Assembly: GCA_030950085.1 (NCBI GenBank)
Contig: JAUZRW010000072.1
Span: 1-54,318 of the forward strand
Direction: 5' to 3'
Source: Anaerolineae bacterium
GTDB taxonomy: Bacteria > Chloroflexota > Anaerolineae > Aggregatilineales > Phototrophicaceae
Length of the DNA stretch: 54,318 nt
Shown: positions 1 to 54,318 of the stretch, piece by piece
How the letters are laid out: each line of letters starts with the position of its first letter
Numbering within the stretch: the stretch's first letter is position 1
Notes under the pieces: generated by a model
The model's input: only the letters and a program-made list of their open reading frames with translations
The model's database searches: none
What the model was told of the DNA's origin: nothing
Made by a program: the position numbers and the translations under genes

Positions 1-54
1 CTAGAAATTTTGTTATCGAATGGCGAGTTTAACCAAAGTTCGTTATGAATAAAC

Positions 55-83
55 TTGCTCCTATTATATTTTTCTGCTATAAT
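55..83 (+). promoter_or_regulatory. Sigma-70-type promoter of the BTAD regulator gene
   Basis: A TTGCTC -35-like hexamer (55-60) is followed after 17 bp by a perfect TATAAT (78-83). The -10 is preceded by TGC, which makes it an extended -10 element. A strong Shine-Dalgarno sequence (AAGGAAAGGG, 104-113) and an ATG at 118 follow, leaving an untranslated leader of roughly 28 nt. Confidence 0.65.
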
Positions 84-117
84 TATCTGGTTAAGACTGA
101 TGTAAGGAAAGGGTATC

Positions 118-1401
118 ATGGCACTCAATGAACGTATTGACACTGCATATGCAGCACTATTAGAACAACTCTCACTGGCGAAGGTGCTATTATTGCATCC
201 GCGAAGTAAATATCGCTCAGTTTTGCTGGCAATGCTGGTGAATGACCCCGATGTCAAAACTTTCTACTATGCTTTAGGTCCCGACGACATTAATTTGGAA
301 GCCTTCATCCAAAGTACGACCCACGACCTTGCTAATCAACACCCCACCTTCGGACGACATCTGAATATGATGCCACAAGAAGTTTTTGCAAATATGAGAA
401 AAAATGTGGATGTTGTTTTGGAGAATTTTGTCGCAGAATTATCAGAATTAAGTGATGAACCCTATTTGCTCATATTGGATGAATATGATAGAAGTGACGC
501 GGCTGATGATATTCACCGCTTTGTCGAACATCTTGCGGATTATCTGCCTGAGAATTGTCGGCTCATTCTTAACTCACGCACACTTCCGCGCTTGCCTTGG
601 GTTTCTATGGTCGCCAAAAAACAAGCGGCATTGCTCTTAGATGACCAACTCATTGAAGAAGACTTTTATGAGAATAAACGCGATGAGGCTTATGATTTAG
701 AAGTTTTTGCGCTTGGTCCCGGCTACGTTCGTTATAAGGGTGATGAGATTAAATCTTGGGAAGGTCACTTACCGCGTTTACTATTCTTTTTTGCGCTTGA
801 CAAACCCATTGTTACCCGTTCTGAGATATGTAATGCTTTTTGGCCTGACTTAGAGACAGACCAAGCTGTTAATGTATTCCATGTTACGAAACGGCGCTTG
901 CATAAGGCTTTGGGCTTTGATGTACTGGTTCATAATCAAAGTCACTATCAAATTAATCCAGATATGCACGTTTACTATGATGTCCTCGATTTTGTTGAAA
1001 CGTTGATGAAGGGGCGCAATCCGAATACGCCTAATACGTTTGAGGCATGGCAACATGCTGTTAAATTGTATCGTGGACCCTTCTTACAAGGTCATAGTGA
1101 CCCATGGATTGAAGAACGTCGGATTGCCTTCCGTGCGGGCTATGTTGAGGCTTTGTCACAAATGGCATTGGCATGGATTGGTAAAGACCGTAAAGAATTA
1201 GCCCTCAAGCTGTATCGTCAGGCACTTGATGAAGATAATAGCCGCGAAGATATTCATCGTGAAATCATGAAACTCTATAAAGATTTAGGGCGACGTAGCG
1301 AAGCTGTGAAACATTACCAAGATTTAGAAAAAGTTTTTGCAGACGCTAATATGCAAGTGTCGTCTGAGACAAAAGATGTTTACAACGCAATTGTCTCGTA
1401 A
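118..1401 (+). CDS. BTAD-family transcriptional regulator with degenerate STAND-like N-terminus
   Basis: Probable cytoplasmic transcription factor. Residues about 1-185 resemble the start of MalT/LuxR-type STAND ATPases. The Walker B-like strand is clear (LLILDEYDRSD followed by a sensor-like LILNSRTLPRLPW). The place where Walker A should be reads LLHPRSKYRSVLL and lacks the GKT lysine and threonine, so nucleotide binding is doubtful. Residues about 190-285 form an OmpR-type winged helix (Trans_reg_C) with the typical AFWPDLETDQAVNVFHVTKRRLHKAL recognition region. Residues about 290-427 are the helical BTAD repeat domain (RGPFLQG, AGYVEAL, REDIHREIMKLY). BTAD regulators commonly control secondary metabolism or stress genes; the target here is not visible. 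The ATG is supported by the Shine-Dalgarno sequence at 104-113. A terminator follows the gene, so it is probably monocistronic. Confidence 0.8.
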   Translation: MALNERIDTAYAALLEQLSLAKVLLLHPRSKYRSVLLAMLVNDPDVKTFYYALGPDDINLEAFIQSTTHDLANQHPTFGRHLNMMPQEVFANMRKNVDVVLENFVAELSELSDEPYLLILDEYDRSDAADDIHRFVEHLADYLPENCRLILNSRTLPRLPWVSMVAKKQAALLLDDQLIEEDFYENKRDEAYDLEVFALGPGYVRYKGDEIKSWEGHLPRLLFFFALDKPIVTRSEICNAFWPDLETDQAVNVFHVTKRRLHKALGFDVLVHNQSHYQINPDMHVYYDVLDFVETLMKGRNPNTPNTFEAWQHAVKLYRGPFLQGHSDPWIEERRIAFRAGYVEALSQMALAWIGKDRKELALKLYRQALDEDNSREDIHREIMKLYKDLGRRSEAVKHYQDLEKVFADANMQVSSETKDVYNAIVS

Positions 1402-1426
1402 ACAATAGTTCCTTTTGCTTTTTAAG

Positions 1427-1453
1427 AATGCCCATATTTTGTGGGCATTTTTT
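1427..1453 (+). terminator. Rho-independent terminator after the BTAD regulator
   Basis: Inverted repeat AATGCCCA (1427-1434) / TGGGCATT (1442-1449) with a 7-nt loop, continuing into a run of T residues. It lies 26 nt after the stop codon. Confidence 0.85.
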
Positions 1454-1495
1454 ATTTCATGTTCCTTGCTGGACTCATTGGTCTAGCCCAAAATC

Positions 1496-1503
1496 GCTAT
1501 AAT
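1496..1503 (+). promoter_or_regulatory. Candidate -10 element (GCTATAAT) of the BNR-protein operon
   Basis: GCTATAAT ends 32 nt before the chosen ATG at 1536. No convincing -35 hexamer lies at the right distance. The same octamer precedes several other genes in this window, which supports it as a promoter element. Confidence 0.45.
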
Positions 1504-1535
1504 AAAGATGTTTAGTTTTGATTGGGAGAAAATTT

Positions 1536-4500
1536 ATGTCAACAAACCTTAAATTAGATGGCTCACTAGAATGGCGTTGTATCGGACCCTTTCGTGGCGG
1601 ACGGGTGATTACTGTAGCAGGGGATGTTTCTAACTCGGCAGTTTTCTACTTTGGTGCTTGTGCAGGGGGGGTCTGGAAGACAGAAGATGGTGGACAATAC
1701 TGGAACTGTATTTCGGATGGATTTTTCAATACTGCTTCAATTGGTGCTTTGGCGGTTTCCGAATCTGACCCCAACGTGATTTATGCTGGAACAGGGGAAG
1801 CTACGATTCGTATTGATGTTTCACACGGCGACGGAGTCTACAAATCGACGGATGCAGGGCGTACATGGAAGCATGTTGGTCTGAAAAATACGCGGCACAT
1901 TGGCAAGATTCGTATTCATCCGCAAGACCCCAATACCGTATTTGTAGCAGCACTTGGACATGCTTTTGGTCCCAATAAAGAGCGCGGTGTTTTCAAATCT
2001 ACTGATGGCGGCGAAACGTGGAAAAATGTATTGTTCAAGAGTGAAAATGCAGGTGCAGTCGATGTGTCCATTGACCTCAACAATCCACGTATTGTCTATG
2101 CTTCTATTTGGCAAGCCCGTCGTTCATTCTGGGATATTCAGAGTGGTGGACCCGATAGCGGTATCTGGAAATCTACTGATGGTGGTGAAACATGGACGGA
2201 TATCTCGCGTAATAAAGGATTGCCAGAGGGTGTTTTGGGTAAAATTGGCATTGCAGCATCACCCGCACAAGCCGGACGAGTCTGGGCAATCATTGAAAAC
2301 GAAAAAGGCGGTATGTATCGCTCTGATGATTATGGTGAAAATTGGGAATACTTATCGGGCGACCATCGCTTAATTTCGCGTGCATGGTATTACATGCACC
2401 TGACCCCTGACCCTCAAGATGGCGATACGGTTTATGTCAATAATCTGAGTTTCTGGAAATCAACCGATGGAGGTAAGACTTATACCGAGATTTCGACTCC
2501 ACATGGCGATAATCATGATGTGTGGATAGACCCCAACAACCCACAACGTATGGTTCAAGGTAATGATGGTGGAGCAGGCGTTTCATTCAATGGCGGGGCT
2601 TCGTGGTCGTCACTCTATAACCAGCCGACAGCACAGTTCTATCATGCTGCGACAGATAATCGCAAACCATATCATGTTTATGGTACACAACAAGATAATA
2701 GCAGTATTGCTGTGCCGAGTCGCAGTCCGGGTAGTTCGATTAGATGGGCGGATACCTATCCGGCAGGGACAGGCGAGAGTGGTTATATCGCTGTTCATCC
2801 CGAAAACCCCGATATTGTCTACGTAGGGGCAATTGGCAGTTCTCCCGGTGGTGGTAATGCCTTACAACGTTACGACCACAAATCGAAGCAGATTCGTTTG
2901 ATTACGACATGGCCGGAAGACCAAACAGGTCATGGGGCAGAGGCACACAAATATCGCTTCGCATGGACATACCCGATTGTGATTTCGCCTCATGACCCCA
3001 ATACAATCTATGTTGGCGGTAATACTGTCATGAAATCCACAAATGAAGGGCAAAGTTGGGAAGAAATCAGCCCTGATTTAACCCGTGCTGACCCTGATAA
3101 GCTGAAGCCCTCTGGCGGACCCATTAATCGGGATGCTGTTGGCGCTGAAACTTATGCCACCGTTTTCTCGTTTGCAGAATCACCTGTTATTGCAGGCGTG
3201 TTATGGTCAGGTTCTGATGATGGCTTGGTACACATCTCCAAAGATAATGGTGAAGAATGGACGGATATCACACCGCCGGATTTGCCAGAATGGACACTCA
3301 TCAGCATGATTGAGGTTTCGCGCTATGATGCTGGCACAGCGTATATGGCGGCAACAAAGTACAAATTAGACGATTACACACCCTATCTGTATAAGACAAC
3401 AGATTATGGTGAAACATGGACAAGCATCTCGAAGGGTATTCGGGATGATGATTTTACTCGTGTCATTCGTGAAGACCCCGAAAAACAAGGTTTGCTCTAT
3501 GCGGGTACTGAAACAGGTGTTTATGTCTCATTTGATGATGGTGCAAACTGGATATCCTTGCAGTTGAACCTCCCTGTAGCACCTATCCATGACCTTGTGG
3601 TGAAAAACAATGACCTCATTGCGGCAACACACGGGCGTTCCTTCTGGATTTTGGATGACATCACGGCTATTCATCAGATGAGTGATGATATTGCTGCTAA
3701 GGCTATTCATTTATTGAAGCCGCGTGATACTGAACGTGTTTTACCTCAGATTTTTGAGAATATGTTCGGCGGCGCACCGGGTAAGAATTATATGAGTACA
3801 CTCGGCGTTGTGGCTGCTTATCTGGAAAATACAGATGACTATAACTACAAGAGTTATGAATATCTCGATTCAGGCACAAATCCCGTAAAAGGTGTGACTG
3901 TCACATATTATCTTAAAGAAGCGCCGGACGAAAAACTCAAGCTGGAATTTCTCGATAGCAATGGCAATGTTCTTAAATCATTCATCAGCATGGATGAGGA
4001 AACACGTAAGGCGAATAAAGAGAAAAAAGAGAATGAACCCCCTAAACCGCAGTATGCACGGGCAGATGCCGGTTGGAATCGTTTTATCTGGAATATGCGA
4101 GTAGAAGATGCCACACGCCTGAGCGCCAATGATGTACAAGCAGGTTCTGTCGAAGGACCCATCGTTGCGCCGGGTGCCTATCAAGTCCGACTGACATGGG
4201 GTGATACGTCTTTGACACAGTCATTCAATATTGTTAGAGACACCATGTCGGAAACAGCACAGGAAGATTTGCAGGCACAGTATGATTTGCTGCTTCAAAT
4301 CCGCGATAAAATGTCAGAAATGAATAGCACTATCAATAATATGCGTCTGATTCGCAGTCAGTTGAAGTTGTGGACAGAGCGCCTTGGTGAAGCGGATTTG
4401 GGTAATAAAGCTAAAGACATCTCGGAAAAAGTGCTGGAAATCGAAAAAGTATTGATGCGTCCTGATGGCAAACCCGGCTGGCTCGATTTGATGAATCCGG

Positions 4501-4709
4501 GTGTGCAATTGAATCAGCAACTTTCATCGCTGACCTATGCGATTTGCTACGGTGATTACAAACCAACAGACCAAGCCTATGCGGTATTTGAAAAGCATTC
4601 GGGCGAGATTGATGCTGTTATCGCTCAATATCAAGCATTGATAGATGGTGAATTAGCGGCGTTTAATCAGGAACTGACGGATAGTGGGATGAGTGTTGTT
4701 GGTGTATGA
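1536..4709 (+). CDS. BNR/VPS10-like beta-propeller protein (sialidase-fold repeats)
   Basis: Large protein (about 1057 aa) of the BNR-repeat 'glycosyl hydrolase / VPS10-like' family. At least nine Asp-box motifs (S/T-x-D-x-G-x-T-W type) recur through the first 700 residues, for example KSTDGGETW three times in close variants, RSDDYGENW, KSTNEGQSW, ISKDNGEEW and KTTDYGETW. They indicate one or two seven-bladed propellers. The N-terminal block RCIGPFRGGRV is typical of the family. The C-terminal 300 residues are a beta domain followed by a helical segment. Start: ATG 1536 has GGGAG at 1524-1528; an upstream TTG at 1518 has no ribosome site. No signal peptide is visible, although many relatives are secreted. 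The stop codon overlaps the start of the next gene (ATGA), so the MFS transporter is translationally coupled. Substrate and catalytic activity are unknown. Confidence 0.75.
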   Translation: MSTNLKLDGSLEWRCIGPFRGGRVITVAGDVSNSAVFYFGACAGGVWKTEDGGQYWNCISDGFFNTASIGALAVSESDPNVIYAGTGEATIRIDVSHGDGVYKSTDAGRTWKHVGLKNTRHIGKIRIHPQDPNTVFVAALGHAFGPNKERGVFKSTDGGETWKNVLFKSENAGAVDVSIDLNNPRIVYASIWQARRSFWDIQSGGPDSGIWKSTDGGETWTDISRNKGLPEGVLGKIGIAASPAQAGRVWAIIENEKGGMYRSDDYGENWEYLSGDHRLISRAWYYMHLTPDPQDGDTVYVNNLSFWKSTDGGKTYTEISTPHGDNHDVWIDPNNPQRMVQGNDGGAGVSFNGGASWSSLYNQPTAQFYHAATDNRKPYHVYGTQQDNSSIAVPSRSPGSSIRWADTYPAGTGESGYIAVHPENPDIVYVGAIGSSPGGGNALQRYDHKSKQIRLITTWPEDQTGHGAEAHKYRFAWTYPIVISPHDPNTIYVGGNTVMKSTNEGQSWEEISPDLTRADPDKLKPSGGPINRDAVGAETYATVFSFAESPVIAGVLWSGSDDGLVHISKDNGEEWTDITPPDLPEWTLISMIEVSRYDAGTAYMAATKYKLDDYTPYLYKTTDYGETWTSISKGIRDDDFTRVIREDPEKQGLLYAGTETGVYVSFDDGANWISLQLNLPVAPIHDLVVKNNDLIAATHGRSFWILDDITAIHQMSDDIAAKAIHLLKPRDTERVLPQIFENMFGGAPGKNYMSTLGVVAAYLENTDDYNYKSYEYLDSGTNPVKGVTVTYYLKEAPDEKLKLEFLDSNGNVLKSFISMDEETRKANKEKKENEPPKPQYARADAGWNRFIWNMRVEDATRLSANDVQAGSVEGPIVAPGAYQVRLTWGDTSLTQSFNIVRDTMSETAQEDLQAQYDLLLQIRDKMSEMNSTINNMRLIRSQLKLWTERLGEADLGNKAKDISEKVLEIEKVLMRPDGKPGWLDLMNPGVQLNQQLSSLTYAICYGDYKPTDQAYAVFEKHSGEIDAVIAQYQALIDGELAAFNQELTDSGMSVVGV

Positions 4710-5902
4710 AATTCACGAAGAATTTCCTGAATATCACAATCGCTGACTTCATTGTGCGCTCTGCCTATCAGATGGGTAAGACACCGCTCTTACCTATCTT
4801 TGCGGCGACACTTGGCGCGAGTGGCGCGTTTTTGGGTGTTATTATATCCGTATCGACGCTGACCGGACTCGTTCTAAAACCTTTCATTGGTATTTTGTCC
4901 GATAGATGGGGGCGGCGTGTCTGGTTGCTCATTGGCACAGTTTTTTTTATTGTGATGCCGTTTCTATATGGCTTTGTGCAGACACCTCAGCACTTGTTTA
5001 TCATGCGAATTATTCATGGGCTTTCGACAGCCATTTATGGTCCCGTAACATTAGCCTATATTGCTGAACTGAAACCGAAGAACATTGCTGAAAGTTTGGG
5101 ATGGTTCGGACTAGCGAGAGAAGGTGGTTACATTGTAGGTCCCGCTTTGGCAGGGTGGTTGTTATTGTGGACTGACCCCGTTGTTGTCTTCACGATTATT
5201 GGCTTGATAAGTATGATGGCACTCATCCCTGTTTTGAACTTGCAAGATGTGGAAATCCCAAAGGTCAAGAAGCAGGAAGTGTCATTCTGGCAACAATCGC
5301 GTGAGGCATTCAAAGTCGGAGTGCAAACACCCTCTATCTGGTTAGCCGGTGTCCTAGAATCGGGTACATTTGTTGCTCTATATGCACTGAAGGCATTTTT
5401 GCCTATTTTTGCATTGCAAGCAGGAATCAGTGTGGTACTTGTCGGATTATTCTTCTCTGTGCAAGAAGGCATACATATCCTAATTAAGCCCTTTGGTGGA
5501 CGTATAGCCGATAAGCTCGGTCATTTATCAGCGATTATGCTTGGGATGGTGATTCTGGCTGTCGGTTTGGCATTATTACCCCTACTGAATGGGCTAGATT
5601 TGTTTGCATCAGCAATCTTGATAGGTGGCGCACAGGCTTTCATTTTCTCCTCTACGATAGCCTTAGTCTCACAGCAAATCACACACGATAATCTGGGTGC
5701 CGGTATGGGGTTTATCGGCACAATGCAAAATCTTGGTAAGATAATCGGTCCCGTTTTGGGTGGTTTACTTATCCAACGGTTCGATTTTGAGGCTGTTCTC
5801 TATATTTTGGCAATACTGCTTGTCTTAGGAGCTATTTTGCTGCCATTACTCATAAACAGAGGCGATAGGCGAATGCAACAACACCCACAGGTTGAAGCCT
5901 GA
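4706..5902 (+). CDS. Major facilitator superfamily transporter
   Basis: Inner-membrane transporter of 398 aa with about 12 predicted hydrophobic helices. MFS motif A is present after helix 2 (GILSDRWGRRVWLL, around residues 62-76) and its pseudo-repeat is in the second half (GGRIADKLGH, around 261-270). The proline/glycine-rich helix 5 region (LAREGGYIVGPALAGWLL) resembles the antiporter motif C of drug exporters. The start codon overlaps the stop of the preceding BNR-protein gene by 4 nt, so the two are probably co-expressed. The substrate cannot be named; an efflux role is the most likely. A bidirectional terminator follows. Confidence 0.85.
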   Translation: MKFTKNFLNITIADFIVRSAYQMGKTPLLPIFAATLGASGAFLGVIISVSTLTGLVLKPFIGILSDRWGRRVWLLIGTVFFIVMPFLYGFVQTPQHLFIMRIIHGLSTAIYGPVTLAYIAELKPKNIAESLGWFGLAREGGYIVGPALAGWLLLWTDPVVVFTIIGLISMMALIPVLNLQDVEIPKVKKQEVSFWQQSREAFKVGVQTPSIWLAGVLESGTFVALYALKAFLPIFALQAGISVVLVGLFFSVQEGIHILIKPFGGRIADKLGHLSAIMLGMVILAVGLALLPLLNGLDLFASAILIGGAQAFIFSSTIALVSQQITHDNLGAGMGFIGTMQNLGKIIGPVLGGLLIQRFDFEAVLYILAILLVLGAILLPLLINRGDRRMQQHPQVEA

Positions 5903-5912
5903 AATTTGATAT

Positions 5913-5951
5913 AAAAAAGCCCACTGGATAACATTCCAGCGAGCTTTTTTT
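5913..5951. terminator. Bidirectional rho-independent terminator
   Basis: AAAAAAGC (5913-5920) pairs with GCTTTTTT (5943-5950), with an inner CTGGA/TCCAG stem. The A-run on one side and T-run on the other allow it to end both the MFS operon on the plus strand and the ABC transporter operon on the minus strand. Confidence 0.85.
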
Positions 5952-5979
5952 GCTCCCAAATTGTAGATCTGCTGCTTAT

Positions 5980-6960
5980 TTACTTCCGCAGGCGTGGGTC
6001 AAGGGCATCACGTAGACCGTCACCAATAAAGTTGACACACAATACGGTGAGTGAAATCATCAAGCCGGGCCACATGACAAGCAGAATGCTTTTGTTGACA
6101 TGACCTTGCCCGTCAAAGAGAATACGCCCCCATGTTGGGAAATCCGGCGGGAAGCCTAAGCCCAAGAACGAAAGTGCTGATTCGGAAATGATAGCACTTG
6201 CTATGCTGAATGTTGCCGCCACAATGACAGGACTCAGCACATTCGGTAAAATATGACGGAAAATAATGCTACGGCTGGATGCTCCAAGACTACGCGCAGC
6301 CAACACGTATTCACGCTCTTTTACGGTCAACACTTCCCCACGAACCAAACGTGCTGTTGGCATCCATCCGAGTAAGCCGATAATGGAAACAATCATGAAG
6401 AAGATACCAATTTCAGAGGGCGCGAGCATATTACCGCGCATTTCTGCGGGTAAGACACTCATCATATCAGCAACAAGGCTGTTGATAGGCTCTCGAAATA
6501 GTAGCGTAATGACGAGTAGGAGGGGTAATCTTGGTAGTGATAAGAAAATATCCGTGATACGCATCAAGATATTATCCATCCAAGAGAAGTAGCCGGCCAG
6601 TAAACCGACAAGGGTACCGACAGTCATTGCAATCGCCATCGCCGTGACACCAATGAGCAATGATACACGCCCACCCTGAATGATACGGGCAAATAAATCA
6701 CGCCCCAAATCATCCGCTCCAAATGGGCGTTCCGCTGTCATTCCAGAATATTTGAAGGAAAAGTCGATGTGTTCTGGGTCGCCTGAGTATAGAAATGGAC
6801 CCACAACGACCAGAAGGACAATCGCAATGAGGACAGCAGAAGCGAGCATCGCTAACTTATGTTTGCGGAATTGTCGCCATGTATCGCCCCATAATGTGCG
6901 AGATTCTTGAAGTTGTTCACCCGAAATTTCAATTTTTGCAGGCTTCGTTGTAGTAGACAT
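5980..6960 (-). CDS. Peptide/nickel-type ABC transporter permease, DppC/OppC family
   Basis: Inner-membrane permease (326 aa from ATG 6960). Order: a hydrophilic N-terminus, one helix (LAMLASAVLIAIVLLVVVGPF), the family motif PFGADDLGRDLFARI at the start of the core, then five further helices. The EAA loop contacting the ATPase is visible as AARSLGASSRSIIFRHILPNVLSP. The C-terminus ends with the characteristic GDGLRDALDPRLRK. A TTG start 18 nt upstream (6978) is possible, but ATG 6960 has GGATGGG upstream and gives the usual family N-terminus. It is the last gene of the operon and lies 21 nt after the DppB-type gene. No ATP-binding subunits are encoded nearby. Confidence 0.9.
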   Translation of the reverse strand: MSTTTKPAKIEISGEQLQESRTLWGDTWRQFRKHKLAMLASAVLIAIVLLVVVGPFLYSGDPEHIDFSFKYSGMTAERPFGADDLGRDLFARIIQGGRVSLLIGVTAMAIAMTVGTLVGLLAGYFSWMDNILMRITDIFLSLPRLPLLLVITLLFREPINSLVADMMSVLPAEMRGNMLAPSEIGIFFMIVSIIGLLGWMPTARLVRGEVLTVKEREYVLAARSLGASSRSIIFRHILPNVLSPVIVAATFSIASAIISESALSFLGLGFPPDFPTWGRILFDGQGHVNKSILLVMWPGLMISLTVLCVNFIGDGLRDALDPRLRK

Positions 6961-6981
6961 AATTTTAAACCCATCCAAAAC

Positions 6982-8001
6982 TTAGTTGTATGCAACACGC
7001 GGGTCAAGCAAGGCATATAGCACGTCGGCAACAATATTAAAGACGACAATTAACACCGCGAAAATAAAAGTAAGCGATTGTACTGTTGGCAAATCACCGC
7101 CTTGGATAGCGATAATGAGTAGTTGCCCTAAGCCATTGATACGGAAGATTTGTTCCGTAATGACTGCTCCTTGGAAAATTCCGGGAATACCGAGTGTAAT
7201 CAGTGTCACGACTGGAATCAAGCTATTGCGTAGGGCATGACCTAAGACAACTTTACGCTCATTAAGTCCCTTAGAGCGTGCAGTACGGATATAATCTTGG
7301 TGGAGATTATCCAGCATTGCAGAGCGCGTGAAACGGCTAATCTGTGCCATATAAAATAAGCCTAAGACTGTCATTGGCATGACCATCTGCTTGAATTGGG
7401 TCACAATACTGTCAAAGTCATTGAAACTAACTTGAAGCGTTGTATCGTAAATAGATGGGAACCATTTCAGTTTAACGCTGAAGAAAACAATAAACATCAA
7501 TCCCGTGAAGAATGTGGGGACTGAGAAACCCACCATGGCGAAAAATGTGCCTACTTGGTCAAAAAGGGAGTATTGCTTATAGGCTGATATGACACCAATG
7601 GGGATGGCTATCATAATTCCTAAAACATAGGCTGAACCGACTACGAGGAATGTTTGCCCCCAACGTTGCCCGATGAGGTCAACAATTGGGCTGCGCGTCT
7701 GCCATGAGATGTAGCGTAAACGCCCTTCGGAATCACCAAAAGTCATGCCGGTTGCGTTTTCGAGAATATTCAAGGGTTCGTTAATCAAGAACTGCCGAAG
7801 CCATTTGACATATTTAATCATGAATGGGTCATTTACGCCGAGTGCCTCGCGGATTTGTTCACGCACTTCTGGCGGAATTGTTAAAGGAAGTTGCCCTACC
7901 GGGTCTGAAGGCGAAAGTTCCAGAATGGCGAAAACAATAAAACTGATGATTAAAATTGTCGGAACTGCTATTATTAATCTCTGAATAATATACTTGGTCA
8001 C
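6982..8001 (-). CDS. Peptide/nickel-type ABC transporter permease, DppB/OppB family
   Basis: Inner-membrane permease of 339 aa. It begins with the family's conserved N-terminal helix (YIIQRLIIAVPTILIISFIVFAI) and then a periplasmic segment (LGVNDPFMIKYVKWL). Five more helices follow, with the EAA loop TARSKGLNERKVVLGHALRNSLIPVVT and a C-terminal LLDPRVAYN. The start codon is GTG (7999-8001), supported by AGAGG at 8010-8014. It forms a heterodimeric channel with the DppC-type protein encoded downstream. The substrate is a peptide or similar small molecule by family; the sequence does not specify which. Confidence 0.9.
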   Translation of the reverse strand: MTKYIIQRLIIAVPTILIISFIVFAILELSPSDPVGQLPLTIPPEVREQIREALGVNDPFMIKYVKWLRQFLINEPLNILENATGMTFGDSEGRLRYISWQTRSPIVDLIGQRWGQTFLVVGSAYVLGIMIAIPIGVISAYKQYSLFDQVGTFFAMVGFSVPTFFTGLMFIVFFSVKLKWFPSIYDTTLQVSFNDFDSIVTQFKQMVMPMTVLGLFYMAQISRFTRSAMLDNLHQDYIRTARSKGLNERKVVLGHALRNSLIPVVTLITLGIPGIFQGAVITEQIFRINGLGQLLIIAIQGGDLPTVQSLTFIFAVLIVVFNIVADVLYALLDPRVAYN

Positions 8002-8039
8002 GATAATGTCCTCTTACAACTTGGGAGTTTTTGTTTCTT

Positions 8040-8069
8040 GACAGAGGGCAAGTTACCTCACCCTCTGTC
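8040..8069 (-). promoter_or_regulatory. Intercistronic stem-loop between binding protein and permease genes
   Basis: Perfect 9-bp inverted repeat GACAGAGGG (8040-8048) / CCCTCTGTC (8061-8069) with a 12-nt loop. It lies in the 99-nt gap between the binding-protein gene and the permease gene. There is no T-run on the downstream (minus-strand) side. It therefore fits an mRNA-stabilising or partial-attenuation hairpin that raises binding-protein over permease output, rather than a full terminator. Confidence 0.6.
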
Positions 8070-8100
8070 TGTCGTATCTTATCTGAAAGACATTAGTTGT

Positions 8101-9822
8101 CTATTCGGAACGAACCCATTCAGCGACATTCCATAGTTCGGCATCCCAAGCGTTCATTTGGACACCTTCTACAGTATTGCTGTGAGCTGAAACACTACCG
8201 CGATAAATCAACGGAATCATCACACCATCTTGAACAAGTAAGTCGTTCATCTGGATGGCGAGAGAAGCGCGTTCATCAAGGTCAGCTGTGTCTGACATGG
8301 CTTGAACCAGTGCGTCATATTCTGGGTTGCAGTAACGCGGTACGTTGTTACCAAGCCAGTTATTGTCGGGACCGGACACTGAAGAGCAAGTCCATGCAGC
8401 CATATAGGTTTCGGGGTCTGGACCCGATGAGCCATTGGTGTACATTTCAATGTCAGCATAGAACTTGCCATAGGTATCGGGGCTGGCTGGGTCGCCGCCG
8501 AAGAAGACCGCAGCGTCAATATTACGGAGTTCAACTTCAATACCGATTTCTTCCCACCACTGTTTAATCAGAGCTTGTGTGTTCTGACGGACAGCATTAG
8601 TGGATGTCTGATATAAGATGGACATTGGGATACCATCATATTCACGGATACCGTCACCATCACTATCGACAATACCTGCTTCATCGAGCATCGCATTTGC
8701 GCCATCAATATCTTGTGTCAGGCAGCTATCGTTATTGCTGGAAGCATAGGCTGGTGGTCCAGGGAGGACATTACAAGTAGCAATGCCACCTGCGCCATAG
8801 AGTTGTTCAGCAATGATGTTACGGTCAATTGCCATCGACATGGCTTGGTAAACGACGGGGTCATTTAAGAAGGGATGACCATTTGAACCATCTTCTGCCC
8901 AAACTGAGCGTGCATCGCCTAGTGCGGGGTCGGGGTTGGTCTGGTTCATCATCAGGCGTTCCACGTTAGTTGCGAAGCCAACGATGACAGTGCCGAGACC
9001 AGCCGATTCCATCTCTAACAGAACATCTGGTGCGATTTGCAAATTCCATGCGTAGTCTGCTTCACCTGTTTCCAAAACAGCGCGTGCTGCGGATTCGGCA
9101 TCGCCGCCGCCTTTGAAGACCACACGGCTAAAGTACGGTTGACCTTCAACACGGTAATTTTCGTTGACTGTGTAGGTGACAACATCGTTAGCGAGGAATT
9201 CATCTACAACATAGGGACCAGTACCAATGGGACCAAAGTTCTGGTCAGTGCAGTTTTGTGCATTTGCGCCGATACAATCTGCAAATTGTGCTGCTTGGAT
9301 GATGGGTGACTGGAAGCTGACAAAAGGTCCATAAGGATATGGTTTCGGTCCATCGAATGTTATGACAATGGTAAGGTCGTCCATTGCCTCTACGGAAGCC
9401 ACGCCATCAAAGAAGGTAAGTTGGGCGCAACCTGTTTCTTCATTGGTACAGTATTCATAGGTGAAGACCACATCGGCAGAGGTTACAGGTGTACCATCTG
9501 ACCACAAGAGACCTTCTTGGAGTGTCCATGTGATGGTTGTCAAGTCTTCCGACACACCACCATTGGCAACGGTGGGAATATCAGCAGCAAGGAATGGAGT
9601 CAAAACGCCATCGGGGTCAATACGAGCGAGTGGTTCTAGGACGAGTGCAGCAGCTTCAAGTTCTTTTGTACCACCCGACAGATACGGGTTGACATTGGAT
9701 GCTGCTTGCCAGAAAAGGATATTGAGCGTGTCATCAGCTTGTGCCGAGACAATCCCAAGCCCACCTGTCACCATCAAGAAGACGAGTAACAAGCTAGTCA
9801 TTTTGATAACGCTACGTTTCAT
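8101..9822 (-). CDS. ABC transporter substrate-binding protein, family 5 (peptide-type)
   Basis: Extracytoplasmic solute-binding protein of 573 aa. An N-terminal signal peptide (MKRSVIKMTSLLLVFLMVTGG, ending near VSAQA) lacks a lipobox cysteine, so it is probably released or retained by other means. The mature part has the SBP_bac_5 pattern: ILFWQAASNVNPYLSG, a 'LEPLARIDPDG' block, ITWTLQEGLLWSDGTPVTSADVVFTYEY near residues 86-115, GTGPYVVDEFL, and the C-terminal ALVQAMSDTADLDERASLAIQMNDLL. GGAAGG precedes the ATG. It is first in an operon with two permeases, preceded by a good promoter at 9886-9914 and followed by an mRNA hairpin. The ligand is not determined. Confidence 0.92.
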   Translation of the reverse strand: MKRSVIKMTSLLLVFLMVTGGLGIVSAQADDTLNILFWQAASNVNPYLSGGTKELEAAALVLEPLARIDPDGVLTPFLAADIPTVANGGVSEDLTTITWTLQEGLLWSDGTPVTSADVVFTYEYCTNEETGCAQLTFFDGVASVEAMDDLTIVITFDGPKPYPYGPFVSFQSPIIQAAQFADCIGANAQNCTDQNFGPIGTGPYVVDEFLANDVVTYTVNENYRVEGQPYFSRVVFKGGGDAESAARAVLETGEADYAWNLQIAPDVLLEMESAGLGTVIVGFATNVERLMMNQTNPDPALGDARSVWAEDGSNGHPFLNDPVVYQAMSMAIDRNIIAEQLYGAGGIATCNVLPGPPAYASSNNDSCLTQDIDGANAMLDEAGIVDSDGDGIREYDGIPMSILYQTSTNAVRQNTQALIKQWWEEIGIEVELRNIDAAVFFGGDPASPDTYGKFYADIEMYTNGSSGPDPETYMAAWTCSSVSGPDNNWLGNNVPRYCNPEYDALVQAMSDTADLDERASLAIQMNDLLVQDGVMIPLIYRGSVSAHSNTVEGVQMNAWDAELWNVAEWVRSE

Positions 9823-10147
9823 GTGTTACCTTCCAAAAAAATGTGTTTATGAATATTTTAGCAAAGCGGATGCTTGCTGAATGCGAGTATACCCCGTGTT
9901 TAGCATCGTTGCAAAGTGTCATCTAAGAATTGAACAGCTTAAATAGAAAACATCTCCAAAGATTGGCAACTCTGATGCAAATGCTGTGCTTCGGAATTTA
10001 ATGTACCATATAATTGTGTAATTCTTGTGATGAGAGCGCGGCAGATTTGTGAAAAAAATATTGGACTCTGTCATTCACTTGCCACAATGCAATCGCTTCG
10101 GTAAAACAACAAGTAATGGAAACTTGACTAATATTTAGGAAATGATA
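9823..10147. other. Divergent intergenic region (325 bp)
   Basis: Gene-free stretch between the ABC transporter operon (minus strand) and the Memo-like gene (plus strand). It holds the transporter promoter at 9886-9914. On the plus strand there is a TATAAT at 10009-10014 without a clear -35 box, about 130 nt before the Memo-like start. I see no RNA gene or further ORF with a ribosome site. Confidence 0.5.
9886..9914 (-). promoter_or_regulatory. Promoter of the peptide-type ABC transporter operon
   Basis: On the minus strand TTGCAA (9909-9914), a 17-bp spacer, then TATACT (9886-9891). This matches the sigma-70 consensus well and lies about 60 nt before the binding-protein start codon. Confidence 0.75.
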
Positions 10148-11035
10148 ATGGCAGAACTTGATAGAGATAAATTACAAGAAGAAATTCATGAACTCTATGC
10201 CCGTGAACATGCTGAGTTAGGTGCGAAAGGCACACTCGAACATTTAGAAAAATCAGAGCAATGGGATTTTTCCAATACATTGCGAGAGGGTGGTGTATTA
10301 GTTTTTCCTCATGCTGGTGTGCAAGATTGCGGCTATCAGATAGCAGCTTGTGTACGGGCGGCACTCGATAGTGGGGCAGACCGTGTTGTGGTGATTAGCG
10401 TTCTCCATGCCTTCACACAAGATATGGAAATGGCACGGCGGCGTGTGGCGGATGGTGGGAATCCTGCTGATGAAGTATTTTGGGGCATTCAAGGAGCAGG
10501 CATTGAGGGACGTAAAGAATGGACAGGCGACCATGCTCTCATTAGTTGGCGGCATTTTTGGGATGCGGAGATAAAGCGGCGCAGCTTAACGGCTAGTCAA
10601 ATTCCTGAAGTGATTGAACGTTATCCCTATTTAGCAGGAGGAAAGCCAGAATTATTGCCGGGTATAGATGATTTGCAAGCGTTGGTCAAAGATGCTGCGC
10701 TTGTGTCTACTGCGGATGCCTTTCATCATGGCATAGGCTATGGGACACCGCCCGATGAAGCTTTTTTCCCTGATGCTGATGGATTAGCAAGGGCGCAATC
10801 TATGTTAGAAGAAGGCATGGCGACACTGAGTAAGGGTGATTATTGGGGTTACAATCAACATTGTGTGACCGCAAAAAGTGATGCCCGTGATGCGGGACAA
10901 GTGTTTCGTTATTTGCGCGGTGCGATGACGGGGCGTGTGGTCGATATTACGTACAGCGATGCGTCAGAACTCTATAATCAACCCAAGCCAACGTGGGTTG
11001 CGGCGGCTCTCATGGAGTGGACACTCAACAAATAA
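10148..11035 (+). CDS. Memo-like protein (AmmeMemoRadiSam system protein B superfamily), divergent
   Basis: Cytoplasmic protein of 295 aa, probably a divergent Memo-fold member related to extradiol-dioxygenase-like and nitrilase-like proteins. Landmarks in order are VLVFPHAGVQDCGYQIAACV (Memo has a PHAGY..SG block), RVVVISVLHAF (Memo has a GPSH strand), DHALISWRHFWD (Memo EHSxEVQLPFL position), and LVSTADAFHHGIGYGTP (Memo SSDFSHYG position). The histidines at these sites are kept, but the surrounding motifs are altered. The other components of the AmmeMemoRadiSam trio are not next to it. ATG 10148 is chosen over ATG 10142 because TAGGA (10136-10140) is 7 nt before it. The reaction is unknown. 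Confidence 0.5.
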   Translation: MAELDRDKLQEEIHELYAREHAELGAKGTLEHLEKSEQWDFSNTLREGGVLVFPHAGVQDCGYQIAACVRAALDSGADRVVVISVLHAFTQDMEMARRRVADGGNPADEVFWGIQGAGIEGRKEWTGDHALISWRHFWDAEIKRRSLTASQIPEVIERYPYLAGGKPELLPGIDDLQALVKDAALVSTADAFHHGIGYGTPPDEAFFPDADGLARAQSMLEEGMATLSKGDYWGYNQHCVTAKSDARDAGQVFRYLRGAMTGRVVDITYSDASELYNQPKPTWVAAALMEWTLNK

Positions 11036-11044
11036 GCCTCACAA

Positions 11045-11073
11045 AAAAATGCCCACGCAATTCGGGCATTTTT
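11045..11073. terminator. Bidirectional terminator between Memo-like gene and tRNA-Arg
   Basis: AAAAATGCCC (11045-11054) and GGGCATTTTT (11064-11073) form a perfect stem flanked by A and T runs. It can end the plus-strand gene and the minus-strand tRNA transcript. Confidence 0.85.
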
Positions 11074-11080
11074 ACTTTTG

Positions 11081-11154
11081 CGCCCCCGGTAGGACTCGAA
11101 CCTACGGCCTAAGGATTAGAAGTCCTTCGCTCTCATCCACTGAGCTACGGAGGC
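11081..11154 (-). tRNA. tRNA-Arg (anticodon UCU)
   Basis: A complete 74-nt cloverleaf on the minus strand. The acceptor arm is GCCTCCG / CGGGGGC with one G-U pair. The D arm is GCTC...GAGC. The anticodon stem is AAGGA/TCCTT with loop CTTCTAA, giving anticodon TCT at 11118-11120. The variable loop is AGGCC, the T arm is GTAGG-TTCGAGT-CCTAC, and the discriminator base is G. The 3' CCA is not encoded. It reads AGA (and AGG by wobble) arginine codons. Confidence 0.95.
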
Positions 11155-11306
11155 ATCTTGTTAATATTTGTACTTACCGAAACTCTGAATATACTTTCAA
11201 TGTTTCGAGAAACAGCATACGCATTTTTATTGTGAATGTCAACCGTCTAAAAGTTTATGATGGTTCATAATGTGTCATTTTTAGAACGAACTTCCAGCGA
11301 ATCGTA

Positions 11307-11335
11307 TTGTGAATCTGCCCACAGTGCTATATAAT
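11307..11335 (+). promoter_or_regulatory. gyrB promoter
   Basis: TTGTGA (11307-11312), a 17-bp spacer, then a perfect TATAAT (11330-11335). Transcription from here would give a leader of about 120 nt before the gyrB start. Confidence 0.75.
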
Positions 11336-11374
11336 ATATAGAAGAGAGGGCTATTTTTCTTATCTTCTATAAGC

Positions 11375-11418
11375 GGGGCGGTGCTGCCGAAACGAGACAA
11401 CACTCACGCCCCATTTTT
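11375..11418 (+). promoter_or_regulatory. Terminator-like hairpin in the gyrB leader (candidate attenuator)
   Basis: GGGGCG (11375-11380) can pair with CGCCCC (11407-11412), and the pair is followed directly by ATTTTTATTT. The inner GTG/CAC can extend the stem across a bulge. The hairpin lies between the gyrB promoter and its ribosome-binding site, so read-through must be allowed; this suggests conditional termination. It might instead end an unrecognised short RNA. Confidence 0.45.
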
Positions 11419-11464
11419 ATTTGTCCGATGAGTCCATAACATTGAAGTTTACTGAGGAATATCT

Positions 11465-14400
11465 ATGCCTCCCAAAGCAAAAAATTCAACTAATCAGCAA
11501 GGTTACGATGCAAAAAACATTCAGTCTCTTACCCCTCGCGAACATGTTCGTTTGCGTCCGGGTATGTATGTTGGTGGTACTGACAAACGAGCCTTGCATC
11601 ATCTGATTTATGAAGTGGTTGATAATTCGATTGATGAGGCGCTGGCTGGACGCTGTGACCATATTGAAATCATATTACATGATGATGGTTCTGTGTCAGT
11701 GGGCGATAATGGCGCAGGTATTCCTGTTGATATGCACGAAACAGGTAAGTCTGCCCTTGAAGTAGTCATGACCGAACTCATGACCGGTGGTAAGTTTGAT
11801 AACGATGCCTATACAAATAGTGGTGGTTTGCATGGTGTCGGTGTATCAGCTGTTAATATGCTTTCAGAAGAATTCATTTCAACGGTGTTTCGGGATGGTT
11901 ATGTATGGCGACAAGTCTACAATGAAGGGGTGCGAAGTACTGATGTCGAAAAATTGCGCCCGATGGAAGATGACGAACCCACAGGCACACTGCAACGATT
12001 CTTCCCAGATTTTACTGTCATGGACGAAAACGAATTTAGCTATAGTACACTAGCGCATCGCTTCAGAGAAATGGCATTTGTTACAGGTGGAATCACCCTG
12101 ACTCTGCGTGACGAACGTGTCAAACCGATTCCGGATGAAGTGACCTATTATTTTGATGGTGGTATTGCATCATTCGTCAAGTATCTTAACCGTAATCGTA
12201 AATCACTACATGATGTTATCTATGCCCAAAAGGATGTTGAATTTGAAGATAAGAAAGGCAATCCATACAGCGTTGGTGTAGAAATTGCTTTTCAATACAG
12301 TAATTCAGCTACCACGACTGAACTTCCTTTTACAAATACCATCAATACCCCTGATGGCGGTACGCATGTCACGGGCTTGCGTTCAGCGATTACGAGTATT
12401 TTGAATCGCTATGCCCGTAAAATCGGCGCATTGAAAGAGAAAGAGACGAATTTCAGTGGCAATGATACGTTAGAAGGTCTAACGGCGATTGTTAGTGTCA
12501 AACATCCTGACCCACAGTTTGAGAGCCAAACAAAGGTAAAATTGCTGAATCCCGAAGTGCAGGGGGCAGTGTCACAGGTGGTATCGGAGGCACTGCTAGA
12601 GTTCATGGAACTTAATACACGCGATGCACGCCGCATCATTGATAAGTGTATGACCAGCAAGCGAGCGCGTGAAGCGGCGAAAAAAGCCCGTGATTTGGTG
12701 CGTGGCGGACCCTCTCTGTTAGAAAGCAGCACCCTTCCGGGCAAATTGGCAGATTGCTCTCAACATGGCGAAAATGCCGAAATCTACATCGTCGAAGGCG
12801 ACTCTGCCGGTGGTTGCTTCTCTGGCGACACAAAAATTGCGCTTGCCGATGGACGTAATTTGACATTTGAAGAGCTAGTCAAAGAGCAAGAAGAAGGCAA
12901 AGAACACTTCATCTACACAATTCGCAATAACGGGACAGTTGGACTTGAACAGGCTCTTCATGCGCGAGTGACAAAGAAAAATGCACAAGTCATTCGCTTG
13001 ACTTTGGATAATGGCGAAACAATAACTTGTACTCCTGACCATCTATTTATGCTGCGCGATGGGTCTTATAAAGAAGCACACGGTTTAACATCTAATGATT
13101 CAATTATGCCACTCTACCGTAAATTATCGGATGTAACTGAATCAGGTATCACAATTGATGGTTATGAAATGACATGGGATCCGCGCTCCGATAGTTGGTT
13201 GTTTACACATGTCCTTGCTGATTGGTATAACCGTTGGATAGGGAACTATAAGGAATCTGCGGACGACCATCGTCATCATGTAGACTTTAATAAGTTGAAC
13301 AATAATCCAACAAATATTCAACGAATGCCAGCAGATGAACATCTGAAACTTCATCAGGAACATCTTTTACATACCCTTCATCGCCCTGATGTCATTGAAA
13401 AATGCCGCGAAATTCACCAAACTGATGAATATCGCGCAATGATGAGTGAAAGAATGCAGAGACCAGAGACTCGTGCTATCTTGTCTAAACAGGCGCGTAA
13501 GCAATGGGAAGATGAAGCATATAAATCATATATGGTAGAAAAATGGCGTAAATTCTATGAAAGTAATTCTGAATATCGCCAAATGAATCGTGAACGACTA
13601 AATGAGGCACAGATAGAGTATTGGAGTAAGGAAGAAAATCGCCAATTCCAAGCTGAAAGGGTACGTCAATTTTTTATAGACAATCCTGATGCTCGTAAAA
13701 CATTATCTGAACTTGCAAAAGAGCAATGGCAAGATGAGGAACTTTTGGAATGGAGACGCAAGAAAACAGCAGAGCAATGGATACCAGAGTTTAGAGAGAA
13801 GCGGCGTGCTACATTAAATCAAACTTACTATAACAAAACAATTTCGACATTAAAACAAATCGAAATTGAACAGGGTGAGCTCAATATTAACGCCTATCGA
13901 GAATTCCGTATCAAGTCGCGTGATAAATCATTACTGCGCTTTGACACCTTTTGTAACCGATATTTTGATAGCGATCAGAAACTCGCTCGCGAAGCCGTAA
14001 GTAATTACAATCATCGTATTGTAAAGGTGGAGTATCTGATTGAAGCAATGGATGTCTACGACATTGAAGTGCCGAATACACATAATTTTGCTCTAACAAG
14101 TGGTGTCTTTGTTCATAATAGTGCAAAACAAGGTCGTGACCGTCATTTTCAGGCGATTCTGCCCCTGCGCGGGAAGATTCTCAATACAGAACGTGCTCGA
14201 CTAGACAAAATTCTCGATAATAACGAAATTAAGTCGCTGATTTCAGCATTGGGAACGGGTATTCACGATGATTTCGATGTTAATAAATTACGCTATGATA
14301 GGGTAATAATTATGACTGACGCTGACGTTGATGGAAGTCATATCAGAACACTGCTATTAACATTCTTCTTTCGGCATATGCTCCCATTGATTCAAGAAGG

Positions 14401-14752
14401 GCATCTATATATTGCACAACCGCCGATTTATCTGCTCAAGCAAGGGAAAAATTTGCAATATATCTACCCACAAGCTGGCTTGAACGATGCGGAAATTCTG
14501 GTCAAGTCGCTCAAGAAGTACAAAAACCCTGACCGTGTGGGTGTGCAGCGTTATAAAGGTCTCGGCGAAATGAACCCTGACCAATTGTGGGAAACCACCA
14601 TGGATCCCGAACATCGGACACTGTTACAGGTGACAATCGAAGATGCAGGAGCGGCTGATAGCGTTTTTGATATGCTGATGGGTGCGAGTGTTCCACCCCG
14701 TAAACGCTTCATTCAGACTAATGCGAAGTTAGTCAAGAATCTTGATGTTTAA
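11465..14752 (+). CDS. gyrB: DNA gyrase subunit B precursor containing an intein
   Basis: ATPase subunit of DNA gyrase; with GyrA it introduces negative supercoils. The 1095-residue precursor becomes a 660-residue GyrB after removal of the intein at residues 451-885. The N-terminal GHKL ATPase has NSIDEAL (N54), DNGAGIPVDMH and GGLHGVGVSAVNMLS. A transducer domain follows. The TOPRIM domain begins at EGDSAGG (E444), is interrupted by the intein, and resumes at SAKQGRDRHFQAILPLRGKI. Its metal-binding acidic triad DADVD is at residues 952-956 of the precursor. The C-terminal block YKGLGEMNPDQLWETTMDPE is conserved. GAGGA (11454-11458) precedes the ATG. The gene has its own promoter and ends before two hairpins; gyrA is not in the window. 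Confidence 0.97.
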   Translation: MPPKAKNSTNQQGYDAKNIQSLTPREHVRLRPGMYVGGTDKRALHHLIYEVVDNSIDEALAGRCDHIEIILHDDGSVSVGDNGAGIPVDMHETGKSALEVVMTELMTGGKFDNDAYTNSGGLHGVGVSAVNMLSEEFISTVFRDGYVWRQVYNEGVRSTDVEKLRPMEDDEPTGTLQRFFPDFTVMDENEFSYSTLAHRFREMAFVTGGITLTLRDERVKPIPDEVTYYFDGGIASFVKYLNRNRKSLHDVIYAQKDVEFEDKKGNPYSVGVEIAFQYSNSATTTELPFTNTINTPDGGTHVTGLRSAITSILNRYARKIGALKEKETNFSGNDTLEGLTAIVSVKHPDPQFESQTKVKLLNPEVQGAVSQVVSEALLEFMELNTRDARRIIDKCMTSKRAREAAKKARDLVRGGPSLLESSTLPGKLADCSQHGENAEIYIVEGDSAGGCFSGDTKIALADGRNLTFEELVKEQEEGKEHFIYTIRNNGTVGLEQALHARVTKKNAQVIRLTLDNGETITCTPDHLFMLRDGSYKEAHGLTSNDSIMPLYRKLSDVTESGITIDGYEMTWDPRSDSWLFTHVLADWYNRWIGNYKESADDHRHHVDFNKLNNNPTNIQRMPADEHLKLHQEHLLHTLHRPDVIEKCREIHQTDEYRAMMSERMQRPETRAILSKQARKQWEDEAYKSYMVEKWRKFYESNSEYRQMNRERLNEAQIEYWSKEENRQFQAERVRQFFIDNPDARKTLSELAKEQWQDEELLEWRRKKTAEQWIPEFREKRRATLNQTYYNKTISTLKQIEIEQGELNINAYREFRIKSRDKSLLRFDTFCNRYFDSDQKLAREAVSNYNHRIVKVEYLIEAMDVYDIEVPNTHNFALTSGVFVHNSAKQGRDRHFQAILPLRGKILNTERARLDKILDNNEIKSLISALGTGIHDDFDVNKLRYDRVIIMTDADVDGSHIRTLLLTFFFRHMLPLIQEGHLYIAQPPIYLLKQGKNLQYIYPQAGLNDAEILVKSLKKYKNPDRVGVQRYKGLGEMNPDQLWETTMDPEHRTLLQVTIEDAGAADSVFDMLMGASVPPRKRFIQTNAKLVKNLDV
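12815..14119 (+). mobile_element. GyrB intein with HNH-type homing endonuclease domain
   Basis: In-frame 435-residue insertion between the two glycines of EGDSAGG and SAKQGRD. It begins with Cys451 (CFSGDTKIALADG, block A). It has block B with ITCTPDHLFML near residues 519-529 and block F (DVYDIEVPNTHNFAL), and ends with block G GVFVHN, Asn885, followed by Ser886 as the +1 nucleophile. All splicing residues are present, so it should splice. The middle holds an HNH-like centre (DDHRHHVDFNKLNNNPTNI, near residues 598-617) and then repeated basic helical units rich in W, K and R (about 635-800) that look like DNA-binding NUMOD-type repeats. The same insertion point and similar size are known for the Synechocystis GyrB intein, so this is an established intein allele that spreads horizontally. 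Confidence 0.95.
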
Positions 14753-14856
14753 GCAATAAAGCCCCTTTCGGGGGTTCATTGTATCTTACACAAATGATAA
14801 TGTGAGAGTGAAGCTACAGGTTCACCCAATCTACATTGTTAAACAAGTATGGCAAT

Positions 14857-14889
14857 GAAAAAGCACCTCTATTTTGCAGGTGCTTTTTT
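14857..14889. terminator. Bidirectional terminator between gyrB and the nuclease gene
   Basis: GAAAAAGCACCT (14857-14868) pairs with AGGTGCTTTTTT (14878-14889), giving a long stem with flanking A/T runs. A smaller GC hairpin (CCCC-TTTC-GGGG, about 14762-14773) lies just after the gyrB stop codon. Confidence 0.85.
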
Positions 14890-14894
14890 GATTC

Positions 14895-15716
14895 TCAGAA
14901 TTCAATTTCAGCAATCTGGTCAATGTCGATTTCAAAGTCGGCTAAATCAACATCATCAGTGTCCATAGTATCCCAATCCACTAATGAACCAGCTTGTGTA
15001 CCTCTGTCGCATAATGAGCGATACGTACAGAAGCGACAACGGGGCATATCTTCGGTTAATGGAAAATCAGGTCGTGAGTCAATTTCATCTACGAGATGCA
15101 GTAAATTAGCTTCATGTGTAGCGAATTGCTCTTTATCATAAGTAAAACTTAAGGTTGCCCCGTCATGCTCTGCATACCAATAACGCATCTCGATTTGTTC
15201 GGGTTCAATGGTTTGACCCTTATTGAGATGACTACCACCTTTTGCTAGGACATAGCGATAAACAATCGTTTGCAATTTCTTCGCTAACCATTCTCGACGG
15301 GGTATTTTGCGTGATGTTTTCCAGTCGATAATGATGGCTTTATCCCCGATTGCTACCACGTCAAATTTTGCCAATAAAGCATATTTGCCTAGTGGAATAG
15401 TCAATGTTCGTTCAGGAAAACGGGTTTTAGGCATATCTGTCAAGCCGTTTTTGAGGTACGTCTCGAACCACTGTCTGACACTCTCATCACTAATATGCTT
15501 TGTGAGTGTGTCGGCAGGAATACCTAACAAGTGCTGATGTACCAATTGATGAAAACGCTGTCCTTGTTCCATGCGTTTTTCAAACTCTAGCATCTCATCG
15601 ACTTCTGCTGCTGGCCAACGCTGCCGTTGCAAGTATTTCAACTGAAAACGACGCGGACAATCGACGTAATCTTGCAAACTCGACGGGCTGAATACAAAAT
15701 CTTCTGGCAGATTCAT
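14895..15716 (-). CDS. RecB-family PD-(D/E)XK exonuclease with a four-cysteine Fe-S site
   Basis: Stand-alone nuclease of 273 aa related to the C-terminal nuclease domains of AddB/RecB and to Cas4. In order: SPSSLQDYVDCPRRFQLKYL with Cys20; the motif I region GQRFHQLVHQH; KFDVVAIGDKAIIIDWKTS, containing the two aspartates and the lysine of the catalytic centre; the downstream Q...Y motif (LQTIVYRYVLAKG); and CRFCTYRSLC with Cys227, Cys230 and Cys236. Cys20 plus this trio is the pattern of the AddB-type 4Fe-4S staple. The acidic C-terminal tail (DTDDVDLADFEIDID) might contact partners. It is the last gene of an operon with two SF1 helicase-like genes, and all catalytic residues appear intact. 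Probable role: end resection for recombination, or defence against foreign DNA. Confidence 0.85.
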   Translation of the reverse strand: MNLPEDFVFSPSSLQDYVDCPRRFQLKYLQRQRWPAAEVDEMLEFEKRMEQGQRFHQLVHQHLLGIPADTLTKHISDESVRQWFETYLKNGLTDMPKTRFPERTLTIPLGKYALLAKFDVVAIGDKAIIIDWKTSRKIPRREWLAKKLQTIVYRYVLAKGGSHLNKGQTIEPEQIEMRYWYAEHDGATLSFTYDKEQFATHEANLLHLVDEIDSRPDFPLTEDMPRCRFCTYRSLCDRGTQAGSLVDWDTMDTDDVDLADFEIDIDQIAEIEF

Positions 15717-15753
15717 GATTTTTACCTGATACGCAACTAAAAATTGATAAGTT

Positions 15754-15791
15754 CCCCTCCTTAATGCTTTGGGGAGGGGCTAGGGGTGGGG
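15754..15791. repeat. Dispersed GC-rich palindromic repeat at a gene junction
   Basis: CCCCTCC (15754-15760) and GGAGGGG (15773-15779) form a hairpin, followed by CTAGGGGTGGGG (15780-15791). This looks like the short intergenic repeats common in Chloroflexota and cyanobacteria. It spans the end of the helicase gene: the final residues HPHP and the TAG stop of that gene are encoded by the repeat. Confidence 0.6.
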
Positions 15792-17999
15792 ATGTTCTTT
15801 TTGCCACCAACCCCGTAGCGCCGCAATCGGTTTTGCTTCTACTTGTTCACCTCTACGTCCACTATTCCATGTGATGATGAGTTCACGCTTTGCCCTCGTA
15901 ATCCCCACATAGAGCAATCGTAGACGTTCAGACGCATATTCGATACGGGCTTGTTGTGTCGCTTGACCTTCACTATAAGGCTTTTCGGTATACAGTGAAT
16001 CGAGTTGTGCGAGAGCCTCCGCTTCCAGATTAAGACTATCCCGAATGAACCAGCGTTCGCCAATAAAATTATCGAAAGGGTCAGCCGACGGGTAATCGTA
16101 ATTATTCGCAGACATCAAATAGACTCTATCCCATTCTAAGCCCTTTGCCTTGTGCATCGTTGTGACTGTCACCTTGCCTTTATGTTGCTCAGGGTCGAAG
16201 GCATCATCTTCATCACTAACCCCTGTGAACTTGCGTTGTCCGCGTGCGATAGCTTGCAACTCTTCGCTATATTCTGGCAATTGTGCTTCGGGGTGCAGTT
16301 CAGCAAAACGGCGTAAATAGAGGGCGACACTATACGCTGTGGCGATTTCAGTATCGAGTTGGAATAAATCCGCACTGATAGTCAGCATGAGTTGGTCAAT
16401 TGGCAAGTCAGCCGCCTCTTGCCAGCGCCTTACCAGTGTACGAAATTCAGCAAGGTGCGTATACAGTTCTCCACTATCGCCAGCTTTTTCTTCTAGCCAA
16501 TCATGCAAGCGCGGATAGATATAATCTTCTACTTGGGTTAATTTGCGAATCTCTTTTGCAATATTTTCGATACTGCGCTCTGCTTCTTCATCGCCGCGCT
16601 CATCTCGTCGCCATACACGATATGCTGTAGCAAGAGCCGCACTATCTTTGGGGTCTTTGAGGGTGTCTAGCACATATAACAAAGCCCCGACAACAGCACG
16701 AGTTCCACTGGTAGAGCGCAGATTTTCGACATACGGTAAATTCATACGCCGTAATTCTTGTACCATTTTTGCGCCACTGCTATTAATCGGCAGCAAGACC
16801 GCGCACGTTTTATCAGGATTATCGGACAACCAACGTTGCAGTGACTTAATTATCGTGTCGCGCTCTTCTTGTGCCGTGAACTTCTCTGGGCGCAGATGAA
16901 CCATTGCTGGATTATCTGGTGGATTGCCTTGAGGGTCATCTTTTGGAGTGGGTTCAATCCATGGCAGCGACAAAGGTTGTTTTTCCCGAATTTCAGGATT
17001 CGGGTGGGCAAGTGACCATGTGATGAGTTGATTCGCCAGATTAATGATACTCGCTGTACTACGTCCACTATTGGGCAGCGTTTTCGCTTGAACATCTTTC
17101 TCTTGCATAAAATCGAGTAAATACTTGGGATTGGCTGTCGTGAAGGTTTCATAAATCGCTTGGTTAGGGTCGCCAACACGTACCCAATTGCCTTTTTCGC
17201 CTGCTAATAACTTGAGAATATCTTCTTGTAATTTGCTACTATCTTGTGCCTCATCTTCCAGAATATAAGTCCAGCGATGTTGTAATCGTGCTAGATAATG
17301 TGGGTCTAGGCGTAAAACCCGTAATGCGAGTCGAATCAAGTCCTGAAAATCGACTGCTCCCCGATAGCGTAAGGCGCGTTCATACTGCTCATAAATTTCA
17401 GCACACATTTCCGCAAGTGGCAGAGACCGTTTCGAGTCTAATACCATGTTTTGCAATTCACCGGCAGGCAGTTGCATATCTTTTGCTTGGCGGATGAAGT
17501 TTGTTGTCATATTCTTGACGGTATCTGCCCAGCGCGTGCTACGGGTGAAGTGGTCGCTATAATGTTCATTAGAGAGATAATGATCAGGTGCATTGGGATT
17601 GGCGCGTACCCATGATTCAACCGCCTCTTGAATAATGTTGTCAGCCGCCCGTTCGTCTAGCACGGTGAAACTATCATCTAAACCCACCAACCCCGGACGT
17701 TCGCGCACAATATCATTAGCGAGACCATGCAATGTCCGCACACGATAGCCCAATCCCGGTAGAAGATTGAATTCTTCTTTTAGAAAATTTGCCATTGACT
17801 TTGCAAAATTGCCAACTGCCGATTTTACCAATGTCACAATGAGAATTTCTTGCTCATCGTCTAGTGGAACAGTTGCGACGAGTTTTGCTGCAAGATAAGA
17901 CAATGTTGCTGTTTTGCCACTACCCGGCACAGCCGAAACGCCCATTTTGCCACCTGTATATTCGAGAACCTCTGCTTGCTTGGGACGCGGCTTAAACAT
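15780..17999 (-). CDS. UvrD/PcrA-type SF1A DNA helicase (AddA-like motor)
   Basis: ATP-dependent 3'-5' DNA helicase of 739 aa with all SF1A motifs. Q-motif and Walker A are RPKQAEVL...VPGSGKTATL (residues about 5-35). Motif II is DEAQD, motif III is GDPNQAIYETF, motif V is TTMHKAKGLEWDRVYL and motif VI is LLYVGITRAKRELIITW. It ends without the nuclease domain found in AddA. The start ATG has a near-perfect ribosome site (AGGAGG) that lies inside the end of the upstream gene, with which it overlaps by 8 nt. The neighbours suggest it is the working motor of a split AddAB/AdnAB-like complex. The last four residues come from a repeat element. Confidence 0.9.
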   Translation of the reverse strand: MFKPRPKQAEVLEYTGGKMGVSAVPGSGKTATLSYLAAKLVATVPLDDEQEILIVTLVKSAVGNFAKSMANFLKEEFNLLPGLGYRVRTLHGLANDIVRERPGLVGLDDSFTVLDERAADNIIQEAVESWVRANPNAPDHYLSNEHYSDHFTRSTRWADTVKNMTTNFIRQAKDMQLPAGELQNMVLDSKRSLPLAEMCAEIYEQYERALRYRGAVDFQDLIRLALRVLRLDPHYLARLQHRWTYILEDEAQDSSKLQEDILKLLAGEKGNWVRVGDPNQAIYETFTTANPKYLLDFMQEKDVQAKTLPNSGRSTASIINLANQLITWSLAHPNPEIREKQPLSLPWIEPTPKDDPQGNPPDNPAMVHLRPEKFTAQEERDTIIKSLQRWLSDNPDKTCAVLLPINSSGAKMVQELRRMNLPYVENLRSTSGTRAVVGALLYVLDTLKDPKDSAALATAYRVWRRDERGDEEAERSIENIAKEIRKLTQVEDYIYPRLHDWLEEKAGDSGELYTHLAEFRTLVRRWQEAADLPIDQLMLTISADLFQLDTEIATAYSVALYLRRFAELHPEAQLPEYSEELQAIARGQRKFTGVSDEDDAFDPEQHKGKVTVTTMHKAKGLEWDRVYLMSANNYDYPSADPFDNFIGERWFIRDSLNLEAEALAQLDSLYTEKPYSEGQATQQARIEYASERLRLLYVGITRAKRELIITWNSGRRGEQVEAKPIAALRGWWQKEHPHP

Positions 18000-20136
18000 G
18001 CTCCTCCTCCCGACGTAAGCGCCGTAACATACTATGCACAGCCATTAAGAGAGTGCCGCGTTGCTCATAACCTTGTTCACCAAATTCACTAAAACCGAGA
18101 TACACTTTTTTACGACAGCGACGAATGAGTCCTAGCGCAAGGTTGGCGAGGGTTTCTTGATTAACAGCGACTTCATCGGCATCTTCCCATCTGCGCCCTT
18201 CTGTCCATTGCCGACTGAGAACGTAAGGGTGGGTAAGTGGTTGATTGACCCGTTGCGCCCATCCTGAACTTCCGACATTGAGCCAAAATTGATATTCGAC
18301 AGGTTGATTGCTCAGTAGAAAAGTATAAGCTGGAGCAATCAGGACAGAATCGCGTTTTTCCAGTTGCCAATCTCGGATATAGAGATTCGCTATCACGCCC
18401 TTATCAACCATTGCCACATATTCTGGCGATGTATCAAGGTGCGGTTCAATCTTATTCACGGTTTGCCGAAATCGACGCGCCGAGTCGATGAGATTAGCGG
18501 CAGTGTTGGCAGCTTCATAGCGGTCATGGAAGCCAAAACTCGGTTGTGACAAAATCTCCCCGAATAGTTTGCTGAAAAAGGCATCTAATGGCAGAGGTTC
18601 ATCTTGAATATAGGCATCTACCCATTGCCGTAACTGTTCATAGCGATTGCCCAAGTCAAAAGTGATGCGTTCTTGAACTTTTTCGTTGCTAATTTGTTCA
18701 AAGGGATGCAGTTGCCGATTGCGATACACAATATCGACTAATAATCGCGCCCGTACCAAATCGAATTGGGCGATAGAAGCAGTCAGGGCATAGGCGATGT
18801 CGTATTTGCTGGCAGGTATATTCCATTGCGGATGAGCGATTTTTGCTAATGTGAGCAATGTTCGTGCGGCAGGTTCTTCTCGCAAAGCACGCGATGGACG
18901 ATGTGAACGATTCGGCACACTATGTTCATTGAGGCGTGTTTGGAGGGCGAAACGCAGGGCATCGGGTAGATAGGGTGCGAGAACGACGATTTCTGCTGGA
19001 TTCACCCCTTCACTGTGGACAAGCGATGCAATATTCTCAGCCGCCCAATCTATCATTTGCGGATGATAGCGATTATCAGCATAGACAATCGCCTCGCGTG
19101 CATCGGAATTTTTGGGTGATTTTGGAGCAGGTTGATTGAGGCTGCGTGCCATCTCGCTTTGAAATGCCTGTATATCTGACGACATAACGCGATGTTTCGT
19201 CAATTTGATATGTGTCTGGCAAAGTTTTTTAAGTTGATAAGCATCTACGGGGTCAGCACCGAGAAAACGCCGATAGCCACTTTCACTATCATAAATCAGC
19301 AAAGCCGATTCGCAGTGTGGCAACCAGTCGCGCAGAATATCATGGGTAGCAGGGGTATCTTCTTCGATATTATCCACAATAAGGTGCTTATATTGCTGCA
19401 TCAGATAACGACGTGGTTGTTCTAGTTTCCACAAAAATTCGACAAACAAGGTAACTTGCAACGAAAAATCCAGCATATTATTTCTGACACACATCTCGCG
19501 GAAGAGATTCGCCGATATTTGGGCATCATCATAAATATAACCCTGTTCAACATCGCCACGCCATGCAGATTTGAGACGTTCGGCAATTGTTTGAGGGTCG
19601 AATCTGACCAGTGCGGCTTTGTTGAGATTATCGACAATTTGCGTATAGAGGCGGCTGCGGCTAATCGTGACACTGTTGAAATAATCGTGCGCCTCTATTT
19701 CGGGTTCGACAAAGCGCGTCATGTAATATTGCACCAGTTCCAAACTGAGGAAATGCGGACGGTCTAGCGGATTCTCGAAGCCAATGTCATCGGCAATCAG
19801 TGGGAAAAATAAATCGACCATTTGATAGGCGAGACTGCCGATTGTTGCTGTATGAATATCGCCGCCCGTAGCGACACGCGAACGGCGCAATGCCTCGCGG
19901 TAGGGGATGGCAAGCGCGGCTTGTGGCACGAGAACCAGAATCGAATCAGTCGCCACACCGCTTCGTATCAATTGCTTGACACGCTCAATAGCAGCCGTCG
20001 TTTTACCTGTGCCAGCGATACCCTCTAAGAAAATCGTCGTATCAAAATGTTCTTTGGCGACTCGTTGTTGGTCTTTCAGCAAGCGCATGAGATTTCCAGA
20101 GTCCTTACCCGATAATGTGCTAAATTCAATACGCAC
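17992..20136 (-). CDS. Degenerate SF1 helicase-like protein (AddB-like)
   Basis: 714-aa P-loop protein of the UvrD/AddB type. Walker A (EGIAGTGKTTAAIERV, residues about 38-53) is good. Motif II reads LIVDNIEED instead of DExxD, and motif V (VLIAPAYTFLLSNQPVEYQFWL) and motif VI (LIRRCRKKVYLGFSEF) are recognisable but altered, so strand unwinding activity is doubtful. AddB of Bacillus shows a comparable loss of helicase motifs while keeping a role in Chi recognition. AddB's own C-terminal Fe-S nuclease is missing here and may be supplied by the separate nuclease gene of the same operon. The start is GTG at 20134-20136, with only a weak ribosome site; the ATG 16 codons further in is an alternative. 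It is first in the operon. Confidence 0.7.
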   Translation of the reverse strand: MRIEFSTLSGKDSGNLMRLLKDQQRVAKEHFDTTIFLEGIAGTGKTTAAIERVKQLIRSGVATDSILVLVPQAALAIPYREALRRSRVATGGDIHTATIGSLAYQMVDLFFPLIADDIGFENPLDRPHFLSLELVQYYMTRFVEPEIEAHDYFNSVTISRSRLYTQIVDNLNKAALVRFDPQTIAERLKSAWRGDVEQGYIYDDAQISANLFREMCVRNNMLDFSLQVTLFVEFLWKLEQPRRYLMQQYKHLIVDNIEEDTPATHDILRDWLPHCESALLIYDSESGYRRFLGADPVDAYQLKKLCQTHIKLTKHRVMSSDIQAFQSEMARSLNQPAPKSPKNSDAREAIVYADNRYHPQMIDWAAENIASLVHSEGVNPAEIVVLAPYLPDALRFALQTRLNEHSVPNRSHRPSRALREEPAARTLLTLAKIAHPQWNIPASKYDIAYALTASIAQFDLVRARLLVDIVYRNRQLHPFEQISNEKVQERITFDLGNRYEQLRQWVDAYIQDEPLPLDAFFSKLFGEILSQPSFGFHDRYEAANTAANLIDSARRFRQTVNKIEPHLDTSPEYVAMVDKGVIANLYIRDWQLEKRDSVLIAPAYTFLLSNQPVEYQFWLNVGSSGWAQRVNQPLTHPYVLSRQWTEGRRWEDADEVAVNQETLANLALGLIRRCRKKVYLGFSEFGEQGYEQRGTLLMAVHSMLRRLRREEEHV

Positions 20137-20159
20137 ATTTGTTTTATTTTCTCAACTCT

Positions 20160-20188
20160 ATTATACTATTTTGAGCGCAAAATAACAC
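20160..20188 (-). promoter_or_regulatory. Promoter of the helicase-nuclease operon with overlapping palindrome
   Basis: On the minus strand GTGTTA (20183-20188), a 17-bp spacer, and a perfect TATAAT (20160-20165), about 24 nt before the GTG start. The spacer contains the inverted repeat TATTTTG (20167-20173) / CAAAATA (20178-20184), placed where a repressor would block RNA polymerase. Confidence 0.55.
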
Positions 20189-20240
20189 CCAAAACCCCTC
20201 GATTTGGGAGAAACTAGCCGACTTTGAAATCGAATTGACT

Positions 20241-20292
20241 AAAATATTGCTATCTTTAGGCTGTAGATTTTTAGAGTGCATTGCAATATTTT
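20241..20292 (+). promoter_or_regulatory. Candidate operator region of the RM controller gene
   Basis: A perfect 10-bp inverted repeat AAAATATTGC (20241-20250) / GCAATATTTT (20283-20292) brackets the 40 nt before the controller gene. Inside it, TGCTATCTTTAGG (20248-20260) is identical to a sequence upstream of the methyltransferase gene (22368-22380, minus strand). C-box operators of type II RM systems occupy such positions. Confidence 0.5.
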
Positions 20293-20300
20293 CACTTTCT

Positions 20301-20561
20301 ATGAAAAACAAGGAAAATGATATTACTACAATCTTTGGTCTTACAGTTCGTGAGTTGCGTGTGGAGGCTGGATATTCACAGGAAGACTTTGCACATATTT
20401 GCAAATTACATCGTACCTACATTGGCGCTATTGAGCGTGGTGAGAAAAATGTGACAATTGTGACAGCTAAAAAAATTGCCGTTGCGTTCGGAATATCTTT
20501 ATCTTCTTTATTGCTAAATGTAGAAAAAAAGATAAGCAATACAGGTGCCACAAATGATTAG
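20301..20561 (+). CDS. Restriction-modification controller protein (C protein), XRE-type HTH
   Basis: Small DNA-binding protein of 86 aa, consisting almost entirely of a lambda-repressor-type HTH (LTVRELRVEAGYSQEDFAHICKLHRTYIGAIERGEKNVTIVTAKKIAVAFGISLSSLL). The size, the family and the position directly before an endonuclease gene are those of C proteins. C proteins delay endonuclease expression until the host is methylated. ATG 20301 is chosen because it gives the normal C-protein length; no ribosome site precedes it, which fits the leaderless transcripts known for several C genes. An in-frame upstream start (20235) would add 22 residues of unlikely sequence. The gene overlaps the endonuclease gene by 8 nt. 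Confidence 0.85.
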   Translation: MKNKENDITTIFGLTVRELRVEAGYSQEDFAHICKLHRTYIGAIERGEKNVTIVTAKKIAVAFGISLSSLLLNVEKKISNTGATND

Positions 20562-21381
20562 TGAGCAACTGTATTTTCAATTCCGAACTCATTATGTAGA
20601 GAATCTTGATGATATCATTGAAGTTGAAAAGAAATATATGCAATTTCTTCAGAAGGCAATATCGTCTGTAGCCCAAAACATTGCAGATGATTTCAATATT
20701 ACAATGGAATTATTCCCTTTTTGGAAGAATTACCCTCCTCTACAGCGCGGTAGAGCGCCAAGAGGCACGTCCATTCCGTGGCTTGAAGTGGGCGAGACGG
20801 TTATAGGTTCTCATGTAATCAGAGCTATCAGTCGTGTAAATCCTAAAATACGACATCCGGGGCTGCCTTCTGGCTCAGATATACGCTTTTTAACGAATGA
20901 TATACTGGCTCATCTTGATATTAAGATTTCAGGCCCCAATGATAGAGCGGATGAAGTTGTTCCTAGCCCTAATCAATTGTCGGGTGCTGGCGAGTCATGG
21001 GAAAATGCCGGAATTATAAATCAAGAAGTTGTAATTACTGGTGCTAGATCAACAATGACTTTCCAACCTGAATTACCACCTTTGTACATTGTCAATGACG
21101 TGCCAGTCTTATGTGGGGCATATTTTTTGAAAGGTGTCTATGTTGTTGAAGGTCAAGGTAAACAGCCATTAGATTATCTGGAATTGATATGTGTCCCAAA
21201 TGGTTTATTATCCTTTGTGGGCCCCAATTATAATCAGAACGTAACTGGACTTTTCATTCCCGGCAAGGATGAAAAAACAAAACGAAAGAAACGCTGTCGT
21301 GTCAGAATGGAACCGCTTGCTAAAATAGCTGATTGGAGGCGTGAGAGAATTTGGCAGAGAAAACCTCCATTGGATGATTAG
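20554..21381 (+). CDS. Type II restriction endonuclease, BglI family
   Basis: 275-aa endonuclease that strongly resembles BglI (recognition GCCNNNNNGGC). Shared blocks are FWKNYPPLQRG, IPWLEVGE, GLPSGSDIRFL, LDIKISGPNDR, SPNQLSGAG, PPLYIVND and VPNGLLSF. The PD-(D/E)XK centre is Asp109, Asp122 and Lys124, matching BglI Asp116, Asp142 and Lys144. BglI is about 299 aa, so this version is slightly shorter. The start is ATG 20554, with AGG 8 nt upstream; an upstream GTG (20545) is less likely. It overlaps the controller gene by 8 nt, so it is coupled to it, and it overlaps the convergent methyltransferase gene by 4 nt. Cleavage of GCCNNNNNGGC is the prediction by homology. Confidence 0.9.
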   Translation: MISEQLYFQFRTHYVENLDDIIEVEKKYMQFLQKAISSVAQNIADDFNITMELFPFWKNYPPLQRGRAPRGTSIPWLEVGETVIGSHVIRAISRVNPKIRHPGLPSGSDIRFLTNDILAHLDIKISGPNDRADEVVPSPNQLSGAGESWENAGIINQEVVITGARSTMTFQPELPPLYIVNDVPVLCGAYFLKGVYVVEGQGKQPLDYLELICVPNGLLSFVGPNYNQNVTGLFIPGKDEKTKRKKRCRVRMEPLAKIADWRRERIWQRKPPLDD

Positions 21382-22337
21382 ATGTCTAGTTTTATTTGTT
21401 TATATGTATTATCCATTGTTTGCCTTGTTTTAGTACAATTTTCTTTTGCTAACTCTACATACTTTGCTTCTTTTTCAATACCAATATATTGCCTATTTTC
21501 CATGATTGCTGCTACGGCTGTCGTACCACTTCCAACAAAACAATCGAGAACTATATCATTGGGTGCTGTTAATAATTTAATGATGCGACGAGGTAATTCA
21601 AGTGGGAATTTGGCCTCATGATCGTTATTTGCACGAACTGATGGAATATTCCAAACACCTCTTGAACCCCACTCAGCCCATTCGTTGCGTTTCAACCTTT
21701 TACGGTCTACCACTGTGATACCCGGTTTCCAGAAAACAAAGATGTATTCAAATTCATCTATAGAACGATATGATATGGTATGCCACTGAGAACTTTGCCA
21801 TGCAGGATCTTTGACCCAAATACGGCGGTCATATAAATAGAGTCCGGCATCTTTGCCGGCTTTTTCTATTATGCCACTAACGAGATGGACTCGTGTTTGG
21901 GTGTTGTATTTACCACCCCGTATATTGTTACCGTTTAGCCGTCGGTCAATTGTTTGCTCACTACAATCTAGTAATTCGGCAAGCTGATAACGATTATATG
22001 TGGGGTGTAACTCCATTGCACGAAGAACATCTTCTCTTGTTACGCTTATGCGTTGTCGGCTGATGTTAAGTGCTTGGATACGCGGCATGTTTTTATCTGG
22101 AAAAACTAAAATATCCGCAATGTTTATTGCGAGGAATCCGCCGGGGATTAATATCGGCGTGTGTAAGTTGATGACAGTTGTAATCAATTCTTGCCATTCT
22201 TCGTAAGTCATATCTTTTTCATATTCTTTGCCTAAATGATATGGAGGAGACCATATGCTACAGGCAATTGAATCATTTTCGATGGATTTTAATAATGTTC
22301 TAGCATCACCATGGTGTATTTCATTTACTTGTAACAA
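21378..22337 (-). CDS. DNA methyltransferase, beta-class N4-cytosine type (cognate to the BglI-like enzyme)
   Basis: 319-aa SAM-dependent methyltransferase protecting the host from the adjacent endonuclease. Motif IV is SPPY at residues 30-33, typical of N4-cytosine/N6-adenine enzymes; SPPY favours N4-cytosine, as in M.BglI. The SAM-binding motif I is at the C-terminal end (VLDCFVGSGTTAVAA, about 263-277), giving the beta-class order. Between them, residues about 100-135 contain an HTH-like unit (YQLAELLDCSEQTIDRRLNG) that may be the target-recognition or an autoregulatory element. The start is TTG (22335-22337), supported by AGGAGA (22345-22350). The gene is convergent with the endonuclease and has its own upstream operator-like element. 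Confidence 0.9.
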   Translation of the reverse strand: MLQVNEIHHGDARTLLKSIENDSIACSIWSPPYHLGKEYEKDMTYEEWQELITTVINLHTPILIPGGFLAINIADILVFPDKNMPRIQALNISRQRISVTREDVLRAMELHPTYNRYQLAELLDCSEQTIDRRLNGNNIRGGKYNTQTRVHLVSGIIEKAGKDAGLYLYDRRIWVKDPAWQSSQWHTISYRSIDEFEYIFVFWKPGITVVDRKRLKRNEWAEWGSRGVWNIPSVRANNDHEAKFPLELPRRIIKLLTAPNDIVLDCFVGSGTTAVAAIMENRQYIGIEKEAKYVELAKENCTKTRQTMDNTYKQIKLDI

Positions 22338-22362
22338 TGTCTATTCTCCTAAAATGTTGAGT

Positions 22363-22380
22363 TGCTACCTAAAGATAGCA
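22363..22380 (-). promoter_or_regulatory. Operator-like palindrome upstream of the methyltransferase gene
   Basis: TGCTA (22363-22367) and TAGCA (22376-22380) form an inverted repeat with an 8-nt centre. On the minus strand its first 13 bases are TGCTATCTTTAGG, identical to bases 20248-20260 upstream of the controller gene. It lies about 30 nt before the TTG start, suiting control by the C protein. Confidence 0.5.
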
Positions 22381-22514
22381 TGATTACTATGAATTTACCA
22401 GAACATTTATTCATGAGTATGAAAAACTATGGATTTGCATACACACTTTCTGGAGATTATGATGTATTGTCGTAAATAATAACCAATGATTCAAATATTT
22501 TCATTGAAAAGAAC

Positions 22515-24773
22515 ATGAAAAAATGGCTTGAACCGAAACAGGTAACAGTAGACGAAGCGTTGTGGGCGGCTGTTGGGGGGCATCCGGTGCTGGCGCAAAG
22601 TCTGGTGCGGCGCGGTATTACATCGCCTGATGCGGCACGTCGTTTTTTGGATTCGGCGGCGTATGTTGCGGCGGCTTCTGATGATTTGCCAGATATGGAT
22701 ATCGCTGTCTCGCGTTTGCAGCGTGCAATTCGAGATAATGAACAGATTCTCGTTTGGGGTGATTTCGATGTGGATGGGCAAACGTCTACGGCATTGCTGG
22801 TTTCAGGCTTGCGAGATTTGGGCGCGAAAGTGGTTTATCATGTTCCGAATCGCTTCACCGAAGGGCATGGGATTCACGTCCCGACACTGAAAAAATGGCT
22901 TGATGGCGGAATCAATTTATTGCTGACATGCGATACAGGTATTACAGCGCATGAGGCGATTGACTATGCACAAGGGCGCGGTGTTGATGTCGTAATTACT
23001 GACCATCATGCCTTGCCAGAAACGTTTCCCAACGCGACTGCGACTGTCAATCCGATGCGCTTGCCAGATGGTCATCCTCTGTGTGAATTGCCCGGAGTCG
23101 GGACAGCCTATAAAGTGATGCAAGCCCTTTATGGCGCAAAATCATCTGACCATCTGCTGGATTTGGTCGCAATGGGCATTGTCGCCGATGTCATGGTGCA
23201 AGTCGATGACACGCGCTATCTGCTACAAAAAGGCTTGGATGTACTACGCAACAATCCGCGTTCCGGTATCAAAGCGATGATGGCACGCGCTGACATTGAC
23301 CCCACCTATTTCAACGAGATGGATATTGGCTTCTCGCTTGCGCCGCGCCTCAATGCACTGGGACGATTAGCCGATGCGAATCCGGCGGTTGAATTGCTCA
23401 CGACGGATGATATTGCGATTATTACAGAGCGTGTCAATGAACTAGAAGGCTTGAATCAAAAGCGAAAATTTCTCACTCGGCAAGTTTATGCAGCCGCACA
23501 ACAGAAAATCAAAGCCGATGAATCGCTATTGAAATACGCGGCACTGGTTATTTCTGGCGAGGGTTGGCATACAGGCGTAGTCGGTATTGTGGCGAGTCGG
23601 CTAGTCGAAGATTATGGCTGTCCGGTGATTGTGCTATCGGATAATGAAGGTTTGGCGAATGGGTCGGCACGTTCGGTCAAAGGCGCGAATATCATGGAAG
23701 CGATTCGTTCTCAGGCACATTTGCTCAAAAATTATGGCGGTCACAATATGGCGGCGGGCATGAGTCTCGCCTCTGATAATATTTTCGAGTTACGGCGCGG
23801 CTTGTCTCAGGTGGTTCGTGAGATGCTCGGAAAAACTGATGTTCAGCCCGAAATCCAACTGGAGGCTTTCATTGACTTAGCCGATATCAACCTCGATTTT
23901 GCACAAGATATCGGACGACTCGCGCCGTTTGGCAATGGTAATCCGCCACTCACACTGGCAACGAAAAATGTACAAGTTAAATCACGGCGCACGATGGGCA
24001 GTCGTGGCGACCATCTCAGCTTAAAAATTGCAGACGAATCTGGCACTGAACAGCGCGTCGTCTGGTGGTTTGGCGATATTGATGAAATCCCACAGGGGCG
24101 CTTCGATATTGCGTATACTGTGCGCCCGAATTTCTTCAATGGCAAGCATGAAGCACTGGTCGAATGGCTAGATGCGCGTCCCGTTGCAGGAGAAACCTTT
24201 GAGATATCGACACAAGCTACTTATGAAATTGTCGATTATCGCCAGCACATCGCCCCACAAGAAAAACTAAAACAGGTCATTGCTGATTATCCTGATGCCC
24301 TTATCTGGTCAGAGGGCGATACTGTCGGGATAGACCGTTATAATTTGCATGGGGCAGAAACGCTCGTTGTCTGGACAGTGCCATCGGATATTATGACATG
24401 GAAAGCCGCACTTGCCACTGTTCAACCGCAGCGACTGATTTTGTTTGCGAATATGCCAAAATTCAAAACCGCGAAAGACCTCATTACGCATATCATCGGT
24501 ATGTCGAAATTCGCGCATAGAGAAAAACAGGGTTTCATCTATTTGAGCGAAATTGTACGCCTCACTGCACAATCTGAGCAGACAATTATTTTGTGCCTCA
24601 AGTGGATTACTGCGGAAACTAATATGGTGATTCGCTTTGTTGCAGATGATAGTTATCAAGTTGAAATGGACACTGAATCCACACAAGGCAAGAATCCCTA
24701 TAGCAAAATGCTACAAATGCGCTTTGCCGAATCTCAAGCCTATCGCAAGCACTGGCTGAATCAGGCATTCTAA
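22515..24773 (+). CDS. recJ: Single-stranded-DNA-specific 5'-3' exonuclease RecJ
   Basis: 752-aa DHH-family exonuclease acting in recombination, base-excision and mismatch repair. Metal-binding motifs are DFDVDGQTSTALL (Asp83, Asp85, Asp87), TCDTGI, VVITDHHALPE (the DHH triad), and the LPGVGTAYKVMQAL block. The DHHA1 domain carries the GEGWHTGVVGIVASRLVE and GGHNMAAGMSL motifs, and an OB fold follows (SRRTMGSRGDHLSLKIAD). The C-terminal 170 residues are an extra region seen in some longer RecJ proteins. The ribosome site is weak (AAAAG). It reads away from the RM system and ends convergently with selB. Confidence 0.95.
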   Translation: MKKWLEPKQVTVDEALWAAVGGHPVLAQSLVRRGITSPDAARRFLDSAAYVAAASDDLPDMDIAVSRLQRAIRDNEQILVWGDFDVDGQTSTALLVSGLRDLGAKVVYHVPNRFTEGHGIHVPTLKKWLDGGINLLLTCDTGITAHEAIDYAQGRGVDVVITDHHALPETFPNATATVNPMRLPDGHPLCELPGVGTAYKVMQALYGAKSSDHLLDLVAMGIVADVMVQVDDTRYLLQKGLDVLRNNPRSGIKAMMARADIDPTYFNEMDIGFSLAPRLNALGRLADANPAVELLTTDDIAIITERVNELEGLNQKRKFLTRQVYAAAQQKIKADESLLKYAALVISGEGWHTGVVGIVASRLVEDYGCPVIVLSDNEGLANGSARSVKGANIMEAIRSQAHLLKNYGGHNMAAGMSLASDNIFELRRGLSQVVREMLGKTDVQPEIQLEAFIDLADINLDFAQDIGRLAPFGNGNPPLTLATKNVQVKSRRTMGSRGDHLSLKIADESGTEQRVVWWFGDIDEIPQGRFDIAYTVRPNFFNGKHEALVEWLDARPVAGETFEISTQATYEIVDYRQHIAPQEKLKQVIADYPDALIWSEGDTVGIDRYNLHGAETLVVWTVPSDIMTWKAALATVQPQRLILFANMPKFKTAKDLITHIIGMSKFAHREKQGFIYLSEIVRLTAQSEQTIILCLKWITAETNMVIRFVADDSYQVEMDTESTQGKNPYSKMLQMRFAESQAYRKHWLNQAF

Positions 24774-24827
24774 GCCTCCAAAATATATGAATGGCAATGT
24801 TGTTTCAGGGAGTGATTTGTAGCCATT

Positions 24828-26699
24828 TTAAGGGGCGTTTCTGCCGCGTACTCGTTCATCATCCACGCGCTTTGTGATACCTTTTGCATCTAAATGTTCC
24901 AGCAAACCAATCGCATATTTTCGTGAAGAACCAAATTTGTCACGCACGCCCTTCACATCAACTGTGCCGTTATTATCAATCATCGCAAGTACCCCGATAA
25001 CCATGTCATCATAGGCTTTGCGGCTAAAGATGATTTCAGACTGAACCAAGACAATCTCACCCAAATCAATCAGGGCATATAAGACATCCTCGCCTGTGAT
25101 TTGACTCGCATCCGTAAATGAGGGTGGGGTATAAGGTTCTTTCGACATTGCTTGTAACAGTGTTTCAATAGTCGTTTGCTGTTTTGGCGAAAATGCAATT
25201 TCATGTTCTCGCATTTTCACGAGATTATGAAGCGCTTCAAAACGTTGTTCACTATCGAGCAGCATTGTTAGGAAAGCATTTTTGACACCGAGTCGACTCC
25301 GCAACTCTTCACGCGGAATACCCAATCGAAGCGGTATTTTTTGGTGATAATCTTGCAAAATGGACTCGATTTGGGCTAAATAGGCTTGATAACGGCTGGT
25401 TGCGAGATACGTATTATCTGGCAAATGAATCAGTCGATTTTGTGCGATAGCTTCTTCCAATGCTGCATGTAGTTCACTATCGGTATAACCTGTCACTTTT
25501 TGAATATTTGGGCGTTTGACAGGCGAATCATTATCGGCAACCTGCGTAACACGCTCGGCTGGGCTGCCTTCTAGCCGTGTTTGCAAATCATCAATGACAG
25601 TCGCTTGAAAGCGTTTCCAGCGTTTTTCAGGATGGGCATTAACGATGAGTCCGCCGCCGATGGTTTGTGGTGGGGATGGGTAGCGCAAGATAAAGCGGTC
25701 TCGATTTGTCAGGGGAATCGCATCACGTAAGCGTAATTGTAGCCAACCGCTTTCATCAGGTAAAAGTTGTTCCGCATTGAGTAAGCGTACATTGGCAATG
25801 GTTTCTGACGCGCCAGAGAAAAATTTCACTTCGGCATTGTGCTTCAACGGGCGGTCAGCATCAGCAAGGTGTCGAAAATGTACATCAATCAGTCGTGTTG
25901 GGCTGAGTTGCCCCGGAAAAGCTAAAACTTGTCCGCGCTCAATTTTATTTTTGTCAATGCCACTGACATTCACGGCAACACGGCTACCGGGTAGGGCGAC
26001 TTCAACATCTTGTTTGTAGCTCTGCAAACCACGAACTCGTCCTAGATGACTGCTTGGCTGTATTTCAACAGTATCACCAATAGCGAGAGTCCCACCGGAA
26101 AGTGTGCCTGTGACCACTGTGCCAAAGCCATCAATGGTGAAAACACGGTCAATGGGTAAGCGCGGTTGATTGTAATCTGTGCGTGGTGGCAAATCGCTTA
26201 ATAAGTCTGTGAGGGTGTTGATGAGATTATCTATACCTTGTCCGCTATGCGCTGAAATCGGCAAAATTGGGGCTTCTGCCAGTATGGTATTGGAGACAGC
26301 TTCCTGTACTTCCAACTCAACCAAATCAAGCCATTCCTCATCGTCAATCAAGTCAATTTTGCTCAGAACGATGATTCCGGTTTGGATGCCGAGTAAGTCT
26401 AAAATAGCCAAATGCTCGCGGGTTTGGGGCATAATGCCTTCATCTGCCGCAATGACCAATACCGCCGCATCAATGCCGCCGACACCTGCCAGCATATTCT
26501 CGATAAAATCACGATGACCGGGAACATCAACAATGCCTAATGTTTCGCCATCAGGCAGCGTGAGCCATGCAAAACCCAAATCAATCGTGAGACCACGCGC
26601 TTTCTCTTCTCGCAGACGGTCAGGGTCGATGCCTGTTAAACGCTGAACCAATGTCGATTTCCCATGGTCAACATGCCCCGCAGTGCCAATTACACGCAT
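24828..26699 (-). CDS. selB: Selenocysteine-specific elongation factor SelB
   Basis: 623-aa GTPase that delivers Sec-tRNA to UGA codons marked by a SECIS hairpin. The N-terminal G domain has GHVDHGKST (8-16), DVPGHRDF and SKIDL; beta-barrel domains II and III follow (RVFTIDGFGTVVTGTLSGG and later). The C-terminal third is made of winged-helix repeats for SECIS binding, the last being VKGVRDKFGSSRKYAIGLLEHLD. Length and architecture match full SelB. It starts 6 nt after the stop of the coiled-coil gene with no clear ribosome site, so it depends on translational coupling. selA, selD and tRNA-Sec are not in the window. No obvious selenoprotein gene is seen either. Confidence 0.95.
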   Translation of the reverse strand: MRVIGTAGHVDHGKSTLVQRLTGIDPDRLREEKARGLTIDLGFAWLTLPDGETLGIVDVPGHRDFIENMLAGVGGIDAAVLVIAADEGIMPQTREHLAILDLLGIQTGIIVLSKIDLIDDEEWLDLVELEVQEAVSNTILAEAPILPISAHSGQGIDNLINTLTDLLSDLPPRTDYNQPRLPIDRVFTIDGFGTVVTGTLSGGTLAIGDTVEIQPSSHLGRVRGLQSYKQDVEVALPGSRVAVNVSGIDKNKIERGQVLAFPGQLSPTRLIDVHFRHLADADRPLKHNAEVKFFSGASETIANVRLLNAEQLLPDESGWLQLRLRDAIPLTNRDRFILRYPSPPQTIGGGLIVNAHPEKRWKRFQATVIDDLQTRLEGSPAERVTQVADNDSPVKRPNIQKVTGYTDSELHAALEEAIAQNRLIHLPDNTYLATSRYQAYLAQIESILQDYHQKIPLRLGIPREELRSRLGVKNAFLTMLLDSEQRFEALHNLVKMREHEIAFSPKQQTTIETLLQAMSKEPYTPPSFTDASQITGEDVLYALIDLGEIVLVQSEIIFSRKAYDDMVIGVLAMIDNNGTVDVKGVRDKFGSSRKYAIGLLEHLDAKGITKRVDDERVRGRNAP

Positions 26700-26705
26700 G
26701 GTCTA

Positions 26706-27962
26706 CTATGACCCGTTTCCTGTTGAGCCATTATTATTGGTACTGGCTGTGTTGCTGACTGCTGGCATTGTGCCGGTAGCTGTCGGTGATATCACTTGCC
26801 CAATTGGGTCATGCTCCATGAGAAGTGCCTGATAACGGTCACGATATAACTTAACGCGGTCTCGTTCCAGATTCCATAAGCGTTTGATGCTATCTATCAA
26901 TGGGTCGATAGCTGTTTCAATGTCAGTGACGCGAGACGTATATTGTTCAAATTCACGGTCATGATTGCGCCACACTTCATCGCTCGACAAAGTGAGTTGT
27001 TTCCAGCGTTTCTGGTCATCATCGCGCCAATCATTCCATTCTTGACGAAAGCGGTCTTCGGATAGACGCTGCATTTCGGCAACTTCATTGATGCGTCGTT
27101 CTAAGCGGTCTCCAATGCGTTCAAAATCACTGATGATACGCTGCATTTCTCGATGCGCGGCTGCCCATGTTTCAAAGCGTTCAATATTTTCTTGCATGGC
27201 TTGGTCGTGTTCACCATAGCGTTTCATCAAATCGTCAATTTTTTGGTCACGCTGTTGTGTAATCAGGCTTTGTTGGTCAACAAATTGCTGCATTTGGTCA
27301 CGCCGTTCGTGTTCAGCATTTTGCACTTCTTGAACGCGCCGTTCATTGCGAAGCGAAAGGTCTTCTATGAGGGTGACTTTAGGACGTAAGCCATCAATTT
27401 GTTTCTTGATTTCGGGGAGTTCAGATTCGATTTCAGAAATACGACGCGCATCTTGTCGCTTTTGTTCTTCAAGGAAGGCAAGGCGACGTTCTGGTTCTTC
27501 CATTTTTGCAACAAGGTCATCTATACGTTGTTGTAAGATAGTGACACTATCTGAAATGCGACTCCCTTCTGAACGCACTTCGGTGAGGCTACCTGTACTG
27601 CGTTGAATTTTGCTCAATTGGTCTTGTAAGTCGCGGACAGTGCGGGTTAATTGTTCCCGATTGAGTTCTTGACGACGTTCGGCTTCGCGCTCTGCTGTCA
27701 GACGACGCGCTTCCGTTGTTTCGAGCAGTTGGCGCATCTCTTGACGGACGGTCTCCATCATGTCGCGTTCTTTTTGAATCGGGATGGATGATTCTTTAAT
27801 CACAGTCTGGTCAGATTCAACCGAGTTCACACGCTGTTGTAGTAGGGCAACAGTTTCCGTTTGTTGTTCCAGACGTTGTTCGAGCGTCGCAATGGTTTGT
27901 TTATCGCGGCGACGTTCCTCGTCCAACCATTCAATCATTTTGGCAATCTGGTTAATATCCAT
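26706..27962 (-). CDS. Long coiled-coil protein of unknown function
   Basis: 418-aa soluble protein that is almost continuous coiled coil from about residue 10 to 385 (runs such as TIATLEQRLEQQTETVALLQQRV and repeated R/E/Q heptads). It has a short Thr/Ser/Asn-rich C-terminal tail (SNTASTNNNGSTGNGS). There is no signal peptide, membrane helix or enzymatic motif. The start is ATG 27962, supported by AAGGA 7 nt upstream; an in-frame start at 28043 would add 27 residues of non-coding character. It is the first gene of a two-gene operon with selB. A structural or scaffolding role is plausible, but the function cannot be read from sequence. Confidence 0.7.
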   Translation of the reverse strand: MDINQIAKMIEWLDEERRRDKQTIATLEQRLEQQTETVALLQQRVNSVESDQTVIKESSIPIQKERDMMETVRQEMRQLLETTEARRLTAEREAERRQELNREQLTRTVRDLQDQLSKIQRSTGSLTEVRSEGSRISDSVTILQQRIDDLVAKMEEPERRLAFLEEQKRQDARRISEIESELPEIKKQIDGLRPKVTLIEDLSLRNERRVQEVQNAEHERRDQMQQFVDQQSLITQQRDQKIDDLMKRYGEHDQAMQENIERFETWAAAHREMQRIISDFERIGDRLERRINEVAEMQRLSEDRFRQEWNDWRDDDQKRWKQLTLSSDEVWRNHDREFEQYTSRVTDIETAIDPLIDSIKRLWNLERDRVKLYRDRYQALLMEHDPIGQVISPTATGTMPAVSNTASTNNNGSTGNGS

Positions 27963-28017
27963 AAAAACATCCTTAAATTGCTCTGTGCCATAGAATCGAC
28001 ACGAAAGTTTCTTGATG

Positions 28018-28028
28018 CGATTATAGCA
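28018..28028 (-). promoter_or_regulatory. Extended -10 promoter element for the coiled-coil/selB operon
   Basis: On the minus strand TGCTATAAT, with the TATAAT at 28020-28025, about 57 nt before the start codon at 27962. There is no strong -35 box; the TG motif would compensate. Confidence 0.5.
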
Positions 28029-28145
28029 CAGGGATGGGTACAATCTAAATAATGAGAAAAACTCGTCGGTTTGGATACGATTTTCGTTAGAACAACATCA
28101 CGGGTACAATATTGTCAATCTTGTTATGACGTTTGGATGTAAGAT

Positions 28146-29297
28146 ATGATTGTTACTCGCAAGCAATTAGAAGAACATGAAACCCAAATTCTCGCTCCTT
28201 ATGCGTTGTTGAGCAAAGATAGCAAAGGGCGTTTTCATCATGACCATGAGCCGGAATATCGCACCGCTTTTCAGCGCGATAGAGACCGTATCATCCATGC
28301 TGAGGCATTTCGGAAGTTAGAATATAAGACACAAGTTTTTGTCAACGATGCCGGAGACTATTATCGTACACGCTTGACACATACGCTAGAAGTCGCTCAA
28401 ATTGGACGCACATTAGCACGCGCACTAGGAGTCAATGAAGATTTAACAGAGACAATTTGCCTCGCTCATGACTTAGGGCATCCACCATTTGGTCATGCTG
28501 GGGAAGATGTTCTCAATAAATTGATGGTGGATGATGGTGGCTTCAATCATAATCATCAAAGTTATCGCGTTGTGACTGAAATCGAGCGCCGCTATCCACT
28601 TTGGTCAGGATTGAATCTGACAGTTGAAACACTAGAAGGAATAGCGAAACACGAAACAGAATATGATGCGAGCGGTACAACGAGCTTTGACCCTGATACT
28701 CGTGGTAGTGTTGAAGCGCAAATTGCCGATGTAGCAGATGAATTAGCCTATAATGCACATGATTTGGATGATGGCTTGAAATCAGGCTTAATTACAACAG
28801 AGCAATTGAACGAACTGGAAATTTGGCAGATTTTGTGTGACCGCTTAAAATGGTCAGGATATAGCTTGTCCGAAGTGCAGCGTCATCAGTTTATACGAGA
28901 ATTGGTGGGTATTCTGGTGGGAGATGTTCTCAAAACGACAACACAACATATCACAGACAAGAACATTCAATCTGTGGATGATGTCATTCAGCAATCGGAG
29001 AATATTGTCGGCTATAGTGAAGACCAAAAAATGCAAAATCGCGCCTTAAAAGATTTCCTTTATCAGAATATGTATTATCATTATCGTATTGTACGCATGA
29101 AACAACGGGCAGAACATTATATCGCACGGTTGTTTGAAAGTTATCTTCATGAGCCGCGCCAACTGCCAAATGAATTTCAAAGTCAAATCGACAAAATAGG
29201 GATTCATCGTGTGGTAGCGGACTATATTGCTAGTATGACAGACCGTTCGGCTCTGTTAGAATATAGACAACTATTTGACCCGATGATGCGTCCGTAG
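28146..29297 (+). CDS. dGTPase-like HD-domain nucleotide triphosphohydrolase
   Basis: 383-aa cytoplasmic HD-superfamily enzyme of the deoxyguanosinetriphosphate triphosphohydrolase-like group (hydrolyses dNTPs to the deoxynucleoside and tripolyphosphate). It has the conserved N-terminal FQRDRDRIIHAEAFRKLEYKTQVF. The HD metal site is formed by RTRLTHTLEVAQI (His79) and LAHDLGHPPFGHAGE (His108-Asp109), with the later ADELAYNAHDLDDGL aspartate. The size suits the shorter dGTPase-like type rather than E. coli Dgt. It is 13 nt upstream of a Ser/Thr kinase gene, probably in one transcript. It may control the dNTP pool; the true substrate range is unknown. Confidence 0.88.
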   Translation: MIVTRKQLEEHETQILAPYALLSKDSKGRFHHDHEPEYRTAFQRDRDRIIHAEAFRKLEYKTQVFVNDAGDYYRTRLTHTLEVAQIGRTLARALGVNEDLTETICLAHDLGHPPFGHAGEDVLNKLMVDDGGFNHNHQSYRVVTEIERRYPLWSGLNLTVETLEGIAKHETEYDASGTTSFDPDTRGSVEAQIADVADELAYNAHDLDDGLKSGLITTEQLNELEIWQILCDRLKWSGYSLSEVQRHQFIRELVGILVGDVLKTTTQHITDKNIQSVDDVIQQSENIVGYSEDQKMQNRALKDFLYQNMYYHYRIVRMKQRAEHYIARLFESYLHEPRQLPNEFQSQIDKIGIHRVVADYIASMTDRSALLEYRQLFDPMMRP

Positions 29298-29310
29298 GGA
29301 GATAATACGC

Positions 29311-30672
29311 ATGTCAAGCGAAACCATTCTAAATGGACGATATGCACTCGTAGCACAACAAGGTTCAGGCGGAATGTCTGTCATCTATAAGGCGATTGAC
29401 CGCGCACTTGGACGAACGGTTGCCGTCAAAATTTTACGTCCTAGCCTGACAAAAGATCCTTCTTTCTTAGAGAAATTCCGTAATGAGGCACGCTCTGTTG
29501 CCAATTTGTCGCATCCTAATATTGTGACTGTTCATGATGTGGGTAGTGATGGTCCCACACATTATATCGTGATGGAAATGGTCGAAGGGACAGACCTCAA
29601 GAAAATTATCCGTGAGAACAAGGCATTGCCTGTTGAACGTGCCTTAGACTTGGCGGTACAAATTTGCGCTGGTATCGGATATGCACATCGTAGCGGCTTA
29701 GTCCATGCGGATGTCAAACCGCAGAATATTCTTGTTACATCCCAAGATTTGGTTAAAGTAACAGATTTTGGGATTGCACAGGCACTCAGCGATACACAAC
29801 CGCAAGAACGGGCAGAAGTGGTATGGGGCAGTCCGCATTACTTCGCACCAGAACAGGCTAAAGGTGAGCAACCAGCCGCGACTGCTGATGTTTATGCAAC
29901 GGGTATTGTGTTGTTCGAGATGCTGACAGGTCGCTTGCCCTATACTGGGACGAATCAGCAAGAATTGGCAATGGCACATATTCGTGACAGTATTCCGAGC
30001 GTGACGACGTTCAACCCTACAGTACCGGATAAACTCGCCAAGATGGTGATGAAGGCGATGAGCAAAGAGCCGCAAAACCGCTTCCGTGATGGCGACCAAT
30101 TCGGGAATGTGTTGCGTGATTTCCGTGATAAAGCGCGGATGAATACAGCCAATCCACCACGGGTTGTTGCGCCACCGCCTAGCCCAACGGATTCAAAGCC
30201 GTTATCACAACAACCGACTGAACCCCGTAATGTGCCGCCCGGTAGCCGCCCACCGGGGATTGGAATTCCACCTGCACCATCTCCAAGAGGTAGTAATGCA
30301 GAAGTCACAGCGAAATATAGTCCGGCACCTCAAGCGCCGCCACCCTATGACCCACGCCGCCCATATCAGCAGTCACAGCCGTCTGTGCCGAACCCGATAA
30401 CACAAGCTCCGCAACCATTTGAGCAGCGTTATGTCCCCCCTCCAATACAGCAGGGTGTTCAACAGCAAATGCCACAGCAGCCCAATTACCCAGCACCGCC
30501 ACAGTCGCCAAGTGATAGTGGTTATTATACAGCGCAATACAGTCGTCCCATCACGCCCGATATTGACGAAGATGGAGGCTTTGATGCTGTTACACTGGTA
30601 TTGGCGCTCATAGCGATTATTGCCTTCTTGGGCTTGATACCCCTGTGGGCTTTTGTGATTGCCTCACGCTAA
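29311..30672 (+). CDS. Hanks-type Ser/Thr protein kinase with C-terminal membrane helix
   Basis: 453-aa kinase, PknB-like. The kinase domain covers residues about 11-270. The glycine loop QGSGGMSVIYKA, the lysine Lys40 (VAVKIL), Glu in the alphaC helix, DFG (Asp152) and APE-like FAPEQAKGE are present. The catalytic loop reads HADVKPQN: Asp134 is kept, but the usual Arg before it is Ala, so it is a non-RD kinase. A long Pro/Gln-rich linker (about 275-415) leads to one C-terminal transmembrane helix (LVLALIAIIAFLGLIPLWAFV) with almost no external part, so it senses no outside ligand through a large domain. It is downstream of the dNTPase-like gene; AGGGAG precedes the ATG. Confidence 0.9.
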   Translation: MSSETILNGRYALVAQQGSGGMSVIYKAIDRALGRTVAVKILRPSLTKDPSFLEKFRNEARSVANLSHPNIVTVHDVGSDGPTHYIVMEMVEGTDLKKIIRENKALPVERALDLAVQICAGIGYAHRSGLVHADVKPQNILVTSQDLVKVTDFGIAQALSDTQPQERAEVVWGSPHYFAPEQAKGEQPAATADVYATGIVLFEMLTGRLPYTGTNQQELAMAHIRDSIPSVTTFNPTVPDKLAKMVMKAMSKEPQNRFRDGDQFGNVLRDFRDKARMNTANPPRVVAPPPSPTDSKPLSQQPTEPRNVPPGSRPPGIGIPPAPSPRGSNAEVTAKYSPAPQAPPPYDPRRPYQQSQPSVPNPITQAPQPFEQRYVPPPIQQGVQQQMPQQPNYPAPPQSPSDSGYYTAQYSRPITPDIDEDGGFDAVTLVLALIAIIAFLGLIPLWAFVIASR

Positions 30673-30680
30673 TAATGATT

Positions 30681-30703
30681 AGGGCGTTCTAAGACTACGC
30701 CCT
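30681..30703 (+). terminator. Terminator hairpin after the first kinase gene
   Basis: AGGGCGT (30681-30687) pairs with ACGCCCT (30697-30703) with a 9-nt loop. Only a short T-run follows, so termination strength is uncertain. Confidence 0.55.
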
Positions 30704-30755
30704 TTCAAAACTTCTCTATTTTCACCAAATGGTTATATAAAACGCTATTTTGCAC

Positions 30756-30763
30756 GCTATAAT
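30756..30763 (+). promoter_or_regulatory. Candidate -10 element (GCTATAAT) of the gamma-glutamyltransferase gene
   Basis: GCTATAAT ends 37 nt before the ATG at 30801. The -35 region is poor. It is the same octamer as at 1496 and 50397. Confidence 0.45.
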
Positions 30764-30800
30764 CTGTCGCAAATAGATTAGCAATGATAGGGATTCTTTG

Positions 30801-32429
30801 ATGAAACAGATGAACTTTGATTTTGCATCGCGTCGGAGTATGGTTTTAGGTCAGCGTGGGATGGTTGCGGCGAGTCAACCGCTTGCAGCACAAGCTGGAT
30901 TGCGAATTTTACGTGATGGGGGCAATGCGGCGGATGCAGCGATAGCAACAGCAGCAATGATGAACGTCACTTATCCGGCAGCTACGGGTATCGGTGGCGA
31001 TTGTTTTGCACTGTATTATGATGCCAAAACGAAAAAAGTAACGTCTCTGAATGGCAGTGGTCGTGCGCCCAAAGGTCTCAGCATTGACTATCTCGAAAAA
31101 GAAGGTCTCACAGGCAAAATCCCTGACCGTTCGGTTCATGCTGTGACTGTACCGGGTGCTGCACGCGGTTGGGAAGATTTGCTCAAACAGCATGGCACAA
31201 TGTCGCTTGCAGATGCGCTAGAAGATGCGATTTATTATGCAGAGAATGGTCATCCGGTAGCGCCTGCTTTTGGCTCATTTTGGGAAAGTGATACAGCACG
31301 CGATTTTCTGCTGAGTAAACCCAATACTGAAGAGTATGTCCCCAATGGCAAAACCCCAAGAGTCGGCGAAATTATCAAATTGCCGAGTTTGGCGAAGACT
31401 TTTCGGATTGTGGCAGAGGGTGGGGCAGATGCTTTCTACAATGGCGATATTGCGAATGCGATTGTCAGCACATTGCAAGAACAAGGCAGCACTATGACAC
31501 TTGCTGATTTGAAGGCACACGAATCAACATGGGGCGACCCGATTAGTGTAGATTATCGTGGCTATTCGGTGATAGAACATCCCCCTAATGGGCAAGGGGT
31601 AGCGGCTTTAATCGCCCTCAATATTGCTGAAGGTTGGGACTTAGGCAATTACAAATGGGATTCGCCCGAAAAAATTCATCTGATGATTGAAGCGATGCGT
31701 TTAGCTTTTGCGGATGCCAAACAATACCTTGCTGATATGCACACTAATCCTGCGCCACTTGATTTCTTGCTCAGTAAAGAATATGCCCGTCAGCGCCAAA
31801 ATATGGTTTGCGATGACAAAGCAATGCCGCCGCCGACATTCGGGACACCTGATAATACAAGTGATACTATTTATTTGTGCGTGGTTGATGGTGAGGGAAA
31901 TGCTTGCTCATTTATCAACAGTTTATATATGGGATTTGGTAGTGGGATTGCGGCAAAAGGTTATGGCGTTTTCCTACAGAATCGAGGTGCAAACTTTGTA
32001 CTCGATAAAAATCACCCAAATGCACTTGCTGGCGGCAAACGACCCTATCATACGATTATTCCGGGCATGTTGACCAAAGATGGCGACCTTGTTGGACCCT
32101 TTGGTGTGATGGGTGGGTTTATGCAACCACAGGGACATTTTCAGGTTGTGAACGCCTTAATTGATGATGATTTGAACCCCCAAGATGCCCTCAATCGCCC
32201 CCGTTGGCAAGTTAGTGGCGGTAATCCTGATGGCAAGATTTTACTAGAAGACGGTTACTCGACTAAGACGATGGCGCGTTTAGCTTCTCTAGGGCATACA
32301 ATCCAACCGATTGCTGGACGAGGACGTGGTGTTTTTGGTAGGGGACAAATTATTCTCCGTAACAACGAAACGGGTGTTTTAGCTGGGGGTAGCGAACCGC
32401 GTGGTGATGGTCTAGTTGCGGCTTTCTGA
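30801..32429 (+). CDS. Gamma-glutamyltransferase family protein (YwrD-like, no signal peptide)
   Basis: 542-aa Ntn-hydrolase of the gamma-glutamyltranspeptidase family. It is made as a precursor that cleaves itself before the nucleophile threonine in SDTIYLCVVDGEG (T of DT). Other family marks are MVAASQPLAAQAGLRIL, GGNAADAAIATA, ATGIGGDCFALYYD, the glycine-rich GVMGGFMQPQGH (substrate-binding loop region) and the C-terminal GGSEPRGDG. No signal peptide is seen, unlike periplasmic Ggt, so a cytoplasmic enzyme is likely. The start is ATG 30801, with AGGGA 7 nt upstream. It is convergent with the second kinase gene, 15 nt away. The substrate (glutathione, other gamma-glutamyl compounds or a cephalosporin-acylase-like one) is not determined. 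Confidence 0.9.
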   Translation: MKQMNFDFASRRSMVLGQRGMVAASQPLAAQAGLRILRDGGNAADAAIATAAMMNVTYPAATGIGGDCFALYYDAKTKKVTSLNGSGRAPKGLSIDYLEKEGLTGKIPDRSVHAVTVPGAARGWEDLLKQHGTMSLADALEDAIYYAENGHPVAPAFGSFWESDTARDFLLSKPNTEEYVPNGKTPRVGEIIKLPSLAKTFRIVAEGGADAFYNGDIANAIVSTLQEQGSTMTLADLKAHESTWGDPISVDYRGYSVIEHPPNGQGVAALIALNIAEGWDLGNYKWDSPEKIHLMIEAMRLAFADAKQYLADMHTNPAPLDFLLSKEYARQRQNMVCDDKAMPPPTFGTPDNTSDTIYLCVVDGEGNACSFINSLYMGFGSGIAAKGYGVFLQNRGANFVLDKNHPNALAGGKRPYHTIIPGMLTKDGDLVGPFGVMGGFMQPQGHFQVVNALIDDDLNPQDALNRPRWQVSGGNPDGKILLEDGYSTKTMARLASLGHTIQPIAGRGRGVFGRGQIILRNNETGVLAGGSEPRGDGLVAAF

Positions 32430-32444
32430 TTGCTTGCGCTATTT

Positions 32445-34289
32445 TTAGGGTTGTTCAGTAGCCTCTGGTTCAGTATCGAATGTCATTGATTCGGGTTCGT
32501 CTTCGGTCATGGAATCAGTTTGGCTACTAACTTCTGTAGAAATAGCCGTTTCGACCACATAACGGTCAATAGCTGCTGCTGCACTACCACCACTAGCAGT
32601 TGCCATATAAATCCCAACGCCCCCTGAGGTAAAAGTGCTTTCTTCAAGTTCTACAACTGCGACATCATTGACATAAGCGGTTAATACATTGTTGACGATA
32701 TTGATGGTTAAGATGTTGCGCTCTCCAAGTGGATTAATGGCATCGCTCGCAGTCCAATTTTCGGATGCTGCTCGTAACTCACGCCAACGACCTTCTTCTC
32801 GAACCCAGATGCTATAACGTCCCATGCCATCTACAGCAAATACATTATAATTATCGGCATCCTGATAGCGGAAAACAATACCATAAGCACTATCGGGGTC
32901 TTCACTCGTGCTGGATAAGTTGCCCTCAAGTGTGATACTCGCATTATCAAACATATACGACGGGTCATAGAGGGCTGTCATGGCAATGCCGGGGGTTGTA
33001 TTAGACAAAATATATTCGCCATCATCAATAATACGTCGTTCTTGTCCGGTTTCGTTTTGTTGCCACAATTCGAGTGTGCCATCACTACGGCTGAAATCAC
33101 TCTCAAAGTCGTAGGCATCATTTGTCATACTATCAACAGGGGCAATGGCTTGAGTAGGAATCGGCGTTGCTGCTGTTTGCGGTTGGATTTGTGTGATTCT
33201 GACAACAGCGAGAAGTGCCATAATCGCAATCGCAATAGCGATAAATGCCATCGGATTTTGTTTGGCAGGACGGATAATAGCCGTATTCAAAACACGGGTC
33301 ATCCTTGTCGAAATTGGAATATTATCCGTTTTGGGTAGGGTATCGCTATCTAAAACCTTTGTACTAGATACTGAGGCATTTTGCATAACTTCGCGCAATA
33401 ATGGAGTCGGTTTTAGACGCTGTGAATCGGATTCACTCGCTATCACAGCCGATAAATCTTGTAGTAAAGCGGCACCTGTTTGGTAACGATTAGATGGATT
33501 TTTTTCAAGTACATTGTATAGCACAATATCCAGTGCCTCATTTTTGGAGGGCATAAAACTGGATACCGCAGGCGGCTCTACTGTTGCGTGTTTCAGCAAA
33601 ATAGATACCGTGCCATCAGCATCAAATGGCGGACGACCTGTTAGCATCTCATATAAAATGATACCCAATGCGTAAATATCACTACGCCCATCAATGACTT
33701 CACCAAGAGCTTGTTCGGGAGACATATAATTCGGCGTACCGACAATCATGCCCTCTTGGGTGATACTACTGTGTTGTGCCAAGCGTGCAATCCCAAAGTC
33801 TGTCAGAATCGCTCGGCTATGGTCATCAAAAATGATATTTGCAGGTTTCACATCCCGATGTACCATACCGTTTTCATGTGCATAATCTAATGCCGATGCA
33901 ATATCGCTTGTGATTTGGTGGATGCGGTCATGGGGTAAAGTTGCGCCTTCTATACGACACTCATTGAGGATAGCGTCCAGCGTTTTGCCCGAAAGATAGG
34001 GCATGACCATATAATAAACTGTGTCAGTGCTGGTTTCTAGCGTGTCAAAGTCAAACACTTGGATAATATTGGCGTGATTTAAGGCAGCGATGAGGCGTGC
34101 TTCTTGCTCGAAACGCTCTTTGAACGATTCTTCATAGACGAGATGTTCATGTAGCAGTTTGATGGCAACATCTCGTCCTAAATTTTTATCAGTAGCACGA
34201 TAGACGGTTGCCATGCCACCGACACCAAGACGCTCGATAATCTCATAGCGTTTTAGACTTGCTAGAACCTCAGAATCGATATTGACCAT
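32445..34289 (-). CDS. Membrane Ser/Thr kinase with extracellular LamG/DUF1080-like sensor domain
   Basis: 614-aa receptor-type Hanks kinase. The kinase domain (residues about 15-275) is complete: GVGGMATVYRA, Lys44, HRDVKPAN with Asp146, TDFGIARL and MSPEQALGE. A juxtamembrane region is followed by one helix (MAFIAIAIAIMALLAVVRI). The outside part, about 200 residues, is a beta-sandwich of the concanavalin/3-keto-disaccharide-hydrolase-like kind (GIVFRYQDADNYNVFAVDGMGRYSIWVREEGRWREL; GVGIYMATASGG) and could bind glycans. The start ATG 34289 is chosen with TAAGGG upstream; an in-frame start at 34397 would add 36 residues that run into a hairpin. It follows the LysM pseudo-glycosidase gene in the same direction. 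Confidence 0.9.
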   Translation of the reverse strand: MVNIDSEVLASLKRYEIIERLGVGGMATVYRATDKNLGRDVAIKLLHEHLVYEESFKERFEQEARLIAALNHANIIQVFDFDTLETSTDTVYYMVMPYLSGKTLDAILNECRIEGATLPHDRIHQITSDIASALDYAHENGMVHRDVKPANIIFDDHSRAILTDFGIARLAQHSSITQEGMIVGTPNYMSPEQALGEVIDGRSDIYALGIILYEMLTGRPPFDADGTVSILLKHATVEPPAVSSFMPSKNEALDIVLYNVLEKNPSNRYQTGAALLQDLSAVIASESDSQRLKPTPLLREVMQNASVSSTKVLDSDTLPKTDNIPISTRMTRVLNTAIIRPAKQNPMAFIAIAIAIMALLAVVRITQIQPQTAATPIPTQAIAPVDSMTNDAYDFESDFSRSDGTLELWQQNETGQERRIIDDGEYILSNTTPGIAMTALYDPSYMFDNASITLEGNLSSTSEDPDSAYGIVFRYQDADNYNVFAVDGMGRYSIWVREEGRWRELRAASENWTASDAINPLGERNILTINIVNNVLTAYVNDVAVVELEESTFTSGGVGIYMATASGGSAAAAIDRYVVETAISTEVSSQTDSMTEDEPESMTFDTEPEATEQP

Positions 34290-34335
34290 AATACCCTTAG
34301 CTAACCTGAACAATGTGTAAATACCGTACAGAACA

Positions 34336-34341
34336 ATTGTA
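34336..34341 (-). promoter_or_regulatory. Weak candidate -10 element for the second kinase gene
   Basis: TGTTACAAT on the minus strand (TACAAT at 34336-34341, with the extended TG). It is about 47 nt before the kinase start codon. No good -35 box is visible. Confidence 0.35.
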
Positions 34342-34370
34342 ACAGAAAAATGAATGCCAATATGATATAC

Positions 34371-34395
34371 GAAGAGGGCGGAAGTAGCCCTCTTC
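34371..34395. terminator. Stem-loop between LysM gene and kinase gene
   Basis: Perfect 9-bp inverted repeat GAAGAGGGC (34371-34379) / GCCCTCTTC (34387-34395), directly after the LysM gene's stop codon. In the direction of transcription it has no T-run, so it may be a weak terminator or a 3'-end stabiliser. Confidence 0.5.
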
Positions 34396-34414
34396 AATTT
34401 TGTACATTATGACC

Positions 34415-36187
34415 TTAGCCGCCGGATGAATCACCCCCATTCGCAGATTCAAAGTCTATCGCTTGGATAGCATCGAATACGGGACGGGCATCACCATTGG
34501 CATCAAAGACGCTGTAATAGCAGGCTTGAGGACTATTGACAGTACAGCCGTTGAGGTTGTAGACAACCATTGTGGCAATATCACCGCGACTCGCAGCAAT
34601 TTCAAAAGCATCGGCAATGAATTGTGCTTGCTCAGATGCCGTATTTTCTGATAGATAACTCACATCTGCTCGTGGTGAACCGATGGCATTTTCAGCCGTT
34701 CCCCAACCGACACGAGTCACATAGAGCGCAACATCTTCGCCGCCATTACGGTCTAAGATTTCGCGGTAATTTGCCAGCATAACATTGAAGAAGAAATGAT
34801 AGTTTTCATTGAAGGCAATTCCATCTTCGACTGTACCGCAACATTCTGCATCCGGCGCATTGGAGAAACCATCAATATGAATGCCTACAGCATCACTGAA
34901 ATTGAGCGCACCTTGCTTCATGAGAGCCTCAAAGAAAACAAAGGTATCAATCGAATTATAGAAATCGTCGTTGCCAGTCGGGGCAAGTCCGGCTGTGATA
35001 ACCATCGTGTCGGAGTCCGCTTCTTTAATCGCTTTATAAGCGGCTTCAAGCAGGTCTATATAGCGAACTTCAATCGCTAAACGGGCATCAGGGAAACCAT
35101 CAGAGCGCAATTCTACATTGGGTATCATCCAATTAATGCGGAGATTCGGGTCACTCCAAATTTCATAGGCATCGACAACACCAGCATAGCGTTCTGCTAC
35201 GACACCCGCAAATGTTCCAAAATCGTTCAAGTCATCTGGTGGGATTGACGCACCTTGCGCCAGTGCTAATTCGGTGGCGCTGGCGATTGCCCAATCTGGC
35301 GAACCAATGAGGGTGAGGATAATATTTGCACCTGCCGCGTCAAAATTCTGGACAGCCTCATCAATGGCAGCAAATTGGAAATTGCCTTCTGTCGGTTCAA
35401 CTTCGCGCCAATCCACTATGAATTTCACTGTGTTGACACCTAATTCTGCTACCTGTGCAGCGATATCGCTGTCATCGCCTAAGAAAACTTCGACACCGAC
35501 GTTGGGAGTCAAATCAAGTGTGATTGCAACTTCTGTAGGTTCGGGTGTCGTTGTATCAGTTGTGCTTGTATTATCGGTTGTTATTGAAGAACCGTCTGGG
35601 AGGCTGATACGTTGCCCCACGAAAATGAGATTTTGATTAACGATAGCTGGATTTAAGCGTAAGAGTTCGCTCACGGTGCTTTGATTACGGACGGCAATAC
35701 GGAATAAAGTATCTCCGCGTTGTACCACATAGTTACTAGAACCGTCATTGCTAGAACTGTCATCACTGGGTACTTGCGTGGGTTCAGCAGTTGGTTCTTC
35801 GGTTTCAGATGGTGCTTCAGCAGTCGGCTCTTCGGTTTCAGATGGCGCTTCAGCAGTTGCTTCTGCTACCGGTGGGGGTGTCGTCGCTCCACTCGGAATA
35901 ATCAGGCGTTGTCCCACAAAAATAAGTGCCGGATTGGTGATACCGTTTGCTTCTGCCAATTGGCGTGTTGTCAGCCCGTTACGGAGAGCGATACGGAATA
36001 GATTATCACCCACCTGAACGACATATGTTGCACCATCGTCTGTGGTGCTAGAGTCTTCGCTAGCAGTCTCTGTTGATTCAGCAGTCGCTTCGGGTTCTGT
36101 CGTTGCTTCCTGTGCCATGATGGTAAAGATGGGAAAAGTCATCAATACCAAGAACAGGAATAAAGCGACGAGTTTTTTATGTCGCAT
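34415..36187 (-). CDS. Secreted LysM protein with glycosidase-like TIM-barrel domain, active site altered
   Basis: 590-aa exported protein. It has a signal peptide (KKLVALFLFLVLMTFPIFTIMA), LysM 1 (YVVQVGDNLFRIALRNGLTT, about 56-99), a Thr/Glu/Pro linker with an 11-residue tandem repeat, and LysM 2 (YVVQRGDTLFRIAVRNQSTV, about 150-195). A C-terminal barrel (about 225-575) resembles GH39/GH5-like hydrolases. In that barrel the strand-4 motif normally ending in NEP reads YEIWSDPN (about residue 340). The strand-7 motif normally xxTExGW reads LYVTRVGWGT (about 490). Both catalytic glutamates therefore seem to be missing. It probably binds peptidoglycan through LysM and a glycan through the barrel, without hydrolysis. 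The start is the second of two ATGs (36187), with AAGGAG 6 nt away. Confidence 0.8.
   Translation of the reverse strand: MRHKKLVALFLFLVLMTFPIFTIMAQEATTEPEATAESTETASEDSSTTDDGATYVVQVGDNLFRIALRNGLTTRQLAEANGITNPALIFVGQRLIIPSGATTPPPVAEATAEAPSETEEPTAEAPSETEEPTAEPTQVPSDDSSSNDGSSNYVVQRGDTLFRIAVRNQSTVSELLRLNPAIVNQNLIFVGQRISLPDGSSITTDNTSTTDTTTPEPTEVAITLDLTPNVGVEVFLGDDSDIAAQVAELGVNTVKFIVDWREVEPTEGNFQFAAIDEAVQNFDAAGANIILTLIGSPDWAIASATELALAQGASIPPDDLNDFGTFAGVVAERYAGVVDAYEIWSDPNLRINWMIPNVELRSDGFPDARLAIEVRYIDLLEAAYKAIKEADSDTMVITAGLAPTGNDDFYNSIDTFVFFEALMKQGALNFSDAVGIHIDGFSNAPDAECCGTVEDGIAFNENYHFFFNVMLANYREILDRNGGEDVALYVTRVGWGTAENAIGSPRADVSYLSENTASEQAQFIADAFEIAASRGDIATMVVYNLNGCTVNSPQACYYSVFDANGDARPVFDAIQAIDFESANGGDSSGG
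35793..35858 (-). repeat. Two-copy 33-bp tandem repeat in the LysM linker
   Basis: Units 35793-35825 and 35826-35858 differ at three positions only and encode the 11-residue linker unit EAPSETEEPTA twice. Such repeats change copy number easily and adjust linker length. Confidence 0.8.
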
Positions 36188-36420
36188 CATTTTCTCCTTG
36201 TGGGATAGATTATTAAGCACATTACATCTTCACATAGTACACCGAACGGTTATCTCACGCCACCAGTCCTGTGATATAATCCGTTTGAACAAATCAGATA
36301 CAAACCTTTCTTGTTTAGTAGCTTTGTTTGACAAGTTCTTTTGATGAACCCTAACCTTACTTTGCAATTTTGTGTATGGTGGGATGAAACCCCAAAAGGG
36401 GCTTATGAAAAGCGGTGCGA

Positions 36421-36840
36421 ATGTCAAAACGAAATATTGGAATTGCGATGATTGCTTTGGGCTTTGTGCTAACCACAATGGCTGGTTTTTTTCTGGCAGC
36501 AAGCAATCTTGATGCTGGAACATTGGTGACACAGGCATTGATTGTCTTTGCTATTGTCTTGCCAATAATGATTTTTGGGATTTACTTGTATGTGACAAGT
36601 GATGAGGCAACATCCAATTTATCAGAAACAGAACTCCAATTGAAAATGATAGACATTATTCGTGAGCAGGGGCGCGTTTCACTGGCTGAATTGGCGACAG
36701 ATTTGAATATCAATATCGGCACTATCACACAATTGGTAGAAGATTTAGACGCACTGGATTTGTTTACAGGGTATATTGATTGGGGAAACAGTGTTATTTA
36801 TGCTGTGCGCCCAAATGAATTGCAAGATGAAAACCCCTAG
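36421..36840 (+). CDS. Small membrane protein with cytoplasmic winged-helix domain
   Basis: 139-aa protein with two transmembrane helices at about residues 6-27 and 38-58 (IGIAMIALGFVLTTMAGFFLA; ALIVFAIVLPIMIFGIYLYV). They are followed by a compact winged-helix unit (LKMIDIIREQGRVSLAELATDLNINIGTITQLVEDLDALDLFTGYIDWGNSVIYAV). The winged helix could bind DNA or a protein partner; the C-terminal strand pair resembles PCI-type units. ATG 36421 is preferred to GTG 36415; both have poor ribosome sites. It lies 73 nt before the next gene of the SPFH cassette, in the same direction. It might be a membrane-tethered regulator of that cassette, but this is inference. Confidence 0.6.
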   Translation: MSKRNIGIAMIALGFVLTTMAGFFLAASNLDAGTLVTQALIVFAIVLPIMIFGIYLYVTSDEATSNLSETELQLKMIDIIREQGRVSLAELATDLNINIGTITQLVEDLDALDLFTGYIDWGNSVIYAVRPNELQDENP

Positions 36841-36865
36841 TGTTTGGGGGAATTATCCGAAATTT

Positions 36866-36893
36866 TTGTTGTACTATATACTCGGAGTATCTA
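36866..36893 (+). promoter_or_regulatory. Candidate promoter and operator of the SPFH cassette
   Basis: TTGTTG (36866-36871) and TATCTA (36888-36893) are 16 bp apart. A perfect palindrome ATACTC-G-GAGTAT (36878-36890) overlaps the spacer and -10, a typical place for a repressor. A strong ribosome site (GAGGAGA, 36901-36907) follows. Confidence 0.4.
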
Positions 36894-36913
36894 ATTATTC
36901 GAGGAGATAATAA

Positions 36914-37444
36914 ATGCCGTCTGAACTTTACAACCAAATTGTATCGCAACGAGGAAGTGTTGAGAATCTGTTGTCGAAAATACCCGGTTTCAAGGGCTAC
37001 ATGGCAAAAGACGCTCGCCGTTCTGCTGACCGTATGCTGCGTGAACGTCTCGGCAGCGAAATTGATAAGCATATCAAGCGTTATAACAAAATCCAGAAAG
37101 ATTTGTTGGATGGCGGCAAAGGGCTGAGATTCATGAGCCGCGCCCGCGAGGTTAAATCGCAGATGCAAGCCTATCATGATAAGGTTGTCACTGCCGCACC
37201 GAAATATTCTGGGATGTTTGAGAAAATCAATATCACAGAAGAAATTCTTGACAGAATCTATTCGTTCGATGAGGCACAATTCCGTTTCTTGCTGCAATTT
37301 GATACCGCCCTAGATGACCTTCAAGCGGCTGTCGATAGTGGCGAAGGGGTAGAGGATGCCCTTGATACTGTCGATGATATCGCTTCAAATGCGGCTTCTG
37401 CCTTTGATATGCGCGATGATGAAATTTTGAATATCGGTACATAG
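36914..37444 (+). CDS. Helical protein of unknown function associated with SPFH protein
   Basis: 176-aa soluble protein, almost wholly alpha-helical and rich in Lys/Arg in the first half and in Asp/Glu in the second. The early segment (LLSKIPGFKGYMAKDARRSADRMLRERL) is amphipathic and could lie on a membrane. The C-terminus (DSGEGVEDALDTVDDIASNAASAFDMRDDEILNIGT) is acidic. No catalytic motif is seen. A strong Shine-Dalgarno precedes it and the SPFH gene follows after 36 nt, so the two are co-transcribed. A role as a partner of the SPFH scaffold is likely, comparable to partner genes of the Bacillus ydjFGHI cluster, but no direct homology to them was recognised. Confidence 0.65.
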   Translation: MPSELYNQIVSQRGSVENLLSKIPGFKGYMAKDARRSADRMLRERLGSEIDKHIKRYNKIQKDLLDGGKGLRFMSRAREVKSQMQAYHDKVVTAAPKYSGMFEKINITEEILDRIYSFDEAQFRFLLQFDTALDDLQAAVDSGEGVEDALDTVDDIASNAASAFDMRDDEILNIGT

Positions 37445-37480
37445 TTGAATTATTTATTATCACAATGAGGAGCATAAATC

Positions 37481-38560
37481 ATGCGTATTATTGATGTCAT
37501 TGACCATACCAATGTGATGGACGATGAATTTACCTATCGTGAACCACAAGCCGGAAGCGGTGATTGGCGTTTTGGGTCACAAGTGATTGTCGGCGAAAGC
37601 CAAGCAGCAGTGTTCGTGCGCGGTGGTGAAGCACTTGATATTTTGCGGACAGGTCGTCATACACTCTCAACTGCGAATCTGCCTATTTTGGCTGGCTTGA
37701 TAGGTATGGCAACCAGTGGACGTACTCCTTTCACGGCTGATTTGTATTTCATCAACCTGAAAGATATGCCACAAATTGGTTGGGGAACGAATCCGCCGAT
37801 TCCGTTGGAAACACCGGGTAAGGGGATGGGCGCAGTTCTGCTGAGTACACACGGTACGATGAGTATTTCTATGGGCGACCCGATGCGCTTTTTGAAGAAA
37901 TTTGGTGTCGGTAAACCTGTGACTCGCGTTGGTGATATTAAGACTGCCATCCAGACAAAATTGTTGGGCGAACTCACAGTGTTACTCATGGGTTCGGGTG
38001 TTGAGAGTGTTCCGGCTGCGAATGGTTTCTTAGGCGACCTTGAAGGTGCGGCGCTTGCAAAACTCAGCGAAGAATTTGAGAATGAATTCGGTATTCGGAT
38101 TACGTCCCTTGATGCGAACCCATTCCGCGCACAACAAGCCTCTGCCGATGAACTGATGAATTATGTCAGTCTCGATAATTATGAACGCATCAAACGCCTA
38201 CAAATTGCAGAAACCGCCGCCGGTAATGAAGGCATGGCAGGGGGTCTCGCAGGCGCAGGTCTAGGACTCGGTATCGGGCAATCTATGGGTGCAACGATGA
38301 ATCCCGGTGCGGCAGAAGCCCAACAACAGCAACAAATGATGCAGAATATGATGATGCAACAGATGATGCAAATGATGAATAATCAGCAACAACAGCCACC
38401 TGCACAAGCAGCTCCGGCGGCGACTAGCGCGCCACAAACTCGCGAAGGAATTCAGGGTATGATTGATTCGCTCGATATGCGTTTTGCCAATGGTGAAATT
38501 TCCGAAGCGGCTTACAATCGTCTGATTGAAAAATGGCAACAAAAATTAGACAATATGTAA
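37481..38560 (+). CDS. SPFH-domain protein with C-terminal SHOCT-like domain (YdjI-like)
   Basis: 359-aa cytoplasmic scaffold protein. Residues about 20-245 are an SPFH/band-7 domain of the 'virion core protein-like' YdjI type (GSQVIVGESQAAVFVRGGEALDIL, LYFINLKDMPQIGWGTNPPI, EFGIRITSLDANPF). A glycine-rich piece and a Gln/Met-rich stretch (about 282-306) follow. The end is a 40-residue SHOCT-like oligomerisation unit (IDSLDMRFANGEISEAAYNRLIEKW). There is no transmembrane helix; membrane association would be peripheral. GAGGAG precedes the ATG. YdjI-type proteins recruit PspA-like envelope-stress proteins, so this cassette may act in membrane-damage or phage-shock-like responses. Confidence 0.85.
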   Translation: MRIIDVIDHTNVMDDEFTYREPQAGSGDWRFGSQVIVGESQAAVFVRGGEALDILRTGRHTLSTANLPILAGLIGMATSGRTPFTADLYFINLKDMPQIGWGTNPPIPLETPGKGMGAVLLSTHGTMSISMGDPMRFLKKFGVGKPVTRVGDIKTAIQTKLLGELTVLLMGSGVESVPAANGFLGDLEGAALAKLSEEFENEFGIRITSLDANPFRAQQASADELMNYVSLDNYERIKRLQIAETAAGNEGMAGGLAGAGLGLGIGQSMGATMNPGAAEAQQQQQMMQNMMMQQMMQMMNNQQQQPPAQAAPAATSAPQTREGIQGMIDSLDMRFANGEISEAAYNRLIEKWQQKLDNM

Positions 38561-38578
38561 TCTAAGCACACAATTTTT

Positions 38579-38608
38579 ATGGGGTGAATTCAGATGACCT
38601 TGCCCCAT
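38579..38608. terminator. Inverted repeat between convergent SPFH and GT39 genes
   Basis: ATGGGG (38579-38584) pairs with CCCCAT (38603-38608), with T-rich and A-rich flanks. There is no clean T-run downstream on either strand, so this is a weak terminator candidate. Confidence 0.4.
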
Positions 38609-38613
38609 GAAAA

Positions 38614-40551
38614 TCATTCTACTGTAATCGTGCCAACAGCGTAATAATCGTTGCCATCGCTTGTCAACAAGCGTTCCCCCGTAACAGGATTGTAGAAACC
38701 AACCCAAACCTCATAACTTCCAGCAGCAACTTCTTCCAACGGCAATTCATAAATATCTCGATAAACAATGTCTGTTTGCCATAAATCAGTTGTCACGCGC
38801 CCATTTTGTGGAGGATGGTCATCTTGCGACCATAAAGGCGACCCTGTTATGGGGTTAATGTCGCCAATAAGTTGTACAAAGACAGTGAATGGTTCTTCGG
38901 TTATTTCTTGCGGATGCCAGTAGAGCCAAAGTGTGATTTCGCCTGTCGGTTCGGGTGCAAAGAGGCGTGTCCCTACTAAGTCAATACTCGTGCCAAAACT
39001 TGTCAGGGCTTCATCTGCAATTTCAGAAGTCTCAACTTGCCAGCGTTTGTATTCACGAATGGGCAAGCCATCTGTCGCTGTATCACGGACAAGCTGCATA
39101 TTTTCATCAACCCATGCTTCGACGATTCCAGCATTAGCCCATTGCAATGTGCGAGCAACGACCCAAAGACTGCTATATCTATCACGCCATTCTTCCAGAT
39201 TCGCAACGATTTCTTCTGCGGATTGTTCAGGGCTACGTGGTAAGGCAAAGTCATCAGCAGGCGCATCATAATAAAAACCATAAGCAGAATCGACAGCCGT
39301 TTGAATGACGACTTCGCCGACTTGTGTATTATCACGCAGATAATTGGTCATCGCAGACCAGTTAGGGGCTTTGTGATAAATCGGATTGTTATAGTAATTT
39401 CGTAAACTAATCGCTGCAATTGCCACCCAGCCGACAAAAAATCCAGTCAAGAGTAGCCACACCATACGCTGTCGAAAACTTGATTTTGCGCGGTCATATG
39501 TGATAAAAATCGCTGCTGCCAGCAGTAAAATATAAGCCGGGGACGACATCATGACATAACGGGGACGAAAGATATTCATACCTGTTGAAATGATGCCAAT
39601 CATGATGAGAGGGACTATTGTTAGTAATGTCAAGAAGAGTGCTTGCTTGCGATTATGCGATAACACAACCAGCCATGCAGTCACAAAGGCAATGAGGAAT
39701 ATAGGCAACAATATTTGACGAAATTCTAGTGAGAGCGTATCGCCAAAATTCAATACAGGCAGAAAACGATACGCATACTGACTCAGTTCAAATCCATCAG
39801 TTGTACCACCGTAGCTACCACTTCCAATGAGATTACCTTGTGTGACGAAAAATGCCGCAAATACGAGTCCGATGATTGCTGCATTGAGGATAGACCACCG
39901 AATTGTAAAAGCTAAAGTGACATTTTTAGAGTCTGGCATGATATTTTGGGGCGAGGCACGCCTAGCCCCTACAAATGGGACGATTAGAACATAGAGACCA
40001 AGTATGCCAATCGTGATGAGTTCCATGTAGAAGACATAGCCGGTGACGGTTGCAACTATGGCATACAGAATCCAATTTTTGCGGATAGGATGTTGGAAAA
40101 CGCGCAAGGCTGTCCACAATGTCAGGACACTTAACCCTGCCCACAGCGCATAATTACGGAAATCTTGTGCGTGCCAGATTTGAAACGGGTGTAATGCCCA
40201 CATTGCCGCGGATAGTAAACCCACACGTCTATCGCCAGTCAATCTTTTGCCAAGGGCATACATCGCAGCGATACCGACTGTATTCGATAAGACACTCAAC
40301 AAGCGCAAGGCAAAAACGGTTTGAACACCGACCAGCAAACCCCAGAGTCGAAACACAATATAAGTCAGGGGCGGATGAGGTTCAATCGTGGCAATCGTCG
40401 AAAATGTTGTGGCAAGCGGTTGACCTGCCCAATATTGGGCGCTAAAAGCCTCATCGCCACGAAAAGCGACTGCATCTAGCTGATACAGTCGTAATGCGAA
40501 GCCGAGTAGGATGACTATCACTAGCCATACCAGTGAGGTGTGTCGCTTCAT
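38614..40551 (-). CDS. GT39-type membrane glycosyltransferase (PMT/ArnT-like, GT-C fold)
   Basis: 645-aa integral membrane enzyme that moves a sugar from a polyprenyl-phosphate carrier to a protein or lipid outside the membrane. The first periplasmic loop carries the GT-C acidic pair (FRGDEAFSAQYW, Asp33-Glu34) and EPHPPLTYIVFRLW; HPFQIWHAQDFRNY follows near residue 130. About 11 hydrophobic helices are visible up to residue 400. The last 230 residues are a soluble beta domain common in Chloroflexota homologues. Residues about 194-202 (VGARRASPQ) are encoded by a palindromic repeat that lies in frame. The start is ATG 40551, 1 nt after the stop of the NERD-like gene; a TTG at 40578 is less likely. 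Confidence 0.85.
   Translation of the reverse strand: MKRHTSLVWLVIVILLGFALRLYQLDAVAFRGDEAFSAQYWAGQPLATTFSTIATIEPHPPLTYIVFRLWGLLVGVQTVFALRLLSVLSNTVGIAAMYALGKRLTGDRRVGLLSAAMWALHPFQIWHAQDFRNYALWAGLSVLTLWTALRVFQHPIRKNWILYAIVATVTGYVFYMELITIGILGLYVLIVPFVGARRASPQNIMPDSKNVTLAFTIRWSILNAAIIGLVFAAFFVTQGNLIGSGSYGGTTDGFELSQYAYRFLPVLNFGDTLSLEFRQILLPIFLIAFVTAWLVVLSHNRKQALFLTLLTIVPLIMIGIISTGMNIFRPRYVMMSSPAYILLLAAAIFITYDRAKSSFRQRMVWLLLTGFFVGWVAIAAISLRNYYNNPIYHKAPNWSAMTNYLRDNTQVGEVVIQTAVDSAYGFYYDAPADDFALPRSPEQSAEEIVANLEEWRDRYSSLWVVARTLQWANAGIVEAWVDENMQLVRDTATDGLPIREYKRWQVETSEIADEALTSFGTSIDLVGTRLFAPEPTGEITLWLYWHPQEITEEPFTVFVQLIGDINPITGSPLWSQDDHPPQNGRVTTDLWQTDIVYRDIYELPLEEVAAGSYEVWVGFYNPVTGERLLTSDGNDYYAVGTITVE
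39948..39972. repeat. Dispersed palindrome inserted in frame in the GT39 gene
   Basis: GGGGCGAGGC (39948-39957) pairs with GCCTAGCCCC (39960-39969) apart from one mismatch, and is followed by TAC. It shares the GCCCCTAC end with the repeat at 51758-51785. Read on the minus strand it encodes VGARRASPQ in a loop between membrane helices. Confidence 0.65.
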
Positions 40552-40552
40552 G

Positions 40553-41308
40553 TTAGTTTTTAATGGTTTGGGCTTCAAAGGCTTCGATTTGTGCTTCGGT
40601 GACAGGTAAAGTCGCCCGTTGCTGTAAATTTTCTTTTTGCTGACGATTCATGTCGCGCAGATACTCGGTCATATTCGGCGATTTTTTCTCATCAGCGAAA
40701 AAGATAGGCACAATTGGATCTTCGATTTCAACGTCTACTTTGGGGTCAATGAAGAGAATAATCGGATGGACTTCTACCTCAGCACCGACAGACTGCAACG
40801 CTGCTTGAATATGTTGAGCTGCCTTTAGCGCATCTTCTGTTGGATTGCCTATGCGATCCATCCGCATCAAACTAAAAAAGCGTGAAATCGGATTTTTGAA
40901 CGTTGTCCACTCGCTGCCCTTCACTGCAAAGCGCCCATTGTGCCAACGTGTGGTGATAGCAAAAACGCCTTGTGGCGCAATCAAGACATGGCGTGCAGGG
41001 TCATGATAGTAGTGATATATCACACTCTTTTTACTGACACCTTTAAGCCCTTCTTTGATGACATCTTCGGGATAGGGGCGACGCGCCCATGAATTCGTCA
41101 AACGAACAGAAATTAATGTCAAGACGAAGGCGACTGGAATCAGCAATAATTGGAGCAAAATAACTCCTGAGCCGGGTATATTCTCCGTGAAGAGTGAATA
41201 ATTCACGAATATAAAGCCACCGACCAGTACAACGAGAGTCGCTAGAAAAAGATAAGTTGCAACCTTGCGGTAGCGTTCGGCTAATTTGCTGTTGATGACA
41301 ACGCGCAT
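40553..41308 (-). CDS. Membrane protein with NERD-like domain
   Basis: 251-aa protein with two transmembrane helices (about 19-38 and 48-69) followed by a cytoplasmic domain resembling NERD nuclease-related domains (HVLIAPQGVFAITTRWHNGRFAVKGSEW; NERD has a GPNGVFxIExKN pattern). The catalytic E-x-K of NERD is T-x-R here, so nuclease activity is unlikely. The C-terminal part has an alpha/beta segment (VHPIILFIDPKVDVEIE) and a helical tail. It precedes the GT39 gene with a 1-nt gap and is probably co-translated with it. Function unknown. Confidence 0.55.
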   Translation of the reverse strand: MRVVINSKLAERYRKVATYLFLATLVVLVGGFIFVNYSLFTENIPGSGVILLQLLLIPVAFVLTLISVRLTNSWARRPYPEDVIKEGLKGVSKKSVIYHYYHDPARHVLIAPQGVFAITTRWHNGRFAVKGSEWTTFKNPISRFFSLMRMDRIGNPTEDALKAAQHIQAALQSVGAEVEVHPIILFIDPKVDVEIEDPIVPIFFADEKKSPNMTEYLRDMNRQQKENLQQRATLPVTEAQIEAFEAQTIKN

Positions 41309-41346
41309 ACTATGATTTGTCCTTAATGGCTATGCTAATTGGGTAA

Positions 41347-41372
41347 GCCCACCATAACGTATTACGGTGGGC
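41347..41372. terminator. Stem-loop after the CARDB-protein gene
   Basis: GCCCACC (41347-41353) and GGTGGGC (41366-41372) form a 7-bp GC-rich stem in the 79-nt gap between the CARDB gene and the NERD-like gene. There is no T-run on the transcribed side, so it may only attenuate. Confidence 0.5.
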
Positions 41373-41387
41373 AATTGATATAGAAAT

Positions 41388-42911
41388 TTAGGGGCAACCT
41401 CCGATTATGCCGGTTACAAAGAAACCCGTCCGCGAATAGGTATTGTTGCCTTCATTGGATTCTGAGACAACATTTCCGGTGTCAATTCGTAATACCAAGG
41501 TGTGTGCCTCATTGATGAATGTTGAGGGTGTCACGAAGTTGAGTTGGGCAAAATTAGCGGTATCGCCGGGGAGAACAGGCGGCAGCACATAATTGTATTC
41601 ACGCGAGATTGTCCCTGTGCGGTCATTGATAAATTGCAATGTCACATTCGATTCGGGTGTTGCCTCAAATCCTTCATTATGGACTGAATAATGGACGATA
41701 TAGCGATAGCCACACCGTAAGTTACCATCATTATTGTCATTAATGCCTTCAAGGTATGCAAAACCAGAGAAATACAAATCTGCATTGAGATTTGCTTCGC
41801 CACCTGTGCGCGGCACAAAGTAAGATAAGAACCCTTGATGGGTCACTTCTGCACAAATCCACTCACCATAACGCTGTGATGGTAATATTTCCCATTCTCG
41901 CGGCGCACCATAACCAATACCTATCACGGCTGTATTGAGTTCGCTCTGTTCGGGTCGCATACAGTGGGTGACAGGCACACGCAAGAGTTCGGAATTTCCC
42001 GAAGCTGTTTGGTAATCCCCAGCAGCGAAAACCTCATACAAGACACCGCGACGCTCCCATTCAGAAGAGGGCGCAGGGAGTTGGTCGGCATTAATGAATG
42101 TCCCCGGTGAATAGGGTCCTAGGTCAGCGCGGCAGTGCATGGTAAAGGCAGCATTGGCTGTAACACGGAGGTCTTGTGTATCATACAAAACACGGTCTCC
42201 ACAGTAGGGGTATAAATCCATGAGGGCGAGGCGTTCACCTGTATCGCCTTCAATTTGCGTCCCGATAGGCACACCTGCTTGGTTCGTTCCAGAGCCAAAG
42301 CCAGTGTTGATTTCGGCTGTGATACGAGCGACACCACCCATATTAATGTTGACAGGTGCAGAGCCATCAGAGGGTCCAAGAATTTCTGCCGATGCCAGAT
42401 TGCTCAAGTCAAATGTTGTGCCAGAAGACCATCCCCAATAGCTCAAAACTGATGACCCTTGTTCATCTGCCCAGAATCGGAAACCGGGTTGCAGGTAAAA
42501 GCCAACCCATACCACAGGGGCGTTAATGACTGCCGCTTGTGGTAGGTCTACTCGTGCAACACCCGTACTTTGCAAAAAAACTTCAGTCTGACTGACCAAA
42601 CGAGCATCCGCAGGCGACCCACCATTGCTATCTTCATACACGACGACTTGTACGGGTATATCCGGCACAGTCTGATTAAGTGCAATCGTGACAGCATCCA
42701 ATGTAATGGGAAAGGTCAAGCCGAGTGGGGTTAAGTCAAACCCATTCATGATGAGTGTCGGCTCACCCTCAATCACCCAGTTGCTACTGGTTGAACCCGA
42801 ATTATTGAGCAGTGTAAAGTTGCCAGCTTGTGTCGGTTGGGCAGTGAAACCCGCCGAAGCAAGTAAGGCTAGTAAGACAATCCATATCATAATGAAGCGA
42901 TTAAAACGCAT
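41388..42911 (-). CDS. Secreted CARDB-domain protein
   Basis: 507-aa exported protein. It has a signal peptide (FNRFIMIWIVLLALLASAGF, cleavage near TQAG), an N-terminal beta-sandwich (about 30-205) of the kind found in cell-surface adhesive modules, a middle domain (about 215-385) with several cysteines that may form disulfides, and a C-terminal CARDB unit (about 395-500). The CARDB unit is marked by YIVHYSVHNEGFEATPESNVTL and LRIDTGNVVSESNEGNNTYS, the last being the typical E-xx-E-x-NN ending. There is no anchor motif. CARDB modules mediate adhesion; no enzyme motif is visible. A good promoter lies upstream. Confidence 0.75.
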   Translation of the reverse strand: MRFNRFIMIWIVLLALLASAGFTAQPTQAGNFTLLNNSGSTSSNWVIEGEPTLIMNGFDLTPLGLTFPITLDAVTIALNQTVPDIPVQVVVYEDSNGGSPADARLVSQTEVFLQSTGVARVDLPQAAVINAPVVWVGFYLQPGFRFWADEQGSSVLSYWGWSSGTTFDLSNLASAEILGPSDGSAPVNINMGGVARITAEINTGFGSGTNQAGVPIGTQIEGDTGERLALMDLYPYCGDRVLYDTQDLRVTANAAFTMHCRADLGPYSPGTFINADQLPAPSSEWERRGVLYEVFAAGDYQTASGNSELLRVPVTHCMRPEQSELNTAVIGIGYGAPREWEILPSQRYGEWICAEVTHQGFLSYFVPRTGGEANLNADLYFSGFAYLEGINDNNDGNLRCGYRYIVHYSVHNEGFEATPESNVTLQFINDRTGTISREYNYVLPPVLPGDTANFAQLNFVTPSTFINEAHTLVLRIDTGNVVSESNEGNNTYSRTGFFVTGIIGGCP

Positions 42912-42962
42912 TATTCTTTATCCCTGTACTGATAGTAAGCAAAGCTGTTGTTTGCGCCTCGT

Positions 42963-42991
42963 ATTGTAGGGGGATTTTGGGGGATGGTCAA
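42963..42991 (-). promoter_or_regulatory. Promoter of the CARDB-protein gene
   Basis: On the minus strand TTGACC (42986-42991), a 17-bp spacer and TACAAT (42963-42968). It is about 50 nt before the start codon and close to the sigma-70 consensus. Confidence 0.8.
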
Positions 42992-43082
42992 GCTATTCTG
43001 TGAATAGCGACTGTCTCAGACTAGATTAGCAATTATATGAGGACTATAATGCCCCTCGCTTGTCGATAACATGGAGCAAGGT

Positions 43083-43406
43083 ATGGCAGAATTTATTGTA
43101 GTTGTTTTTGTCCTGATTTTGGGCATGGGCGCTTATTGGATTTTCATGTTGATGCCCAAACAGCGTGATTTTGTGCAGCGTCAGCAACTCGCCCGCACGC
43201 TTAAAGCCGGCGACGAGGTGATTACAGGGGGTGGCTTAGTGGGTATAGTACGCCATATTGACGCTGAGAGTGGGATTGCAAAGATTGAGATTGCCGACGG
43301 ATTGCAGGTTCGTGTTTTGACGGCTGCTATTCTTGATGTCTATAATCCCGACGAAATTGTTCGCAACATCAATATTGGGCGCACAGAAGCACAAGAAACA
43401 GAGTAA
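43083..43406 (+). CDS. yajC: Preprotein translocase subunit YajC
   Basis: 107-aa inner-membrane accessory of the Sec translocon. It has one N-terminal helix (IVVVFVLILGMGAYWIFML), then the YajC signature: MPKQRDFVQRQQLARTLKAGDEVITGGGLVGIVRHID, and a small beta domain ending VRVLTAAILDVYNPDE. ATG 43083 is chosen because GGAG (43073-43076) is 6 nt before it; ATG 43071 would add four residues and has no ribosome site. It is first in the yajC-secD-secF operon. A TATAAT at 43045-43050 may be its -10 box. Confidence 0.9.
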   Translation: MAEFIVVVFVLILGMGAYWIFMLMPKQRDFVQRQQLARTLKAGDEVITGGGLVGIVRHIDAESGIAKIEIADGLQVRVLTAAILDVYNPDEIVRNINIGRTEAQETE

Positions 43407-43457
43407 ATTTGAGATTAATGTGACCCTATACGGGGCTAAATGTGAGAAGGGTTTTTT

Positions 43458-44855
43458 ATGAATACACATATACGGTGGCTGATTGTCATCGTGTTGTTAT
43501 CCGTTTTTTGTTTGTGGGTCGTGATTCCCTCAGATGAAGATTTTGAACTCGATTTCAACGACGATGGCACACCTGACTTGGTTTTTCGCGCTGAACAACC
43601 ACTAGGGCTTGATTTGGTTGGTGGTTTGCGTGTACTCCTGCAAGCGACTATCCCTGAAAGTGAATTTGAAACGGACGATTTGATTGAAACCGCGAACAGT
43701 GTTTCGCGTCGTATCAATGCACTTGGTTTGTCCGAAGCGACGATTCAGGTACAAGGGGGTAATCGTGTGTTGATTGAATTGCCGGGTGTGACAGACCGTG
43801 AGCAAGCGATTAGCACAATTCAGCAAACAGCTTTATTGGAATTTGTTGACTTTGGCGGTTTGGCAGGGCAGACGGAACGCTATATCGGGCAGCGAATTTT
43901 GACCGATGTACAACTTGAGCTACAGACATTGACAGAAGAACAGATTGCTACACGTCTTCGTTCTGTCACAGATGAACCATTTGTCACAATCATTACAGGG
44001 TCAGCATTAAAAGCCGCCAGCGCACAACTTGACCAGCAACTTGGCGCTTCTTGGGCAATTGCTTTCGAGATTAAGCCTGAATTCCAACAAATATTTGCTG
44101 AATTTACAGCGAGCCGTATCGGGCAACCGATGGCAATTGTCTTGGATGGGGAGGTTTTGTCGGCACCCACTGTACAATCTGAGTTAAGCTCCGGTGGTGT
44201 GATTACAGGGCAATTCACGCAAGAAGAGGCTCAAACACTGGCTTTGCAATTGCGCTCTGGTGCATTGCCCATTCCGTTAAGAGTTGAAAGTGCGGTTGAA
44301 GTGGGTGCGACACTAGGACGCGCATCGGTTGAACTGAGTATCAAAGCGGGCATTATCGGCGTGATTGTTGTCCTGACTTTTATGCTCCTGTTTTATCGTG
44401 TGCCGGGTATTGCTGCTGACCTTGCTTTAGCAGTTTTCATTTTGCTGAATATGGCTTTGTTCAAACTCATCCCCGTGACATTGACACTACCAGCGATTAC
44501 AGGTTTCCTCATATCTATCGGCACGGCTGTTGATGGCAACATTCTCATCTTTGAGCGTATCAAAGAAGAACTGCGTGCTGGAAAAGAAATGCAAGAGGCT
44601 TTAGATACAGGGTTTGACCGCGCATGGACATCCATTCGTGACTCGAACCTCTCAACGATAATCATCTGCGGTATTTTGTTCTTGTTCGGGCAGACACCCG
44701 GCGCGAGTATTGTGAGTGGTTTTGCGGTTACGTTGGCATTGGGTCTCATTCTAAACTTGTTCACGGCGATTATCGTGACCCGTACTTTCTTGTATATCAT
44801 TACCGGTATCATGCACGATGCAATTGAAAATCATAAATGGTTGCTGGGGGCATAG
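43458..44855 (+). CDS. secD: Protein translocase subunit SecD
   Basis: 465-aa inner-membrane RND-family protein that uses the proton gradient to help proteins finish Sec export. After the first helix (LIVIVLLSVFCLWVVI) comes a large outside domain with the SecD signatures PLGLDLVGGLRVLLQA and VSRRINALGLSEATIQVQGGNRVLIELPG. The P1 head is small (AFEIKPEFQQIFAEFTA). Helices 2-6 begin near residue 295 (LSIKAGIIGVIVVLTFMLLFYR) and contain ITGFLISIGTAVDGNILIFERIKEELRAG, with the conserved Asp of the proton pathway. AAGGG precedes the ATG. It lies between yajC and secF, in the usual order. Confidence 0.96.
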   Translation: MNTHIRWLIVIVLLSVFCLWVVIPSDEDFELDFNDDGTPDLVFRAEQPLGLDLVGGLRVLLQATIPESEFETDDLIETANSVSRRINALGLSEATIQVQGGNRVLIELPGVTDREQAISTIQQTALLEFVDFGGLAGQTERYIGQRILTDVQLELQTLTEEQIATRLRSVTDEPFVTIITGSALKAASAQLDQQLGASWAIAFEIKPEFQQIFAEFTASRIGQPMAIVLDGEVLSAPTVQSELSSGGVITGQFTQEEAQTLALQLRSGALPIPLRVESAVEVGATLGRASVELSIKAGIIGVIVVLTFMLLFYRVPGIAADLALAVFILLNMALFKLIPVTLTLPAITGFLISIGTAVDGNILIFERIKEELRAGKEMQEALDTGFDRAWTSIRDSNLSTIIICGILFLFGQTPGASIVSGFAVTLALGLILNLFTAIIVTRTFLYIITGIMHDAIENHKWLLGA

Positions 44856-44865
44856 GGGAGAAATC

Positions 44866-46041
44866 ATGTTTAATTTAGTTGAAAAACGACGCTGGTACTT
44901 CCTTATCTCGGCAATGTTGATTATCCCCGGTTTGCTCATTATGGGCTATTCTTGGACAACAACAGGTGCGCCATTTCGCCTGAGTATTGATTTTGCTGGT
45001 GGGAGTATTTATGACCTTGCCTTTGAGGGCGACGTAGTTTCAGAATCTCAACTTCGAGAGGTATTTGCTGCCAATGGTGATGACAATGTGATTATTCAAC
45101 AATTGGGACAATCACTGCAACGTTGGCTTATCAGCGATATTGCAATCGAAGTTGATAATCGTGAAGAAGTGGCATCGCTAGTTGCGGATGCTGTCGCGTC
45201 CACGCCTTTTGCTGATGTGGTATCAGTAGAAGAACGTGATAATATGTTCATTATCCGTGTAGACGATGCCGATATTGAAGAATCGACTATCCGTGATGTC
45301 CTTGCAGAGTTTATCATGGACGAGACAACAATTGAGCAAGTGACCGTGACCGGTTGGTCAGTGCGCGGTTCTTTCCAAAATGAAGAGGTTGTGAGCCAAA
45401 TCTTGGTACAACTCAATGAATTGTCCCCTATTGATAGAAATGCCTTTCGCTCTGAGACGATTTCGTCAACGATTGGTGAAGAAGTGACCCGTGCGGCGCT
45501 TTTTGCTGTGTTAGCGGCTGCCGTTATCATCACGGGCTTCATCGTGGTTGCTTTCCGTCAAGTGCCGAATGCTTTCCGTTACGGTGTTTGTGCAATTACA
45601 GCAATGGTACATGATATTCTCGTTGTGATGGGTGCTATGTCACTACTCGGCTTGTTACTGGGCTGGGAAGTTGATGCCTTATTTTTGACGGCGGTGTTAA
45701 CGGTGGTTGGCTTCTCGGTACAAGACTCGATTGTGGTATTTGACCGCATCCGCGAAAATATCCCACTGCGTTTGGGTGAACCTTATGAAACGATTGTTAA
45801 CCGTAGCTTGTGGGAAACGATTCATCGCTCACTCGCAACTCAGTTGAATGCCTTTTTCATCATGATTGCAATTTTGCTCTTCGGTGGTGATACCATTCAG
45901 CAATTCATTTTCATTTTGTTCCTCGGCTTACTGACCGGAAGCTACTCATCGCTGTTTACGGCTGTTCCGATGTTGGTTTCGTGGGAAAAAGGCGAAATTC
46001 CATTCGTTAACCAGAAACAAGCACTCCAAGAAGCATCATAA
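44866..46041 (+). CDS. secF: Protein translocase subunit SecF
   Basis: 391-aa partner of SecD. It has helix 1 (YFLISAMLIIPGLLIMGYSW), then SIDFAGGSIYDLAFEG (family FTGG-like site), an outside domain longer than usual, and helices 2-6 with FRQVPNAFRYGVCAITAMVHDILVVMGAM and VLTVVGFSVQDSIVVFDRIREN. The loop SLWETIHRSLATQLNAFFIM corresponds to the conserved SINQTLSRTxxTS block, partly altered. ATG 44866 is preceded by AGGGGAG (44854-44860), which overlaps the secD stop codon; an upstream in-frame ATG at 44818 lies inside secD. A strong terminator follows, ending the operon. Confidence 0.95.
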   Translation: MFNLVEKRRWYFLISAMLIIPGLLIMGYSWTTTGAPFRLSIDFAGGSIYDLAFEGDVVSESQLREVFAANGDDNVIIQQLGQSLQRWLISDIAIEVDNREEVASLVADAVASTPFADVVSVEERDNMFIIRVDDADIEESTIRDVLAEFIMDETTIEQVTVTGWSVRGSFQNEEVVSQILVQLNELSPIDRNAFRSETISSTIGEEVTRAALFAVLAAAVIITGFIVVAFRQVPNAFRYGVCAITAMVHDILVVMGAMSLLGLLLGWEVDALFLTAVLTVVGFSVQDSIVVFDRIRENIPLRLGEPYETIVNRSLWETIHRSLATQLNAFFIMIAILLFGGDTIQQFIFILFLGLLTGSYSSLFTAVPMLVSWEKGEIPFVNQKQALQEAS

Positions 46042-46051
46042 AATGATATCG

Positions 46052-46084
46052 AAAGGGGCATCAGATGGTTGATGTTCCTTTTTT
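46052..46084 (+). terminator. Rho-independent terminator of the yajC-secD-secF operon
   Basis: AAAGGGGCATCA (46052-46063) pairs with TGATGTTCCTTT (46070-46081) over 12 bp with two G-U pairs, and the T-run continues downstream. Confidence 0.88.
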
Positions 46085-46105
46085 GTTTGAGGAAAAGTGT
46101 AGTTT

Positions 46106-47050
46106 ATGCGTGCATTAGTCTTTGATGGTGTACTGAAAGTTTCACAAGTCGCTAAACCTATCATTGCAGATGGACAAGCATTGCTAAAAATTCGCAAGGC
46201 GGGTATTTGCAATACCGATATGGAACTTGTACGAGGTTACAAAGATTTTCACGGTATTCTGGGGCATGAGTTTGTCGCGGATGTCGTTGAAGGCGACGTA
46301 TTTTGGCAGGGTAAGCGCGTTGTCGGCTCAATCAGTATTAATTGTGATGTCTGTGATATGTGTTTACAAGGCGTGTCGAGTCAGTGCCGTAATCGCACAA
46401 CAATGGGCATTAACGGTCATGATGGTGCATTTGCGGACTTCATGATGTTGACGGCAAATAATCTATACCAAGTCTCTGATTCTATCAGTGATGCTGCTGC
46501 CGTTTTTGTTGAACCCTTAGCCGCGTGTTTGCAGATAACCGAAGCAGTTCACATTTCGCCGCGTGATAATGTGGTCGTAATCGGTGCTGGCAAAATGGGG
46601 ATGCTTGCCGCGCAGGTGCTTAAGTTGACAGGAGCGAATTTATCCGTGGTCATCCGTCACGAAAAACAAGGGCGATTGCTTGAAAAATGGGGGATTCGTG
46701 CGGTGAGAAAAAGTGATATTGCTCCAAAACAGGCGCAGATAATTGTTGATTGTACCGGAAATGCGAGTGGCTTTCATGATGCCTTAGACTTGGTTCAACC
46801 ACGCGGTACGATTGTCCTCAAGAGTACTTATGCCGACTTGCCACAGGCTGATTTAACCCGTGTGGTTGTCGATGAAATACGAGTCGTCGGGAGTCGTTGT
46901 GGTTCATTTGATGCAGCATTGCGTTTGCTAGAAGCCAATTTGGTTGACGTTGAATCACTCATTGAAGCACGCTACCCATTCAATAGCGCACTTGAAGCCT
47001 TTGAATTTGCTCAGCAGCGCGGCGTGTTGAAAGTGCTGCTAGAATTTTAG
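46106..47050 (+). CDS. Zinc-dependent alcohol dehydrogenase (MDR superfamily)
   Basis: 314-aa NAD(P)-dependent oxidoreductase. Catalytic zinc ligands are Cys35 (AGICNTDMEL), His54-Glu55 (GHEF) and a later Glu (VEPLAACL). The structural zinc lobe has Cys80, Cys83, Cys86 and Cys94. The Rossmann motif is VVVIGAGKMGMLAAQVLKLTGANL; the strand-2 end shows VIRHE without an acidic residue at the usual place, so the cofactor preference is unclear. It is shorter than typical (about 340-350 aa). It resembles threonine/sorbitol dehydrogenase-like enzymes, but the substrate is unknown. It overlaps the convergent histidine kinase gene by 4 nt (TTAG). Confidence 0.88.
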   Translation: MRALVFDGVLKVSQVAKPIIADGQALLKIRKAGICNTDMELVRGYKDFHGILGHEFVADVVEGDVFWQGKRVVGSISINCDVCDMCLQGVSSQCRNRTTMGINGHDGAFADFMMLTANNLYQVSDSISDAAAVFVEPLAACLQITEAVHISPRDNVVVIGAGKMGMLAAQVLKLTGANLSVVIRHEKQGRLLEKWGIRAVRKSDIAPKQAQIIVDCTGNASGFHDALDLVQPRGTIVLKSTYADLPQADLTRVVVDEIRVVGSRCGSFDAALRLLEANLVDVESLIEARYPFNSALEAFEFAQQRGVLKVLLEF

Positions 47051-48267
47051 TCGGCTAAGGGGACAGTGATGAAGAATTTAGACCCGACATTAACTTCACT
47101 TTCGAGCCAAATGCGTCCACCATGCGCTTCGATGATATTTTTACAGAGTACCAAGCCCAATCCTGTACCGCGTGCCACATTTTCTAAAGTTGGTACACGA
47201 TAAAACTTTTGGAACATATTCTTCTGATGTTCGCGTGCGATGCCAAAACCACTGTCTTGCACAGTAATTTGTAGCATCGTTTGTTCTTCACCCTCAATAA
47301 CCTCAAGCAGCAAGTTGATAGTCCCATTTTCACGATTGTATTTAATGGCGTTAGTCAACAGATTGAGTAAGACTTGTTTGATTTTATCGCGGTCTACGAT
47401 AACGGTATAATCTTCTTCTGCTATATTGATGATAACCCCCTTATCGGCGGCTTGTTGTGCGACAATATCGACTGCTTCGGTCAGAAGTTTTTTAATAGCA
47501 AAAGATTGGGCATTTAAGCTGATACGACCTGATTCATGGCGTGCGACATCAAGAAATTCATTTGTGAGGTTAATTAGCCGTTCAGTTTCTCCGCGCATCG
47601 TCTCTACAATATCACCGCGTTTTGTTTCGGGCAAATCCGAACGTTTAAGCAGTGTTGTACTGGTTTTGAGGGCTGCAAGAGGTGTCCGCAATTCATGGAC
47701 GAGTTCGGCGATAAAATCACTTTGTTGGAATAAGCGAGCATTCTCAATCGCCATTGCTGCTTGGCTTGCTAGGGTTCGTAGCGTCACAATGTCATTATCT
47801 GTAAAGTCTCTATTGTGCTTTTTGTTGATAGCTTGTACAACACCGATAACATCTTTATGGGTACGCATCGGTACGCCAAGAATGTTACGGGTTACAAAAT
47901 CAATTTCTTTATCAACCCCCTTATTCCAATTGGGGTCATTAGCAGCATTCGCAATGACACGCGGTTCACCGTGCGTAAAAATCCACCCAGCAATGCTACC
48001 TTCCAATGGGATAGTAATTTCTTCCATCTCATGTGGTTTGATATTTGTAGACATCGCAAAGTGCAATTTGCCAGTTGCGTTATCTAATAGCAAAATCGAA
48101 GCGACTTCGGTATCCAACAATTCCTTCGCTGCAAAGACAATTTTTCGCAATAAAGAAACATGGTCATAAGTCGTACCGAGTTCTTGATTAATTTCAATGA
48201 TGCGCTTGTATTGTTCAAGCAAATTCTTTTGTTCCATAGCGTCATCCAAAGATGCGGTGTGAGTCAC
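47047..48267 (-). CDS. Cytoplasmic GAF-domain sensor histidine kinase
   Basis: 406-aa kinase without membrane helices. A short coiled coil (about 10-35) is followed by a GAF domain (about 38-180, VASILLLDNATGKLHFAM, GWIFTHGEPRVIANAANDPNW, NILGVPMRTHKDVIGVVQAINK). HisKA carries HELRTPLAALK, with the phospho-accepting His near residue 193. HATPase_c has the N box (LLTNAIKYN), G1 (DSGFGIA) and G2 (GTGLGLVLCK). The start is GTG 48267, overlapping the sirtuin gene's TGA by 4 nt, so it is translationally coupled; the ATG ten codons in is an alternative. It is last in an operon with a REC-CpaE protein and a sirtuin, suggesting a common pathway. Confidence 0.9.
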   Translation of the reverse strand: MTHTASLDDAMEQKNLLEQYKRIIEINQELGTTYDHVSLLRKIVFAAKELLDTEVASILLLDNATGKLHFAMSTNIKPHEMEEITIPLEGSIAGWIFTHGEPRVIANAANDPNWNKGVDKEIDFVTRNILGVPMRTHKDVIGVVQAINKKHNRDFTDNDIVTLRTLASQAAMAIENARLFQQSDFIAELVHELRTPLAALKTSTTLLKRSDLPETKRGDIVETMRGETERLINLTNEFLDVARHESGRISLNAQSFAIKKLLTEAVDIVAQQAADKGVIINIAEEDYTVIVDRDKIKQVLLNLLTNAIKYNRENGTINLLLEVIEGEEQTMLQITVQDSGFGIAREHQKNMFQKFYRVPTLENVARGTGLGLVLCKNIIEAHGGRIWLESEVNVGSKFFITVPLAD

Positions 48268-49028
48268 GTCAGCTGCTCCAATGATTGTACTATAGCTGGA
48301 AGAATTTCGGCAGCATCACCATAAATGACTATATCTGCCATGCTATCCAGAGTTGTTGGCTCTAAGTTTACGATGACAATTTTCGCACCGCTCTGCTTCG
48401 CAATGACCGGAATATCGCTGGCTGGTGCAACCTCTAGGGATGAACCAATAACCAACATCAAGTCGCTGTTACGAGCCACTTTTTTAGCGTTTTGCAGTTC
48501 AACAATGGGTAACTGCTCACCAAATAATATAACATTTGGCTTGATTATGCCGTTGCATTTTACACAATGGGGAACTTTACCATCTTCCAAGAATTTTTCA
48601 AGAATCACCATGCCGTCATGGATATGAAAGCAATTGATACAGGTGGCTTCGCGCATATGACCGTGTAATTCATAGACCGTTTTATTGCCTGCACGGGTAT
48701 GTAACATATCAATATTTTGGGTGATGACGGCATCTAGTTTGTTTATTTGCTCCAATTTTGACAGGGCAAGATGTGCCGGATTAGATTTAGCATCGTGGGT
48801 TAATTGTATCAGTGGGCGTACCCAGTCATAAAATGCCTGTGGATTATGACGGAATCCATAAATACTGGCAACTGTCATCGGGTCTACAGTCGCCCACATT
48901 CCAGAGTCAGAACTGCGGAAATCGGGTATGCCTGATGGTGTGCTGATGCCAGCACCTGTAAATGCTACAATATGTTGAGCATGATGTAACCATGCCGCAA
49001 CTGTTGAAATATTTTCCGTTTTGAACAT
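48264..49028 (-). CDS. Sir2-family NAD-dependent protein deacylase
   Basis: 254-aa sirtuin. Motifs are AFTGAGISTPSGIPDFRS (NAD site, residues about 22-39), ITQNIDMLHTRAG, catalytic His in YELHGHMREATC, and the zinc ribbon CINC...CVKC. GIIKPNVILFGEQLP and IGSSLEVAPASDIP complete the NAD pocket. It removes acyl groups from lysines; substrates are unknown. It lies 39 nt after the REC-CpaE gene and overlaps the histidine kinase gene by 4 nt. That close link to signalling genes is unusual, since sirtuins more often stand alone or with metabolic genes. Confidence 0.95.
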   Translation of the reverse strand: MFKTENISTVAAWLHHAQHIVAFTGAGISTPSGIPDFRSSDSGMWATVDPMTVASIYGFRHNPQAFYDWVRPLIQLTHDAKSNPAHLALSKLEQINKLDAVITQNIDMLHTRAGNKTVYELHGHMREATCINCFHIHDGMVILEKFLEDGKVPHCVKCNGIIKPNVILFGEQLPIVELQNAKKVARNSDLMLVIGSSLEVAPASDIPVIAKQSGAKIVIVNLEPTTLDSMADIVIYGDAAEILPAIVQSLEQLT

Positions 49029-49067
49029 GAGCTAGATAAATCTCTAAAGAATGTGCCAGACTATCAA

Positions 49068-50219
49068 TTAGGCATTTTCAATGGAACGAATCCGCTTCAT
49101 CTCCTCGGCGAGTTTGATAAATTGTCCTGATACCATTGCGTTAGGTTGCATAAGTACCATTGGTTGCCGATTTTCTAGTGCTTGATGCGCGAGTTCCGGT
49201 GCTGCTGAGATAATTGCCTTAACTTCGCGCTTCAAGATATTTTCCACATCATGCCATGATAGGGTAGATTGTGAGCGATTAATCACGACCACATTCACAT
49301 GATTGCCACCAATGAGTTCATCAATATCAGATAGATAATCATTGGCAATATCAAGGGCAACTGAATTTGCTTCTACAACGAACATCAGCTTATCAATATG
49401 CTGTATTAACTGAATATTCAAAGGTGTTAAGCCTGCCCCAATATCCACCACAACTGGATGACCCATGTCGCGTAGCATTTCGAGGGCTGCAACTGCTTTA
49501 TCGACAGCATTACTGAGCAGTATCTCTTTCGGGCTACTCGAACTCAATAATCCTCGTAGACCGCTTTGGTGAACCAGTATTTCTTTTTCGACTGTTGCGG
49601 CATCGACCTTTTTAGTAGTTAAAACACGCGACATACCCTGCGATGATGTACCGAGCATTCGTCCAATACTGCCATTGCCAAGTTGGAAATCCGCAATGAC
49701 AGCTTGCTCTCCCGCTTTCATGAGAGCAGCCGACATGTTGATTGCCAAAGTTGTCACTCCGACTCCGCCTTTTGCACCCATAATACCAAGCGTCAAGCCT
49801 TTTTTCATGCTTGCTTGCGAGGTTTGTGCGTTGCCTTTTTTCACTGTGGCTTTGCGTGCCAGAATTGCTTTCACACGCGACGCAAGTTCTGCTGGGTGCG
49901 TTGGTTTTGTTAGATAGTCGTCGGCACCTGCTTCAAACGCGATAATCTTGTCGTTAATGAGGGTTTTTGCGGTGAACATGATAATGGGAATGTTCTTCGT
50001 TTTTTCACTAGCACGAAGACGACGAGTAACTTCCAGACCATTCATATCTGGCATCATGACATCCAAGATAATCAAATCAGGGATTTCTGCTTCTGCTTTT
50101 GCTAATGCTTTTTGACCAGCATCAGCAACCACAACTTCATAGTTATGCCTTTTGAGCATTAAACCAATCAATTTTAGACTGTCAACATCATCGTCAACGA
50201 TGAGGATTTTCTCTACCAT
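49068..50219 (-). CDS. Response regulator fused to CpaE-like MinD/ParA ATPase
   Basis: 383-aa two-domain protein. The REC domain (1-120) has the acidic pocket (VDDD, residues 8-11), phospho-acceptor Asp53 (LDVMMPDMNG), TAKT and the Lys of LTKPTHP. A Lys/Gln-rich linker is followed by a MinD-type ATPase (about 143-380) with deviant Walker A GAKGGVGVTTLAIN, switch I-like ADFQLGNGSIGRMLG, and PVVVDIGAGLTP in place of the usual D-x-P motif. This CpaE/TadZ layout serves in polar pilus assembly or cell-pole positioning, but CpaE's REC domain is often degenerate, while this one is complete. The start is ATG 50219; a TTG two codons upstream is possible. It is first in an operon with the sirtuin and histidine kinase. 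Confidence 0.9.
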   Translation of the reverse strand: MVEKILIVDDDVDSLKLIGLMLKRHNYEVVVADAGQKALAKAEAEIPDLIILDVMMPDMNGLEVTRRLRASEKTKNIPIIMFTAKTLINDKIIAFEAGADDYLTKPTHPAELASRVKAILARKATVKKGNAQTSQASMKKGLTLGIMGAKGGVGVTTLAINMSAALMKAGEQAVIADFQLGNGSIGRMLGTSSQGMSRVLTTKKVDAATVEKEILVHQSGLRGLLSSSSPKEILLSNAVDKAVAALEMLRDMGHPVVVDIGAGLTPLNIQLIQHIDKLMFVVEANSVALDIANDYLSDIDELIGGNHVNVVVINRSQSTLSWHDVENILKREVKAIISAAPELAHQALENRQPMVLMQPNAMVSGQFIKLAEEMKRIRSIENA

Positions 50220-50335
50220 CCGCAATTAATCCATAAGCCTTTATAATCGTTAACAGTCTAGCACGAAAGATAGGGCGGTGCAAGCTAACACCTGCTAAAG
50301 GTTCGTGAAAGCAAATTCGGAAGTGTTGTTTCTTG

Positions 50336-50344
50336 TGTTATAAT
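50336..50344 (+). promoter_or_regulatory. Extended -10 promoter candidate upstream of the second histidine kinase
   Basis: TGTTATAAT with TATAAT at 50339-50344. A weak TTCGGA lies 17 bp upstream (50316-50321). It would give a leader of about 100 nt. Confidence 0.35.
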
Positions 50345-50396
50345 TCTTAACTTTGTAAAAATTAACGGTACAATGCAAGCATTTCACACAATATGC

Positions 50397-50404
50397 GCTA
50401 TAAT
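50397..50404 (+). promoter_or_regulatory. Candidate -10 element (GCTATAAT) of the second histidine kinase
   Basis: GCTATAAT ends 47 nt before the ATG at 50452. It is the same octamer as upstream of the genes at 118, 1536, 30801 and (minus strand) 27962. Confidence 0.4.
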
Positions 50405-50451
50405 AGCTCTAGGCTTTTTCGATAATTTACTTCATTTGACGAGATGTATTA

Positions 50452-51675
50452 ATGACAGATAACAACATTCAACCGAATCGTTATACACTTTTACGAAATA
50501 TACTGCGGTTGATTGCCCAAAACCCAGACTTGGAACGGGTTGCACCTTCTATTCTTGGCGAAGCGCGTGTTTTAACCCGTGCCAATGGAGGCTTCTATCT
50601 CATTTTTGACGAACCACGAATATTATTTGTGGATTTGATTGATGATAGCCTGATGCCTTCTGATGAAATCTTGCGCGAAGTGGCACAAGGTTTGTCGCAA
50701 GAGATTCACATTGGGTCACAGATTCCACAGCCTTTAGCCCGAAATTTTGCTGGATGGGTAATTATTCCAGTTTATCAGCGCGAGACAGCAATCGGTATTT
50801 TCTGTCTCGTGTTTCGTGAGGAATTGGACTTAAGCGAAGAAACAACTGATATGTTGATGGCGCTTGTCGATGGACTCGCAACTGTGACGCAGAGTACAAA
50901 AGCGTCTGAACGCCATGCAAAATTGACACGCAATCAGTATGAGTTTGTACGGATTGTTTCGCATGATTTACGTTCACCCCTGACATCTATTAAAGGCTTT
51001 GCTGGAATCATAGAAGGCATGATGGAATCAGCAGATATAGACCCCGTTTTACAGGGTAGGGTGATTCATGGTGCCGAGAAAATCGTTAGCGGTGTGGCAC
51101 AGATGACAGCCTTAGTCGAGAATATTCAGGATGCCGGACGTTATGACCCCGAAACGGGTTTTTATGAAATGCAGCGTTCGCCCACTGACTTGATTGATAT
51201 TATCCACAAAATTAGCAAAAATCATTTGATGCCTGCCGAAAAAGAAGCATTAACATTGAAGGTGACGGCGAGTGATGATATTCCGATTGTGAATGTGGAT
51301 GCGAATATGCTTGAGCGTTCAATCACTAATCTTGTCGATAATGCGATTAAGTACACCCCTAATGGCGGTATCATTGAAGTGGGTATTCATAGAGATAATG
51401 ATGATATCGTTATCACAGTGAGCGATGATGGCTTTGGTATTAGTGAAGAGAATCTCAAAAGTCTTTTCATGCGCCATACCCGTATTCGGCGGCGCGAACA
51501 TAAAACAGTGAAGGGAAGCGGACTCGGCTTGTTCATTGTGCGGAGTGTAGCGCGTCATCATGGCGGAGATGCCTTTGTAGAAAGCGAAGTCGGCAATGGC
51601 AGCACCTTTGGTATTCGTATCCCACTTCAGGGTGAAAATTTGCTGGGGTCAAGTATAGCGACTGAAACGGATTAA
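50452..51675 (+). CDS. Cytoplasmic sensor histidine kinase with GAF-like N-terminus
   Basis: 407-aa kinase. Residues about 25-150 form a GAF-like sensor (ARVLTRANGGFYLIFDEPRILFVDL, GWVIIPVYQRETAIGIFCLVF). HisKA carries VSHDLRSPLTSIKGFAGIIEGM, with the phospho-accepting His near residue 170. HATPase_c has the N box (LVDNAIKYTPNGG), G1 (DDGFGISEEN) and G2 (KGSGLGLFIVRSVARHHGG). There are no membrane helices. It is transcribed divergently from the REC-CpaE operon, so the REC domain there is a possible partner. A terminator-like hairpin lies about 190 nt downstream. Confidence 0.92.
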   Translation: MTDNNIQPNRYTLLRNILRLIAQNPDLERVAPSILGEARVLTRANGGFYLIFDEPRILFVDLIDDSLMPSDEILREVAQGLSQEIHIGSQIPQPLARNFAGWVIIPVYQRETAIGIFCLVFREELDLSEETTDMLMALVDGLATVTQSTKASERHAKLTRNQYEFVRIVSHDLRSPLTSIKGFAGIIEGMMESADIDPVLQGRVIHGAEKIVSGVAQMTALVENIQDAGRYDPETGFYEMQRSPTDLIDIIHKISKNHLMPAEKEALTLKVTASDDIPIVNVDANMLERSITNLVDNAIKYTPNGGIIEVGIHRDNDDIVITVSDDGFGISEENLKSLFMRHTRIRRREHKTVKGSGLGLFIVRSVARHHGGDAFVESEVGNGSTFGIRIPLQGENLLGSSIATETD

Positions 51676-51757
51676 AATCAACTTTCTCTAATACAACCTG
51701 AGTTTTGTGGATAAGCACAGAAAATGTGTTTTTTCGGCAAATTATGAATTTTCGGGC

Positions 51758-51785
51758 GTAAGGGCGCAATGCCTTGTGCCCCTAC
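51758..51785. repeat. Dispersed GC-rich palindrome (intergenic copy)
   Basis: GTAAGGGCGCAA (51758-51769) pairs with TTGTGCCCCTAC (51774-51785) over 12 positions with one mismatch and one G-U pair and a 4-nt loop. It shares the GCCCCTAC half with the copy inside the GT39 gene. Confidence 0.65.
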
Positions 51786-51862
51786 AACGGACTATGATCA
51801 TTTATGACATCGCATTTTCGATGAAATCCTTAAACAAAATTCACGTTAATACAGTGTGAAAT

Positions 51863-51894
51863 TAGCCTCGTCTTTAGTACGGGGCTTTATATTT
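51863..51894 (+). terminator. Terminator-like hairpin upstream of mutL
   Basis: AGCCTCGT (51863-51870) pairs with ACGGGGCT (51878-51885) around a 7-nt loop and is followed by TTATATTTT. It may end the histidine kinase transcript or act as a leader hairpin for mutL. Confidence 0.65.
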
Positions 51895-51958
51895 TCCCCA
51901 AACCTGCTAGAGTAAGAACATAAGTTTTATGTAACGATATTTTCAAGAATTTGCAAGC

Positions 51959-53737
51959 ATGATGACTATTCAAATTTTACCAGATGATGTCATATCCCAA
52001 ATTGCTGCCGGAGAAGTGGTTGAGCGTCCGGCTTCGGTGGTTAAGGAACTGATTGAGAATGCGCTGGATGCAGGGGCGACTCATCTCCATATTGAGGTTG
52101 TTGCTGGCGGACAGAAGCGTATTCGTATCAGCGATGATGGCGCTGGTATTCTCAGCGATGAGGTTATTCTAGCATTAACACGCCACGCAACCAGTAAATT
52201 GCGCTCGGCGACTGATTTGCAACATCTTCGGACACTTGGTTTTCGTGGTGAGGCTCTCTCTAGTATTGCGGCTGTGAGTCATACGATGCTGATAACACGC
52301 CATCGTGACGAATCTGTCGGAACACAAATACGGATTGAAGGTGGGCATATTGTCAATGAAAAGCCTATTGGTGCGCCAGCCGGCACCGTATTGACGATTG
52401 AAAACCTCTTTTACAACACACCCGCACGGCTCAAGTTCTTAAAATCTGAGACAACTGAAAAACGCAATATCAATGCGATTGTCATGAATTATGCGATGGC
52501 TTACCCGACTGTGCGCTTTGTTTTGGTGCATGATGGGCGTGAAATTTTTCGCTCTGGTGGCAGTGGGCAATTAGCAGATGTCGTTGTGAAAGTGTTGGGC
52601 TTGGATTATTTCAAAGAGATGATAGAAGTAGAGGGCGAAGAGCGTATTCGTGAAACAGGCGACTCTATCACCGTTACAGGATTCGTCTCGCAACCGAGTT
52701 TGCATCGCAAAGACCGCACGCGCATTATCTTATTTGTCAATGGACGTGTAGTACAAGATAGTGGCTTAACCTATGCTGTAACACAAGCCTATCATAATTT
52801 GCTGGATAAGGGGCGTAATCCTTATGCGGTACTCATGATTTCTGTGCCAACCGACTTTGTCGATGTCAATGTGCATCCGACGAAAGCCGAAGTGCGTTTT
52901 CAGAATACGAATGTCGTGTTTTCGGCGGTACAACGCGCCGTTCGCCAAGGCGTGATCGGATTTTCACAATCGGAGCGCCATAGTCATTATGCAGCGCATG
53001 AGGTATCTACGACAGGTTCTGCTTGGGCGTTACCCTATGACCGTAATCGGCAAATGGATATGGAAATGCCTTTAGATGAGCTTGCCCATGCTGGCACGAT
53101 TCATACAGGTGATGATATACAAGATATTCCCGAAGGCATTGGTCGCCCAGAAAAACCACGTACTCTGCCGTTATTGCGTGTTGTCGGGCAAATTGGGGCA
53201 GCGTATATTGTCGCAGAAGGTCCTGCCGGTCTGTATCTCATTGACCAACATGCCGCCCATACGCGAGTTTTGTACCAAGAATTAACCGAGTTATTGGGTC
53301 AACAAGAACAAATGCCACAGCGACAAATTGAGTCACAAACTATTGATGTCACAACAAACGAAGCGAAAATACTCGAAAAACATTTGGAAATACTCGAAAA
53401 ATTAGGTTTTGTGCTAGAAGCATTCGGCGTAAGCACATTTTTAATTCGCGGCATCCCAGCAATTCTAAAAACAGGCGATATCACACAGCATGTCTGGTCT
53501 CTATTAGAGATACTTGCAGAAAAAAGTTCGTCACCCTTGCAAGACCGATTGCTGATTCATATTGCAGCACAGGCAGCCGTGAAAGCTGGGCAATTGCTGA
53601 ATGAAGACGATATGAAAAGTCTTGTCCGAAAATTAGAACGTTGCCCCGACCCACTTAGTAGCCCAAACGGGCAAGCAACGCTCATTCATATGAGTGCTGA
53701 CCAATTGCAGCGTCAATTTATGCGTGGCAATAACTAA
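51959..53737 (+). CDS. mutL: DNA mismatch repair protein MutL with degenerate endonuclease motifs
   Basis: 592-aa mismatch-repair mediator linking MutS to strand removal. The N-terminal GHKL ATPase has IAAGEVVERPASVVKELIENALDAGA, DDGAGI, GFRGEALSSIAAVS and NLFYNTPARLKFLKS, followed by the transducer (FVNGRVVQDSGL, VDVNVHPTKAEVRF). A linker covers about 345-395. The C-terminal dimerisation domain has YLIDQHAAHTRVLYQE near residue 428. The metal-binding DQHAx2Ex4E motif of nicking MutL proteins keeps DQHA but has T and Q instead of the two glutamates. The CPHGRP zinc motif reads SPNGQA. Nicking activity is therefore unlikely. The start ATG 51959 lacks a clear ribosome site; ATG 51962 is equivalent. 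mutS is not in the window. It overlaps the convergent LysM gene by 4 nt. Confidence 0.95.
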   Translation: MMTIQILPDDVISQIAAGEVVERPASVVKELIENALDAGATHLHIEVVAGGQKRIRISDDGAGILSDEVILALTRHATSKLRSATDLQHLRTLGFRGEALSSIAAVSHTMLITRHRDESVGTQIRIEGGHIVNEKPIGAPAGTVLTIENLFYNTPARLKFLKSETTEKRNINAIVMNYAMAYPTVRFVLVHDGREIFRSGGSGQLADVVVKVLGLDYFKEMIEVEGEERIRETGDSITVTGFVSQPSLHRKDRTRIILFVNGRVVQDSGLTYAVTQAYHNLLDKGRNPYAVLMISVPTDFVDVNVHPTKAEVRFQNTNVVFSAVQRAVRQGVIGFSQSERHSHYAAHEVSTTGSAWALPYDRNRQMDMEMPLDELAHAGTIHTGDDIQDIPEGIGRPEKPRTLPLLRVVGQIGAAYIVAEGPAGLYLIDQHAAHTRVLYQELTELLGQQEQMPQRQIESQTIDVTTNEAKILEKHLEILEKLGFVLEAFGVSTFLIRGIPAILKTGDITQHVWSLLEILAEKSSSPLQDRLLIHIAAQAAVKAGQLLNEDDMKSLVRKLERCPDPLSSPNGQATLIHMSADQLQRQFMRGNN

Positions 53738-54318
53738 CGACTCTGCCAATTGAAGGTACGCCAAGTCCCTAATCCGCCTACAGTTGTATATGTGCTATCG
53801 GCATTGTGTACTGCAACCGTTACACGCCAATCTATACTATGTTGTTGTCCATCTGTTGGGATGACAGTATCCGGCAGTGTGAAATTGGTATTGCGTGTCA
53901 CGTAGTTTGTTGCCGTATTGATAGTACGGTCAGAGACTTCAATTAAATATACTTCATTTGCCTGCAAAATGCCGACACTCACCCATTGTAATTCGACTCG
54001 ACCTGATGCCAATGCCCCTTGCGGCGGGAAGAAGGTTCGCGCAGGAAGATATGTCGGTGTTGGGGTAGCGGTCTCATTACCAGATGGCGTTGTTGTAGGG
54101 ACAGGTGTTCTTGTTGGCAGTGGAACGCTAATATTGTCTCCAATACGAATATTGGGGCTACAATTCGGACCCCCACTCGGATTGGTGAAATCGCATCCGA
54201 ACCAACCTAAATTGCGATTTTGTTGACTGAGAACTTCAAGCGTTGTATCGTATAATTCCATAATACCAACTAACGTATCGCCCTCTTGAACCTCGTGATT
54301 ACCAAATTCCTGCCCCTG
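53734..54318 (-). CDS. LysM-domain protein, 3' part (continues beyond the window)
   Basis: Partial gene, open to the window edge; at least 194 codons are seen. Reading from the edge, HEVQEGDTLVGIMELYDTTLEVLSQQN followed by NIRIGDNISVPLP is a LysM peptidoglycan-binding unit, with an unusual insert containing two cysteines (WFGCDFTNPSGGPNC). A Thr/Pro-rich linker (PTRTPVPTTTPSGNETATPTPT) follows, then a C-terminal beta domain of about 110 residues (ALASGRVELQWVSVGILQANEVYLIEV; HSIDWRVTVAVHNADSTY) resembling a fibronectin-like fold. An internal ATG at 54261 lies inside the LysM unit and is not a real start. It is probably secreted or membrane-anchored, with the N-terminus outside the window. Confidence 0.8.
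   Translation of the reverse strand, partial: QGQEFGNHEVQEGDTLVGIMELYDTTLEVLSQQNRNLGWFGCDFTNPSGGPNCSPNIRIGDNISVPLPTRTPVPTTTPSGNETATPTPTYLPARTFFPPQGALASGRVELQWVSVGILQANEVYLIEVSDRTINTATNYVTRNTNFTLPDTVIPTDGQQHSIDWRVTVAVHNADSTYTTVGGLGTWRTFNWQSR

Follow-up and report, generated by a model that had tools for sequence, protein, structure and literature searches.

The window, which is the whole stretch of 54,318 nucleotides that was analysed, holds a row of three genes (Table 1) whose products, a pseudo-helicase (SF1), a helicase (HEL) and a nuclease (NUC), probably form, normally together with RecJ, an AddAB-like machine for the resection of DNA double-strand ends that is assembled from separate proteins. 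This reading draws on which genes are present and in what order, on their co-occurrence and motifs, on predicted folds and on the conservation of a protein tail. How the repair of DNA breaks starts in bacteria without RecBCD or AddAB is an old question, and recombination without known presynaptic proteins has a section of its own in PMC1193525. The row offers a concrete, testable answer for many members of one class of Chloroflexota. A literature search, with preprints and most subscription papers outside its reach, found no account of an SF1-HEL-NUC row.

Table 1. Genes and other features of the row and of the adjoining insert in the window.
Feature	Position	Strand	Description
SF1	17992..20136	-	714 aa, GTG start; UvrD-fold pseudo-helicase
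HEL	15780..17999	-	739 aa; 8 bp overlap with SF1; SF1A UvrD-type helicase
NUC	14895..15716	-	273 aa; starts 63 bp past HEL; stand-alone PD-(D/E)XK nuclease, four-Cys
NUC C-terminal acidic tail	14898..14930	-	final 11 residues IDIDQIAEIEF, SSB-tail-like
RecJ	22515..24773	+	752 aa; DHH, DHHA1 and RecJ_OB domains
HTH_3 regulator	20235..20561	+	opens the restriction-modification insert; outside the machine
BglI-type restriction endonuclease	20545..21381	+	Endonuc_BglI 1e-80; insert, outside the machine
N6/N4 DNA methyltransferase	21378..22337	-	N6_N4_Mtase 1.2e-40; insert, outside the machine

The sole Pfam match of SF1 above the cut-off is UvrD-helicase (4.2e-10). Its Walker A motif, GIAGTGKT, is intact and its motif II reads VDNIEED, exactly as the first-pass annotation had described for this minus-strand gene. 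Conservation was read from an alignment of 141 SF1, 93 HEL and 72 NUC rows in which the window is possibly counted twice. The Walker A Lys and the motif-II Asp are each retained in 136 of the 141 SF1 rows. In active helicases, the residue after this Asp is Glu; in SF1 it is Asn in 129 of 141 rows and Glu in none, and the Gln of motif III is lost as well. Within the alignment, the loss of the catalytic motif-II Glu is thus fixed across the relatives of SF1. The neighbouring HEL, which had been called an intact UvrD-type helicase without a nuclease domain, proved to be just that. It matches UvrD-helicase (3.9e-44) and UvrD_C (6.5e-25), the Pfam scan found no nuclease domain in it, and motifs I, II, III, V and VI are retained in nearly all of the 93 covering rows. 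The AlphaFold2 models of SF1 and HEL have pLDDT values of 88.7 and 87.9, respectively. The predicted fold of SF1 matches UvrD, AdnB, AddA and AddB; it aligns with AdnB over 621 residues at 4.0 Å (Z 26.3) and with UvrD over 462 residues at 3.4 Å with a higher Z of 30.2. HEL aligns with PcrA over 557 residues at 10.7 Å (Z 32.6). Both models resemble AdnB with Z of about 26, but plain UvrD and PcrA give higher values for both, and the fold therefore does not point specifically to a role in end resection.

The third protein, NUC, is encoded by a gene of its own, and the earlier description of it as a separate four-cysteine nuclease agrees with its match to PDDEXK_1 (1.2e-26) and with the conservation of its cysteines. 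Residues E102, D119, K133 and Q149 are present in all 72 rows and D131 in 70 of them; Cys 20, 227 and 230 are present in 72 of 72 rows and Cys 236 in 71. By its sequence, the four-Cys signature is of the Fe-S type. By profile, the closest solved relative of NUC is the AdnB nuclease (2e-5). The protein ends in a short acidic tail whose terminal residue, in 71 proteins, is Phe in 55 and Tyr in 10; as a background, 4.9% of 1734 frames end in Phe, in a set that may include NUC and spurious frames. The final 10 residues have a mean identity of 49%, compared with only 14% (ungapped) for the preceding 18 and 25% for the aligned linker. Because the tail is conserved and acidic in the manner of SSB, it suggests docking to proteins that read the SSB tip, such as RecO.

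The gene-order sample consisted of loci fetched for holding SF1; 80 of these were the top-ranking ones among 402 in the collection of genomes. In this SF1-selected sample, including those best 80 of 402, HEL lies directly after SF1 in 71 of the 88 loci with enough DNA (in 17 it does not), NUC lies directly after HEL in 60 of 65, and RecJ, encoded on the same strand, follows NUC at no more than 3.5 kb in 45 of the 60 contiguous SF1-HEL-NUC loci, being absent from that range in the other 15. The gene order, whose conservation the first-pass annotation had proposed to check across Chloroflexota, is kept in this sample. Among the 45 RecJ genes, 26 are within 110 bp of NUC or overlap it, and 19 are at 0.5 to 2.5 kb. 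RecJ is a common housekeeping gene. It is also by far the most frequent cluster outside the trio, occurring at 50 of 117 distinct SF1 loci with the runner-up at 20, and it is a frequent fourth member of the row that had been overlooked. The window itself is arranged differently: its recJ is on the opposite flank of SF1, divergent, past the BglI-type restriction-modification insert and not in line with the trio. The idea of a three-part set accordingly stands insofar as the trio co-occurs and is usually contiguous, but the set is often larger, with recJ downstream in many loci and a second four-Cys nuclease gene ahead of SF1 in four genomes of one family. The recurrent neighbours that could be identified were RecJ, ParA, a ParB_N protein, a prim-pol, an enolase-superfamily protein and a UPF0029 protein, with many others having no assignment. 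In part of the class, the trio genes are dispersed (e.g., in G172, G106 and G042).

SF1 was found in 43 of 61 genomes, namely the window's own and 60 relatives, and with the gene order kept, the trio is not a chance arrangement. SF1 (E < 1e-80) and HEL (E up to 1e-60) occupy an identical 43 of the 54 class genomes; NUC is counted in 42 rather than 43 of the 61 genomes, as the match in G050, which is NUC2, was left out. Across the 61 genomes, with kinship ignored, Fisher tests gave p values of 1e-9 for SF1/HEL and 1e-6 for SF1/NUC, and the association holds where the genes lie apart. The row is also found on a plasmid. A plasmid search matched 30 records; among the eight matches listed, two extended over more than 80% of the query, and the one in Salinibacter is the clear relative. 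Plasmid pSR56 of Salinibacter ruber carries all four genes in a row, and their products are 39–44% identical to the proteins of the window. A match on an Ilyobacter plasmid was rejected (19% identity, HEL and NUC not annotated alongside).

The relation of the set to AddB is not a simple one. In the class, AddB was defined as an open frame of more than 1000 aa with a full match to PF12705, which leaves out a 958-aa frame in G357. No AddB-sized frame is present in 36 of the 43 class genomes with SF1 (35 when the frame of G357 is counted), and all three genes are present in 16 of the 20 related genomes without AddB. The broader idea of an AddAB-like set gains from this last count, but the window's own genome has an AddB of 1103 aa together with the N-terminal part of AddA, on contig C118. 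The first-pass annotation had proposed to look for the absence of addAB and had named a canonical AddAB in the same genome as evidence against its reading; this finding speaks against the reading in that form. AddB and all three genes occur together in 21 of 61 genomes, the window's among them, and the set can therefore not be viewed as a mere substitute for AddAB. Pure replacement was rejected on this count and because exclusion between SF1 and AddB among the 61 genomes is not significant (p 0.13). A rule by which each genome has either AddB or the set applies to 60 of 61 genomes if any gene of the trio is counted, the sole exception being G057 with 82% completeness. The rule fails in 8 of the 54 class genomes, which have neither SF1 nor AddB, and the set is thus not indispensable.

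Other explanations have to be weighed against this background. HEL, NUC and RecJ could each serve RecF-type gap or excision pathways singly, from an operon that yields no complex and with SF1 as a regulator. RecJ is indeed a part of gap repair (PMC1193525), the genes are dispersed in some lineages, and HEL is nearer to UvrD than to AddA. We nevertheless regard this as unlikely, as SF1 and HEL are found in identical genomes even when dispersed and SF1 is fixed in an inactive form, which indicates physical dependence. Slightly less likely again is anti-phage or anti-plasmid defence, in which a helicase and a nuclease would degrade incoming foreign DNA in a similar way to Gabija or to UvrD-Cas4-like fusions. 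Such fusions have been tied to defence loci (PMC5704561), the row sits on a plasmid in Salinibacter, and a restriction-modification system adjoins the trio in the window. The best PADLOC match of HEL is also the GajB model (1e-43), although this is expected of any UvrD protein because the UvrD fold is shared. Against defence, SF1, HEL and NUC matched no PADLOC model of GajA, and Pfam gave nothing GajA-like in 8 further window proteins that were scanned. The row occurs widely among genomes of the class, in 43 of 54, and its recurrent neighbours, as far as they could be assigned, are not known defence genes. No relative of SF1 was present in 50,697 phage records, and a scan of viral contigs yielded 66 pattern matches with no true relative among them.

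The explanation to which we give the least weight, and which seems rather improbable, is a true AddAB that has been split up into three genes, with HEL derived from AddA and SF1 and NUC from AddB. SF1 and AddB both retain Walker A and both are without the motif-II Glu, the tree is compatible with a deep link between them, and the NUC profile is nearer to the AddB nuclease (2.6e-8) than to the AddA nuclease (6.2e-5). However, NUC is about as near to Cas4 (1.0e-7) and nearer to NUC2 (1.6e-11). In unrooted trees of 26 and 37 chosen rows, with AddA and RecB trimmed to 900 residues and AddB to 760, HEL falls outside the AddA and RecB group, and it is UvrD, not HEL, with which AddA groups (94/94, not starred). 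The HEL profile is likewise nearer to UvrD (5.7e-51) than to AddA (4.6e-36), whereas SF1 is about equally distant from UvrD (6.7e-12), AddB (5.9e-11) and HEL (9.7e-11). Trees and profile scores therefore disfavour a split AddAB, more weakly for SF1, and no sign was seen of the AddAB/AdnAB machine split into three polypeptides that the first-pass annotation had put forward. The motor HEL does not place as a descendant of AddA; the two may share an ancestor older than the AddA and RecB group, and SF1 and AddB may have a deep common origin.

In the resection machine that we favour, HEL would be the sole active motor, loading at a DNA end, moving 3' to 5' on one strand and unwinding the duplex. 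SF1, which keeps the helicase fold and the ATP pocket and lacks the catalytic Glu, would act as a scaffold that splits the strands, and it may read the sequence or state of the DNA as do the inactive helicase folds of AddB and RecC. NUC would cut the displaced 5'-ended strand, and RecJ would continue the digestion of this strand in the 5' to 3' direction, so that a 3' single strand remains for RecA. The NUC tail, as a copy of the acidic SSB tip, would dock on a protein that reads this tip (RecO, RecJ or PriA), and so RecA would be loaded through RecFOR and not by a built-in loader. Complex formation, activity, polarity, strand choice, ATP binding by SF1 and the partner of the tail are what we infer in this scheme. 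If the SSB-like tail on the nuclease does act in this way, it would provide a simple hand-over of resected DNA to RecO. The motor, scaffold and nuclease would also form a separable system whose parts are interchangeable in vitro, which the fused AddAB does not permit. More tentatively, and with somewhat less than even confidence, the set could represent a further, non-orthologous class of end-resection systems beside RecBCD, AddAB and AdnAB. Such a class would consist of a separate motor, an ATP-sensing pseudo-helicase, an Fe-S nuclease and RecJ, with the SSB-mimicking tail linking the subunits and the RecFOR loader, and its four genes would have spread as one block, including on a plasmid.

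With AddAB of the Bacillus type, the set shares one SF1A motor, an inactive helicase fold with Walker A, which SF1 has as AddB does, and an Fe-S PD-(D/E)XK nuclease. Unlike in AddAB, the nucleases are unfused, the motor has no nuclease of its own, recJ stands in the row, and HEL and SF1 show no sign of descent from AddA or AddB. HEL has no AddA-type fused C-terminal nuclease and scores 100.3 bits with addA_Gpos against a cut-off of 707.65; SF1 has no AddB-type fused Fe-S nuclease, as NUC is a separate gene, and scores 11.2 bits with addB_Gpos against 903.7. The proposed one-nuclease, one-motor complex does have an AddAB-like division of labour, but a single active motor is already the rule for AddAB (PMC4824097) and does not set the trio apart. 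With AdnAB of mycobacteria, there is the alignment of SF1 to AdnB and the kinship of NUC to the AdnB nuclease. AdnA and AdnB each contain a fused motor and nuclease, whereas both are unfused here. RecBCD also has a single nuclease together with an SF1 motor and a partner whose helicase fold is inactive; its RecB nuclease is fused, while HEL is not a RecB-type fusion (86.5 bits with NCBIfam recB against a cut-off of 696.05). The row is without a RecD-type second motor, and a Pfam scan of 11 window proteins gave no match to RecD. An operon of unfused UvrD and Cas4-like genes, found mostly in Clostridiales and with a suggested role in DNA repair (PMC5704561), likewise has separate helicase and nuclease genes. 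Compared by description, it differs in that the account of it names neither an inactive SF1 partner nor recJ (PMC5704561). Cas4 belongs to the same four-Cys PD-(D/E)XK family as NUC, to judge from the profile match; NUC scores 36.5 bits with TIGR00372 against a cut-off of 65, below the level of a curated Cas4, and the scan of window proteins brought up no cas genes. Contig C62 of this genome encodes another, Cas4-sized protein beside a frame that looks, by eye, like Cas1.

The minus strand of the window carries a head-to-tail row of three genes, which encode a pseudo-helicase (SF1, 714 aa), a UvrD-type helicase (HEL, 739 aa) and a PD-(D/E)XK nuclease (NUC, 273 aa). The first-pass annotation described them accurately. 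Motifs were compared in an alignment of 140 SF1, 92 HEL and 71 NUC proteins from fetched loci, together with the window's own proteins. SF1 keeps Walker A (Lys45 in 136/141) and the motif-II Asp (136/141), and the position of the motif-II catalytic Glu is occupied by Asn in 129/141 and by Glu in 0/141; the motif-III Gln is also missing. HEL retains the motifs examined, from I to VI. In NUC no residue of the PD-(D/E)XK set is missing, and four Cys form an Fe-S-type signature, as in AddB and Cas4. From this retention and loss of motifs, the trio appears to combine one motor, one probable ATP-binding pseudo-helicase and one nuclease. In seven f9 genomes (G172, locus L207; G392, locus L210; also G088, G115, G140, G180 and G432), the match to HEL is broken in two, at profile positions of about 1-275 and 270-745, although the reading frame is continuous; a short insertion immediately ahead of motif III would account for this.

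Features of the window and of related loci (window positions unless a locus is named)
Feature	Location	Strand	Remarks
SF1	17992-20136	minus	Pfam: weak UvrD domain above curated cut-off
HEL	15780-17999	minus	Pfam: full UvrD domains; 8 bp overlap with SF1
NUC	14895-15716	minus	Pfam: PDDEXK_1 and, just, Cas_Cas4; 63 bp beyond HEL
BglI-type restriction-modification system	20235-22337		HTH regulator, endonuclease, N6/N4 methyltransferase; separates row from recJ
DNA gyrase subunit B gene	11465-14752		1095 aa, with intein (PF14890)
SelB elongation factor gene	24828-26699
tRNA-Arg (tct)	11080-11154	minus	beneath spurious 111-aa frame
Second nuclease gene	L058:6673-7668
Second nuclease gene	L052:6957-7979
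Second nuclease gene	L067:8528-9541
Second nuclease gene	L037:2051-3076

The AlphaFold2 models of SF1 (pLDDT 88.7) and HEL (pLDDT 87.9) are both UvrD-type folds. In comparisons with solved structures, the SF1 model matched UvrD (Z 30.2, 462 residues, 3.4 A), AdnB (Z 26.3, 621 residues, 4.0 A), AddA (Z 22.4, 631 residues, 4.7 A) and AddB (Z 22.1, 600 residues, 6.0 A), and the HEL model matched PcrA (Z 32.6, 557 residues, 10.7 A), AdnB (Z 26.8, 618 residues, 6.0 A) and AddA (Z 23.9, 640 residues, 6.6 A). The long, tight AdnB match suits, and does not prove, a role of SF1 as a subunit of a resection complex.

The trio was originally proposed to be an AddAB/AdnAB-like machine split into three polypeptides. 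No sign of a split AddAB was found. In the trees, AddA with RecB, UvrD with Rep, HEL, SF1 and AddB each fall on one side of a branch, and these branches are well supported, save that of UvrD in the smaller tree. Since HEL and AddA with RecB each sit on their own side, HEL lies outside the AddA/RecB group; in the larger tree, AddA goes with UvrD and not with HEL (94/94, below the starred level). Profile comparison also places HEL closer to UvrD (5.7e-51) than to AddA (4.6e-36). The profile of SF1 matched UvrD (6.7e-12), AddB (5.9e-11), HEL (9.7e-11) and AddA (1.9e-5), and that of NUC matched the second nuclease described below (NUC2, 1.6e-11), the AddB nuclease (2.6e-8), Cas4 (1.0e-7) and the AddA nuclease (6.2e-5). 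SF1 and AddB may still be linked by old descent, as the trees do not fix how SF1, AddB and HEL branch at depth. The simplest reading is that like parts were put together independently.

The absence of recBCD/addAB elsewhere in the genome had been suggested as a check; AddAB is present in part. On contig C118, an AddB gene (1103 aa) is accompanied by roughly the N-terminal third of AddA, cut by the contig end. A search by helicase domains did not find the remaining AddA in the assembly; in several relatives, full-length AddA frames adjoin AddB. In a set of 61 genomes, made up of that of the window and 60 relatives, SF1 was found in 43, HEL in 44, NUC in 43 (42 once one match to a different nuclease is excluded) and AddB in 41. 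Of the 20 genomes lacking AddB, 16 hold all three genes and 19 hold one or more. In a search of 400 genomes sampled from the phylum, strong SF1 matches (E < 1e-80) were limited to the class, where the identical 43 of the 54 genomes listed hold SF1 at this threshold and HEL. An AddB-sized frame is found in seven of these 43 (eight counting the 958-aa frame of G357), and eight class genomes have neither SF1 nor AddB. Thus, the row occurs without AddB in many genomes and alongside it in others, including the window's own.

Outside the class, the SF1 matches listed for the phylum covered short stretches and scored poorly, 1.3e-14 at best; many fell in frames that reach or exceed about 1000 aa. The named genome collection yielded 402 SF1 relatives; the best 80, which were retained, are Chloroflexota MAGs by title, except for two labelled Acidobacteria. 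The Ilyobacter polytropus plasmid pILYOP01 (L235) encodes a UvrD-like protein with 19% identity to SF1 across 92% of its length, and HEL and NUC are not annotated beside it.

Conservation of the gene order, suggested as a check on the three-gene reading, was borne out among 117 distinct SF1 loci, scored where DNA sufficed: HEL is next after SF1 in 71/88, and NUC is next after HEL in 60/65 of the SF1-HEL loci. RecJ follows NUC in the same orientation, at most 3.5 kb away, in 45 of the 60 contiguous loci (26/45 within 110 bp or overlapping, 19/45 at 0.5 to 2.5 kb), and it is the commonest gene cluster outside the trio (50 of the 117 loci vs. 20 for the next family). In the window, RecJ lies on the far side of SF1, past the HTH, endonuclease and methyltransferase genes; a rearrangement tied to this insert may plausibly have displaced it. 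Plasmid pSR56 of Salinibacter ruber M8, from another phylum, carries SF1-HEL-NUC-RecJ, with each protein 39-44% identical to the window's and RecJ up to 45% identical to that of the class. This argues for one functional block of four genes that moved between phyla.

Four genomes of one family (G037, G044, G050, G055) have, immediately ahead of SF1, a gene for another four-Cys PD-(D/E)XK nuclease (NUC2), with the Cys and DWKTG residues invariant across all four proteins. RecJ was not found past NUC in L052 and L058, the two such loci with enough downstream DNA. In 13 loci (L131, L133, L134, L139, L142, L144, L148, L153-L155, L157, L163, L170), ParA and ParB_N-type genes lie upstream, joined by a primase-polymerase gene in 11; this neighbourhood may derive from a mobile replicon.

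The C-terminus of NUC, past a variable linker, is a conserved acidic peptide (LDFDQIAEIEF in 13/71). The last residue is Phe in 55/71 and Tyr in 10/71; Phe ends 4.9% of 1734 frames longer than 200 aa from the same loci, NUC included. Mean identity is 49% over the last 10 residues, 14% over the preceding 18 compared ungapped, 25% over the aligned linker and 45% over the core. The Salinibacter NUC terminates in DLDDVEEIEF and two others (L166, L188) in AEIPF; the tail is absent or the terminus differs in some (L050, L074, L078, L183, L209, L216). RecJ is reported to bind SSB. The E. coli SSB C-terminus is MDFDDDIPF (PMC7913777), and the SSB tip recruits repair proteins including RecO and PriA (PMC7145534). 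We infer that the NUC tail copies SSB docking, most simply onto RecO or RecJ.

In a putative SF1-HEL-NUC complex, HEL would unwind the duplex from a DNA end, presumably moving 3' to 5', and SF1 would split or guide the strands and sense ATP or sequence. NUC and RecJ would remove the 5'-ended strand, and RecO would be brought in through the NUC tail for presumed RecA loading. AddAB has one motor and two nucleases, and the helicase fold of AddB is inactive (PMC4824097). The nearest published relative found is an unfused UvrD and Cas4-like operon in Clostridiales (PMC5704561, section 8), the account of which names neither an inactive SF1 partner nor RecJ. The literature searched for the row held no description of it, and we file it as a new variant among helicase-nuclease resection machines; its status as a separate class hinges on demonstrating the complex. 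Elsewhere in the window, the SelB gene hints at selenocysteine use.
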